Shown one piece after another: positions 1 to 64,000 of a stretch of DNA of 64,000 nucleotides. The translations under genes and the position numbers were made by a program. A model generated the notes under the pieces. It had not been told where the DNA came from and ran no database searches. It saw only the letters and a list, made by a program, of their open reading frames with translations. Each line of letters opens with the position of its first letter. Positions within the stretch are counted from its first letter, which is position 1. Source of the DNA: Hymenoscyphus infarciens (Eukaryota > Ascomycota > Leotiomycetes > Helotiales > Helotiaceae); the NCBI GenBank assembly GCA_001414345.1, contig LLCB01000017.1:186001-250000 (forward strand), in the 5' to 3' direction.

Positions 1-1216
1 AGTCTTAGAACGCTTAGTACTATTTAGTACTAAGATAAAGAGTTAAGAATTAACTCTTTGAAAACTAGCTAATATATTTTTATAACTAAGTAGTTGAATA
101 AGGTAATATAGCTTTTAACTCTTAGAAATTCCCTTTTAAATATTAAGTATATATTTAAAATTTAAAATTTAAAAAATAATAACTAATATCTCTATTTATA
201 TAAAAAGCTTCTAATAAATAAAAGAGTAAAAAGCTTAAATAATAACCTAGGAAATATATTAAAAGAGCTCTATTATATATTATATAATAAAGACTTAATT
301 TAGTGAAATTTACTATAAATTCAAAAGAACTTTAATCTACTTACTTTAGTATAAAAGTAATTACTTAAGTAAAATTAGAATAACTATTTATAAGAAGTAA
401 ATACTAGAGATTTTTAATATATATAAGTATAAAAAAAGATAGCTATATTATATCTATTATAAGAGCTTTAATTATATAATAGATATAGAAAGTATAGAGT
501 AAGATAAGAGCTACTTAAATATAAATATCTTTTTTTAATAGCTTTTATATTAAGAAAGATATTACTAGAGTTTAGTCTTTTTAGTATTAAAATAGCTATA
601 AACTTACTAATATAAAAGCTATTAAGAAAAGCAAGTTTATATTTAGAACCTAGTTAGTACGTATATAATTTAATTTAGATATATAAGATTTATATATAAG
701 TATAGAGTTAAAAGATACTTATATATATATCTATTTAACTATATAAGTTTAACCTTAAATATAATCTATATATTTTAGTATATATTTTAGTATCTATTTC
801 GTTAACTCTAGTAGTTATAATAGTAATAGAAGAAAAGATATATATATATATATATATAAAAGTTAAAGATTAAGAGATTAAAAGAGTATATTATTTAATT
901 TTAGTAGTATATATCTTTATATATATAGTTAAAAGAAGTATAAGTAAAAGTATATACGATAATATATACTAGCTAAATATTATTATATATTATAATAGAT
1001 ATATATCTTATATTTTCTTTAGTAGTTTATATATTAAAAAAGAACTAATATATACGAGCTAAATAGGCTCTTAAGTAGCTTTTTTCTTACTTTATAACTT
1101 TGTTATATACTTTATTATTATAATACTTAAGTTAAGCTAGATATAGTTGCTTTTATAAACTACTTTTTATTAAATAGATATCTTAGTACTAAATAGAACC
1201 AAGAGTTCTTAGACGC
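1..1216. mobile_element. RIP-decayed TIR element R1, copy 1
   Basis: AT-rich tract whose ends are imperfect inverted repeats. The left end carries CTTAGTACTATTTAGTACTA, and the right end (about 1175-1216), read in reverse, gives GTTCTATTTAGTACTAAGAT. A second copy in the same orientation lies at about 3400-4240, so the two copies flank the SNG1-like gene. This copy is about 375 bp longer because another repeat is inserted at about 640-1075. No open frame survives, as expected after RIP. The true left end may lie just outside the window. The superfamily is not recognised. Confidence 0.6.
640..1075 (-). mobile_element. RIP-mutated MITE (GGCCTGTTTGGC family), nested in R1
   Basis: This segment matches, in reverse and with many C-to-T/G-to-A type differences, the clean MITE at 19358-19800. 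Its right end reads GAGCTAAATAGGCTC, a decayed form of GAGCCAAACAGGCC. It interrupts element R1, which explains the length difference between the two R1 copies. The left boundary is approximate. Confidence 0.55.
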
Positions 1217-1546
1217 TCTACTCTCTGATTAGTCTGCTTTATTACTTTTTAGTAGGTTAGCGCCTAGTGTAGCTGAGAATGTGAGATTTCAGATTAACGC
1301 TATAAGCGATTATCAAAATCTTAATACCCGGAGTGTCTAGAAGTCCGGCGACCGCCAAGAGAACCCGGACATTGTCGAACCCCATCGTCATTTCGCTGTT
1401 TACATGAATACCGTGGGTCGACGGTAAGTGTATTTAAATGACATCTCTCCTCGCAGGGACGAATTTGTTCCGTGCAACAAGAAAAAAGCATCGTGAACAA
1501 CGTTAATTAACTGGCCAAGTCAACAACCAACTTCAATTCAGACAAT
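1217..1546. other. 5' flank of the SNG1-like gene
   Basis: Composition changes sharply from AT-rich repeat to normal gene-flank sequence near 1250. No clear TATA box or other defined site was seen. Confidence 0.3.
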
Positions 1547-2962
1547 ATGGCAAGATTAGCATGGCGGGACAATGCCTGGGATGGAAAGCGCAAACAATTC
1601 ATCATCGCCATCACGATGGCTGGCCTCATGTTGATCCTCCTCTTCCTCGCAAATATGTCCTATCTTTACGGAGTCTTATACAGAAGCGGATATAGAGTCA
1701 AAGCATTGAATATTCTGGCTGTGGATTTTGATGGAGGACCTATTGGACAATCACTCACGACCGCCTACGGAGCACTCCAAGCTGACAGCTTTCCCACCCT
1801 TCAATTCCACTCCGCGACCGAATTTCCTTCCGTCACCGATGTTCGAAACGCAGTCTGTCGAGGAGACTATTGGGGAGCAATCATTGCGCAGCCAGGAGCA
1901 TCAACTCGACTGTCTGCCGCACTCGGAGGTGGACCAGCAGCTGCGGATTATCATTCCAACAACACTTTGACATATATCTATAACGGCGCTCGATACGCAT
2001 CAATTCAACTAGGCGACATTCAAGGAAACCTCGCAACTCTAGTCGGTGCAGCAGGTTCAGTTTACCACGCAATCAATGGAACACAAGCCCTCACCTCCCT
2101 CAATTCCACAGATCAAGCTGCTGTACTCGCTCTCATGAACCCAATCACCGCATCGAGTATCGACATCATGGAAACGCCTCAAGGAACCCGTGTCCTATAC
2201 AACAGTGTCAGCGTCATCCTTCCAATCATGCAACAGTTCTTCTTCCTCATGGCATTGAACGGAATCAACAACAGTTTCGGCGTGTACGGGCGTCTCAAGT
2301 CTACACGAATTGGCATTATGCGCGCCATCATTTCTTTAACCTACACCTTCATTTCATCCCTCACAGTTGTCGGATATATTTGGGCATTTCGAGAGGATTG
2401 GTCTGTGAATGGTGTTCAATTCGTCCTCTCTTGGATGACTTACTGGCTCTACCAACATGTCAATTTCCTTGTTCTCGACACGGTCACTGCATTCATCCCT
2501 CTCAGCTTTGTCTCTTTCGCTGTCTTGACCTGGGCCATCATCAACGTCTCTTCCTCCATCTTTCCCTTTGAATTGTCTCCGGGCTTCTTTCGATGGGGAT
2601 ACGCACTTCCAGGCCATGAAGTTTATACTATCCTCGTCCAGATCTGGTCGGGTGGCTGCAACAACCAACTGTATCGTGCATTGCCAATTCTCTTTAGTTG
2701 GGAGGTCGTCGGAATGGCAGCTTCAATTGCTGGCATGTTTCACCGAAACAGGATCGCCAGAAAAGAGGCTCTGGAAGCTGAGCAGAAGATGGGAGATATC
2801 GAGGCTGTAAGCGTGTCAAGAAGGAACGATGCTGAGGACAAAGATCGCACGGAGGAAGATATGAGCAGAACTGAGAGCAGGGCTGCTGGTCCAGGTCTGC
2901 CAATGCCATTTTTAAATAGGTATGGGAGCCAGCGACAGAGGAGCAGAAAGGGAACTATCTGA
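1547..2962 (+). CDS. SNG1/DUF3533-family membrane protein
   Basis: Uninterrupted 471-residue frame from ATG at 1547. It fits the fungal DUF3533 family, which includes yeast SNG1 (nitrosoguanidine resistance). One membrane helix lies near residues 20-42. A large polar loop of about 170 residues follows, then about five helices between roughly 220 and 395. The motifs FFRWGYALPGHEVY and IWSGGCNNQLYRALP near residues 350-380 are typical of the family. The C-terminus is a charged cytosolic tail rich in R, E and D. Members are plasma-membrane or endomembrane proteins linked to drug and mutagen tolerance; the transported substrate, if any, is unknown. It is the only gene between two RIP-mutated copies of the same repeat, yet it keeps an open frame and normal codon use, so RIP has not visibly spread into it. 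The length is normal for the family. Confidence 0.88.
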   Translation: MARLAWRDNAWDGKRKQFIIAITMAGLMLILLFLANMSYLYGVLYRSGYRVKALNILAVDFDGGPIGQSLTTAYGALQADSFPTLQFHSATEFPSVTDVRNAVCRGDYWGAIIAQPGASTRLSAALGGGPAAADYHSNNTLTYIYNGARYASIQLGDIQGNLATLVGAAGSVYHAINGTQALTSLNSTDQAAVLALMNPITASSIDIMETPQGTRVLYNSVSVILPIMQQFFFLMALNGINNSFGVYGRLKSTRIGIMRAIISLTYTFISSLTVVGYIWAFREDWSVNGVQFVLSWMTYWLYQHVNFLVLDTVTAFIPLSFVSFAVLTWAIINVSSSIFPFELSPGFFRWGYALPGHEVYTILVQIWSGGCNNQLYRALPILFSWEVVGMAASIAGMFHRNRIARKEALEAEQKMGDIEAVSVSRRNDAEDKDRTEEDMSRTESRAAGPGLPMPFLNRYGSQRQRSRKGTI

Positions 2963-3399
2963 GAAAAGGGGCGAGCAGGTTCGCGTAAGGGGGATAATTG
3001 ATATTGCGATAGAATATTGTTTGTTTGATCATATTGATGCATTCTAATTCCCTAATTTTATTTCTTTTTATTCTGCATTACTCTTTATGATTGCTCTTGA
3101 ACTATGCAGACTCTTGAGAAGAGTCACATCGAATTCTATTGATCGCGGTAGGTCGGCAGTTATAGCGCAGCCACTCGTTCACCAATTGCACATTCACTTC
3201 TTGTCGAAAAGCAATGTGTAGAATTGTACGTTCGTGGTTTTCAATATTTAAGTAGAACCCGATCGCTAAACATTTGCCATAGGCTTTAGTCGATTTATCT
3301 TAAAATCAACTCGTAGTAAAAAAGAGCCTTGGTTACGTTTTAAGTAAGACTAAGTATAACGTGTATTATATAAGAAATCAGAGTATGTTTTTTATAAGA
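2963..3399. other. 3' flank of the SNG1-like gene grading into AT-rich DNA
   Basis: Normal composition to about 3300, then an abrupt change to TA-rich sequence. No gene seen. Confidence 0.3.
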
Positions 3400-4240
3400 G
3401 TCTAAGAACCTTTAGTTATTTAAAGTTAAGAATTAACTTTTTAAATACTAGTTAATATATCTTTATAACTATATGTTTTAGTAAGTTATTATAGCTTTTA
3501 ATTCTTAGAAATTAACTTTTAAATATAGAATCTATTTTTGAAGTAAAGAAATAATAACTTATATATATATAAGAAGCTTCTAGAAGATAAAGAGTAAGAA
3601 GATTAGTTAGTAACTTAAGAAATATATTAAAAAGACTCTTTTCTATACTATATAATAACTACTTAGTTTAATAAGTTATTAAATTAATATTAGATATTAC
3701 TAATTTAATAGCTTTTCTTTTAAAGAACTTATAATAAGCTTTATAATTAAAGAAACTATATAAAAGTTATAAAGATAAGAACTATTTAATTTTAGACTTT
3801 TATTTAATAGCTTTTATATTTAAGAGACTAAAACTATTTTAAAATATAAAAAACCGTACTTTAACTCTAAGTACTTAAAAATAAAAGCTATTAAGAGAAA
3901 TAAGTTTATATTAAAGTAAGACTAATCTAACTCTATGACTTTTATATAGATTATATAATTATAGCTCTTAAGTTAGAGTAAGTATAGCTACTTTTATAGC
4001 TACTTTTTCTTAACTTTTAATTTAAAAATATAATAAATATAGCTATAACTTCTTTAATATACGACTATTAAGAAGAAAGACATATATCTTAATAGCTATA
4101 ATATTACTCTAGAATCTTTATAGAAATTATATATTTATAACTTTTTATATAAGTTGAATATAACTAGTTTTATATATAATAAGTTCTTAAGTTAGTATTT
4201 TATAACTAAATAGAACTAAAGATTCTTAGATACTTTAAGA
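3400..4240. mobile_element. RIP-decayed TIR element R1, copy 2
   Basis: About 840 bp in the same orientation as copy 1, with matching internal blocks (for example AAGAATTAACT near the left end and GCTATTAAGA inside). The inverted ends read AGTCTAAGAACCTTTAG on the left and, reversed, TATCTAAGAATCTTTAG on the right. No coding potential remains. It shows the ancestral R1 length without the nested MITE. Confidence 0.6.
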
Positions 4241-6990
4241 GCTTCTTCTATTTCTATACTTTAATTAGTTTACTTTATTATTTTTTAGTAAGTTAGAATC
4301 TAGTATAGTAAAAAAACTAAGATAAGATATAATAAAGATTATCTAAATAGAGTAATTATTATATTTCTAATATCTTATACTATTAAAAAGGCTCTAAAAG
4401 TATATAAAGTAACTTCTATTTTTAATATTTATTTCTCTAAATATAACGTAAATTAGTCTAATTTAATACTATAAATATTAGAGTTAACTATTATAATAAA
4501 ATAAAATACTAAAGTTAAGATCTAATTAAAGAATATCTCTAGATCTATAAATAAGACTTCGAAGCTATAAATAAAAGGATCTAAGCTAAAAGCGATAGTT
4601 TTATAGAGTTTCTAGAGTTATAATAAAGCTTAGATAGTATTAAAGCTTACTATAATATGAAATAAATTAGCTCGTGTTTTTAGCTTATCTTAGAATCTCT
4701 AGCGCTTTCTAGCTAAGTATTAGAGATATCTAAATAAAAGCGAGTCTCGACTTTTTATAAAGCTAGTTATACTAGTTATAATAGTATAATAATACGAAAT
4801 ATACTATAAAGAGATATATAAGAGTATAATTCGAGAGAGTAAATACTAGATACTAATATAGAAGAAAAGACTAAATTAAGTCTTTTCTAACTATAGAAGA
4901 GTAGATAGCTATATATAAGAGGTCGGATAGTATTTAAAGATCTAAAACCCGAAGCTTAAAACCTTTCTAAATTAGATAATATAAAAGAATAAGAGCTAAA
5001 AGCTAATATTCTAATAACTAAAACCTTATATATATAATAAGTAAACTCGGCTATTTAAAATAGCTAGCTATTATAAATAGACTCTTCTAAAAGCTATATA
5101 GCTTACTTAGAATATATAATAGTACTAGTAGAACTAGTTATTAAGTCTAAGTTAGAATATAGACGTAGAATAGCTATTATAGAATAAAGGTAAGTTAGAT
5201 AAAGAATTATCTAATAACCTCTATCTTTTAAGCGAGAAGTATAGTATTTAAAGCCTTATACTCTTCTCTATAGTTCTAAGGAATTAAGTATCTATTTTAA
5301 CCTTACTTTACTTATTCTATACTCTCGATATAGCTTCTATAATCGCTATAATAGCTATAGCTTAATTTCTTTTTAAATAATCTAAGAATAAAATAAAGTA
5401 ATATTCTAGACTTATTAGTTTATTTACTACTAAAAATAGATATAATTTATATAATTTCTTAACTCTTCTAAGCTTATTAGTTTATTAGCTATTAATAATT
5501 ATATATTCTCTATGTTTATTAGTCTAATATACTAGTATATACTAGTATATAATATATATAATTAACTAAATCTACTCTTTTCTAGACTTAATCTTTTATA
5601 AACTAATAAGTTTTTATAAGATCTTTAATTAAAGATAGAGTAGCTTTTTTAGTCTATTAGAGACTTTATAGTCTATTAAATACTTAAAAGTCTATATATT
5701 TATTAATTAAAGTCTAAAAAATAAGACTTCTTAGTCTATTAAAAGCTAGTTTACTATATACTTAAAACGTTATAATTCGATCTCTCTTAAATTATAACTA
5801 TTTATATTACGTCGCGTCTATTACTTTTATATTACTTATTATATAAAGCTAGTACGCGCGTAGCTAGCTTATTACAACGTCTTAACCGAGCTTTATATAG
5901 AAGAAAAACCGTATTAATTTAAGATATAGTCTATTTTAATAAAAGATATCTATACTATAATATTAAATAAAGTCGTAAAAATTTAATAAGAATCTTAATT
6001 AATTTCTTAGACTATTATAAGAAAGTGTATAAAGTATAAGACCTTTTAATTAAGTGTTTATAATTTTATATTAGAATTAACTTTATAGTACTTAGATAGA
6101 AGTAGTATCTTAGAATCTTAGTTTATTATTCTATATAGCTATTTCTATAGCTCTTAAAAGAGCGAGCTTTATAAGATATTCTATAGCTTTATATACGACT
6201 TTATAATAGAACTACTATAGCTTTGTCTCTTATTTAGATATGTTTTTCTTATAAAGTAACTAATTAACTATTATTTAACTACTTCTCTTAATAGAAGTAC
6301 TTAAATTACTTTATATTCTAAAACTAAGAAAAAACGTAAAAACTTTAGCTAGCTAATTCCTTTCTACTTAGTAGCTAATAACTTTTATAGAGAGAGTCTA
6401 TCTAGAGTTATAACTAGTATATACTCTCTATCTAGTCCTTTTTACTCTAAGTATATATAGGTCTTTTTAACTTATAAGCTACTAATACTTTAACTATCTC
6501 TTTTATAAGAATTTAAAGAATATTTTCTAAAAAGATATACTTACTATTTCTAACTTAAAGTCTTTATATAGTATTAATCTAGTCTAGAAACTCTTCTCTA
6601 AGTCTTATCTTCTTTCTCTCTCTTACTTTTATAACTATAGTATATAACCTGTTTCTATCTCTCTTTATTATAGCTTTATTCTAGAAGTTAACTCTTATAA
6701 AGCGCTTTTTAGAGGTTTTATTTTATCTCTTAAGCTTTAAATTCTATTAAGAAGCCTTTAGTAAAGCGTTTAATAAGCTATATATAAGAGAATAGCTAGT
6801 TACGAAGTAGTAGATAGTATATTTAGTTAGTAAAAATTTTTCGTACTAAGGCTTTTCTCTCTCTCTTTCTTCTTCTACTACTATAACTCCTAGTAACTTA
6901 AACTTAGCTCTATAGACTCTTAAATAAATAAGAGCTAGAGGTTCGTAGAATACACCGCGTATAAGTGTTAAGTCTTATATCCCGCGAGTG
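4241..6990. repeat. AT-rich RIP-mutated transposon graveyard
   Basis: No open frame and pervasive TpA. Two parts are recognisable. About 4780-5060 is a diverged partial copy of a dispersed 0.3-0.4 kb repeat also found at 16583, 44609, 46455, 57570 and 63745. About 6300-6985 is an inverted copy of 17475-18250: the stretches around 6890-6985 and 17475-17575 are reverse complements of one another and share AGAGGTTCGTAGAATA. Decayed translation of the latter pair vaguely recalls the C-terminal part of Fot1/pogo transposases, but this is weak. Confidence 0.55.
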
Positions 6991-7861
6991 GTGCCTTAAA
7001 TCGGCACGGTTTTTCTTCTGCGTAGAGACCGTGTTACATAGCTCTTATAAGAGCTAGTCATAAGCAGTAGAACTGGCTCTTAGGATAGTCGGGATTCGGT
7101 TAAATCCCCATGCCCGTGGAGGCTGAGACAAATCCCGAATCTGCCGGCAGTTCAGGGGTACATGATGAAAGCTACGTAATACAATTTCCGGAGGACTTCG
7201 CACATGATGCGTACCTGCCTCCTTCCCCGGGAAGGTTTACAAGCGTTGTCCATCCTTGCAGTTTAGCACCCTTAAGATGACGATGCGACGTCTATCCCAC
7301 AAAATTAGTTTAATGACACTAATCGTCGGCCAAAGCATTCATTTTTACTTCGTCTCGACTCTCGACGTTAAACAGGGGAGATCACTTTATATACCTTTCA
7401 GGCCTTTCTTTAAGAGCATACAACGTATCCGACCGAACAGTTGTAGCGAGATATAACGGAATCGATTTAACACCACCCAGAAACTCCCTTGTTCATAGCT
7501 TCTGAGAGCCTTGTGTATAGCTTCTAGGGACCATGTCTGTAGGTCCAAGGACATATTTCGATTAGATCGTGACACTTATATTTCACTTCGCTACAACTGT
7601 TCGGTCGGATACGTTGTAAGACATCGGAAAGGTGGCAATTGCCCCATTTGGATAACCTTTGTCACGCCTAGGACGAAGTAACGGGCAAACAAGCCTTCAA
7701 ACTCATTCGCAAATCTCTCGGTCTGCCGAGCGAGAACGACAGCGTGCGGCACCAAAACTCCACCTGCTTTATCAACTCCTTTGTCCTCTCGCTTCGGGGG
7801 TGAAGAATCAGTGGAGTGAAAAATCGGACTCGGGGTAAAACAACAATATCGCTCTGAATAC
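6991..7861. other. Transition region upstream of the Zn2Cys6 pseudogene
   Basis: Composition returns to normal near 6950-7060. I found no convincing gene. The lost 5' end of the Zn2Cys6 pseudogene may lie within 7600-7861, but stops interrupt its frame there. Confidence 0.3.
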
Positions 7862-9936
7862 CTCGTCTTCGTCTTCGTCTTCAACCTCGCAACCAGCAAC
7901 CCGAAGCCAGAAGAAGACGACGGCCTCCCAATCGTGGCATACCGACGATGCTGAAAACAAAGAGTGAGTAATAACCTCATTATTTCCCTCGTATACCGGT
8001 AGTTGAATAATGTCTCAAGCTATTTATGGCTTAGGAGGCTCAGTCGGACTTACATGGGAATAGTTACGATGTACCCGCGAGCTCCCTGCCTGCAAGAGAT
8101 GTCGTGCTCTATCTACAGCTTGCACATATCCTTCGCCTCCAGATAAAAAACTTCTAGGTACCCAAAGATGGCAAAATGCAAAAGCACGTGCTCGTGCAGG
8201 AGCAGGAAAATCCCCCTCTTCCAGCCACTTCCAGCTGCGCAACAAAAGCTCCCTCTTGTGGCCAAAATGGAGCCCTCTATGGTTGTGAGTAAAACTTCCA
8301 CCACCCATAGCGTGGCTGTGGCTGTTGCTGTTGCTACAGAAAAACCGACAAACGGAGAGTCCCAGTGTTTCCATGAGACAGTCACATTACCCAGAACGAC
8401 AATACCCTCGCCGGAGCTTACAGACTTTCTTTTTGAAATTTACTTTGATCACAGCTTCAACTCAAATTTGATACACCACAAAGCGATCCTTCTACGCGAA
8501 TATGCAGAAAACAAAGTTTCCGACATTGTGGTTCTATGCATTTATGCGCTGGCTACCATGTATTCTACCTGCTTCGCTGTGGAAGTGAAATCCGGGCTAA
8601 CACGAAAACAGTTATCTACGCAAGCCGAACCCTAATTCTGATGAAGATGCCATTACACTTGGTAACTCCATTATATCAGCGGCCAAGCGTTATGACTAAG
8701 GCCGCAAATGGGCAACATCAGGTACCTACCGCGTGCTATTGCAATGTGATGTGCCTCGAATGAAGACCATTCGGGCCTGTCAAAATCTTGCACCATACTG
8801 GTTTTCGGTTGGCGATGTGATCAAGACGGACTTTTATAGTAGTCAGTTCCCCCTTCCATACGAGTGGTGTGGCTCTGCTCATTATTTTATAGACATTGCC
8901 TAGTCACATGCTCGGACTTTACGACTCGATGTCGAACGCCATGCTGGCGAGACCGATGAGGAAACTGTTTTTGTTGCGGGAGTAGAAAGGCGGTGTTTCT
9001 GGGCTACCTGGGTTACCTCTATTGTTGATCGCCGTGGACAATACACTGTGGCCCCCTGGAAAGACGTTGCTGGTTTGCTGTTACCATGCCCTGAAGATGA
9101 ATATGAGAACAAGACTCCGGTGTCTCTACATAGCTTTAACTAGCATGGTTTCATTGAATCTTTGGACCCCCGAGCCCCCGTAAAGCTTTCCCAGTTTGGG
9201 GCCATAATATACCTATTCAGTCACTAGTAAGTCCACCAAGGCGCTCATTAGTGTTTTGTTGCTAACATGGCCAGAGTTGAAATTCGACGATTTGTCGACA
9301 AACTCAAGGATATTAAAGATAGGGATGTACAAGATACTATCCCCCCCCTAATTACATTGTATGCGCACGGTCGTTTTAGTATGGCAATGTCTGTGCACCG
9401 TACAATGTAATCAAGGGGGGATAGTACTGTTGCAACATTTCTAGATCTGGATTCGAAACTCGGATCTGCATTGGACTAGGATTTCGATTTGCAGACTTAG
9501 CCACCTTTATATCTCAAAGGTGTACAACTACAAGCTCTTCTGGTTACACGGTTTGTATCAACTTGGGGCATTAACACTCCATTCAGCTCTAGTTTCTGTA
9601 TTTTCGAATGATCCACCTCATCCTCACATATCAAAGAAGTTCACAAGACTTTCAGCAGAAGAGGTTATTCGGCATTCCTCATTTGCCCTGGACATTGCAA
9701 CTGCCTTTCTGAATACCAATCCCAGTCTTTCACGGATGGCATGTACGACTGCCTATGTTATATTTGTTGCTATAAATCTTCATTTCAGATCCCTCATTGC
9801 TCAAAGGACTCTTCGAGCTCATGAACTGGGCAGATTCAAGGCAGCAATTTTTATAATCGACCGTCTTAAGATCTATTGGTCAAATTTGAGTGGACTAGTT
9901 TGCTTTCATATCTATGGATTCTTACTCTTCAACTGA
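7862..9936 (+). pseudogene. Zn2Cys6 fungal transcription factor, inactivated
   Basis: Joining frames across plausible introns gives a full-length binuclear zinc cluster regulator. Exon 1 reads AYRRC*KQR, then a 100-nt intron (7964-8063), then LRCTRELPACKRCR, ALSTACTYP. The spacing fits C-x2-C-x6-C-x5-C-x2-C-x6-C, except that the first Cys is Tyr (TAC) and the residue after the second Cys is TGA, both one-base changes. A second intron (8285-8394, GTGAGT to CCCAG) leads into PSPELTDFLFEIYFDH, the start of the fungal-specific regulatory domain. Later blocks (LAPYWFSVGD, ERRCFWATW, VAPWKDVAGLLLPCP, HGLYQLGALTLHSALVSVFS) are typical of that domain, but they lie in different frames separated by stops. 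A third likely intron is 9227-9274. An 88-bp MITE sits at 9337-9424. The target pathway cannot be inferred. The original start codon was not found. Confidence 0.82.
9337..9424. mobile_element. 88-bp palindromic MITE with TA target duplication
   Basis: Near-perfect inverted ends of about 30 bp. The left end begins CTATCCCCCCCCTAATTACA; the right end, reversed, begins CTATCCCCCCTTGATTACAT. TA dinucleotides flank it at 9335-9336 and 9425-9426, as expected for Tc1/mariner-type insertion. It lies inside the coding part of the Zn2Cys6 pseudogene. Removing it with one TA joins VQDT directly to VATFLDLDSKL in one frame. Confidence 0.85.
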
Positions 9937-10024
9937 CGACGTAAATAGTGGGCTAAATTAGAAAAGAGATACTCCCAGTCCGAAACAATACCCGCCTCAC
10001 ACTAAAACACTATCTCTCAACGTA

Positions 10025-10335
10025 ATGTCTCCCCAGCAGACACAGAGTAGAATGTATACTCATGCCCACGCGAATCGACGTCCAATCCCCATTGGCAACC
10101 CTTCGGCCAACCATCTCAACCGCCACCCCAAGCAGGCTTCAATCATCACCCTGTCTCTGTTCCGGGAAATGTATATTCGACTCTTGGAACTGAGGACTCT
10201 GTATGGTGGTCGCCAACAGGTGACGAACTTCGCATCTACGGGGTATGGAGCTCTAATGGGTTGTGGGCAAGTGGGAATGTTCAATTTCTAGTGGGATCAA
10301 AGTTTTCATGCTTTTGAACCTGGTGGGAGAGGAAT
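10025..10335 (+). other. Possible C-terminal remnant of the Zn2Cys6 gene
   Basis: An 88-codon open frame (10025-10291) exists but resembles nothing known. A different frame over 10185-10310 reads WWSPTGDELRIYGVWSSNG, coding-like in character and possibly the tail of the upstream transcription factor. The region may therefore be the decayed end of that gene rather than a separate one. Confidence 0.25.
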
Positions 10336-11176
10336 GGGTCAAGGGGGATTTGATGGGAGGGTGGGGAAGAACAGAATGGGTATGGATTTTTCAATAACTA
10401 TTCTCTTGGTTTGATGTAACTTCTGTACTTGGATTAGAAGCACGATAGAAAGTTGACTGAGTTATGTATGTATTTATGAAATTGAGTAGATTGTGTAGTA
10501 TATTATTCTGAGATATTAAAAGCGGCGGTAAAGAAATGACTTTCTTGGTGGATCCAAACCGTTAAACCGTATAGTTTGGGGCAATTTAAGTTGATTGGCC
10601 CAATTGTCTAGGTTAGTTTTAACAAAATTGACTTGAATTACTCAAGAATTTTGGAACAACGAGGGCTTGGTATGCAGGTACGAACCTGGAGTAATCACTT
10701 CCACTTTTACCTAAAGTCATCGCGAGTCTGTCCGCTGTCTACCCCTCACCACTTGCTCTGGTATGCTTGATTGACATGGTTAGAGATTTGATTGGTCAAA
10801 GTTCACTACAAATTACATTCATATACTGTCTAAGCGTCGTTTGGTTAATATAAGTGTTCTCACTATTATCGAATAATATATATCAATGACTGCTCCTTAA
10901 AACTCCCTTGAAGAATCATGAATACTTTCAATTTTCAGACTCTCGGAACTTTCTTTCAATCAGTAGATATTAGTAAAGATTGTTTCAATTTTCTTTACCA
11001 AATAAATCCCAGCTCAACTCTGGCACAGCCAACCAGAGAGCGCAATCTCTTCGGCCCGGCAAACCCCGCCCCACCTACCCCACCAGTTCACGCTCTAAGC
11101 GAAGCTACCCACAGAACCTCCAAAGACTCTTATCATATGTGCAATCATGTACAGAGGTAGTATCAACAAGAAGACA
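10336..11176. other. Intergenic; MITE fragment, otherwise nothing seen
   Basis: At about 10565-10665 a stretch ending TTTTGGAACAACGAG resembles the right half of the small MITE at 32697-32817, so it is probably a truncated copy. No gene was seen in the rest. Confidence 0.35.
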
Positions 11177-11326
11177 GCGTTTGTGGTTTAATGGTAAAAT
11201 CGATGCTTGCCAATCCAATTAGAGAACTAATTGGTCTATATGCATTGGCTCCGGGTAAGCTCTTCTACTACATTCTTCAACACCACCCCCTCTAACATGC
11301 AATAGGTTCGATTCCCGGCGAACGCA
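11177..11326 (+). tRNA. tRNA-Gly (GCC) with two intervening sequences
   Basis: The acceptor strands GCGTTTG and CGAACGC pair (one T-G wobble) with discriminator A at 11326. The D arm holds GTTTAATGGTAAAATC, a good A box. The anticodon stem GATGC/GCATT encloses loop TTGCCA plus T, anticodon GCC. A 28-nt intron (11213-11240) follows position 37; it contains the perfect 8-bp stem CCAATTAG/CTAATTGG with an AGAA loop and matches the usual place for eukaryotic tRNA introns. A second insert of 51 nt (11255-11305) splits the T stem. Without both, the RNA is 71 nt, with T arm CCGGG-TTCGATT-CCCGG. The B box GGTTCGATTCC is complete in the genome because the insert ends in G. A run of six T follows at 11340. 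Whether a mature tRNA is made depends on removal of the 51-nt insert. Confidence 0.85.
11255..11305 (+). other. 51-nt GT-AG intron-like insert in the T arm of tRNA-Gly
   Basis: Begins GTAAGC, ends CTCTAACATGCAATAG, and contains a pyrimidine-rich middle and a CTAAC branch-site match about 9 nt before the terminal AG. Exact excision joins CCGG to GTTCGATT and rebuilds the T arm. The length and signals match spliceosomal introns of nearby protein genes, for example the 51-nt second intron of SMC3 (GTATGT, CTAAC, CAG). tRNA introns cut by the tRNA endonuclease normally sit at 37/38, so this insert is in the wrong place for that enzyme. Confidence 0.8.
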
Positions 11327-11339
11327 ATAATACACACTC

Positions 11340-11345
11340 TTTTTT
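11340..11345 (+). terminator. RNA polymerase III terminator of tRNA-Gly
   Basis: Six consecutive T begin 14 nt after the discriminator base, the standard Pol III stop signal. Confidence 0.7.
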
Positions 11346-11407
11346 GCATTTCTTTTCTCTCTCTTCTGCTGTTTCATCACCCGGGTTCAGTCATGAGCGC
11401 CAATAGC

Positions 11408-11431
11408 CCCGGTTTCTTCCCGGCGAACGCA
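11408..11431 (+). repeat. Degenerate second copy of the tRNA-Gly 3' end
   Basis: The sequence TTCCCGGCGAACGCA, preceded by CCCGGTTTC, repeats the T arm and acceptor strand of the tRNA about 105 bp upstream. It is also preceded by CCAATAG, recalling GCAATAG at the end of the T-arm insert. It looks like a partial duplication of the tRNA 3' half; no 5' half was found. Confidence 0.5.
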
Positions 11432-12290
11432 AAACTTTATGTCTTTTGCACTAACACAACTTTTAAGGGGGTTCCTGACGAGGGTTCATATTTTTTTGAG
11501 AGACTGAAAGGTTTATGTGAACTGATTTTGAGTAGCCGAACTTGGTCAGAGGTACTGAGGCTTGGTTTAGTGAGAAGTCTATCTAATAAGGTTCTTCTGA
11601 GTAATTATTCATTTGGGGAGAAGTCATGAAGGACTTCTTTTAGAATGTAAAGAAGGACAAGGGGTACATGCTTTTGATCGAACTTTTTTCTCGGCTTCTG
11701 CCGATATCAAAGCCAGATACCTCTTACTCGATCCTTTCAGAAAGCCGGGGCCGCTCGCTACGATTAGTATCACACCCTTGCCCCCTCCATCCATTCGATG
11801 GCTCTGAATTGGGTCGCCTCCCGTCAGCCCTGCCTGTCTCTTGCAGTACACGCGCTGGCACGTTGAATGCGGGGGGGCTTTTCTGTTCTGGAATTGCTGC
11901 TCGTACTTCTAGTGTCGGGTTTTATAGTTCATTGCCCCCCCCCCCCCAGGAGCAGTTGATGTTGTTCTTACTGTTCTTGTTGAAAACGCTTTTTATCAAG
12001 CTTTACTTTGCCGCTGATTGGTCAATACCAATCAGCCCTTCAGTCAACGAGGCTCCCGTCACACTATACTTAGAAGACACAGTCGAAATTCAAAAACCCC
12101 GGCGCATTAGTTTACATCCGACAGATATACAATATACAAAATGCGTAAATATTTCCACTGCCACTTATTTTTACTAGTTTTTTTGACTGATGAACTATAT
12201 ATCGAACAGTATCCTCCAACGACAGTGAGTGTTCCAAGTTCCTTTTCCCTCTATCGGATTGTTTTAGGAGGGCTAAGACACTGTTTCCTC
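11432..12290. other. Unassigned GC-richer stretch with a C homopolymer
   Basis: Composition between about 11690 and 11960 is GC-richer than its surroundings, and a run of about 13 C ends near 11949. Several long frames overlap here but none looks like a known family. The stretch could be non-nuclear in origin or an unrecognised RNA or gene; I cannot decide. Confidence 0.25.
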
Positions 12291-12312
12291 CTCAGACATA
12301 CTTCCAGAAATG

Positions 12313-12621
12313 GTTATACTGACTCCGTGATCTTCCGCAGTAATTGCCATATCTTTCGGCGCAACTTCAACCTTCCTTGGGATCTTTGCATTGATCGTAA
12401 TGTGGAAATCGAACCATCGTCAAGGTATGTTTGAAGTACACTATATACTGAAGAGTCAATTGACAAAGCTCAGCCGGAAGCGAGCTTATGGCAAGGGGCC
12501 AAGAAGAAATCATAATGGAAGAAAGAAGATGGCAGAGGAGATACATCGCAGGCTGAGTGGTTTCCTTAGAGCAAGACGAAACCAACATTGGGTGAAATTT
12601 TATGGGACTTTGGTGACTTAA
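12313..12621 (+). pseudogene. Fragment encoding a single membrane helix, broken
   Basis: A frame from the ATG near 12310 reads MVILTP, meets TGA, then continues SSAVIAISFGATSTFLGIFA, LIVMWKSNHRQ and a basic tail ending near 12621. The hydrophobic stretch has the character of one transmembrane helix followed by a positively charged tail, as in small fungal membrane proteins. The stop before the helix suggests a decayed exon or a missed splice site. Family not recognised. Confidence 0.3.
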
Positions 12622-14612
12622 TTGTCATATTGGGTTAGATCTAGTTATTTGTGGGATGTTTGGGTATGATAGGTAGTTGTGGAGTTGTTCCGCACTATGG
12701 AATATGGTTTCTCGTCTTTATGGTCTTTCAACCCCAGAGAGTGTGTCAAAACTCATCTTGGTTCATACATTTGTACTCCCAAGTACCACTCTCTATTTAT
12801 TACATTGACAATCGTGCAAAGAAGTCTAATCATCCATGTGACCATCAGTATGGATCTCTGAATGGGTTCCCTAGTATACTCGATTTTACAGTGTATCCCA
12901 CGTGATACAGATAGCAAACAGCTTATCTCCAAACAAGCTCGTGAGCCATCAAACTGTTGGTTAGTCGTCACTGGCTGGCATAAACAAAATCGGAATTCGA
13001 TTCGAACCCCAATTAGTAGGCCAAGACACCTTCCTTCCGAGCCCAGGAAGAAAATATCACACCAAAAACCTCAAGAATGGACCTCCACTCAAAGTCACGA
13101 TACCTTCATCCAAACCCTTACACCGCTTTCTTCCAAGTAACCTTCGTGCTTGAAAGTTAAGAGATCACCATATAGAGCACCGGAAGAATCCAAGGACCGT
13201 TCCGTCGGGATAGATACGCACGACTTGCATACACTACAACCAGACTGCTGGGTCCATGGCGCATTGCAACCATTCACATCCGACGGAAAAGCAGGGAGAG
13301 GTTGCATGGCATGACTGAAGAACAATGGTGTTATATCATCCAGATTTGGCTAGACGGTAGGAACCAAGGCTGCCTGCTAGTTCAACACTTGTTGGTACAT
13401 GGGAAGCTGACATCGAAGCATCTCAAAACGAACCACTAACCACCATAGCGTTGACCACTGCTTGATAGCCATGAATAGATCGCGCGCTAGAGTAGGAGAG
13501 CATCCTCGAACAGAAACGACCCAGCAACCAAACTCCCGGGATATTAACAAGGCTTGGTCAGAACACGATCTTCAACACCACCTCAGAGAGTCGGGCTCAG
13601 ACTATCCGATCGATCATTTAAAATGGCATCCACAAAATTGGTAGGCTACAGAAATCAAGTGTAATGAAGGCCAAAATATCTCACTGCAGACCAAAATTCG
13701 CAAAACAGCAAGATGTACCTCAACCTCATTTACAGCACCTACCTCTCTTAGGGAAAACGTGAGATGTGATGTAACAAAAGAATCAAGTGAGAAAATGAGA
13801 CCCACCGTCTTTTCTATCAAACCCCTCAATGTCTCCCCTACACCGCCCTTTCCTCTCCTACACTCCCCTCCCTCCGTACCCCTCTCCTTGCACGAAATCC
13901 CACCCAGAGAAGCCACCAAAGAAAACCAAAAACCGGTGCATCGGTACATCGGGAAGGAAGGGAGCATCCCCCACTTCATCCCCCATTCCCCATTCCCAAG
14001 CTGCCGGGTTGGTGGCGCATTACGCCCGAGAAATACATGAATGGGAAAGACTTCCGATTCGCTCCTCGCTATCTCTCCATGGAAACCTTCCAGATTTGTA
14101 ATTCTTTATAATAGGCATGCATGAAGGGAAAGAAAACGTCCCGAGAACCAAACTGGCAGGATGCATATGACGAACGTGGAGAACTGGGACGCCCGGTGGT
14201 GGTGTACAAAGTATATACTTTGAGTGACAGGGCCCGTGGGTGGGATTGATACAAAAGGAGTTGATTGCAGGCAGAGTGACCCGCTCCCGCCCCCAAGCTG
14301 CCCAGGTCATTTAATTCATACCAGTCCGGTTGCGAGCCGCAGAAGACGCAGGCCATCAGCTACCAAATTGGATTGGATTGGCAGCATCCGGGCCACCGAT
14401 CTAATGCAGCTCGACAAAAAAGAATCAAAAACATACCACTTCCAGCTTTCATAGTGCCACCCGTACTTGCAGGAAGAGAGAAAGGGGGCTTCGGAAATAA
14501 ATATAGATTCCCATAGTATATACTTACATGATGTACACATATACAAACTCCAAAACCGCATAGCCTTGCGGTATTTGTCTTTTCCAGTCTTGAGTCCGCA
14601 CCAATCCAACCA
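12622..14612. other. Intergenic, no gene supported
   Basis: Normal composition. Only short overlapping frames without recognisable motifs or codon bias were seen on either strand. Confidence 0.35.
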
Positions 14613-15349
14613 TTATGGCGCCTTCGTCTTTAATTGTACCCCATGCCATCCCTTGATCTGCTCTGCAAGCACCTGATTTACCAGCCTCTGCTGCTTCAAC
14701 ACATTTAATCCCCTGAACCGCTCGCTGACAACATCGATTGCGTACATGCTACCACATCCGCCGGAAACATCTTTGACCTATTATCTTTTATTAGCAGTTG
14801 ATTCCTGAACCAATCCTAGGAACGAATTGCCTGCCAGTGGTACATCTGCGAACAAGCACAGCCACACCCCAATCCAGCAGAAAAGAGAAAACAACATACC
14901 TCCAACTGTTCACACTCCAGCTCCTTCATCAACAACCCCCAAATAACCTTCTCTTTCTCATTCAAATGCCCCGGTGCCTCCTCCCCTAAGGCAGGTATCG
15001 CCTCCTTTTCAATAACGCCTTCGTTCGTACTATATTCTCTGGTCTCTACCCCTCTCCAACTAGCATCTAGTCTCCTCGCCCTTGCTACCTGTTGTGCTCT
15101 CGTGCTTGGCGTTGTTGCTGCTCTTGTACTCGTCATGTTATTGCGGACGCCGATTGATGAGGATGGAAGTTTTCGTTTTGCTGCGCAGATGGCTGTTGCT
15201 ACGCATCGAGATGGACCGTCGGTATGTTGACATCGGAAGGCTCGAGAGGTTCGTAGGCACGCCGATATGGCGGTGGAGGGTTTTGGCATCTTATGAGGAA
15301 ATGGGTTGGTTGTATGGTTCTGCTCGAGTTGGTGTTTTTTTATTGCCAA
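14613..15349 (-). CDS. BOL3: BolA-like mitochondrial protein (BOL3 type)
   Basis: Two exons on the minus strand: 15349-14900 and 14777-14613, split by a 122-nt intron (GTATGT to ATAG). The product is 204 residues from 15349, or 184 if translation starts at the second Met (15289), which may be preferable because MPKPSTAIS opens a basic, Ser/Thr-rich leader. The N-terminal ~100 residues have the look of a mitochondrial presequence. The C-terminal domain reads LNEKEKVIWGLLMKELECEQ, then VKDVSGGCGSMYAIDVVS, FRGLNVLKQQRLVNQVL, IKGWHGVQLKTKAP. These are hallmark BolA blocks, with the Cys (GGCG) and His (WHG) used for Fe-S cluster binding in BOLA3/Bol3 proteins. Bol3 works with the NFU factor and glutaredoxin 5 in passing [4Fe-4S] clusters to mitochondrial enzymes such as lipoate synthase. 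The start choice is the main uncertainty. Confidence 0.85.
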
Positions 15350-15889
15350 TGACGTCTCGATTTATTTTGAGAAAAGGTTGTTTTCAGGATGAATATTTTG
15401 CGAAATCTTGGTGTTAGATAATTGCAAAGATAGTTAAGCAAGAAGAGATCAACTTGGCATGGTGAGCTCTTGAAGCTGTTGGAGCTGTTGAGGGGTGGGG
15501 ATGCTGTCGTACGATTTGAGCTCCAAACTCTCCGTCGTTATCCATCCAATCATCTCAACCGATTTCAAATACAAAGTCCCTCAAGGCGGCAGCCATCCGT
15601 TCCCCAATAGGACATTAAAGTGCGCAATAAAATAAGGCTACCTAGCCACATTGTCACAACTTTTCAACTGTATAATACTGGAAACTGTACAGGTTATTTA
15701 TTTACTGCCGCTTCTGCTCCCCAGCGCAAGCTTTTGAAAACTTATATAATAAGTTTCGTCTAAGGGCCTACTTGAAAAAGGGCAGAAGAAATTCTTGAGT
15801 AATTAAGAGATGCTATACTTTAAATATGCTGAATCGTTTAGCCCGCGTATCTAAAAGTGCTATATATCTTAAAAACTATTTGAAAATGT
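15350..15889. other. Upstream region of the BolA-like gene
   Basis: Normal composition to about 15700, then increasingly AT-rich. No gene or repeat recognised. Confidence 0.3.
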
Positions 15890-16283
15890 ACGCTACTCAG
15901 ACTTAGGCGGCGATACGATATTTATCGGATTATCGCGATATATATCGTAGAATAAATATCGTAAATTATTATCTAATATAATGAAATATCGTTAAAAAAT
16001 TAATAATAATCGATAAAATATCGGGTTTTTAGCGCTAGTTTCTTTTTAAAAACCTGCTTTATTATATTAAAAAGTTATTATATAACTCTTAATTTAGTAT
16101 AAAAATAAAGATAAGACTTATAGTCTCTTAGACTTATAAATAATTCGAACTTACTATTAAAAGTATATAACTTTATCTTTATTTCTAGACTAAGTATTCT
16201 ATTAGCTCTTAGGTTAGAAGAACTATTATTCTCTAGAGTAACTATTTTTCTACTAATAATAATTCTTATATTCTTAATTATTC

Positions 16284-17131
16284 TTAGAGCTTATTTAGTA
16301 TATATATACTTTAACTTAGATATATAAGATTTATATATAAGTATATAGTTAAAAGATACTTATATATATCTATTTAACTCTATAAGTTTAATCTTGAATA
16401 TCTTCTATACTATTTAGGTTATATATTTTTTTTAGTATATATATCTTTTAGTATATATTTTATTAACTCTAGTAGTTATAGTAGTAATAGTAGTATAAGA
16501 AGAAAAGATATATATATATATATATAAAGGTTAAAACTTAAGAGATTAAAAGAGTATATTATTTAATTTTAGTAGTATATATAATAGTACGAAATATATA
16601 CTACTATAGAAGAGGTATATAAGAGTGCGTTTAGTAGAATAATATACGTAGATACTAGGCTCTAATATAGAAGAAAAGGCTAAACTAGCTTTTTCTAACT
16701 CTAGAAAAGTAGATAGCTATATATAAGAGATTAGATTATACTAAAAGATATAAAACCGAATAATATAACGTCGGCTAATATAAAAGCCTAAACTCTATAA
16801 AGTTCGTTTAAAAGTCTAGATAGACGTAATCTTTCTAAATTAGATAATATAAAAAAATATAGCTAAAAGCTAAATATATAATAGCTGAATCTTATATATA
16901 ATAGATATTTCTAGCTATCTAGAATAGCTTAGATAGTAGACTATTATAGTATATATCTTAATTTATATATTTAAAGAAAGTTTAAGTAGAAGTATATACT
17001 ATAATATATACTAGCTAAACGTTAAAATATATATATATATATATATATATAGTATATATAATTTATCTTATTATTTTTTAGTAGTATATATATTAAAAAA
17101 GAACTAATATATATAAGCTAAATAAGCTCTT
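16284..17131 (-). mobile_element. RIP-mutated MITE (GGCCTGTTTGGC family), nested
   Basis: Ends read GAGCTTATTTAG on the left and AGCTAAATAAGCTC on the right, decayed forms of GGGCCTGTTTGGC and GAGCCAAACAGGCC. Internal sequence matches 640-1075 in the same orientation and 19358-19800 in reverse. It is interrupted by a ~365-bp repeat at 16583-16947. Confidence 0.65.
16583..16947 (+). repeat. Dispersed ~0.37-kb repeat (MITE or solo LTR)
   Basis: Begins AATAGTACGAAATATATACT and ends with GACTATTAT. Comparison with the uninterrupted MITE at 640-1075 shows AGTATATAT on both sides, so about 9 bp may be duplicated. Further copies lie at about 4780, 44609, 46455 (inverted), 57570 (inverted) and 63745. 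Short inverted ends (ATAATAG) suggest a MITE. The alternative is a RIP-altered LTR, since RIP could turn TG...CA into TA...TA. Confidence 0.6.
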
Positions 17132-17231
17132 AGAAACCCGGTATCGAGTAGATTACTTGATATAATATAATAAATATCGTAGATCTCTTAATATATTACT
17201 AGTAATATCGCTATCTAAGTCTAACGCTACT

Positions 17232-17412
17232 AGAAACTTAGCTAATTCTATGATTCTTATAAAATATCTACTAATAATATATATACTATAAGCTAAACTA
17301 TTACTAAATATATTCTAGTCTACTCTAAACTAGATCTAGTATAATTTATAGAATATTATAATATACTACTTAGTAAGCTAAATAAGTTACTTTTTTAGTC
17401 TATCTCTTTAAT

Positions 17413-17443
<31 letters not shown>

Positions 17444-18530
17444 AGTAAGCTATTATATCGCTTTATTATAGATATTCTTAGTTAGAGGTATAAAGACTTA
17501 ATACTTATATATAGTATATTCTACGAACCTCTAGTAGTTCTATCTCGTCTCTAGAACTATCTATAGAGCTAAGTTTAAGTTAAAAAGCGACGTAGTAATA
17601 CCTCTTTTATAACTATTTAAGTTTCCTATCTCGACCTTTAATAAAAAAGCTATATTATATATAGTAATATACTAGATATTAGCGAAAAAGACCTATATAG
17701 CTTATTTACTTAATAATAGTATCTATATACTACTAAACTACTTAAGAAAGCCTCTAAAACCGATTCTATATATCTACTAATACTAGAGAACTTCTACTCT
17801 AGATAGACTATAGAATTATATAACTCTAAGAAAGTAAGAGCTATATACTAATCTAAGATTAGATATAATACCTATAGTAGTTATTCTATATAGTTAGTAT
17901 ATACTATATTCGAGTTAAGAGAATTACTAGAAGAGGTAAAGAACTTCTAGTAAGAGTAATAGAGTAATTAGAAGAGACTTAGATAGTATAAATAGAAGTA
18001 TAAACATAGAGAGGTCTTTATAACTAGAGAATAGATTCTCTACTATTTATAATCGCTATAAGTAGATACTTAAATCATATTTAATAGCTCTTAGATAAAG
18101 TAGTAGAAATACCTATTAGAAGATATAGAACTATAGAGTAGAGTGAATAGAAGATAGAATTAGAAGACTTCGGTTAGAAATATATTAGAGAATAGTTCTA
18201 TATAAGATAGTATACTAGAAGACGATTATTATTAGTCCTATATAGAGGAGAGCTAACTAAGCTCTTATAAGAGCTATTATAATAAACTAAATCAGTTGTC
18301 TATAAGAATAACTAAAACAAAAACATTAAATCGAAATAGAGAGAATATAAAGAGATACTAAGCTATTACTAGGAAGAAAGCTAGATATATAGATATATAT
18401 AAAATAGCAAGCCTAGTAATAAGAAGTATATAAGCTACTTTTAGAAACCCTATAAATAAGTACGTCTATATAGCGCCTCTCTAGAAGCTAAAAAGACTAG
18501 ATAAATATATGAAGAAAAGAAAAAAAGGTA
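17232..18530 (+). repeat. AT-rich RIP-mutated element, possibly Fot1/pogo-like
   Basis: Contains a CT-dinucleotide run near 17412-17437. From about 17475 it is the reverse complement of the repeat at 6300-6985. Broken translation with many stops shows scattered features like the C-terminal part of Fot1/pogo transposases, but no DDE motif could be read. Composition returns to normal near 18530. Confidence 0.45.
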
Positions 18531-18823
18531 TTCTTGGTTTAGACTGACAAGAAACACGTACCGATATACAGAAATCGATTTTGATAGAGAAATTCGAGTG
18601 TTGTAGATCTATCTAGGCAGCATAGGTTCGTTTGATTACATGTCCTTTGCTTGATTCCAACGGCCGGCCGTTTCTGGAGACCTCCGTGGAAGTTTCATTC
18701 ACAGCCTTGTCTTATCATTAGGGAACAGATGCCGTGACGAACAAGCTTTATATGTTTGATAGCGATGAGGACCATGACTCTTGGGAGGTAGCCCGCTTGT
18801 GGTGTATACCGAATCCAAATAAT

Positions 18824-20221
18824 TCAGACAAAGCATTGCGACAGTTAAGGTCAGAAACAGAATGTATGTATTATTCAAGCTAACGCCATTCGCAGCAACC
18901 AAAGTAACGACGAGGAGAAAGCCGCCCAGGTCTCACACGTGTAAGCAGAAAGCGTGTGCATCTGGCTTAGAGAAGGCAACAGCCAAAGCCCTTTCAGCTT
19001 TTTGAAATCGATACTTGACCACGACAGGTTGAAGGACTACGAGACTGGGTTTGAAAGAAAGGATGTGGAGAGCATAGCAGCGTACCTGGGAGTTGTTGCC
19101 CTCACGGGGGCTAGTTGGTTTAGTCGGCGCTGGATCATCCAAGAATTAATGTACCCCCGGCAAGAGCAAAATCTATAGCGCATCTAGTCCCCTCTCTCCC
19201 TCTTTTACGTTTGGCAGATTTGAACATCAAAATAAGCTCGGTGGTGTTTCCCCCCTGTCTGGCCAAAAGGTCCACGAACTACCCCTTTGGTTCAATGGCA
19301 AAATGGTTGTTGAAGGGGTACTAATAGGAGTTATGAAAAGGTGTCACTAACACCTTAGGCCTGTTTGGCTCGCACATATTAGTCCTTTTTAATATGTACA
19401 CCACTAAAAATAAGAAGGTAATATATAATATATACATACACGATATAATGTACAACAACGTTTAGCTAGCATATATTATAGTAGATACTTTTACTCGCAC
19501 TTCCTTTAAATATATACCTCAGGATATATACTACCAAAAATAAATAATATACTCTTTCAACCTCTTAACCTTCAACTTTTATATACATATATATCTTCCT
19601 AGATATCCACCACTTCTACAACTATTCCAGCCGTCTACTAATATATCCAGCGATCTATACACGTTAAGCCAAACAGTAATTTACTATATGTATAAAAAAG
19701 CTATAATATAATTAGAAATAGACAAGCACTTTTAGACAATACATGCGTGCACAAAGCTCATATAGTTATAATTTATTATATACATGCCAAACAGGCCCTA
19801 AAGGAAACGCGTACTCACCCAAGAGGTACTGAATATCCTCGGATTCTCTGAAAATCATATCTCCAGTGATGCGGAATTTGAGAAAGTCTGGAGGACACAT
19901 TCGGCGGGACGAGGGTCAGGGGGAATTGCCCCTCCGAGCTGGTATAATAGAGTATGCAGAGCATGTGTAGAGTGGGATACCAAAGATCCTGGCGATTTCG
20001 TAGAAAGAAGCACCCGTAGATCTAGCTCTGGTAGAGTAGCAGAGTTTATGGAGAGGGCTCAGCAGGTCGCCTGGACTAGGAAGTGGCTCCGGACTTATGA
20101 CAAGGTTAAAGGCCGCAGCTACGTGGGCTGCTATCTATTATTTGGTTGTTCGGTCCCTGTCATGGTAAGACCGGCCGTGAACAGGATATTCCACGGTCCC
20201 TCTGATTCCCTTTATTGGTGA
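18824..20221 (+). pseudogene. HET-domain (heterokaryon incompatibility) gene, broken
   Basis: Blocks typical of HET proteins appear in order: ALRQLRSETE, then IRSNQSNDEEKAAQVSHV (the position of the ICINQ region), VCIWLREGNSQS, WFSRRWIIQELMYPRQ, then a C-terminal part with LPLWFNGKMVVEGVLIGVMK, FMERAQQVAWTRKWLR and GCSVPVMVRP. In-frame stops occur at VSHV*, after EQNL and after KRCH, and a 443-bp MITE (19358-19800) lies within the coding region. The conserved ICINQ is reduced to IRSNQ. HET proteins trigger incompatibility reactions between fungal individuals and are often fast-evolving and disabled. The true start was not found. Confidence 0.78.
19358..19800. mobile_element. Clean MITE with GGCCTGTTTGGC ends inside the HET pseudogene
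   Basis: Inverted ends GGCCTGTTTGGCTCGCACAT on the left and, reversed, GGGCCTGTTTGGCATGTATA on the right. TA appears on both sides. No coding capacity. This is the least mutated copy of a family that also occurs at 640-1075 and 16284-17131 (RIP-mutated). Its ends and a short internal block are shared with the cluster at 34124-35040. Confidence 0.82.
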
Positions 20222-21001
20222 GTGTTGCGTGGATGGAATAATGAGCGGAGAGGCAGTCTCACAGAACTCGAATCAGGGAGAATGGTTTAAAATTTATTAA
20301 TGATTTTGGTCTGGCTTTTCTTAATGATGTTCTATATTTGGTCTGGCCTGCGTCAGTAGAGTTTATTAGAATTTGTACGCAATGTAATGAAGTCGGTTGC
20401 ACCAAAGCGTTGTAATTGATGCTTTCAAAAAGTAGTTACTCGCTAAATAACCTTCGAGGATGTTTAAAGTTGATTAAAATATGTTTGAGATGTTTGGAGG
20501 TATTTTGTACCAATTACTTTTAGCTATGAACATTCGAGAACATCCAGAGCAACTAGATTAAATAAACGGATTTCAATGGAATTTATGTTTTTGGGTTGGG
20601 TTGGAATGACTTTAGCCTCTTGAGTAAAGTTGGCTGCTACGTTTCTGGATCTGATGCTAATTAAGTTCAGAAAAATAAGGTTAGTCAGTCTAAGTAACAG
20701 TTGGGCTTCTAATAATGACGTCTTGCTCAGTAAGCGGATAACAAAGAAATGCGCAACACCCAGTCATCTTGCTGAAAATCAATCACTGCAACTATGTTCA
20801 TTCCAAGGGTGCTATGGACAAGTACTATATACAATTCTCTTCTTTTCCAACCACCCCACTTCCACAAAATATATACTAGTAAGAAGACAAGGGGATAATC
20901 ATCTTAGAATCACAAAAAGACGCACAAAGGGGGAACGGGTGACTTTTCCAATCGATTAAACTCCGCAATGTGCTACTTATCCCTTGACGGACAGGAGGGA
21001 T
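20222..21001. other. Intergenic between the HET pseudogene and GH6 gene
   Basis: No convincing gene. A 109-codon frame (20630-20959) has no recognisable features and lies in the 3' flank of the GH6 gene, so it is probably chance. Confidence 0.3.
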
Positions 21002-22402
21002 TTATGCGAATGATGGCTTGGCGTTCTTGAGGAGCAACTCAAAGTATGGCTCATTCCATTGACCGGCTTGGGGAGATGGCTTGAATGCTGAGGAAGAACA
21101 TTAGTAATTTCAACTTTATATGAAAGAAGTTTGGAAATCTTACCATCATCATGCCCACAGAAAGAATCATAACGATCAGCACTTGGGTCCGAGACACCAT
21201 CCGACTCACCACCTGGCTTACCCCAGATAAAAGCATCGACAAGAGTGTTACCAGTGGAGCTAGTTGGTCGAACACCGAAACCAGCACCGTTGACGTTACA
21301 CCAGTCACCCCACTCAGCACGAAGACCCTGGACAGCGTTACGTCCAGTATCAACGATGGCGTGGTTGGGCATGCCAGCGGTCTTGAGGAGGGGAGCAAAT
21401 GCCTCGACATATCGCTTCTCGTCTTGACATTTGTTGTACTTGGCATCTGAAGTACCGGCGAATTCTCCTGGGGAGGCACTCCATGCGTTCCATCCGGCGA
21501 CGTTGGTGGCGAAGCCGAAAACTTGCTTTGGGGATCCAGCGGCCTTGTAGACCTTGGCGATGCCTTCAGCTCCGGGCTCTGGAATCATGTTAGTAAGCGT
21601 TATGAGAGAGTCGGAATTTGGACGTACTGAGGTTGGCATCCCATCCGAGCCATCCTCCGTGACCAGCATCAATGTACATGGCGACGTTTGGAAGATTGAG
21701 TGTCTTCAATGCGTACGCAACACCGTCTTCATAGCCAGACTTGGATGCCTGGCAAGTGGTCAAATTGGAGTTGGTGACCAAGTTGGGAAGGGAATCAGGC
21801 TCGATCAATAGAGCAACTGCGACATTTGGGTTTGCTTTGATGGCAGCAGCGATAGCTGGAGAGATGAGTTAGTGGGGGAAAATTTGACGGCCATTAATTT
21901 GGTACTCACGATCAATATACTCAGACTTGTACCTGGCGATTTCTCCAACAGCCAGTTCACCGTTGGATGCTTTGGCAGCACAATCACGTCCTGGCAAATC
22001 GTAGATGACGATCTCGGCAATTTCGTTGCAAGCAACTTTGCTAAGAGTATCGGCGACGAGTGGGACTCTGGCAATGGTATCGCTATTCGAGAATTAGAGT
22101 TAACCCTCCCACATGTCCCTTCCCAATACTTACATCCACAAAAAGGATCCGACCTGTCCAACTTTCGTTCCTTGTGCCACAATTGAAGCATCCGAGACAC
22201 TAGCCATGGCGGTGGCTATCTCCTGTTTATAGTACTCATTGGCATAAAAGGTCTTTCCTGAGAAAGGGTTGGAGCCAGCAGCAAGCTTGACAGCGGTCGT
22301 GCAAGCAGCGCGGGGTTGGACCTTGGCAAGGTTCTTCTCAGTCTCCGTTGGAGCTGCAACAGCAAGCGCCGCGAGGGCTGCAAAACCTAACGAGTACATC
22401 AT
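21002..22402 (-). CDS. GH6 cellobiohydrolase (Cel6A type, no CBM)
   Basis: Five exons on the minus strand: 22402-22134, 22082-21910, 21855-21628, 21578-21144, 21087-21002. The introns are 49-56 nt with GT...AG ends. The product is 396 residues. A signal peptide covers about residues 1-18 (MMYSLGFAALAALAVAAP). GH6 signatures are intact: IVIYDLPGRDC (114-124, with the catalytic acid Asp123) and ALLIEPDSLPNL (162-173), followed by YIDAGHGGWLGWD, NVAGWNAW, FGVRPTSST and KPGGESDGVSD near the C-terminus. The enzyme is secreted and cleaves cellobiose from the non-reducing ends of cellulose by inversion. There is no cellulose-binding module or Ser/Thr linker, so it is a bare catalytic domain. Adjacent Met codons at 22402 and 22399 make the exact start uncertain by one residue. 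Confidence 0.93.
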
Positions 22403-22483
22403 ATTGAATAGGCAAACTCGAAAGTAGAGAGTGTAAATGGTGAGGTTGGCTGGTCTCCTTAAAACCTTTGAGGAATGCCTCCT

Positions 22484-22638
22484 CTTATACCACAAATCAA
22501 CGGAACTTTATCGGTCGTGGGCGGGGACCCATCATTCTCTGGCTGAAAGGGTACAGGAAAATCAGGGCCGAGATTTTCGGATGTACAGACGATGCCGTCC
22601 TTGTGATCATATTCGCATATTGTTCTTCCTGTCTGGGG
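22484..22638 (-). promoter_or_regulatory. GH6 promoter with TATA-like box and CreA-type sites
   Basis: On the minus strand a TATAAG sequence lies at 22489-22484, about 85 bp before the start codon. Two SYGGRG matches, the consensus of the carbon catabolite repressor CreA/CRE1, lie at 22521-22526 (GCGGGG) and 22633-22638 (CTGGGG). Cellulase genes are commonly glucose-repressed through such sites. The motif is short, so chance matches are possible. Confidence 0.45.
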
Positions 22639-23220
22639 AAACATGCTTCAAGAGTGGCAATTGAAAAGACTAATGCGGCGGAACGTTTCGCCATTCAGCC
22701 TCAGAATGCCGGTGGTTCACAGCCCACTAGGGGAGTATCAACCAAAACACCCAACAAATGAGAACTCTAGCGCTCGTAAAACAGGCTGTTTTACCGGACC
22801 GTCTCGCGTGATAGCCCCCTTCATAATATTAAATAAACCAAACGTATGTAAAGGGCAAGCATGAAGAGAATATGCCATAATCAAAACTCGGGTAGAACAT
22901 AACGAGGCAGGAAAGAGAGCATAGTATTACGCCGCGTGGGAAATGATTTTGTCTTCGGAAAGACTTTCAACTGGAGCCCAAAGTAGTGATGTATGAGTAA
23001 GACGAAAATACAAGATAGGGATGAAATAAGGTGACTTCGTCTACAATACAAGAAATGCTGTCATTACAAGTAACCATAGTGGTTGATTTTGCCTATGAGA
23101 TAGCATGCTATGATTGGTAGAAAAATAAAGAAGCCCCACTCGGAAGCGATAATTCAATATGGTTGCAACACTGCTGCAACTCGGTCGTGAATGCTACCAA
23201 TGACAAGAGAAAGGCCCTGA
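22639..23220. other. Intergenic, nothing recognised
   Basis: Normal composition with short overlapping frames only. Confidence 0.3.
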
Positions 23221-23697
23221 ATGCCGTACCGGGATCAATACGCTGCTTGCTTTTACCCCGGATGTATTTGCGGGGTGCAGAACTGCTGTGGATTGTCGGG
23301 AGTTTTGTGTTGCATTTCAGGAACAAGGGACCATAGCCAGTGGGAACATACTTACATTGTGAGATATAGTGCAGATTTGGAAAGAAGTAAACTTTCTTTA
23401 AAATTCAATACCTCAGCTAGCGAGGTGTTGAATTATGGGGATGAAGGCCTTCGCTGCTTTGATGACGGCCCTTCAATCCGCCAAATCAACGTACCAATGT
23501 TTCCGATCGCCAAAGAGGTTCACGGGGTAGGAAAGTCCAGTAGTGATTCGATGCTCGATAGTGGGTATGAGATAATATCGCCTCCTATTCTTATTAGCCG
23601 ACCGGATGATGTTGATGCCTACCCTTGGTCACGATACCCCACGTTTTTTTTTTGTGATGACAATATTCAGTTGTACTACGCTGCCATTTGCGAGTAA
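23221..23697 (+). CDS. Hypothetical protein
   Basis: Open frame of 158 codons. The middle and end (residues about 60-145, with KEVHGVGKSSSDSMLDSGYE and SPPILISRPDDVDAYPWSRY) have a coding-like composition. The N-terminal 40 residues are Cys-rich and may not belong. No family recognised and no signal peptide. It could be one exon of a longer gene. Confidence 0.35.
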   Translation: MPYRDQYAACFYPGCICGVQNCCGLSGVLCCISGTRDHSQWEHTYIVRYSADLERSKLSLKFNTSASEVLNYGDEGLRCFDDGPSIRQINVPMFPIAKEVHGVGKSSSDSMLDSGYEIISPPILISRPDDVDAYPWSRYPTFFFCDDNIQLYYAAICE

Positions 23698-23997
23698 TGG
23701 AAGGCCTGTATGTTTTAGGTTGATATGATCAAGTGGCGCGGCGGTGACATGCTCTGTTTCCAATATTCGGAAAGTGTTGTAGTTGGCCCATACAGAATAC
23801 CTAGGTAAAAAGAACACCGAGAATCCACCAACATACTTCACACTTTTTTGCCACAGAACTTAATGAGCGTCGGAAGAGGACTGGTGTCTTGTGAACTGAA
23901 AAAGAGGGGCAGATGATAGTTTACAGCTCAACCAAGGAACTAATTTGACCAAGACATACAAACATTAGATCACCTTCTGAGGTGGAGGATATCTTTC

Positions 23998-24318
23998 CTA
24001 TTTTCCGTGCCAAGAGATCAACAAGATAAGTCTATATCTGGCTTGCCGAGAAGACGCATGGGTGAGTTTGTCCGAGAAATATAAATTTTTCCTTAGCCTT
24101 GGCGTCCCATTGACGACCAAAATGTACTCGACCAATACGACGCTGTGATGTAATGAATAGGTATCGCCAGGATTCACAGATCGATGAAATATGGCGCTGT
24201 CTCCGGACTCATCCTTAGGGGAGGAGCAAGCCTGTGTTGGGGTGCGATGAGTTGCAACAATAAAAGTAACCGGGCGAATTGAGTCGAAAAGGACAAATTC
24301 AAATAGAGGATTGGGCAC
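23998..24318 (-). CDS. Hypothetical protein
   Basis: Open frame of 106 codons from ATG at 24318, with coding-like character (FEFVLFDSIRPVTFIVATHR; HRSVNPGDTYSLHHSVVLVE). No recognised domain. It lies downstream of the convergent RIO1 gene end. It may be a small gene or an exon of one. Confidence 0.35.
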   Translation of the reverse strand: MPNPLFEFVLFDSIRPVTFIVATHRTPTQACSSPKDESGDSAIFHRSVNPGDTYSLHHSVVLVEYILVVNGTPRLRKNLYFSDKLTHASSRQARYRLILLISWHGK

Positions 24319-24696
24319 TAGGAATCACAACAAGAGTATATCCAAGATAAACGCGCATCGGTGCTCTCTTTATATCAACATACAGCTTGCCATTCTAGTT
24401 TAAAGTTGTCCAGAAGCTAGCCCCTGAACTCGTTCAGCCAGGTGGATTGACAGAAGACCCTACACGAATGTAGAATACAACTATGCTGTCTTGATGGTCG
24501 GTTTGTAAAACCTTTTGTTCGTCATCTGCGCGCTTACTTGGGGATTGTCTTGTCGACTATCTCTTTGGGCTGAAGGATAGAAAGAAAACGTGATTAATTA
24601 CCTCGATGCTAGTCCATCACCCTAATCTCAATCATTCGCAATATGACAATGCAGGTGGTTTTTTGATAGCGCTGATTATTTCATGCGGTGACAAAA

Positions 24697-26444
24697 TCAG
24701 TGCTTGTGCTTGGCCGAGGAATTTACCAATTTCTTCTTCAGATGTTTTGGTATCTTCTCTTTCCTCTTTTCGCGCTTCTCTTCCTTGACTGCTTTTTTGT
24801 GGTCCTGAAAGACTATTTAGCGGGGAACGGTTTGATACATGGAATTGATGTCACCTTTTTGGTATCTTTATCCTCAAATCTCTTTCCTCGTGGGGTGCCC
24901 TTCTCGAATCGACTCTCGTCATCAGTATCGCTTCCATCCTCATCTCCACTGCCCTGTGAGGAACTACCGCCCATGGTATCTTCACCATCAGCTTCATTGC
25001 CAGAAGACATTGGCACCTTATCAGCCAATAGACTACGGTAAACCAAATCGTCCTTCTGTCCTCTTCCAACCTTTTCAGCGTCTCGCTCGACATCATAGAC
25101 CTGATCCAGTGTTTGTGGAATATATTGTTGACGGAAGACTTGGTTATCGACCTCTTGATCGGCTGCTGCTTGTTCGCCTTCCTCCACTTGGGGTCTTACT
25201 TTGTATAGCTTCTCCAAAGCCTCACCAAGCTCAGGATCTTGAGTTGGCTCATCGTAGGATGTGATGAACCCAAAAACACTCTGCTCGGAAAGAACATTGA
25301 CACCCTTTCTCTGGAAAAAGTCCGAAACATTTTTGATGTCCATCCGAAGGAATTCAAGAGACCGGGGATGGTCGTGCTCAACACTCTGAGATACATCGAT
25401 AATGAAGAGTTTCTTCTGGTGATAGAGGACATTATACTCACTCAAATCTGCATGAACCAGCTTGCAGACTTGATACATGCGTCGCATCAATCCAAGCAGT
25501 TGGAGGTACAAGACTCGCCATTGTTCGTCGACGTCTTCGCCGACAAGTTCGGCGTCCCGTAATCTTGGTGCGGCCCATCCCTTCTTATCCCCGAGAAATC
25601 CCATGACGAGAACGTGGAGTCGAAGATAGATAGGTTCCGGACAAGGAATACCCGCAGTATACAGACGCTTCAAATTTCTAAACTCTTTTTCGGCCCAGAC
25701 TTTGACCATGGCACGGTTGTTGCCTTTGTTATATCCCCCTCGGAAGCGATGCTCACCAGTAACGTAACGATCACGATCCTTGAATACCAAGATACTTGTC
25801 TTGTATACCTTGATCGCGCGATGAATAGGTTGTGGTTCTTCATCCCCAGTGGATGTTGGAATCGTCAACGCTCCGTAAACGTTCGCCTCCTTGCCCGTAC
25901 TCAAGCATCCATTAACCTCGGACACAACACTTCGGTTGATCATTTGTAACAGAATCATTCTCGTCCGCGGATCCAGAACCTGTTCGCTGGTAGCCCGGTC
26001 GGATTTATCTTTCCCATGCGTCTTTTGCCTCTCGCCGCCTCCTTCCAGGCGAATCTTTCCGGCATGCTTCGCCAAACTAGAGATCTGATCATCGACACTC
26101 GACTTCGTATTCGCAGCAGGTTTTTGTGGATTAATGCGCGGGGTAGTAGAGGTCTGGTCGTTTAATTTGCGTTGACGGTTGTACGACTTGGTCAGGTCTC
26201 CGGATCCTGGATCGTAGTCCATATCGTCAAAGTATTCCTCGTCATCTTCAAAGAGATCTTCGTATGTCTCGTCCTCGTTGTCGGCGGCATATTCGGTGAG
26301 GCCACCAGCTGAAGAATCGGTTTGCGTCGGCGCATCGTGGCCAGAGGTTGGAGTTTCGTAGCCCTGGTTGGGAATATAATTATGTGTAGGAGCTTGGCCA
26401 TCTGCAGGCGCAGCGGCTGCTGGAGTTTTGGGTTGTTCAGGCAT
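24697..26444 (-). CDS. RIO1: RIO1 atypical protein kinase/ATPase
   Basis: Two exons on the minus strand: 26444-24855 and 24804-24697, with a 50-nt intron. The product is 565 residues starting MPEQPKTP; an upstream in-frame Met at 26528 is less likely. The N-terminus is acidic. The RIO1 kinase domain follows: STGKEANVY (182-190, the RIO-type nucleotide loop), IKVYKTS (211-217), the flexible-loop region RFRGGYNKGNNRAMVKVWAE, catalytic HADLSEYN (331-338) and metal-binding IDVSQSVE (349-356). A Lys-rich tail encoded by exon 2 reads KAVKEEKREKRKEKIPKH. RIO1 acts in the cytoplasm at a late step of 40S ribosomal subunit maturation, releasing assembly factors after 20S pre-rRNA cleavage. Its divergent neighbour SMC3 is also essential in other eukaryotes. 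Confidence 0.95.
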
Positions 26445-26744
26445 TTTGTAGTTGTTTTGCACTGAAAGATAATTTTGTGAAGATTTAGGAGGGGCTCTTT
26501 GCTTGGGGCTCTTTGCGAGGGGCGTCATGTGGGTGAGTCAGCCGTCGGCACGCGGGCCCCAAGACGAACGCGACGCGTTTGCGACAGCTTTCTAGGTAGG
26601 TACCATCAACTCCACCAAATTTACAACCCTCCCCCCCCCTCGGCGTCAGCCAGCCTTTTATCGCGAGTCCAACTTCTCGCCCTCTCCTCCTCATTGGTAC
26701 TCCTCTACTCTCATCGTATCCGCCGCGTGCGAGGAACTGCAAAG
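26445..26744. promoter_or_regulatory. Shared divergent promoter of RIO1 and SMC3
   Basis: The two start codons are only 300 bp apart and face away from each other, so both promoters must lie here. A CT-rich segment with a run of about nine C (near 26632-26640) precedes SMC3. No TATA box seen. Confidence 0.55.
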
Positions 26745-30491
<3,747 letters not shown>

Positions 30492-31036
30492 GGGCATAGA
30501 ACGGGCGGAGTAAATTAGGGTTGTATAGGTAGTTATGATGCGTTGCAATTTCGGTGTTGGGACATACCTGGATGGACTGGTGGCTGTGTGCCAGGTGCTG
30601 CTGTGATTTTGCACATAGGTAAATGGCTATGACTTGTCACGAGTCTTCTTGATATTTAGCAATCGGTTTTTTACGAAGTATGATTTGTTTTGCTCTCTCA
30701 CTTCCGTCAGAATTGTTGTCGGGTAGATACCAAATAGTTCCCAATGCATTCATCGAATTCCGGAATAGATGTGACATATGTATGTCCTAGCTTCGTCGCA
30801 AGAACTCCTGTTTCTTTCTAGTGAAATTAAACCCCAATAGATTCTTCTACTCTTCCAGCTACTGTAACTTCGTTGATTTATTTTCATTCTCCCAAATAAC
30901 TAGAACCATTTGATTTGTTAAATATTGATACATGAATTATCTCTCTTACAAGTCGTCGTAACTTCATTCCTTCTTTAAAAGCATTCCACATCATCTCGAA
31001 GAATTATATTGATACTTTCATCTTTTCTCTCCTTTC
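30492..31036. other. Convergent 3' flanks of SMC3 and the cupin gene
   Basis: No gene seen. The two neighbouring genes end facing each other here. Confidence 0.35.
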
Positions 31037-32279
31037 TCACTTTGTCCCTTCCTCTTCCTCCTCGTAACCAACTTCACTAAGCGGGAACGTAGCAAACTGA
31101 GCCATAATCTTCTTCTGCCTCTCCTCACCCATCTTCAACCCCGACTTCATACTAGCAGCAACCATACTCAGATAATCCATATAATCCCTACGAAAGCAAG
31201 ATGAGTATCTAGAACACTCCCTCGGTATGTCTAGTATACTCTAACAAGGGTTTTTATCTCTAGTAAGCTAGCTAGGATTAAAAAGTGGAATTTAAGAATA
31301 GTACTCGTTGCTCGAGAGCTCTTTCTAAGAGAAGTAAAGATGCTATTAGCGCTAGCTTTGTAGTTTTAAGTACTTAAAGAGGCTATAAGAGCTACGTGTC
31401 CTCTTTTAAGAAATAGTTAGTACTCTTAGTATTTAGGAATAGCCTCACGTTATATAATCACCTAATTACTCTATTTTTTTTTCGCTATTCCTCTACTTCT
31501 ATAAAATCGCAATAAATAATAAAATTAGACGTTTTAGACGAAGTTTACTACTTCGTACGCTTATACCTATATACGCGTTCATAGGTTAGCTTTTAAATTC
31601 CTTATCTTTAAAGTAACTTAGAAGAATCTATCTACTTTAAAGGGTAAGAAGAGGAAGAGAGAGTAGAGAGTAAGAGAAAGCGTAAAATTTAAAATTTAAA
31701 ATTTAAAATTTAAAATAAGACTTATTTTAAAATATCTTAAAAAAGTCTAAAGCTTTGTTAATTATAGGCTTTTTACTCTTATAGAATATTATTGCTTTTT
31801 AATACTAAACTTCCTTATAACTTCCTTATAAACCCCCTAATTAGGGCCTCGATTAGGCCATATTCCGTATGGTATAGAACACCCACGACAGGGGGGGCGC
31901 TTTGCTTTCGTAGAGAATACCCCGGCGTAAGCGTATTCAAAAACTCCGCCGGCTCCTCAAACGGATTCGAGAAACTATGCACCGCTTTAATAGGAACCAT
32001 GACGAAATCTCCCGCGCTGGCATCTAGATCTCCTTCCTCGGTGTGGAAAAGGACAGTTTCTTTGGAGATGTAGAAGCCTTCGTCGTGCATTCTGTGCCAG
32101 TGGGGCTTGGGGGTGTTAGCCGGGGGGTGTGGGGGGATATAGGGTGGAAAAGGGGAAAAGAGAGGGCGAGGGTGAGACGGACAAGGCAGACCTAGGCGGT
32201 TGTCAGTGAATTTTCCGTCTTCGGGGACGTAGATTTGGACTTCTTCCTTTCCTTTTTTGACGAGGTTGATAGCTGGCAT
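31037..32279 (-). CDS. Small cupin protein with a transposon-like intron
   Basis: Two exons on the minus strand: 32279-31921 and 31187-31037. They join in phase across a 733-nt intron and give 169 residues. The cupin core reads KPHWHRMHDEGFYISKETVL (metal-binding His pair, then Glu), followed by AGDFVMVPIKAVHSFSNPFE with the second-motif His. The join continues TPG-DYMDYLSMVAASMKSG, then KKIMAQFATFPLSEV, a C-terminal pattern common in fungal RmlC-like cupins. The function of such proteins is usually unknown. Before the His motif, a pyrimidine-rich, Pro-encoding stretch (about 32120-32190) looks like a short intron but is open in frame; its candidate sites would break the phase, so I kept it as coding. 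The unusual intron is described separately. Confidence 0.72.
31188..31920 (-). mobile_element. AT-rich intron bounded by a 12-bp inverted repeat
   Basis: On the minus strand the intron begins GTATTCT and is followed at once by CTACGAAAGCAA. It ends TTGCTTTCGTAG, the exact reverse complement, and its last two bases are the 3' splice site AG. The inside (about 31210-31870) is RIP-like AT-rich DNA with four tandem copies of AAAATTT near 31686-31713. Typical introns in this window are 45-122 nt. This suggests a small DNA transposon that either created the intron or landed in one. No clear target duplication was found. Confidence 0.6.
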
Positions 32280-32696
32280 GATGCTCGTGGTGGATCGAAA
32301 ATGTAAGTGGGGTCAATTACGAATTTACGAGCATTCGATCTGAATTTATCAATGTCTTTTGAATTATCTGAGTTTGCGCATGTAGAACAATTCTCTATAC
32401 TCTATGGTGTCCATCGTTTATAAGTAAGAGGAACTTCCATGGCGGGGTATTGCTCTGCCCAACTTGCCTCGTATCGGAAAGTCCGTGTTTTTACTAAGCC
32501 CCGATCAACAGGGCAATTTTATACATACAATGGTAAGATCTTGCACCGATTCTGGTAAGTCCATCATAGACACGGCCCGTTTTCCGGATTTATGTAACGG
32601 GTTGAAGTGTTTTATGCGCGAGAGAACCCCTGAGGTTGTTTGACTGTAAGATACGCAAAGAGAGTGATTCAATTGACTTCCTTCGGTAGCATATTG

Positions 32697-32817
32697 CTCG
32701 TTGTTCCAACGTTATGGTACAATTTGTACTGCCCCAAATACTTTCGAACAATGGAATAAATTGTTCCTAATTCCTAGAATAATTGTTTGAATTATTCTAG
32801 AAAGTTGGAACAACGAG
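32697..32817. mobile_element. 121-bp MITE with CTCGTTGTTCCAAC ends
   Basis: Perfect 14-bp inverted repeat: CTCGTTGTTCCAAC at 32697-32710 and GTTGGAACAACGAG at 32804-32817. No coding capacity. A partial copy of the right half occurs near 10565-10665. No obvious target duplication. Confidence 0.7.
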
Positions 32818-32882
32818 AAGGTACGACCCTGGGATGTGGGCTGCCGCTTTTACTACAATCTCAATTGCGAGCCATCCTCGCG

Positions 32883-33060
32883 GTGGACAAGATAAGTGGC
32901 TGTAAATAGGCCAACGCAAACCAAATATACGCTTTACATACTCTATTATCTAGCTAAGTAGTACCCTTCAAATCTACTTGTATTTTCTTTTAAACATTTT
33001 CGCGTGTTTTTCTACGTCGAGTTACTCAGCTTGCTAATTACTGCCATTTATCTTGTCCAC
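32883..33060. repeat. 178-bp inverted-repeat element
   Basis: GTGGACAAGATAAGTGG at 32883-32899 and its near-perfect reverse complement CCATTTATCTTGTCCAC at 33044-33060. Probably another small non-autonomous element. Confidence 0.45.
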
Positions 33061-33475
33061 TGGGGGCCATCGTAAGATTTACGAGCTTGCCCAATGCCAA
33101 GCCTGTTAAAAGCTTCAATTGAGAAGGTTATGTGGGATAGAGTATTATGTCAGCCATGAGGATTTAGATCCTTACGGATCTTCCTTGCGGAAGGATGCGA
33201 ATGTAGTACGGGCTGAAAATTTTCGGGACTTAGAAGTGTCCATGGAAGTTAGGAACACCCAAAACTGTTTTCTCGAACTACGCTGGTATTCTATATAAGG
33301 ACGACTGTTCCTGAGATTTGAATTTCAGAATCATCATCGACATCGAGAATACCAACACACTCTTCTATCCAAACTTCCTCAGAACTCAAAAGTCATCACT
33401 TCACAAAGCTCGCTTCGCACGCTCCCACCTCAAAAGCAACAAGTAACAAGCAAAAACAACTTTCCAATTTCAAAA

Positions 33476-34021
33476 ATGGCTTCCCCACTCCCCCGACCAC
33501 TCCTCCTCCAAACGACCCACACCAAAGACGGCCACTCAGTCTTCGCTCCCCCCATCCACCCCCCACCTTTCCAACCCTTCGGTCCCTCAACAACCTCCTT
33601 CACAACTTTCAACACTACACCAACCCTCCCTATCCCCTCCCCAGTACTCCCGCAATCTTTTCCTAACAATCCCCCAACCTTTCCCAAATGTCCACCAACA
33701 GGCCTCGTCTTTGCATCCTCTGATTTTGCCCCTGGTGGCAAAGCTCCTCTCCATAGAACCCCGACGGTCGACTATTGCATCGTCATTTCTGGAGAAATAA
33801 CCTGTATTCTTGCCGAAAGTGTCGAGGAGATTGGAGAGGGGAAGGCGGAGGAAAGAACGCTTAGAGCTGGTGATGTTTTTGTGCAGAATGGGACGAATCA
33901 TGTGTGGGAGAATAGGGGGAAGGAGTGGGCTCGGGTTATGTTTTGTATGGTTGGGGCTGAGAAGATTGTTCTTCCTAGTGGGCAACTACTTGAGGATACC
34001 CAGACGAGTTTCAAAAAATAA
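33476..34021 (+). CDS. Cupin-domain protein
   Basis: Single exon of 181 residues. The Pro-rich N-terminal half lacks a signal peptide. The C-terminal half is one cupin barrel: APGGKAPLHRTPTVDYCIVI, then SGEITCILAESVEEI, RTLRAGDVFVQNGTNHVWEN and EWARVMFCMVG. The first cupin motif has a single His (LHRT) followed by Asp-Tyr rather than the full HxH...E, and the second has NHVWEN, so the metal site may be altered. Fungal relatives are often uncharacterised or sit in secondary-metabolite clusters, but no such cluster is visible here. It is divergent from the other cupin gene, and a MITE cluster begins about 100 bp after its stop. Confidence 0.78.
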   Translation: MASPLPRPLLLQTTHTKDGHSVFAPPIHPPPFQPFGPSTTSFTTFNTTPTLPIPSPVLPQSFPNNPPTFPKCPPTGLVFASSDFAPGGKAPLHRTPTVDYCIVISGEITCILAESVEEIGEGKAEERTLRAGDVFVQNGTNHVWENRGKEWARVMFCMVGAEKIVLPSGQLLEDTQTSFKK

Positions 34022-34123
34022 AAAGGGGGTGTGTGATGTGTCGGGAATGGTGATGATGGTGAACTCTGGGTTTTTGATTATGGCAAAGAAGGAATTAGGG
34101 TAGAGGGATAGAGAGAAGGATAA

Positions 34124-34435
34124 GGGCCTGTTTGGCTCGTGTATATCTAGGATATGCACTACTAAAAATCAGGAGGTAATATATATATATATATATGCAC
34201 CAATTCTATATTTGCACTAGTGTTTGGCATGCATATTTAAAAGTGATGTAAATCCCTTGTTTAACCTCGTATATCTTGGTGTATATATAAATAAGCTATG
34301 TACTATTAAAAAAAGATTTAGACCTCTAGAGGTGTAAATCTCTAAAAGTTCGTGTATATCTCTTCCTACCTACTGGTTTCATAGTACCAACTTGAATGTG
34401 TACTAACATATGCACCACGAGCTAAACGAGTACTT
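34124..34435. mobile_element. MITE A, first copy
   Basis: Begins GGGCCTGTTTGGCTCGTGTA and ends CACGAGCTAAACGAG, so it has its own inverted ends. The inside is largely the reverse complement of 34563-34912; for example GATTTAGACCTCTAGAGGTG pairs with a matching block near 34700. Non-coding. Confidence 0.7.
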
Positions 34436-34437
34436 AA

Positions 34438-35040
34438 GGGCCTGTTTGGCTCACATAAATTATTTAAATATATGTATGGATATTTGACGAGAAGTCCTGA
34501 ATAGTGACCTCGTATAAGTTGGTGCATATCCTCACTTGTTTCTTAATATATTGAATAATCGTTTGGCTCGTGGTGCACCTGGGCATATGTTGGTGCATAT
34601 GTTGGTGTACATATTTCAAGTTTGTGACCTAGTACTATGAAACTAGTTATAGAACAGACATACTAGTAGGTGGGAAGAGATATGTACGAACTTTTAAAGA
34701 TTTACACCTCTAGAGGTCTAAATCTTTTCTCGGTGGTGTATATCTTAATTATATATGTACTAAGAAATACGAGGTTAAACGAGGGATTTGTATCACTTTT
34801 AAATATATATGCTAAACACTGGTGTATATATAGAATTGGTGTATATATATTTATATTACCTTATGATTTTTGGTGGTGCATATCCTAGATATACACGAGC
34901 TAAACAGGCCTTAATATAGCCCTAATATATTAAGAAATAAGTGATGATATGCACCAACTTATACGAGGTTACTATTCAGGACATCTAATTAAATATCCAT
35001 GCATATATTTAAATAATTTATGCGAGCCAAACAGGCCCTA
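34438..35040. mobile_element. MITE B, split by a second MITE A
   Basis: Long inverted arms of about 125 bp: 34438-34560 begins GGGCCTGTTTGGCTCACATA, and 34915-35040 ends TGCGAGCCAAACAGGCCCTA. The arms share AACTTATACGAGGT-type blocks in opposite orientation. Between them lies another MITE (34563-34912) in reverse orientation to MITE A. Confidence 0.72.
34563..34912. mobile_element. MITE A, second copy, inverted and nested in MITE B
   Basis: Begins GTTTGGCTCGTGGTGCAC and ends CGAGCTAAACAGGCC. It is the inverted relative of 34124-34435, so a transcript across both could form a stem of about 300 bp. A short open frame here (34670-34888) is incidental. Confidence 0.7.
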
Positions 35041-37517
35041 AATAGATTTGAGAATGAAACTTGTTTTTTAAGCTACCAAAATAGCATGTTCCCGCGAAAG
35101 AGAGAGGATTCTTGACTCTGGATTGTGCGAAACAACCTTGAGCAATTGAAGTGTTTTCCAGAAAGCTTCGAAGAACCACAACCAACATTTCTTTCATTAT
35201 CCCGAGATTTCTCGGATTTTACCCACAATATTCTAGTCTTCCGCAGAGGAATTTCTGAATCCAGAAGGAACTCGTTACGGCAACGTCAAATACCAGTGCT
35301 GTTCTATTAGGCAGCCAATTGTCTTTCCTCTTTTTCCTACAATTGTTAGCAAAATCATAAATTGCATTAGAATACCTGCTGGAGGTGCAAGGAGTAATTT
35401 GGGGGGAAAGATGCACCTAACATCTAAGCCTTCTTCCATGGAATTTGAGACGACAAAGGAAGCTGCACTAACCCATATAAGTGAGGGGATGGGCTCTTTG
35501 GGAAGCTCAACCTGTGGCCGTTCTCTTCACAGTGCTAAGAAGTAACTGGCAATGAATTTGTTTCGCTGAATCCAAAGGTTTTCAGTGAGTTTATGTGCCT
35601 GACGGTTAAGCACTTCACTCAATGTCAATTTTTTTTTTTGGCAATTTGGCAAATAATTGGGTACATATTTGGGTTCCACTTGGAAGGGCACCCAAGTTTA
35701 TATGCCTAACGATTAGACAATTCAGCCGATGCCAATGTTCTGGCTAGAGAGCGATTTGTTTTGTTTTGAAAGCTCACCAGAATTATGCTCTACGTAGAAG
35801 AAAAAATACACCTATCTGAGGCACATGCTAAATGAACCAAACAGTGAAGTCAAATAAAGTCGTAAAAATATAAGAAAAATTTCTACTGATTTCTAAAAGT
35901 GGTTTTAAAAATTGTATAAAGTGGAAGAAATTTCAAGTATGTGATTATTGTTGTACCTGAAAATTGAGACTAGGAGGTTTGGGTGCGGCGGGTACCTCAA
36001 ATGGGCGTGTTTTTTTCTTGTACGTAGAGTTAAGGTTAAAGTTTCTCGGTACTCTTTGTGCGAAAATAAAAGCCCAAATGGGAATGACGCTGGTGTTTCA
36101 TAACGTTCCTTCCCCCGTTGCCAAAAGAAACTTCCCATGAAGCACCGTTAGCTTTCCGTGAAAAGGTAGGCTTACGAAAGCCCGAATGTGGTGTTTGGAT
36201 CGCATGGAAAGAGCACTGGATAGCCTATGCCAGAAAGTTGAAAGAAAAGAGTATCATATGGTTTATGCCATAGGAGACTGGAAGAAAAGCTCCTATCGAA
36301 AGGACGATGTACATACAATGTCTAGATGAGGGGTGAGCTTCGATCAGAAGAAACCCGAAACCATGAGGGGGGGGAACCTTGAAGAGAATACTAGATCACG
36401 TGTGGAAAAAAGAAAATAGTCACGTGTGTGTGTGTGTGTGAGGCTCTGAAGTTGAAGCCCATTCTTTCTCAACATTAACTCTCACTACTTTGGGACAAAG
36501 AATCCCCTGGTGCCCGAGGGTTCTGCGGTTTGAACCCAATCAATTGGCATCAAATCGCTTTCAACGGTACTCGTACTTAGCTTCGGACCAAGCATGGCCA
36601 GATCCCCCCACGACCCATTGAACTTAAGCTATCGACACCAACACCGGATCGGCGAGCGCTGAAGCCGTTTGCAATAGTCCGAATATTGTTCCTGTCGACA
36701 GCCCAACAGAGCCTAGGCCGGCAGTCAAGGCTTCCAAACGAAAATGGCATATTTCGTCCAAAGTCTCGATATGCCAGCGAGAATGGAAGCGAAAATTATA
36801 GTACGAATGGCCAATCGGAAAGCTTGGGGAATTTGTTCTAGCAATACTAGTAGTCTCAATCTGCAATCACCTAGAACAAGGCGGAAGGCTATTCCATATG
36901 ACTGCTTCACGAAGCAGTGTCAACAGCCTCTGTCGGGCGAACACCAACCCTATCACAACTTTCTATCGAGTCAGCCATCTTGTTTTTTCCTTCATTATAT
37001 TTTCAAGGCGTCTCGTCAAATCTGTCTTGCTTGGCCACCCCTGTGTCCACTTCTCCCAAGACTTGGGTTCCGTTCAGTCACACAGTGTGGGGTAAAGGAA
37101 CTGTTTCTCATTCGTTTCATTGTAGTGATACCACTCGCTTCCCCCTTCTCAATAAACTTTGGCAAGGTTGGGCTAAAGTATGTTCTAAAGCAATGACCAA
37201 TCCGCGCGCTTTCCGTTTATTGCATTTCTCTACGCTAATGACGATTTGACTTGGCATCTGAGCTTGGTCAATACCGTCCAAGGTATTCTGTTTTGTTTGT
37301 CGTCCTGCTAGACCGCATTCGTATTCTCAAAGTTTAATGGCCTTTGACTTTCCCATCAATGGATTCCGTGTGGGATGTGGGAGCGCTCCTTTGGTTATTG
37401 TCTTGCCAGTTATTCAGAGTTCAGAACCTGATTGATAGCTACGTACATACATAATGGAGCCCAAATCCGCCTTTCTATCATCATATCAATCTAATCAGAC
37501 CGGCAAACTACCAAAAG
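35041..37517. other. Intergenic, no gene supported
   Basis: Normal composition with short frames lacking motifs. A GT-dinucleotide run lies near 36424-36440. I see no tRNA, repeat or conserved domain. Confidence 0.35.
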
Positions 37518-38903
37518 ATGGGTTCACTTGAAGTTCAGGTCCGACGAGGACGAACACAAAGACGTACAATTATAAGAGTTGACAAAGCTGCCGATGAACG
37601 AGATCCATCCAAAGACCGCACCACAACGACAGTAGCCACGACAAGTGCTCCTGAGCCAACTTCTCCCCCTTTAGCAACCACGGCATCAAGAAAACCAGTG
37701 ACCATTCCAATCGAGTCCGCACTACTACCAGCAACACTTGTTGCCTCGTCGGTATCGAGCACTTCTACCACAACGCCAACACCAACCTCAATCCCCAATC
37801 TCCCAGAGACAAGCTCGGGATTCCAAGTACCACCAGGTAAAGCAGCAACTTCTGGACCTTCTCCAATAACACTGTTGGGGATCGGTGTAGGGCGTTTGTC
37901 ACCCCTTCTCAATTCATCCGAGGTTTTACTAACATCCAAATTAGTGACTTCAGCAATTTCCTTGGTCATTCTCATCTACCACCTTCGCTGCTGTCACCAG
38001 CGTCGTGCTGCCCGTCGTTGCAGACAAGTCACAACTCCAACGCCCCGCGGAAATCGCCAATCAATATGGGGATGTGGCCAGGCTGATAACTCAGCTGCGT
38101 CTTCACCCCGCAATTCCTTTCAATACAACGTATACATCCCACCAATGGTGCAAAATACACCTTCATCATCCGATATCTTGTTCAAATCTGAGACAGAAGT
38201 GGCCCGTCCAGTGAGGCTGTTTACTCGCAGGGAAAGTCTCCCTCCAACACCACTACCACTTGAAAGAAGACCCAGTACCGGTGGTGTCATGAATTCAAAG
38301 ATTTTCATACGACCATTTCCACGAAATGAGATTGGTGCTGCGAGAACATCTGCACTCTGGATAAACCCAAAGCTGCCTCTCCCAGTAGCTCTCCCAACAC
38401 AAGAAAAGGCAGAGGCCCCCCTCAACGCAGACGGGTTTCGCTTCCCTCCCACCCCTCAAGCGAAACTCGACAAAGACCAAACCGCAGCCCTCAAGGTCCT
38501 GAACCACTTCAGCTTCAGCTCCCCACCCGCCTCTACCCCTCCCTCACCCATCTCAGCCATCGACCCAAAATATCACGGCGGCTCTGAATCCGACGCCACA
38601 GAAACCACTTCCACACTAGGTGATGGATGGGCAAACCCAAGTCTTGCTCACAACTCAGTTGGCTTTGCTGCCAACCTTAGTCCTCCATCTCCACACCCTA
38701 AAACAGTCAAAACATCACCACTAAAGACAGAGCTTCTTTCCCCTGCGCACTTCTTGGTTCCTTTACAAGAGGAAGAAGATGTTGAGATCCCCGGGACGTT
38801 ACCGAGATGGACTGATCCATTGACCTGGGCTAAGGATCAGAGTCGACGCAATGCTAGTCGAAGTGAGGAAGGCGGACAGGGACCTGCGTGGGATGCTGTT
38901 TGA
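37518..38903 (+). CDS. Single-pass membrane protein, low-complexity, unknown function
   Basis: One open frame of 461 codons, but a 60-nt intron is likely at 37885-37944 (GTGTAG, TACTAAC, TTAG). Removing it keeps the frame, gives 441 residues and makes a cleaner helix, ITLLGI-VTSAISLVILIYHL, near residues 118-140. The N-terminal side is Ser/Thr/Pro-rich without a signal peptide. The C-terminal side starts with a basic Cys-rich patch (LRCCHQRRAARRCR), then a long Pro/Ser-rich tail with SPPASTPPSPISAIDPKYHG and LPRWTDPLTWAKDQSRR. Such architecture is common in fungal single-pass proteins of unknown role. No enzymatic domain recognised. Confidence 0.7.
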   Translation: MGSLEVQVRRGRTQRRTIIRVDKAADERDPSKDRTTTTVATTSAPEPTSPPLATTASRKPVTIPIESALLPATLVASSVSSTSTTTPTPTSIPNLPETSSGFQVPPGKAATSGPSPITLLGIGVGRLSPLLNSSEVLLTSKLVTSAISLVILIYHLRCCHQRRAARRCRQVTTPTPRGNRQSIWGCGQADNSAASSPRNSFQYNVYIPPMVQNTPSSSDILFKSETEVARPVRLFTRRESLPPTPLPLERRPSTGGVMNSKIFIRPFPRNEIGAARTSALWINPKLPLPVALPTQEKAEAPLNADGFRFPPTPQAKLDKDQTAALKVLNHFSFSSPPASTPPSPISAIDPKYHGGSESDATETTSTLGDGWANPSLAHNSVGFAANLSPPSPHPKTVKTSPLKTELLSPAHFLVPLQEEEDVEIPGTLPRWTDPLTWAKDQSRRNASRSEEGGQGPAWDAV

Positions 38904-39380
38904 ACTTTGATTTGAGGGAATACTCTCGATGTTTGGGGTTAAGTCTGGTATTGACGTCATGGGGAAATGGGACTGGGTGGTGATGAATTAATGACTTTGT
39001 GATTAGGCCAGTTTAGAGTTATATTAGGATACCACAGAACCTCTCAAGAAGGCGAGGGATAGGAATAGAATCCCTAGATTAATTTACTTTTTCACTCTTT
39101 TAACTTGACCTTTCGCAATACTCTCACAGACGTTCATTACTCCTTTACACAATTCTATACCATTATACCATCCCTGAAAGAACTGCGCTGATGATGCGAT
39201 ATGGAACGCACTACGTACTATGAGTAAAAGCCAAATTGATACTTCAGCGTGTTTGTTGTCAAGTAGTCAAATGGGAAGCGTTATAGTATCTTCGGTTTGG
39301 ACCTATCATTAGACAGACTTAAAAATGTGATACATCTGAGTCATCTATGTGACATTATAGAAATCCAAGTCACATGCGCT
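38904..39380. other. 3' flank of the membrane-protein gene
   Basis: Nothing recognised. Confidence 0.3.
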
Positions 39381-39906
39381 CAGTGTTTTGGGTTTCCCCG
39401 CCTAATCTGTTATCCTATCCTGCCTCGACGCTCCTTCTCTCTCCTGCCTCTATTTTGAGGCTATCCTACCTTCTCTTATTCTTAAATTCTAGCTTTCCTA
39501 GCTACTCCTATTCTATAGTACTTACTTACCTTTCCTTACTAAATAGAGAGGCTAGGATAGGAAGAGTTAAGCTAGTTAATTTCGCTTAATTTCTAGAAGG
39601 TAGGTAGAAAAGAGGGTCTAGGTTACTAATTTCGCTTAATATCTAGAAGGCGGGTCTAGGTCCTGATTAGGGGGTTGCCTTCCTAATCCTACTCTAGCCT
39701 AGCCTCCTTTTTTTATCTACCTAGCTACTTCTATCCTATTTTTAGAACTTTCTTAACTACTTCTATCCTAGTTAGAGTACCTATTCTACTAAACTTAGCC
39801 TAGCCTTAATCCTAATCTAGCCTAGCCTCTTCTATCCTTACCTAGGTGAGTAGCCTATCCTATCCTAAGTACTAGGCTAACTAAGGCAGGGAAAGCTAAA
39901 ACACTG
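39381..39906. mobile_element. MITE C, complete copy with CAGTGTTTT ends
   Basis: Inverted ends CAGTGTTTTGGGTTTCCCC on the left and, reversed, CAGTGTTTTAGCTTTCCCTG on the right. The interior is rich in CTAGCCTAGCCT-like motifs and short internal repeats (TTTCGCTTAAT and TCTAGAAGG twice each). A second, more mutated copy lies at 52800-53247. No target duplication could be confirmed. Confidence 0.78.
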
Positions 39907-41382
39907 CTTATAACCCACGGAATTTTAGATTTGCTAGACAATACCAAAGAGAAGCGAAACTCTGAGGGGAGCAGACGAAGCGCCGAGCTTGGCAAACATG
40001 AATTGCAAAAGTTTCGTTACAACTAAACACTGTACAGACAAAAGTGAAATTGGGGCAACCAGGGAAGAAGGGTTTCTTATCCGCCCCGTCCATGGGTGTG
40101 ACTGACAAGCTACGCGTTTCGATGTTCGCGTTGCTGACATGTTCGCGCCGTACCAAACTTCGAGAAAGTGCGGATTCTCGTCTAGAGGGGTAGAGAGATA
40201 GTAATTAATATCGGGGTGTTGATTCAGGTCGACCTCTTGTAAAAGCAATTAGATGAAGACTGCTTGCCAGGCCAAATCCTTCTCCCTCTGGGTGCGTCTG
40301 TCATCGATGGGGTACTCGTCGTGCGAGGCGAATTGAGCTTGTACTGTCTCTCCTCTAACTGATATTGGATGTCTGTTGTGCTCTCTCCAAGGGTGGTGGG
40401 GACCCCCGGGCAGGTAATGGCAGTGGACTCTCCAATAGGAACTGGCTCCGCCATTGGGGCAATCCCTTCAACCAGCATGACTTCTGGGGTGCTGAGTGGT
40501 TTTTAGAACGAGTAACAGGCATTGTGGATGGCGCTGTGGTTCAGGAGGGCGGAGCTACAGCTGAGAAATATGAGGGCGCGTGGTAGAATATCTATGCACT
40601 GAGGCGGAAGACAAAGATAAGTGTGAGGAAGAGGGGGAAATAAAGGAGGGGGATGGAGGGGGATGGCCCTTTTATGTTCCTCGTGTGACATGTCCGACCA
40701 GGATCGCTGTTTAAGCGTGATGATTAGACTCAAGGCGTCGTAGAAAATCACAGACAGACACACGAGGGAAATGCTTCGATCCAGAAACCGCCTGCATGAT
40801 ACCTTCTCCCTAGCTTATCCACAGAATATCAGAATATCAAGGTGGGTAAAAGCGTTTATAGCTCCTTTATACCCACTGCTCGCTTGGTATTGATGTGAGC
40901 GAAAAGTGAACTATTATCTGAACCACACACCACACTATCCATTCCACTCGTCAATATCCTAAAATGAACGGAGCAAGATACGCATTTCGCAAAGGAACTA
41001 GATACGTTTCAAACGCGACTGCGAAGTAAGCATCGGTCGCAAGCTTCCTCCGCCAGGAAGTGTATCTTCACATCTGAGACGAAACCACACCATGCTCATT
41101 GTATTAGCAAGGAAAGAGTTTAAGAATGGTGGGAAATATGGCGATAGGCAAGGCCAGACTGAGCAGGCAGAGGTCCATGAGAGGTCCCAAGCCGAATAAA
41201 CGTTAGTTCCTCCGTTAAGTCGCAAAAATCCACCACTCACAGAATGGGCAGGCTGAAAGGGTTGTATGGAACTCAGTGAGAAGGTTTGAAAAATGTTTGG
41301 TCGGAGAATGGCCCTTTAGCTAAATTGAAATTGAAATATCCTATACTCTACTCTTGTGCCACAAACAAATTGACCCGAAGAC
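39907..41382. other. Intergenic, no gene firmly supported
   Basis: An 84-codon minus-strand frame (40478-40224) has a plausible composition (MAEPVPIGESTAITCPGVPT) but no known domain and no clear exons around it. The rest is unremarkable. Confidence 0.25.
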
Positions 41383-43160
41383 CTACATAACAACAAGTTG
41401 ATCTTGACTTGGGCACACAGCAAGTGTACCGTCAAAATCTATCGCCACTACCTTTCGATTCTGCATATCCTCCACCTTGAAATGACCTATCAAGTTCTGA
41501 CCAAGCCTCATAGTGACTCTCATAGTCACCTCCCCTTCCTTTCCTATTACAAGACCCGAGAAGTCCACCGAGTTGATAAACACTAGGGCATCTCGTGGAG
41601 TGTGGCGGTAATAGATGGGAAACAGTGCGTTCGGGGTGTGAGAAAACACGTTTTCGAGATTAGCGCTCTTCTGAATAGGCGAGGTCGAGTCCTGGGAGAT
41701 CATTTCGCAGTAGCCATCAGGGGTTCCGACGCCGAATGAGGTAGGACACTTGGTGTAAAGCTGTACCCAAGAGAGTGAGGTTGGCAGGCGAGATCGTAGA
41801 TCATGAATTTGTTGGCAAGTTGAAAGGGATCTAGATTGATCGGTTGAGAGGAGTCGATAAGATAAGCAAGGCTTGGAAAAATGTATAGACCTTTGAAGCA
41901 AAGGTCTCGAAAATGCCCTCAAGACAGATTGGAAACGGACACCAGGAGATATGATATCATTGCTAATACATCAGTTTCGAATCTATCAAAATATCAGGGT
42001 TACTTACGTCTTCAAAGCTTGCAGCGTATCGTCATTATCACTAGGAGATTCCTGGGTCAAGGGAGGGAATTAGCCAGCGTCGGTGTAAGGTTCTCAAGAT
42101 CAATTCAGTCATTTGTGGTAGCACATCGGCAGCTTCTACGGACATTTGCGTACTGGACATCATTGAGCCGCACACTAGTCCAAAAGGATCCACGAGTAAT
42201 GCGTGAATAGGCGCGCGTTGAAGGACGTAAAGTGCTCTCATCGTTTGGTCTCGGCGTGGATTTCAAGGATTTCTTCAGCTTTAAATTCTTCGTAGTCTTG
42301 GACGCGGACCTGTTATCCCTAACTTGAGAGTTATCTCTCCATCCCATCGCTTTCTTTACGTCGGATTGTCGCCCTCGGGGTATGAAGCGCCCTCCACGCG
42401 CCTTTTTGTTTATTGGTGAAGTGTGCTGACATATGTTCTGGTGTGCGGGTATTTCGGTCTCGACGTTAAGCAAGTTGCGAGGCTTTGATATTCTTTCGTC
42501 CGTATAATCGAGATCCATCTTATTTGTAGATGTGTCAATGTATACCTAAGACAAGTTAATTTCGTATTAAATGTAGAGAATCAACATTGCGCCTACCTCG
42601 TTCTCATATGTGTTGGCAGGACATACATCACCTACGGGCGACGGAACATGCAAAGAAGTCCTGCTTGAAGGATTCGCAGTTTGCTCTGCAGATATAATCC
42701 CATCCTCATCTTCGGTCTCCGAATCCGACTGTTGCATCCTTTTCAGTTCTAATGCCCATGTCTGTTGCAAACGATCGCGGATGCCTTCTGGCGTGTGTCC
42801 TGGCCGGCTCTCATGCGAATCTTCACCCAAGAATCCTTCTCGAATATCTATACGTCTTTGGAGACGGTTGATAGCTGCCACCATCAAGCCGCCATCAAGG
42901 GTGCCGTGAGGTCGGTCAAACTCTACGGAACATGGCGATAGTGGACGACCATGGCCTATGTCCTCCTCAGCACGTAGGCTAGCTAGGCCCTGTTCGAAGC
43001 GTCGATTGCGATAATTGATGGCTCGATGAAGGGGTTGTAGATCAAAGGGAGTGGTGACGTTGTTGGATGTACGGTTCTTTCGTTCAGATTCGAAATAGGC
43101 ACGCACCTCCTCGCGTTCAATCTTTTCGTGTTCTTCGCGGAATCCTGCAAAGGGAAACAT
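41383..43160 (-). CDS. Four-exon gene of unknown function
   Basis: Coding-like frames join through introns on the minus strand: exon 1 43160-42597, exon 2 42545 to about 42144, exon 3 42051-42008, exon 4 41962-41383. Introns 1 (51 nt) and 3 (45 nt) have good signals and fit phase 0 and phase 2. Intron 2 is less sure: the acceptor CCCAG before 42051 is good, but the only donors in phase are weak (GTCCGT at 42143). The model gives about 529 residues. The N-terminal part is charged (REEHEKIEREEVRAYFESER) with an acidic Ser stretch (QQSDSETEDEDG). The middle is basic and disordered (KKARGGRFIPRGRQSDVKK), and the C-terminal ~190 residues look folded (VFINSVDFSGLVIGKEGEVT; KVVAIDFDGTLAVCPSQDQ). I do not recognise a family; DFDGTL alone at the extreme end is not enough to call a HAD enzyme. 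Confidence 0.6.
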
Positions 43161-44608
43161 GTAGGATGCGAGGAATACTACGCGGGAAGAAAGGCTAACA
43201 GGTATGATTGTATTGTGAGGTGCGATACGAAAACGTCATGATGCTGGATATGGTCATGTGGTCTAGTAACCTATGGTGGCTGTTAGCGACCCTCGGACAT
43301 TTTGGAAAATCGACTTTTTATAATTCAACGTACTCTACTACCACCTTTTATACTTAATTATACTTCGGAGTTAAGAGACTTACGTATTAAGGCTATTCTG
43401 GTGTACTAAAAGTATATATATTCAATAAATTATAGTATTATTAGCGCTTTAAAACTAGTATTTCTCTCTTTTCTAGTAATACTTTAGATAATCTAAAATC
43501 TACTTATTTAAGAGAACTAGGCTCGAAGTATATCCTACTACTATTATCTTCTTTTACTTCCTCTTCTTCTTCTTTATTAGGTTTAATATATCGCTCTTAG
43601 TAATTCTATAAAAGCTAGTTAGTATTTATATATATTATAATATTCTATTTATACTCTCTACTATAATACCTAGGTCTATTACTTATCTCTTTCTCTACCT
43701 TGAGTATAAGAGCTTTTATAGTATTAATAAAGTCCTTCTCTTCTACTAGTATAACTAATTCTTTTATTTAATAAACGTATCTTTTAGTATATAATTATAT
43801 ATAAAGATATAAGTAAAATCGAGTATATAGTATATTAAGCTCTAACTATATCTTATTAAAAAGGTCGAAGTCTTTATTACTAGCCTTAAGCTAACTAATC
43901 TTAATCTTATTATATACTATATAAGTATTATTATTAAGATACTTAATATTATTATAAAAAGAGACCTCTTTCTAGAGATTCTTCTATATCTCTAGATTAG
44001 CTTTATATTTATAGTTTCTAGTAGTATTTATTTTAATAATTATATACCTTATCTAGCTTCTCTTATAACACTTTCTACTATTACTAACGTTGCTTTTAAA
44101 TAGAGTATATTTTATAAGTCTTAATAAACTCGTTAATCTAGTAGTAGATAACGTCTAAATAGATATATTATAAGATAATCTAATTTTACTTCGAGCTATT
44201 AAAAAGACCTTTTTATTTAAGTACTTAAAAGTATTCTATCTACTAAGAAGTTTATTAATTAATTAGAGTACGCTACTATTACTTAATATACTAGTTTTTA
44301 GTAGAAGTATTATATATCTAGGTTTATAATATTCTTAAATTAGACTTCTTTTAGCACTATAAAAGAAGATAGTATACTACTATTAAAAGAGTCTCTATAC
44401 TTTTATCTACTTATACTACTTTTAGAAAGCTATATTTATATACTAATTAAAAGTAGTACTTTATAACTATAACCTAGATATAGTTAGAAAGGCTAATAAA
44501 ATATTCTAATATCTTATATAAGTAGGCGTTAATAAATCTATATATCTAGAAGCTATAGAAGAATAATTTATCGTAGCTATTATATCTAATTTAGTCTCTT
44601 AATAATAA

Positions 44609-45030
44609 ACTTATAATAGTATGAAATATATACTACTACTAAAGCGGTATATAGAAGTACGTTCGAGATAGAATAATATAAGTAAATACTAGGCTCTAGT
44701 ATAGAAGAAAAGGAAAAACTATCTCTCTTCTATACTAAATATAAATATCTATATATAGAAGATTAGAAACTACTAAGATCTAATAATAATAATAACTAAG
44801 CTCTATCTAATATAATTAATACTAAATAATAAGAGCTGAAAAGCTAAATATATATTATCTAAATCTTAATCTCTTCTATATATAAATGTCGGATATTAAT
44901 ATCTTTAGTATCTTTAGTCGTATAAGTATTAGTTATTCGTAATCTTAGCCTAGAGATATTAGTAGTAGCTTAGAGATATCGATAGTTTCATAAATACTAA
45001 TAATTCAGAATAACGTACTATTATAAAACT
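44609..45030 (+). repeat. Dispersed repeat copy, nested
   Basis: Begins AATAGTATGAAATATATACT and ends near AACGTACTATTATAAAAC, giving inverted termini of the TATAATAGTAYG type. Related in reverse orientation to 57570-57985. Confidence 0.55.
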
Positions 45031-46454
45031 ACTTATAAACTCTCTTAAGAATATTCTTCCTAGCCTTAGTAGATATAGATATTATCTATTAACTTAATTA
45101 TAATTAAGTAATCTCTCTTTTACTAATAAAGAAGCCTAGCTTATAATAAAAGTGAATATATATAGAATAATAGCTATATTATATTATCTAGCTAGATTTA
45201 AATTTATTTATAATACTATTAATAAGAGTAGTATCTTACTTAAGTATTAGAGATTCTATTTAAGAAAGTAGAAGCTTTTAATATATTTAAAGCTTTTAAA
45301 GCTATTAATTTAATATTAGTATACTCTTAAATTAATTAAATATATATAGGATTTTCTTATAAGTAAAGTTCTTATACTATAACTTTATAACTAATCGAAT
45401 AGTCTCTAGATTATTAATAATATTAGGAATTTTTATAAGAAAGTTCTAGGCTTTAAACTTATACTAAAAGGTCTTTTTACTATTAAATATTAGTATATAT
45501 TTACTTTATAGTAATAGAGTAACTTTAACTTACTTTATAATTAACTCTTTAATAGCTATTCTTTCTATTATATACGTAAGAGGATTTCCTTTTATTATAT
45601 ATAAATTATATAACTCCTTCTAAGCTACTATCTACTTTACTAAGCTAATTATTAGAACTAAGAGCTATTTATAAGAACTAGATAGAAATATAAGAGAAAT
45701 AAGAGATAAATAGATAAGAAATATAAGAGAAACGTAATTTAAATATAAAGTTAATCGATTTAAGTAAATATATAATTATTTATAAAACTATAATAGAGTA
45801 GAGCTCTAGTTATTAATATAATATTAGAGTTATATAATATAATTTTTTTAAAAAGAGAGAGAAACTTATTAATAATCTTACTTATTATAGAGTTATTTTA
45901 AAGTATTATAATAACGTCTAATTAAAGACTTTTTATAAAAGAGAGTGTTTATCTATATCTAAATAGCTTCTATTTTTAATTTAAAATAAAAGAAATAAGA
46001 GATAAGTAAAACATTAACGTTATTATACTAAAAGAAGAAAACTCTATTTTAAATAAATTCTAACTAAAATTAAAGCTTAATACTAGTATATAAGAGGCTT
46101 AAATCGCTTAAGAGTATAAGTTAATCTCTTTCCTATACCTCTATAATTAACTACTAAATTACTCTTTATCTTATCTTTTACTATCTTATTCTTTACTACT
46201 AATAATACCTCTTCTAGTCTTAAATTTAACCGGCTTATTCTCTTCTACTAAAGGCTCTAATTTAGTCTTCTTAATAAGCGATTTAGCTCTAGAATTTAAT
46301 AAATTTAAATCTAAAGAAAAAGACGACGATTAAGCTATTCTATTACTAGTAAATGCCTTATAAATCGCTAGTAATAGTAATAATACTTTCTTACTCTTTT
46401 TTAGCTTTAGTTTCTCCTTCTTAATAAATAGTAACTTCTTCTTATAGATTACTA

Positions 46455-46745
46455 GAAAGAATACGTATATAATAGCCTACTATTCTATATAGCTAAGATT
46501 ATATAATATATGCCGTATATATAAGGTTTTAGTAGTTATTAGTTTATATTATCTAATTTAGAAAGGTTAGTTTCGTATCTCTTTTGTATCGTCTAATCTC
46601 TTATATATAGCTATCTACTCTTCTAGAGTTAGAAAAGGCCTAGTTTATCTCTTTCTTCTATATTAGAGCTTAGTATCTATATATGTTATTCTACTGAATT
46701 TACTCTTATATACCTCTTCGATAGTAGTGTATATTTCGTGCTATT
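46455..46745 (-). repeat. Dispersed repeat copy, nested, inverted
   Basis: Reverse complement of the 16583-16947 repeat. It ends with TATTTCGTGCTATTATAATA and shares the reversed form of the AGCTCTAATATAGAAGAAA block. Confidence 0.55.
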
Positions 46746-48088
46746 ATAATAGATATCGCTTATTTAGGCTTATATATACTCTTAAGATTAGCTACTATTA
46801 TACTATTCTCTATATCTACTTCTTTAAAGATATAGATTATTATAAGCTAAGTACTACTTATTAAGATCTCGAATTTAGCCTTTCTACTATTAAACTCCTC
46901 TTATAGTACCTTCTAATATACTTTATTATACTTAGTATATACGTCTAATAAATTAATAAGTTTTTATAAAAACTTATTAACCTAGTCTCTAGTACTAATT
47001 AGCACCTCTTTCTTAAATTAATAGATTACTATAGTAACCTATAAAAGTAGCCTTTTTTAGAAGACGCTTATATAACTAGATATAAATAGTTTAATAGAAG
47101 ATAGTCTTCTTTTAATAATAAAGATTAAAACTAAAGTCGTCTCTCTTTTTAAGTCGACTCTTCGTAGCTTTATTCTTCTTTCTAGCCTTATTTCTTAGCT
47201 TAGTAGCCTTCTTAGTATAATCTCTAAACTTCGACGAATTAGTAGTAGAGGAGTTATTACTATTATAATCTCGCTAGCACTTATTATTAAAGAAGAAGAG
47301 TAATTCGATTACTTTCTTACTCTTAGAAATACTCTTAAAGTTTATAGTAGGTTTCTTTTAAATTTAAGGCTTTTAGAGCTTAGCTTAAGATATAGTAGTA
47401 TTTTAGTTAAAGCTATATTTACTATAAAAGACACTACTAATAGGCTTTCTATAAATAAGATAAAAAGATATAATAGCGATAGTATATAAAAGAGATATAT
47501 AGAAGAGAATTACGAATCTACGAGTATATAAAAGTAGTAGTAAGAGGATAATAGTAGGATCTAGGGTATAAGGCGTATAAGAGCGAGGATCTTAAATTAT
47601 ATCTTTTTAATAACTATAATTCCTATAATAATCGAGTATATATAATTTTAATACGATTAAATAGTCTTAATACGTAATTCTCTTAACTTCGAAGGATAAT
47701 TAAGTATAAAAGGTAGTAGTAGAGTATATTGAATTATTATATATTTAGGCGCTAATATACTAAAAAGTCGATTTTCCAAAATGTTCGCTAACAGCTACCA
47801 TAGTAACCTCGGACCCTGACAGCTGGACGGGAGTCGAACTATCCGACGGCACGTGCACTACAGGACGACATATATAACATCACACCACTCTCTCTTTCTA
47901 TTCAATCTACTTGTCGGCAGCATCAAACGTTACCAACAACACTAATACTAGATACTCGAGGAAATAGTGTATATCAGCTCCTGCTCTGCTGCAAGTCCGG
48001 TTTCCGTTCTAATCCTCTGGATATCGCTTATCCCAACTCCAGAGTGGCCCTTATCGGCGATATAGATGTCAGCAGTGACGTCTCTACT

Positions 48089-49956
48089 ATGTCTTCTCCC
48101 GTGTGCCCCCAAGCCTTTGCAACTTTGTCTCCCGAGAACACTCTTGCTAGGCAAGGCTTTGATGCTGTAGCTATACGGAGTAACGCGAAATCTGATGTAA
48201 AACTGTCCCAATATACCCGAATGTATATCGCCAAGGCAACCGCCGTATATCCTCCAGCACAGCTCTCGGAGTCGGACAGTGATTATGATACAACTCAATC
48301 AAAAGGGGACGCTCTACACTACGGCGGCCATTATGCTTTATGCTTGTGTAGACGACATAAACCTCGGCACCCAGGACTGGGTTGGATCATGGGATATGGA
48401 GATCCTCGTCTACCAGACGCGGGAGTAGACTTACAACTCGACGACCGTCGCCGCAAACCGACTCTGTTAAGACCCCGACATGCAAGATTTGTCTTCACTT
48501 CAGATGGATTATTCGCGCTCACTGTTGTTAAAGATGGGCGTGGTATCATTGTTGGCAGCGACTCCTTCACAACCGGCCTCAGATTGTTGCCTCACGCTAA
48601 ACCAACAGCGATCCAACTAGGAGAGTTTAGCTACACACTCAGGCTCACTGCAATCGTTCAAACACCCGCGTGGTTGGACGACTACCGAATATACATGGAG
48701 GAATCCGGTTTACATCCTACACCAGACTTTGTAACTCCAACCCCTTCGCCACTAGATCATCTCCTTGGCGACTGGGTTATCAGCAACACTATTTCCAGTG
48801 GTTCTTCTGGTGCTGTCAGTACAGCAAAGAATTTAAAGAAAGGCAAACTATTTGCTGCGAAACGATACAAGGCAGGTGGAAACCGTGGCAATTCATCAAC
48901 TGAAATTCAAATGTTACGTTCACTGTTACCAAAACATGTAAGTTATAAATTAGCATTTTGACCTCTCGTAGATAGTAATGCTAATAAATCCTCAAGAAAA
49001 ATATTATCCAATACGTTGACCACATTTCCGAGGAGAACAAGAACGGTTGGGCATACTTATTTATGACGCCTTTGGCTTTATGTACACTTTCTGAAATGAG
49101 AGAACACAACGCTGAGGCTTGCCTTTCTGTTATGGATCAATTACTTCAAGGCCTGCAGGCACTGCATGTAGCTGGTATAGTTCATCGTGACATCAAGCCT
49201 CTCAATATTGGTATAGCACGGGTGGACCCGTTATTAATCTTTATATTTGATTTCGATCACGCATGTCAGCCTCGTGGTAGGCAGAAGATTTTACCGATGC
49301 CAGGAAAATTTGGTACTCGGAGCTATCTTGCGCCTGAGATGGAGGAAGTTCCTTACGACTTCAAAGTCGACATCTGGTCTTGTGGGAAAATTGGTGCCTG
49401 GATTTTGTTTGGCAGAGGAAATGCTTTGTGGAATGACATTCTTTGCATCACGCATACACCGCAGATACGCAGTGTAAGCGACTTGCCAACAAAAGGGTAC
49501 CAGCTACCTAGAGCTTTGTTACCCGCAGAGACAAATAATCTAGGATCACTCTGGACTTCGGATACTAGACTATCAGCCCGCCAACAGAACAAACGAGTCC
49601 ATGAAGTTCTTCCAGAACTCAATGGCGCTGCTCCCAATAGTATAGAACACCTCGTTGGACAACTCCTTGAATGTGATCCGGATCTTAGACCTTCTGCCGA
49701 CGATGCGTTACTCCATCATTGTTTCCGCGAATCAGCGTTTCTCCCCCCAACCCACAAAACAGGTGATAAACGTCACTTCGAACACAATAATATACACACC
49801 TCTCTCGAGCCCTCTGAATCTGGCTCGACTGCAGAAATGGCAGGCACGAATCGACTTACAGCATGGGAAAGAAAACCTGCTACTCATGCTCATCTGGGAA
49901 GACATGCTCTTCGAGTTGGTGGTGGATCAGAGGACTACTTCGAGCTTGAGACTTGA
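48089..49956 (+). CDS. Protein kinase with N-terminal FHA-like region
   Basis: Two exons: 48089-48937 and 48997-49956, joined in phase 0 across a 59-nt intron; 602 residues. The open frame extends upstream to a GTG at 48044, but the first ATG is 48089. The N-terminal ~190 residues include RHARFVFTSDGLFALTVVKD, GSDSF and a beta-rich stretch that could be a diverged FHA domain (weak). The kinase domain has a Gly/Ser-rich loop ISSGSSGAV (235-243), Lys258 in LFAAKRYK, Glu272 in STEIQML, HRDIKPLN at 346-353, DFD in place of DFG at 368-370, and GTRSYLAPEM around 395. All key catalytic residues are present; DFD is an unusual but tolerated variant. The C-terminal ~130 residues are a low-complexity tail. 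Target unknown. The coding start lies about 290 bp from the 4.5-kb transposon. Confidence 0.8.
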
Positions 49957-50313
49957 TGAGCCCATATAGCTAGCTATATGAGAACTCTCGGAGTTTGCAC
50001 CGCAGTTCGAGAGCCTGAAACAGTTGGCTCGAGAGCCCCGAAGTGTTCTCTTTCCCAATTAGGGACGGGGCAATTTCAAAAGAAGGAATTGCGTTTCGGA
50101 GACATTGCGAGATGACTGTGCTGGGTCTGGATAGCGAAGTCGATGTCAAAATCGATGGACTTACGCAACAAAGGACAAGCATCAGCAACTGTCCTTATCG
50201 TCTGCAGCAAATAACAGTAGACCAAGGGTTAGATTGTGTTTTTGGTTGCAGTGATCACAAGAAACGAGTTTTTGGCCCCAGGATGCTTTATGATCGTATA
50301 TAACTATTCATTT
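49957..50313. other. Region between kinase and Myb-like gene
   Basis: An 86-codon plus-strand frame (50043-50303) has no recognisable domain. Nothing else seen. Confidence 0.25.
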
Positions 50314-51144
50314 TTAAGTCACTATTTTGCTGGGAGAGCTCGTCCGTGGTTTCGACTGAAAATCCTTTCTTCGTTCTATCGCGCACAAAGAGCGACCAAA
50401 TGCTCCACTTTCGTATATTTTGATGGCAGACATACCGTTATTTAGAAGGTTGTTGAGCCTGATGTCTTCATCTATCGTCCATTTCGTTCTTGAATTCCCA
50501 TAACTTTTAAGAGCGAGCAAATGTTCCATTTTCGTATGTTTCGTAAGCAGACATACCGGCTGCTACAAGCTGGCGGAGCTTGGTGTTTTCATCTGTCGTC
50601 CATTTCGAGTGTCGCAGTGGCTTCGTTTCTTCGCGTTTCTTTCTTTCAAGTAGAGTAACTATAACTATATCGTAGATTAGTATCGATACTCAGAGATAGA
50701 TTGAAACCTACTGTATGTAGTTAAGACATCCCGTGGTATATACGATCCAACAAAATTGCTGTTGATATTGGGGTCGTTTTCAAACCACAGTTCCCATGGG
50801 AGATTTCCCCTTGTTATATTGAAGGTTTGTGGAGGAGAGCTGAAAGGAGGCGTTGTCGTCGGGACTGGAGTCATAAAAGAATTGTGATCATGTATACTTT
50901 GGTTGGCAACCCTATCGTTGTTTTCGACTGTTAGGAGCTCTCCAGAGTGATTGTTGCGTTGTTGCTCAATTTTCTCCTCTCGCGTCCAGGGACACCCGTT
51001 TGAATCATCTTTCTATGAATTAGTTTATGTCGCAATATTCAGAGAATTAAACTTACCCACGACCTCAACCTCCTCATACTCAACATGAGCCAGTGGTTCT
51101 CCTGCAAAATAGCCTAAAATGGTTAGCAGGAGTTCGATATCCAT
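50314..51144 (-). pseudogene. Myb/SANT-like repeat gene with a frame break
   Basis: A minus-strand model starts MDIELLLTILGYFAGEPLAH (51144-51057), then an intron to exon 2 at 51008 (CPWTREEKIEQQRNN ... LPWELWFENDPNIN), then an intron (50711-50659) to exon 3. Exon 3 encodes KWTTDENTKLRQLVAAGMSA, YETYENGTFARS and then a stop at 50507-50509. Directly after, in another frame, comes a second near-copy: KWTIDEDIRLNNLLNNGMSA, IKIYESGAFGRS, LCAIERRKDF, ending at 50314. W-T-x-[DE]-E-[DN] followed by a short helix and AIERR resembles Myb/SANT-like DNA-binding repeats. The two repeats are also visible as a direct DNA duplication of about 125 bp (50395-50520 and 50510-50640). Either the gene is frameshifted between repeats or the first stop is the natural end and the second repeat is a relic. 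Confidence 0.5.
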
Positions 51145-51315
51145 GACGAGGGAAAACGTACAAAAAATTGGCGTACAAAAATGTGGATACTGCCAGCACT
51201 CATGCTCGGGAGGTCCGGATCGTCGAAGGGTGTATATAGGCGACTACAAAGACACTTGAAAATGTACTAGTTGCGCGTATAGAAACTCAGCGGAGAATTA
51301 CCGACAAGGGAATCC

Positions 51316-51735
51316 TCACTCTCCGCGTATGACTCGTTCTACGTTGTATCTAACCTCTTGATAGTTTGTATCACATTCACACCGAATGGTGCAGAATCGT
51401 AAGCAAAGACTACCCTGCATATTATCAACGGGCTTTGGAAAAGGGAGGCTCCCTATTTGCCTGCATTGTTTGTCGCGGGCATGGTGGGAATTGTCGATTT
51501 GAGGATGCTCGGGCAGAAATTCTAGAGTCATCCTCACTTCGTATGGCAGGCTGTCAATTTCTCCCAAGTCTTCAATACCATTTTTGAAGAGAGGTTGCCG
51601 CAGGCTGGTGGCTTCGAGGGTTGGTAGGGAAGGCATCGGCTGTCGACCGAAGTCTTTAATATGCCGTTTTGAGACTGCGGGCTGGTGGTTTCGAGTCGTC
51701 GGTCGCAGAGGGCGTGAGAAGGCATCGCCTATCAA
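51316..51735 (-). CDS. Hypothetical protein
   Basis: Open frame of 139 codons with mixed composition (NGIEDLGEIDSLPYEVRMTL, FPKPVDNMQGSLCLRFCTIR). No recognised domain. It lies upstream of the Myb-like gene on the same strand and could be an extra exon of it or a chance frame. Confidence 0.25.
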   Translation of the reverse strand: MIGDAFSRPLRPTTRNHQPAVSKRHIKDFGRQPMPSLPTLEATSLRQPLFKNGIEDLGEIDSLPYEVRMTLEFLPEHPQIDNSHHARDKQCRQIGSLPFPKPVDNMQGSLCLRFCTIRCECDTNYQEVRYNVERVIRGE

Positions 51736-51912
51736 TTTGGGAGCAAAAAGAGGTGAGTCGGTGAGTTATTGAGAAGTGGTCGTTGGCATAAACCAGCGAC
51801 GCGTGCGATTATTTTGTAAGTAAACAAAGTATTTTGCCCCGATGTCAACGTCACGTGAAGCACAATTAAAAATACACCACCTAAGCATCTCCACATTGAC
51901 GACATCCGGAAG

Positions 51913-52791
51913 CAGTGTAGTCGATAGTATTATCGTGATAAAATACTGCAGTATTTTAGATTAATATATTATTATGATATCCTAGTAGTACGTATCCAAA
52001 TACGCTATAATACGATCGTAATATCGTGATATTATACGGTATATCTTTTAATAACTCGTAAGCGCTAAAACCTACTTTTTCTCAAAATGAGGCTATTTAC
52101 ACTTTTTCTATATACTCTTTTATTACTTACTTATTACTAAGCTTCGTATTATATACTTTATTAAATAAAGATTAAGCGTATACTAGAAAGCTTAGCTTTA
52201 TTTTTTAAACTAATATAATCGTTTTATAGAATTATATATATAATTTAGCTAGTATTTAGACTAAATGATTTTTTATTCATCGATTTAGTTAATCTTTATA
52301 TATAATTAAAGAGTAAAATTTAATAAATTTGATATACTAATTTTTATATTTATTCTAGCTATTAATTTAACGTTATTATCGTCGAATTAGTACTTAGTAT
52401 TAATAGATTTTTAGATATGTTTTTCGCTTATATAGGCTATATTTATCACTTTATATTACTCGGGTTAGTTTAAGAGCTATTTATATAGAACTTTAAATAG
52501 ATCTATAATTCTAGCTATTTAGTATTATATTTTCTATATTATACGTTATACTATATAGTTTCAAAAGATAAGACTAAAAAGAAGTAGAGTTAAAATCCAG
52601 AGTAAAAAGCTTAAAGATTTAGGCTTAGTAATACTACGATATTATTATAATATCGATTAAAATACTAATAATATAAAGGATAATATTAGTATATATCGTA
52701 GTATTTGAAAGATATAAATAATATATATTAAAATATATTTCTAATAATATATCGTAGTAGTATAATATTATAAATACTATCGACTATACTA
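51913..52791. mobile_element. RIP-decayed inverted-repeat element
   Basis: Left end CAGTGTAGTCGATAGTATTA and right end, reversed, TAGTATAGTCGATAGTATTT, differing at CpA/TpG-type sites. The interior is AT-rich and rich in TATCGTAGTA-like motifs, reminiscent of the ends of the hAT-like element at 15898-17223. No matching target duplication was found, perhaps because the right flank was replaced by the adjacent MITE C fragment. Confidence 0.6.
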
Positions 52792-52799
52792 ATCCCGTC

Positions 52800-53247
52800 T
52801 TCTTCTATTCTTAAATTCTAGCTTTCCTAGCTACTTCTATTCTATAATACTTACTTATCTTTTCTTACTAAATAGAGAGACTAGAATAGAAAGAGTTAGA
52901 CTAGTTAATTTCACTTAAAACCTAGAAGATAGATAGAAAAGAGAGTCTAAGTCTCTAATTTCGCTTAATATCTAGAAGATAGATAGAAAAGAGAGTCTAG
53001 ATCCTAATTAGAGAGTTGTTTTCCTAATCCTACTCTAGCTTAGTCTTCTTTTTTTATCTATCTAGCTACTTCTATTCTATTTTTAGAACTTTCCTAGCCA
53101 CTCTTATCCTAGTTAGAGTACGTAGTCTACTAAACTTAGCTTAGCCTTAATCTTAATCTAGCCTAGCCTCTTCTATTCTTACCTAGATAAGTAGCTTATT
53201 CTATTCTAAGTACTAGGCTAACTAAGACGAGGAAAGCTAAAACACTA
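52800..53247. mobile_element. MITE C, RIP-mutated 5'-truncated copy
   Basis: Aligns along its length with 39465-39906, for example CTTAAATTCTAGCTTTCC and ACTAGGCTAACTAAG, but many C/G positions are T/A. The left inverted end is missing; the right end reads GGAAAGCTAAAACACT. Confidence 0.78.
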
Positions 53248-53435
53248 TTAATTATACTACGAATATAAATACTATAAATAATAATTAACTAATTATTTAC
53301 AAATATAAATATCGAATATTAATCTAGCTTTTTGTTAATTTAATTAATAGATTAAGATAAGCTTATTATTTAGCTTTTTAAAGTCAGATTATATACTAAA
53401 GATATAGTAATAGAGAAGTAGCTATAAAAGCTTAA

Positions 53436-54779
53436 TAGTAAGAGTTAAGGCTATAGCTAGTAGGCTCTCTAAGCGAACTCTACTAAATTAACACTTATTA
53501 CTTAAAAATCTATTATAAATCTAACTTTAAGTCTTTTATCTTAAAACTTATATATATTATTAATAAATAGTAGCTAATCCTTTTACTTTAATAACATCCT
53601 CTAACTTATAAGTTAATCGCTTAGTATATCGCTTATAATTACGTAGATCTACTAAATCCTAGAGCCTTTGAATCTCTCTAATTAATCTCTTCTTAGAAGT
53701 CGGTATAAAAGGTAACTTCTTTAACTCTTCTTTTATCTACTACTAGACCTTCTCTATTACGTTTAAATTAGGTAAAGAAGGAGGTTAATTAAAGCTATAA
53801 ATATTATATTCGAGCTTAGCTAAACGAGTATATTCTTTATATACCTTTAAACCGTCTTTTATAAAAATACAATTAGTACTAAGCTTATTAAATAGTAGAA
53901 AGATAACTAGTTTAAGAACTTAATCCCTATATACCTGAAAATTCACCTCTTTATAGCCTTATTTCTTCTCTAGAAAGATAAGAGAGGACTTATAATCCTA
54001 GCTAATCGCACTCTAAATTATAACTAATACTCTCTCTAAGTAATATATTAACTAAATATAGTCTAGACATCTCTTTTCGTCTATATACTATGTTACTTAA
54101 ACCCTTCTACTCTTTCTAAGCTTAAATATATACTCGTCTAACTATATAACCTTCCTCTAATCCCCCTTTTACCTATAAATAGCTACCTAATCTAATGTCC
54201 TCTATTAGTAGTATAATAATATAAAAGTAAGACGTTTCTTTACTTATATTTAACTAATAAAGAGTTGAGAATATATAATATATTATTAGTAGCTAGTATA
54301 ACGAAGTTCTTAGTAAATAGTATAAGAAGAAGCAAGTAAGTTAAGAGTGTTTTTAACTTATAAAAAAGATATCTAATAAGTAGTATAATTTTAAGATATA
54401 AACTAAAGAATTTAGTAGATATATTATTTAGATAGTAATCTCTTTTAATATTACTTCTCTTTACGAGTTATTTAACTTAAATTAGCCTTATAAATCCTTT
54501 ACGTAGTAGATTTAGATACTTCTAATTCTTTAAAGATAGTGCTCTAGGATTTTCTATCTACTTAGGCTTAGCGTACTCTAGCACGCTTTAGTATAGGCTA
54601 ATTCTAGCTAGGCTTGTATATATAAGAGAGAGAGAGTATTTAGTCTACTATCTTTAATTTAAAGAGTTTTAGTTAAAAGGTTAAATTATAGTAGGTTTTT
54701 AAAAAGAGAGTGTTAGAAATTAAAGTAGAGAGTTATCTCGCTTAGAGAAGCTTACTAGCTATAGCCTTAACTCTTACTA
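53436..54779 (-). mobile_element. RIP-inactivated Tc1/mariner transposon
   Basis: Inverted ends of about 55 bp, TAGTAAGAGTTAAGGCTATA on both sides (53436 and, reversed, 54779), continuing to ...TAACAC. The minus strand between them encodes a stop-riddled transposase. Its C-terminal part is readable over about 53820-53570: NVIEKVWWQIKEELK-like (cf. the DLNPIENLW motif of the DDE family), then IREIQRLQ and a tail ending VIKVKGLATIY (cf. A+GG.TKY). The length of 1.34 kb is right for the superfamily. No intact frame remains. Confidence 0.78.
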
Positions 54780-57569
54780 AACATAAGCTTATTAATAATA
54801 ATTATAGAAAAGTCGATCTTTTATACTAGAATCGCTTATTCAACTTTCTTATAAACGCTAATACCTTACTAGTAGTAGAGTTAATAGTATTATAAGATTA
54901 TATTATAGTATAGAATAGAGCTATATTAATATCTATAAGAATAAAGAAATTATCTAGTAGTATAAGTAAATCTTTAATAATTATCTAGAGATAGAGAACT
55001 ATATTAGAATAGAAATAATAAAAGAAACTAAAGAAAAATTACTTAGAAATTAATAAGAGCTTTCTAGCTTTATATTTTTATAAGAAATATATAAATAAAA
55101 TAGAAAATAACTATTTTTATATAAATAGCTTTTTTAAAAAGATATCTTTAGAAAACTAAATATTCTAGATAATAGTATTATCTTTTCAAAGCCCTTTTTT
55201 AAGATCTAGAGTATAGTTATAATATCTACTTACTTATATCGTTTTATTAAAAGTCGAATATTCCTTATTTAAGAATTCTTATTTTAAAATAAAGTAGAGT
55301 AATATAGAGACGAGAGATTTTAAGAAAGAAGCGACGATATATATATTTAGAGTTTAAAAGTTTAGAGACCTAACTAAAGTCTTTAGAAACTTAGAAGTAA
55401 TATAAGAATAGAGAAAGAGATATTTATAATATAAGAGAGATAATAGATTTTGATTTTTGATTTTTGATTTTAGACTTTTATATATAAATAAAAGAGAAAG
55501 AGAGATATCTAACTACTATATATAGAATACTTATTTTCTATTATATAAGAATTTAAGAATTATACTTTTCTTAATCTATTTATTATTTTAAGTAAAGAAG
55601 ACTACTTAGTAGTTAGCTTATCTAGAAAAACTAATATATAAGAGAGAGTAAAAGAGAGAGAGTAAGAGATAGAGAGAGAGAGAGAAAGAGAGAGAATTAT
55701 AAAAGAAACGTAGATCTTAGATATATAGTATAAGAGAAATAATTATCTTATAATTAAAATTAGAACTAACTCTAATAAATAAATAATATTTTTAAAACTA
55801 GAAAGAAGTTATAAAATAGTTTAAGAAGAAAACCGACGCTTACTCTAATAGTAGAATAAACTAAATAAGTTTTTCTAGATATTACTAACTTAATTTTTTA
55901 GAATATATCTAAATAAGAAGTACTTATAAATACCTAATAAGTTAGTTTAAATACTATAGATATATAAAAAGAAATAAACGCGAGCTTTAGAAAAGCTAGG
56001 TTATAATATTATAACTAACTCTTCTAAGAGTTATATAACTTCTCTAAAGTCGATATAATAATATAGCTTTTTTAGATTTATTAGTACGCGGTTTCAAGTA
56101 GCTTTAATTAAAAACGTAATAAGCTAGAAACGTAACTAATAAGAAAAAATAGAAATCTTATACTTAATATATATATTATAGTCTTTTAGTCTATTATCTA
56201 CTAAAGGTATAAAGCTTTTAGTCTATTATCTACTTAAATTATAAGTCTTTTAGTTTATTATATATTATATTTATATATCTATATCTTTTATAAAACGAAG
56301 ATTATATAATACTCTACTCTATTTTCTCTATATATATAGTAGAGTTTTTACTTTAAAATATAAAGTTTCTTAGAGTATTTTAAATCTACTTTTTAAATAA
56401 AATAGTTATAAACCTAGATTAACTTTATATAGATCTACTAGAAACCTCTTTTAAGAGATATATCTTAGATATTATAAAGTATAAAATAAGCGCTCTCTAT
56501 AATTAGTTAGTATAATTAATTATTTAATACTTATTCTTAATAAATACTTAGAAGCTTAGCTATAAAGCTAGTATTATAGAAAACTTTTAGATACTAGATA
56601 TACTAGAAGTATTAGAAGTACTAGAAGTGAATATAATATTATTTTACTTATATAGTCTCTAAGTTCTATCTTCTATATACTAGTACTCTCTAATACTATA
56701 CTTATCTATATACTCTACTTATATAAGCGATATTCTCTAAAAGAAACTTTTATATAATAACTTAATTTATTACTTGCTTTTTTAAACTATTATAGTTTTA
56801 TAAAGCTAGATAGTATATAAAGAGATAAGAGACTAGTTATATAATTATATAATCCTAGAATATAAAGAGTAAATTAGAATTAGTATTATTAGTATTAAGA
56901 CTTAAATAGTAAGCTAGCCTTAGTAGTATAAGTTAGATAGTAAGTAAGCTTTAGTACTAAGTATAATATAGCTAAATCGTAGCTACTTCAGCGTTATATA
57001 CTTAGTATAACTAGCTAGTATAGCTAGTATAAAGCTATTCTACTAGTATAGAAAAGTTTTTTATAATATATATACTCTAAGAGTTATCTTAATTTAATAG
57101 CTTACTCTTAAAAAGCTTATATAAAGCTCTATAGTATATAGATAGATAATAAACTTAGCTATAAAGCTAGCTACTTCTACTCTTAGTACTACTTTCTTAA
57201 ACTAGAAGCTTAGTACTCTATAAAGCTAGTAGTATAAGAACTAGTTATAGACTACTCTATCTATAAGTACTATCTACTATCTTTACTAAAGCTAGAGCTA
57301 GTCTAGTACTAGAGTATAAGAGAGAAAGCTAGATAGACTCTAAGAGTTAAAACTTACTTCTAAGAATATTATCTAGAATCGTTATTAGAGTATTAATAAG
57401 CGTTTTATAGAATTCTCTAGAGTAGAAATAGAGAGCGATATAGTTAAGAGATTCTTTTATAAACTAGTATTATTATTAGCTTAGGAAGTTATCTCTTTTC
57501 TAGACTTAAGAGATATACTATATAGAAATACGATTATATAATATTATCTTTTCTCTCTCTATATATAGT
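54780..57569. repeat. AT-rich RIP-mutated DNA, unassigned
   Basis: No open frame. A purine-rich GA run lies near 55640-55700, and a TTTTTGATTTTTGATTTT-like run near 55450. Nothing could be assigned to a family. Confidence 0.4.
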
Positions 57570-57985
57570 AGAGTTTTTTATAATAGCACGCTATTCTGAA
57601 TTATTAGTATTCGTAAACCTGCTAATATCTCTAATATTCTAGAGCTAAGATTTATAATTAATCTAATACTTATAAGAGAGAAGGTACTAAAGAGAGTAAG
57701 GTTTAGATATTATATATTTTACTTTAAGACCTTATATCTTTAGCTTTAAAGCTCTTATTATTTTATTAGCTATATTAGAAAGAGCTTAGTTATTATTATT
57801 ATTAGAAATTAGTAGTCTTTAACCTCTTATATATAGATATTTATACTTAGTATAGAAGAGAGATAGTTTTTCCTTTTCTTCTATATTAAAGCCTAGTATT
57901 TATATATATTATTCTACTAAACGTACTCTTATATATCTCTTTTATAATAGTATAGATTTTATATTATTATATAAAAAAGAAAAAC
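57570..57985 (-). repeat. Dispersed repeat copy, inverted
   Basis: Reverse complement of the 44609-45030 repeat, starting TATAATAGCACGCTATTCTG and sharing reversed AGCTCTTATTATTTTATTAG-like and GAAGAAAAGG blocks. It adjoins the left side of the Ty3/gypsy remnant but has no same-orientation partner on the right, so it is not that element's LTR. Confidence 0.55.
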
Positions 57986-57999
57986 TCTTCTTTACTAGT

Positions 58000-60900
58000 A
58001 ATAGCTTTTATAATATCTCTTTTAAGCTTATTATTACTTTTTATTTTAATTTTAATTTAGTTTAAAATTAGACTATTATAATATTATTCTTAAATAGCTA
58101 GAATTCTAGAAATCTCCTAGATAGCTAGTAATACTAGAGTTTAGTATCTATATAAATAGCTAGTAAAAATCGTATTTTATATATTAAGAAATTAGAATAT
58201 ACTAAGTATTCTTAAGAATCTTAATAACTCTCTTAGTATAAGAATTATTATTTATAATTTAAATAGTTAATATATAATAGTTATCTAAAAAAACTCTTAA
58301 ATTAACCTCTTTATCTCTTTTAAATTAATATTTAATATATTAGATTTAAAAGTAACCTCTAGTCTCTTCTAAGCTCTACTTCTAAGTATAGAGCCTCTTT
58401 TTAGAGAAGAGAGTTAAGTACTAACTAAAGAGTCTCTAGCTTATATCTATACTCTTAAAAATAATAAAGGTAAAGATATAGCTCTTAGAAGCTAGAGAGA
58501 CTAATAAGACTTTTTAAATATAGATAAGATATAGAGAGTAATATAGACTATAAAGGCTAAAGATTAAGAAAAAGAAGAAAGAATCTAGTAGTAAAATAAC
58601 TAAATTACTTAATTAATAGATTTAGTATAATAAATTAGTAAATACTTATTAAGTAATAATTAGAGTCTAAGTTCTTACTAACTAAATTAAACTTCTGCTT
58701 TATACTCTTCTATTATACTAGACTATCTTTAAATATAAAACTCTATCTCTAATATTCTTCTTTTATAATAATTATAATAATCTATCTCTTAATTTTAAGC
58801 TAAAACTATACTAAAAGCTTAATTATCTATTAAAAGTAAAATTATAAAGAAAATTAAACTTTTAAATAATAGTACTTTATCTACTTATAAGTAATAGAAG
58901 ATATCTATATATAATAGACTCTAAATAAATACTAACTATTACTATACTTCTAAAACTTATAAAGCGCTTATTTAGAAGACGACTATAAAACTTACTAAGA
59001 ACTACTTAGAGCTCTAATATAAGTTAGATATAGGTAATATAGCTTTTAAAGATTAATAAGATATAATAAAACTTCTTAATTCTTACTTTTTAACTAGTTA
59101 TAAGAAAGAGAATACTTAAAATAAATTTTAAGCTTTATAAATAGATAGAAAGAGTTATATAGAAGAAACCTTTTTAGAGTTTAAAGTATACTTCTTAAAT
59201 ATAGCTATACTTACGAAGATACTAGAGTTAAAAAGATTCTACTAAATATAGAATAAGATTATACCTTAGCTTTAAAATAGCTTTATATTAACTAAGAGAT
59301 ATTAGAATTATAATTTTAATAAAATAATAGTAGATCTTTTCGCCTTAGATAAAGAAAAGTGTTAAAATATAGAGTTATCTATAACTAGTACTATAGTTAA
59401 ACTAATTAGTATAATCTTATTATTTAAAAAGATAAGTACTTTTTAATTCTTACCTAGCTCTATACTAAAACTCTTTCTACTCTTATATAGACTTAATCCT
59501 ATCTCTTAAAAGATTTTATAAACTTCTAGACTCTCTTCTATTAACGAAAAATTAAAAACTATATTAATAGACTAAGTTCTTACTAGTATAAAGTATTACT
59601 ATTATAATAAGCTTAGGTATTTTAAAACTAATTACTCTAATCTTTCTAATATTAATAAAATAAATAATTAACTTAAAAAAGAATAACTATTTAAAGAGTA
59701 CTCTAACTCTAACTTAAGTTAAGAGAAAAATAAAGAAGCCTAGATATAAATTCCTTTCTAAGCTTATATAAATATAACCTAATTAGACTTAACCTTTCTA
59801 AGCTTATAAGAGAAAAACAGTTCTTTATAAATACTACTCTTAGTATATAGAGATATAGTATTAAATTATAAGCTTTAGTAGATATAAGAGCTAATAAGTA
59901 CTTATTTTTAAATTAACCTCTAGTCTATTTAAAATAATAGGTTTAAAAATTTAAAGATTACTATATATAGTATTTATTTATAGATATAATAATAGTACTA
60001 AAAGCTAGGTAACTTAGTTTATATAACTATATTTAAATATTAATAAATATTATATTCTTAATTAGTTCTTTATTATTTTAGATCTTAGATAGTAAGACTT
60101 AATTATTAGTAATAAGTAGTTAAACTATTTTAAAGTCCTTCTTAACCTTTTAAAGAACTAGATTACTAAGCTAGCTAATTACCTTTTAACTCTTTACTTT
60201 AGTAAGAAGATTTTACTTTTACTTTCTAATAAGAACTAGAAACCTATTTTAAATTACTAATTAGATATAAATTAAAGAGAAGATATAATCTATTAATAAG
60301 AAAGATATAAAAAGAGTAGACTTCTATATATAGCTAAGTTATTACTCTTATTTATAATAATCATACCTTTTAAAACTTTAATCTCTAACTCTAGTTTAAA
60401 GCTTCTTTAAACTTTTAGTATAGTTTTAAAAAACTAGACTTTATACTCTTTTATTAGTAAAATAAGTATAAATACTATATATTTTAATATAAAATAACTT
60501 AACTTAGAATTTTATATAACTAGTATTTATAAGCTAGATTAGATTATTAATAAAAGATTAGCTTCTTTTTAAGATAATAATAATATAAGAGCTCTAATAT
60601 AAGCTTAACTCTTAAAATATTACTCTTCTTATAAAAACGTATTCTTAAAAATAGCTTCTAATAAGCTCTTTTTTTATTATAAATATAACTATAAGATTAC
60701 TTTAAATAAACTACTTCTTAACTCCTTTTTACTTCTATATTAATAGTTAACTATAGAGCTTAAAGCTATAAAGAAGTATCTTATAAAGAACTTAGATAGA
60801 AGGTTTATTATTAATAGTAATAGCTTTTTTACCTCTCTAATACTCTTTATTAAAAAAGCTAATAGTAATAAGTTATAATTCTATATTAATTATAAGAAGC

Positions 60901-62300
60901 TAAATACTCTAATCTAAAATAATCTTTATCTAATCTCTTAAATTAATAAGCTTCTTTTAAGAATAAAGATAGCTAAAATCTTTACTAAGTTAGATATAAG
61001 AGAAGCTTTTTATTATATCTAAATAGACTTTACTTTAGAAGAGATAACTATATTTAGAACTAGGTATAGTATATATAAATATAAGGTCCTTTCTTTTAGA
61101 CTCTATAATAGCGTTATTATCTATTAATATTATATAAATAACGTCTTAATTAATTATCTAAATAACTTTTATATTACTTACTTAGATAATATTTTAATTT
61201 ATTTAAATACTATTAAAGAATATAAGAAATAAGTTAAGAAGGTTCTAAATTAGTTTTAAAAAGTAGAACTCTAGATAGATATTAAGAAAAGCGACTTTAG
61301 TATTACTAGAATTAAATACTTAAAAAGAATATTATAAACTTCTAAATAGATACTCTATCTTACTAGATAATTTACCTCTTTTTAAAAATCAACTTTATAT
61401 TTAAAGAAATACTAAACTCTATATAAAGCTAATCTAAGAAGTCTATAACTAAGTATCTAGTACTTATCTAAGTATAAAAAAGATATACTAGTTATTAGTA
61501 TAATACTACTACTAGGTTAGCCTAGGTTTAGACTATAAGAAGTATATAGTAATTTATTAAGTTTATAAATACTCTTATCTTTAATAAGCTAAGTAATAAG
61601 ACTTTCTTTACTCTTTACTAGTATTTAACTACTCTATATAATATTTATATATAGATTTTAAATTACTTTTAAAAGATAAATATAGATTTAATACTATACT
61701 AGTATTTATTAACTAACTTAGAAAGGATTTAGTATTAATACTCTACTATTTAACTATAGATACTAAAAGACTAGCTAAACTCTTTATTTAATAGATTTAC
61801 TATTTTAGTTACTACTTTAAATTAATTATATCTAATTAAAAACCTTAATTTATATTCTTATTTTAGACTAAATTTTATTAAATAATTAGTATTAAGCTTA
61901 AGCTTAGTACTATCTATTATAAATAAATAGATAAATAGATAAAGATAATAAACTAAGATATTAATTAAAGACTAAGGTTTTTTATAACCTACTATTAAGA
62001 TAACTAGAGTAAATTAATCTCTCTAATAGATAAAATATAAATAATACTTTTATACTTATCTATTAGTATAACCTCTTATTAGCTTAAGTTTAGACTTAAT
62101 CTAAGGACTTTATAAAACTAGAATATACTAAAGACTTCTATTTCCTAAGAATAACTTAACTATAATAAAGTAGTAAAAGTAGTCTAATATATATACTCTA
62201 TATAAAGAATAGCTAAAGATAATATAAGTAAGGTTTAGAAAAGAATAGAAAATAGTAGAAATTAGTATAAAAGAGCTATTAACTAAGATATAGAAGATAA
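58000..62300 (+). mobile_element. RIP-degraded Ty3/gypsy retrotransposon remnant
   Basis: Although full of stops, plus-strand translation shows the order gag, protease, reverse transcriptase. Gag-like sequence lies near 58900-59450. A decayed zinc knuckle (YYYYNKLRYFK, once CxxC-type) lies near 59590-59625. A protease-like ALVDIRANKYLFLN lies near 59875-59915. RT blocks follow: TKLDIREAFYYI near 60985, FRTRY-like near 61045, and YLDNILIYLN (cf. YLDDILIY) near 61175-61210. RNase H-like sequence may lie near 61640-61900. No integrase or flanking LTR pair was identified, so the 3' part is probably missing or further decayed. Boundaries are approximate. Confidence 0.78.
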
Positions 62301-62304
62301 AGTC

Positions 62305-62795
62305 TACTCGGTCGGGTATTCTAGGCGTTATAGGCCCGTGCGTAAGCATTATCTAGCCTTAAAAACATACTAAAATAGACGAATCTAACACTTTTTATTA
62401 AATTCTTATTAAATAAATATACTTTATTTTCTTATATAAATATGCCTACTAAGTATATTAATACGAAAGGTCGACAGCCTCTCTACTAAAAGACGAATCA
62501 GAAGCAAGTCCCGCTTACTTAGAGGACTATAATAGTAGCCTCTTCTCTATCCTTAGATTAGATAGAGCAACTTTATAAGAACGCTATTCTACCTAATATA
62601 CCTATAACTATATTAGGTATAAGACGAATTCGAATACGTGTATAAGAGAATACTAAGAAGAGAATAAGAAAAGCTTTATTTTTTATATATAACTAGTGTC
62701 TAGAGTCTAAAATGAGTATAGAGGTGAGTTCCTAGCTAAGTATACTCTACCTCGCTATGACGCCTAGAATACCTAACCGAGTACTTATTTACTAA
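62305..62795. repeat. Inverted repeat pair in AT-rich DNA
   Basis: TACTCGGTCGGGTATTCTAG at about 62311-62330 and its near reverse complement, CTAGAATACCTAACCGAGTA, at about 62763-62782. The two copies retain unusual GC for this island. They may be ends of a small element; the inner part has an ATG-led frame with several stops. Confidence 0.4.
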
Positions 62796-63744
62796 GAATC
62801 TTAAAATAGATTATCTTAGCTAAACGCTTATTAAATAGTAAATAAGACCTTTTAAAATACTAGATTATATAAGCTACTTTTATAAGTTAAAACTTTTAAA
62901 AGAATTATTAATTTATAATATTTTTATTTTTAATATACTTTTAAAAGATTTAAATACCTCTCTACTAGAATAAAAGACTTTAGAGCCTTTATTAGATATT
63001 ATTTAAAGTATATAAGAATAGAAGATATAAGAAATATTTAATAGTAGACTTTTTAAAAGATAGCTATAATACTAAGTAAAATAGATTAGATATAATTTAA
63101 ATTCTACTAAGTATTTTATAAATAATTTTTAAAGCTTATTATATTATCTAAAAGACTTTTATACTAAATATCTAGAAGAGCTAAGACTATTTTAACTTCT
63201 TTTTAAATAGATTAATATATAAGAATTAAATAAGAATTAGATAAAAGAGTTAATTTATAAAATTCTATTAAAACTCTCTAATTCTAGTTACTCTTAATAA
63301 GGAACTTATAATAAAAACCTAAGATAAAATACTAACTAGTAGAAATGTTTAAAGTTAATAAAGTAAAGAACTAAGACTAAGTTACTACTAAAATAAGGCT
63401 TATACTACCTCTTCTTCCTCTAACTTATTATTCTTCTTCTTACTCTCTTAAGTATAAGAAGCCTAAATTAGCTCTTTCTTTATCTTCTTCTTATAAGAAC
63501 GCTTCTTACCTTAGTAACCTTTTATAATAGACTTAGAAGAGAATGCTTATAAACTCTTTAAGTAAGCTTTAAAGAGAACCTAAACCTAGGTTTAGATAGA
63601 GGTCTTATTCTCTATAGTACTATATAAGAACTATTAAATATTAGTAACTAAAACCTCTTTAATAAGTAAGAAGTACTTATAGTAACCTTAGTATAAAGTA
63701 CTTAAGTCTCTTCTAAGAGAGCGAATAATATCTCTAAACTTATA
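62796..63744. repeat. AT-rich RIP-mutated DNA, unassigned
   Basis: No open frame and no family recognised. Confidence 0.4.
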
Positions 63745-64000
63745 TTAGTACGAAATATATACAACTATAGAAGAGGTATATAGAAGTGCGTTTAGTAGAA
63801 TAATATATATAAATACTAGGCTCTAATATAGAAGAAAAGGCTAAACTAGTCTTTTCTAACTCTAGGAGAGTAAGCTACTATATATAAGAGGTTTCAGACG
63901 ATATAAAAGAGATACGAAACCGAATAATAATATACGTCGGCTAATATAAAAGCCTAAACTCTACGAAGTACGTCCGAAAGTCTAGATATATATAACCTTC
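63745..64000 (+). repeat. Dispersed repeat copy, cut by window end
   Basis: Closely matches the first ~255 bp of 16583-16947, from TTAGTACGAAATATATAC through AGTACGTCCGAAAGTCTAGA. The remainder lies beyond the window. Confidence 0.65.

Follow-up and report, generated by a model that had tools for sequence, protein, structure and literature searches.

The tRNA-Gly(GCC) gene of Hymenoscyphus infarciens described here very probably harbors a U2-type spliceosomal intron inside a gene transcribed by RNA polymerase III (Pol III) and, judging from comparative sequence analysis, belongs to a genome-wide set of such genes. It lies in a window of 64,000 nucleotides (nt), the whole stretch of DNA that was analyzed (contig LLCB01000017.1, positions 186,001 to 250,000), and is organized as follows.

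11177..11326, plus strand: tRNA-Gly(GCC) gene, 150 nt including the discriminator A, 71 nt without both introns
11184..11194, plus strand: A box TGGTTTAATGG, read off the sequence by its consensus
11213..11240, plus strand: canonical tRNA intron of 28 nt at 37/38, length from ARAGORN, edges set by eye from anticodon-stem pairing
11255..11305, plus strand: GT-AG insert of 51 nt, spliceosomal-type, between tRNA positions 52/53, from the sequence and its paralogues
11292..11296, plus strand: branch-point motif CTAAC, 9 nt upstream of the 3′ end of the insert
11305..11315, plus strand: B box GGTTCGATTCC, rebuilt over the 3′ splice site, AG/GTTCGATTCC
11340..11345, plus strand: T run, likely Pol III terminator, from the sequence
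11407..11431, plus strand: second, decayed tRNA-Gly T arm with its 3′ acceptor strand, lying uninterrupted downstream of the gene

The first-pass annotation of this DNA had claimed that the locus yields a standard 71-nt tRNA-Gly once two pieces are removed, namely, a 28-nt intron after position 37 and a 51-nt GTAAGC...CTAAC...TAG insert that splits the T stem. This anatomy was borne out. When the insert alone was taken out, ARAGORN called a tRNA-Gly(gcc) with a 28-nt intron, which was placed at 11213-11240, and the insert itself was located at 11255-11305, where it starts with GTAAGC, ends with TAG and cuts the T stem between CCGG and G. The further claims that the Pol III boxes and the terminator look intact and that the insert preserves the B box held as well: the A box, the B box and the T run were all located by sequence, and GGTTCGATTCC spans the 3′ splice site at 11305-11315, its first G being the final base of the insert. 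The whole window returned zero tRNAs with ARAGORN (bacterial setting, no introns) or with Rfam at gathering scores. In a genome search with the covariance model RF00005, the gene scored 27.9 bits, under the 29-bit cut-off, compared with 48.8-48.9 bits for three insert-free Gly(GCC) copies.

We searched the window's own genome, which comprises 65.6 Mb in 742 contigs. Six copies of Gly(GCC) were found in it: two more copies, in addition to that of the window, carry an insert at the same site, and three (C448, C27 and C66) are without it. The three inserts have in common the GTAAGY start and the end made of CCCCTCTAACA and TAG, around a diverged middle, and the mature part is nearly intact. This comparison of paralogues supports the earlier suggestion that an mRNA-type intron sits in a tRNA gene and is either spliced or fatal to it. 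Our finding exceeds that suggestion, as seven tRNA types are affected, one of them not firmly identified, and the inserts sit at three positions. Among the matches listed, 17 tRNA genes carry an mRNA-type insert, a count that is a lower bound; 14 of them come in addition to the three Gly(GCC) genes, and the types are Gly(GCC) (3 genes), Arg(ACG) (3), Gly(TCC)-like (1), Asp(GTC) (5), Ser(GCT) (2), Ser(AGA) (2) and Thr(CGT) (1).

Insert at 52/53: Gly(GCC) C80 (the window gene), C303 and C16
Insert at 52/53: Arg(ACG) C87, C122 and C720; Gly(TCC)-like C730
Insert at 60/61, T loop: Asp(GTC) C41, C336, C422, C481 and C570
Insert at 60/61, T loop: Ser(GCT) C723 and C287; Ser(AGA) C158 and C721
Insert at 12/13, D arm: Thr(CGT) C267

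Given the two Gly paralogues and the 14 genes of other types, the insert in the window is more than a chance event. The canonical position 37/38 is the insert site in none of the 17 genes. The identity of C730 is uncertain, since it was initially read as Trp(CCA) and called Gly(TCC) by ARAGORN. Thirteen genes were found via RF00005, B-box or DNA searches, and the other four (C87, C122, C730 and C158) by patterns demanding splice signals. Such patterns returned 11, 22 and 25 matches against 6, 27 and 24 in the respective reversed controls; they are not clearly above these controls, and the case therefore rests on the tRNA context around the inserts. In this respect, ARAGORN found one of the 17 genes in the raw sequence and all 17 after removal of the insert, and the single raw call (C303) was given a false 71-nt intron. 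A canonical intron is present in addition to the insert in all three Gly(GCC) genes, two of the three Arg genes, all five Asp genes, C730 and the Thr gene, and is absent from the four insert-bearing Ser genes and C720. While the Ser(AGA) genes C158 and C721 have an insert and no canonical intron, the insert-free Ser(AGA) copy C63 has a canonical intron of 17 nt.

The genes read for Pro, Asn, Lys, initiator Met, Thr(AGT), Val, Gln and His had a canonical intron or none. When 71 stretches that bear tRNAs were scanned for intervals resembling an insert, the 18 candidates included the three Gly genes and C720; beyond the known genes, removal of the interval yielded new tRNA calls only at C224, C226 and C125. 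Two of these, C226 and C125, were rejected as new insert-bearing genes and taken for Leu(CAA) genes whose intron is an ordinary one. The third (C224:5724-5884) is a tRNA with a long variable arm, perhaps Leu(CAG), that contains GTAAGT...CTAAT...AAG between positions 34/35 plus a canonical intron; it was kept outside the 17, as ARAGORN called it Thr in raw form and SeC after removal. A tRNA-like sequence with a 104-nt intron and, according to ARAGORN, a TCA anticodon was seen at C145:40351-40526.

The inserts resemble introns of messenger RNAs. All 17 begin with GT and end with AG; the edges were chosen such that the tRNA is restored, and four of the genes came from signal-demanding patterns. 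A YTRAY motif, CTAAY in 16 inserts and TTAAC in one, stands 9-10 nt before the 3′ end in all 17, within the expected range of 6-36 nt. The 5′ splice sites read GTAAGT (10 inserts), GTATGT (2), GTAAGC (2), GTAATT (2) and GTAAAT (1); 12 of the 17 fit the fungal consensus GTRWGT, as given in PMC5832005, and the other five deviate from it at one place. Sixteen inserts are 49-56 nt long and one is 70 nt, and their inner parts contain 8.9% G over 755 nt, compared with 18.2% in the window. In the Gly and Asp inserts, the conserved part coincides with the splice signals. When precursors were folded to judge how accessible the splice sites are, the insert was less paired than the exons in 17/17 cases, a figure obtained on the native sequences only and given no weight here. 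The product of the SMC3 gene in the window is 87% identical, over the first 400 residues of its main exon, to that of Hymenoscyphus albidus, the best named match; the top match overall stands at 98%, and the named matches that follow come from other Helotiales, which agrees with a helotialean fungus close to Hymenoscyphus. Two introns of this gene served for comparison.

26783..26842, plus strand: SMC3 intron 1, 60 nt, GTAGGC...CTAAC...TAG, boundaries judged by eye with the H. albidus protein as guide
30103..30153, plus strand: SMC3 intron 2, 51 nt, GTATGT...CTAAC...CAG, boundaries judged by eye with the H. albidus protein as guide

The length of 51 nt and the CTAAC motif of intron 2, both pointed out in the first-pass annotation, were thereby confirmed. 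A scan of the window for GTRNGT..CTAAC..YAG gave seven matches, weakly above the 3.25 in shuffled sequences.

Other kinds of intron match these features poorly. Group I and group II introns have a catalytic core of hundreds of nucleotides; the inserts measure just 49-70 nt, and no Rfam match was obtained in the window. A mobile family of introner-like elements would share repeated gain of spliceosomal introns with the inserts but would leave many genes with introns that are almost identical; the searches with seven of the 17 inserts as queries returned self-matches only (E of ≤0.1, very common words skipped). It is also extremely improbable that the inserts are noncanonical introns for which a bulge-helix-bulge directs the tRNA endonuclease, in the style of archaea and Cyanidioschyzon merolae. 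Positions in the T and D arms, which the inserts share with those introns, are indeed known in archaea according to PMC3400036, and introns outside the anticodon arm in archaea and C. merolae are described there and in PMC3978253 as needing a bulge-helix-bulge. However, the central 4-bp helix of this motif, which should lie between two 3-nt bulges at the splice sites, is complete in 0/17 inserts, the best case being 3/4 (C730), and the conserved GTAAGT and CTAAC would be left unexplained. Canonical eukaryotic tRNA introns (37/38, tRNA endonuclease) co-occur with the insert in most of the 17 genes, and the inserts differ from them in position and signals and are without the endonuclease motif.

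Insert-free copies are known for five of the seven types: apart from Gly(GCC), these are Arg(ACG) at C113 and C336:173129, Asp at C202, Ser(AGA) at C63 and the more diverged Ser(GCT) at C255. For C730 and Thr(CGT), a second copy was not found in our search, which a sequence-diverged gene of the same type would escape. The insert-bearing genes hence need not be essential, and an argument from essentiality, in which every copy of a type would carry an insert, fails on the insert-free Asp C202 and Ser(AGA) C63. The existence of insert-free copies is compatible with the inserts being chance or transposon-like insertions that killed tRNA copies. Two of the 17 genes do look damaged, which points in the same direction: Arg C720 shows one G too many where insert and exon meet and lacks the canonical intron, and Asp C422 shows G-to-A changes, including one in the anticodon (atc). 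These two observations indicate that some insert-bearing copies are probably dead. An Asp 5′ half, a damaged copy, was also seen at C113:43200-43480.

As an account of the whole set, death by insertion is nevertheless very unlikely in view of how exons and inserts have diverged. We compared 16 same-type pairs, leaving out C720 owing to its damage and C730 and Thr, which have no partner. The insert differed more than the exons in all 16 pairs, with Fisher p values from 1.6e-9 to 0.016, although pairs inside a family are not independent. The Ser(AGA) pair differs at 0/81 exon and 19/52 insert positions (p = 1.6e-9), the Arg pair at 0/71 and 18/55 (p = 5.2e-8), and the Asp genes C336 and C481 at 1/72 and 22/58 (p = 2.0e-8), while the weakest pairs (p = 0.014 and 0.016) include the damaged C422. 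The exons of Gly C303 and C16 are identical at 69/69 positions and their inserts differ at 13/53 aligned columns; the window copy departs from both at 2/69 exon positions, a difference that speaks for a dead copy. A dead gene loses exons and insert alike, and such decay of the exons at the rate of the insert failed as a description of 16/16 pairs (C720 standing outside the comparison); exons that stay near-intact while the insert diverges are thus not what is expected of a dead gene. Conserved splice signals, the use of the same sites across tRNA types and a run of at least four T residues behind each of the 17 genes (by eye) likewise argue against dead copies. Concerted evolution may contribute to the likeness of exons among paralogues. 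The two Ser(GCT) genes have 10 exon differences, eight of which make up four double-sided stem changes (by eye), at 6-67, 7-66, 11-24 and 12-23; for those in the D stem, CpG-to-TpA mutation could be another source.

The position of the inserts bears on the internal promoter. In the genes with an insert at 52/53, the intron AG is followed by exon GTTCGANNCC, so that a 3′ splice site at 52/53 rebuilds the B box, which matches at 11/11 positions in six genes (C720 aside). The Thr gene has an 11/11 B box and an A box split by the insert. At 60/61, the insert splits the B box in nine Asp and Ser genes. An unsplit B box was found downstream of seven of these nine genes and of none of the eight with an unsplit box (Fisher p = 0.002, for family members that are non-independent and searched lengths that are unequal). 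All five insert-bearing Asp genes have GGTTCAATTCC, an 11/11 B box, directly 3′ of the tRNA; they were first found through this downstream box, and a T-loop pattern that ignored the box returned the same five and no further Asp gene. Among the Asp copies, the downstream stretch is 71-95% alike and the upstream flank 50-62%, near the shuffled level. That the downstream stretch duplicates the 3′ end of the Asp tRNA was considered and rejected, for the likeness is apparent at the T arm but fails the rule of ≤10 mismatches; only the B box is claimed there.

Downstream of the Ser(AGA) genes, at 384 nt in C158 and 321 nt in C721, lies an intact Ser T arm with the tRNA 3′ end and no interruption. Its B box matches at 9/11 positions, the same as in a normal Ser gene, and chance 9/11 matches also occur nearby. 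A common 64-nt block of 78% identity lies ahead of the downstream fragment in C158 and C721. For both Ser(GCT) genes, a T-arm copy was not found within about 510-570 nt beyond the gene; the one 10/11 B-box match of C287, TGTTCAATTCC, was counted as chance and lies at 462 nt, measured from the start of the gene. Decayed 3′ fragments follow the window gene and Arg C87 (217 nt downstream). By a 16-mer rule, downstream 3′ fragments occur in 3/17 insert-bearing genes, to which C158 was added from a longer stretch, but neither in any of 16 insert-free genes nor in C202 and C63; the comparison of 4/17 with 0/18 gives a Fisher p of 0.045. These fragments may be relics of intron arrival.

A structured Pol III RNA with the same type of intron exists in this genome. 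One U6 copy (C81, 400-680) contains 51 nt of GTACGT...CTAAC...ACAG exactly where another (C85, 16050-16450) is uninterrupted, and its sequence suggests that a Pol III transcript is probably already spliced in this organism. Besides C81 and C85, two diverged U6 copies were seen, and C719:86120-86340 is among the U6 stretches. Introns of the mRNA type in fungal U6 have reportedly been described by Tani and Ohshima in 1989 and by Canzler et al. in 2016. Those of fission yeast and other fungi are like the present inserts in being short, with GT-AG ends and a branch motif, and in interrupting a structured Pol III RNA. In contrast to U6, the host here is a tRNA whose internal promoter boxes are split or rebuilt by the intron, and most of the insert-bearing genes yield an RNA that a second splicing system would handle as well. 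The introns of fungal U3 snoRNA, as characterized in PMC5832005, are also alike, with paralogues with and without the intron within a genome, GT-AG ends and an RCTRAC branch motif, but U3 is no tRNA. That 2017 paper presents U3 and U6 as so far the sole small structured RNAs in which an intron is known to be a frequent occurrence. Spliceosomal introns in tRNA genes were unreported among the open-access matches listed.

Spliceosomal splicing is normally coupled to RNA polymerase II (Pol II). This coupling would favor loci that are spliced but give rise to longer Pol II transcripts, with a different role for the tRNA part. We hold such a scenario to be improbable in the extreme: the T runs are kept, the B box is intact or present downstream in 15/17 genes or fewer, ARAGORN obtains a full cloverleaf from the exons in 17/17 (with C720 and C422 looking doubtful by eye) and U6, a Pol III gene, carries the same intron type in the genome.

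Pol III transcripts are unusual substrates of the spliceosome. Collectively, the conserved splice signals, the kept exons, the insert-free copies, the U6 intron, the likeness to the SMC3 introns and the downstream B boxes lead to the reading of the insert as a spliceosomal intron. In the mechanism that we propose, the A and B boxes would direct transcription of the gene by Pol III. As the unspliced transcript would be without a T arm, the spliceosome would act first, with U1 bound at GTAAGY and branching at CTAAC, so that the exons would be joined as CCGG to GTTCG. The spliced tRNA would then fold and its ends would be trimmed. Cutting of canonical tRNA introns by the tRNA endonuclease is established, and this enzyme would subsequently cut the anticodon-loop intron. 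In the 60/61 genes, the unsplit downstream B box (7/9 genes) would function as an external promoter element.

A wider reading, which we put forward tentatively as slightly less likely than not, goes further; its odds were reduced because the Asp downstream stretch does not qualify as a 3′-end copy. The spliceosome would routinely take part in the maturation of about seven tRNA types in this lineage. Many of these tRNAs would be processed by two splicing machineries that are unrelated and act in a set order. Introns would have arrived time and again at the borders of the B box, where the promoter was either rebuilt or else replaced by a downstream B box that took over. Finally, the downstream copies may record the origin of the introns, each insertion having supplied a new 3′ end in place of the old one, which was displaced; in the Ser(AGA) genes, the downstream B box plainly sits in a second copy of the gene's own 3′ end.

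In the textbook division of labor, eukaryotic tRNA introns are the task of the tRNA endonuclease alone, and several tRNA types with spliceosomal introns would break it. PMC3400036 contrasts the removal of pre-tRNA introns by endonuclease and ligase with spliceosomal transesterification. Spliceosomal introns are known in another Pol III RNA, U6, but for tRNA biology they would represent a new intron class. There is also a practical side, as tRNA finders miss real genes: ARAGORN missed 16/17, and the three Gly genes fall under the Rfam cut-off. The genes would offer natural substrates for studying how the spliceosome handles an uncapped Pol III RNA, in what order splicing occurs relative to the folding of the tRNA and the trimming of its ends, and how genes whose promoters are internal acquire introns. 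For this fungus, the sequences suggest that the machinery that splices messages also finishes some of the transfer RNAs.
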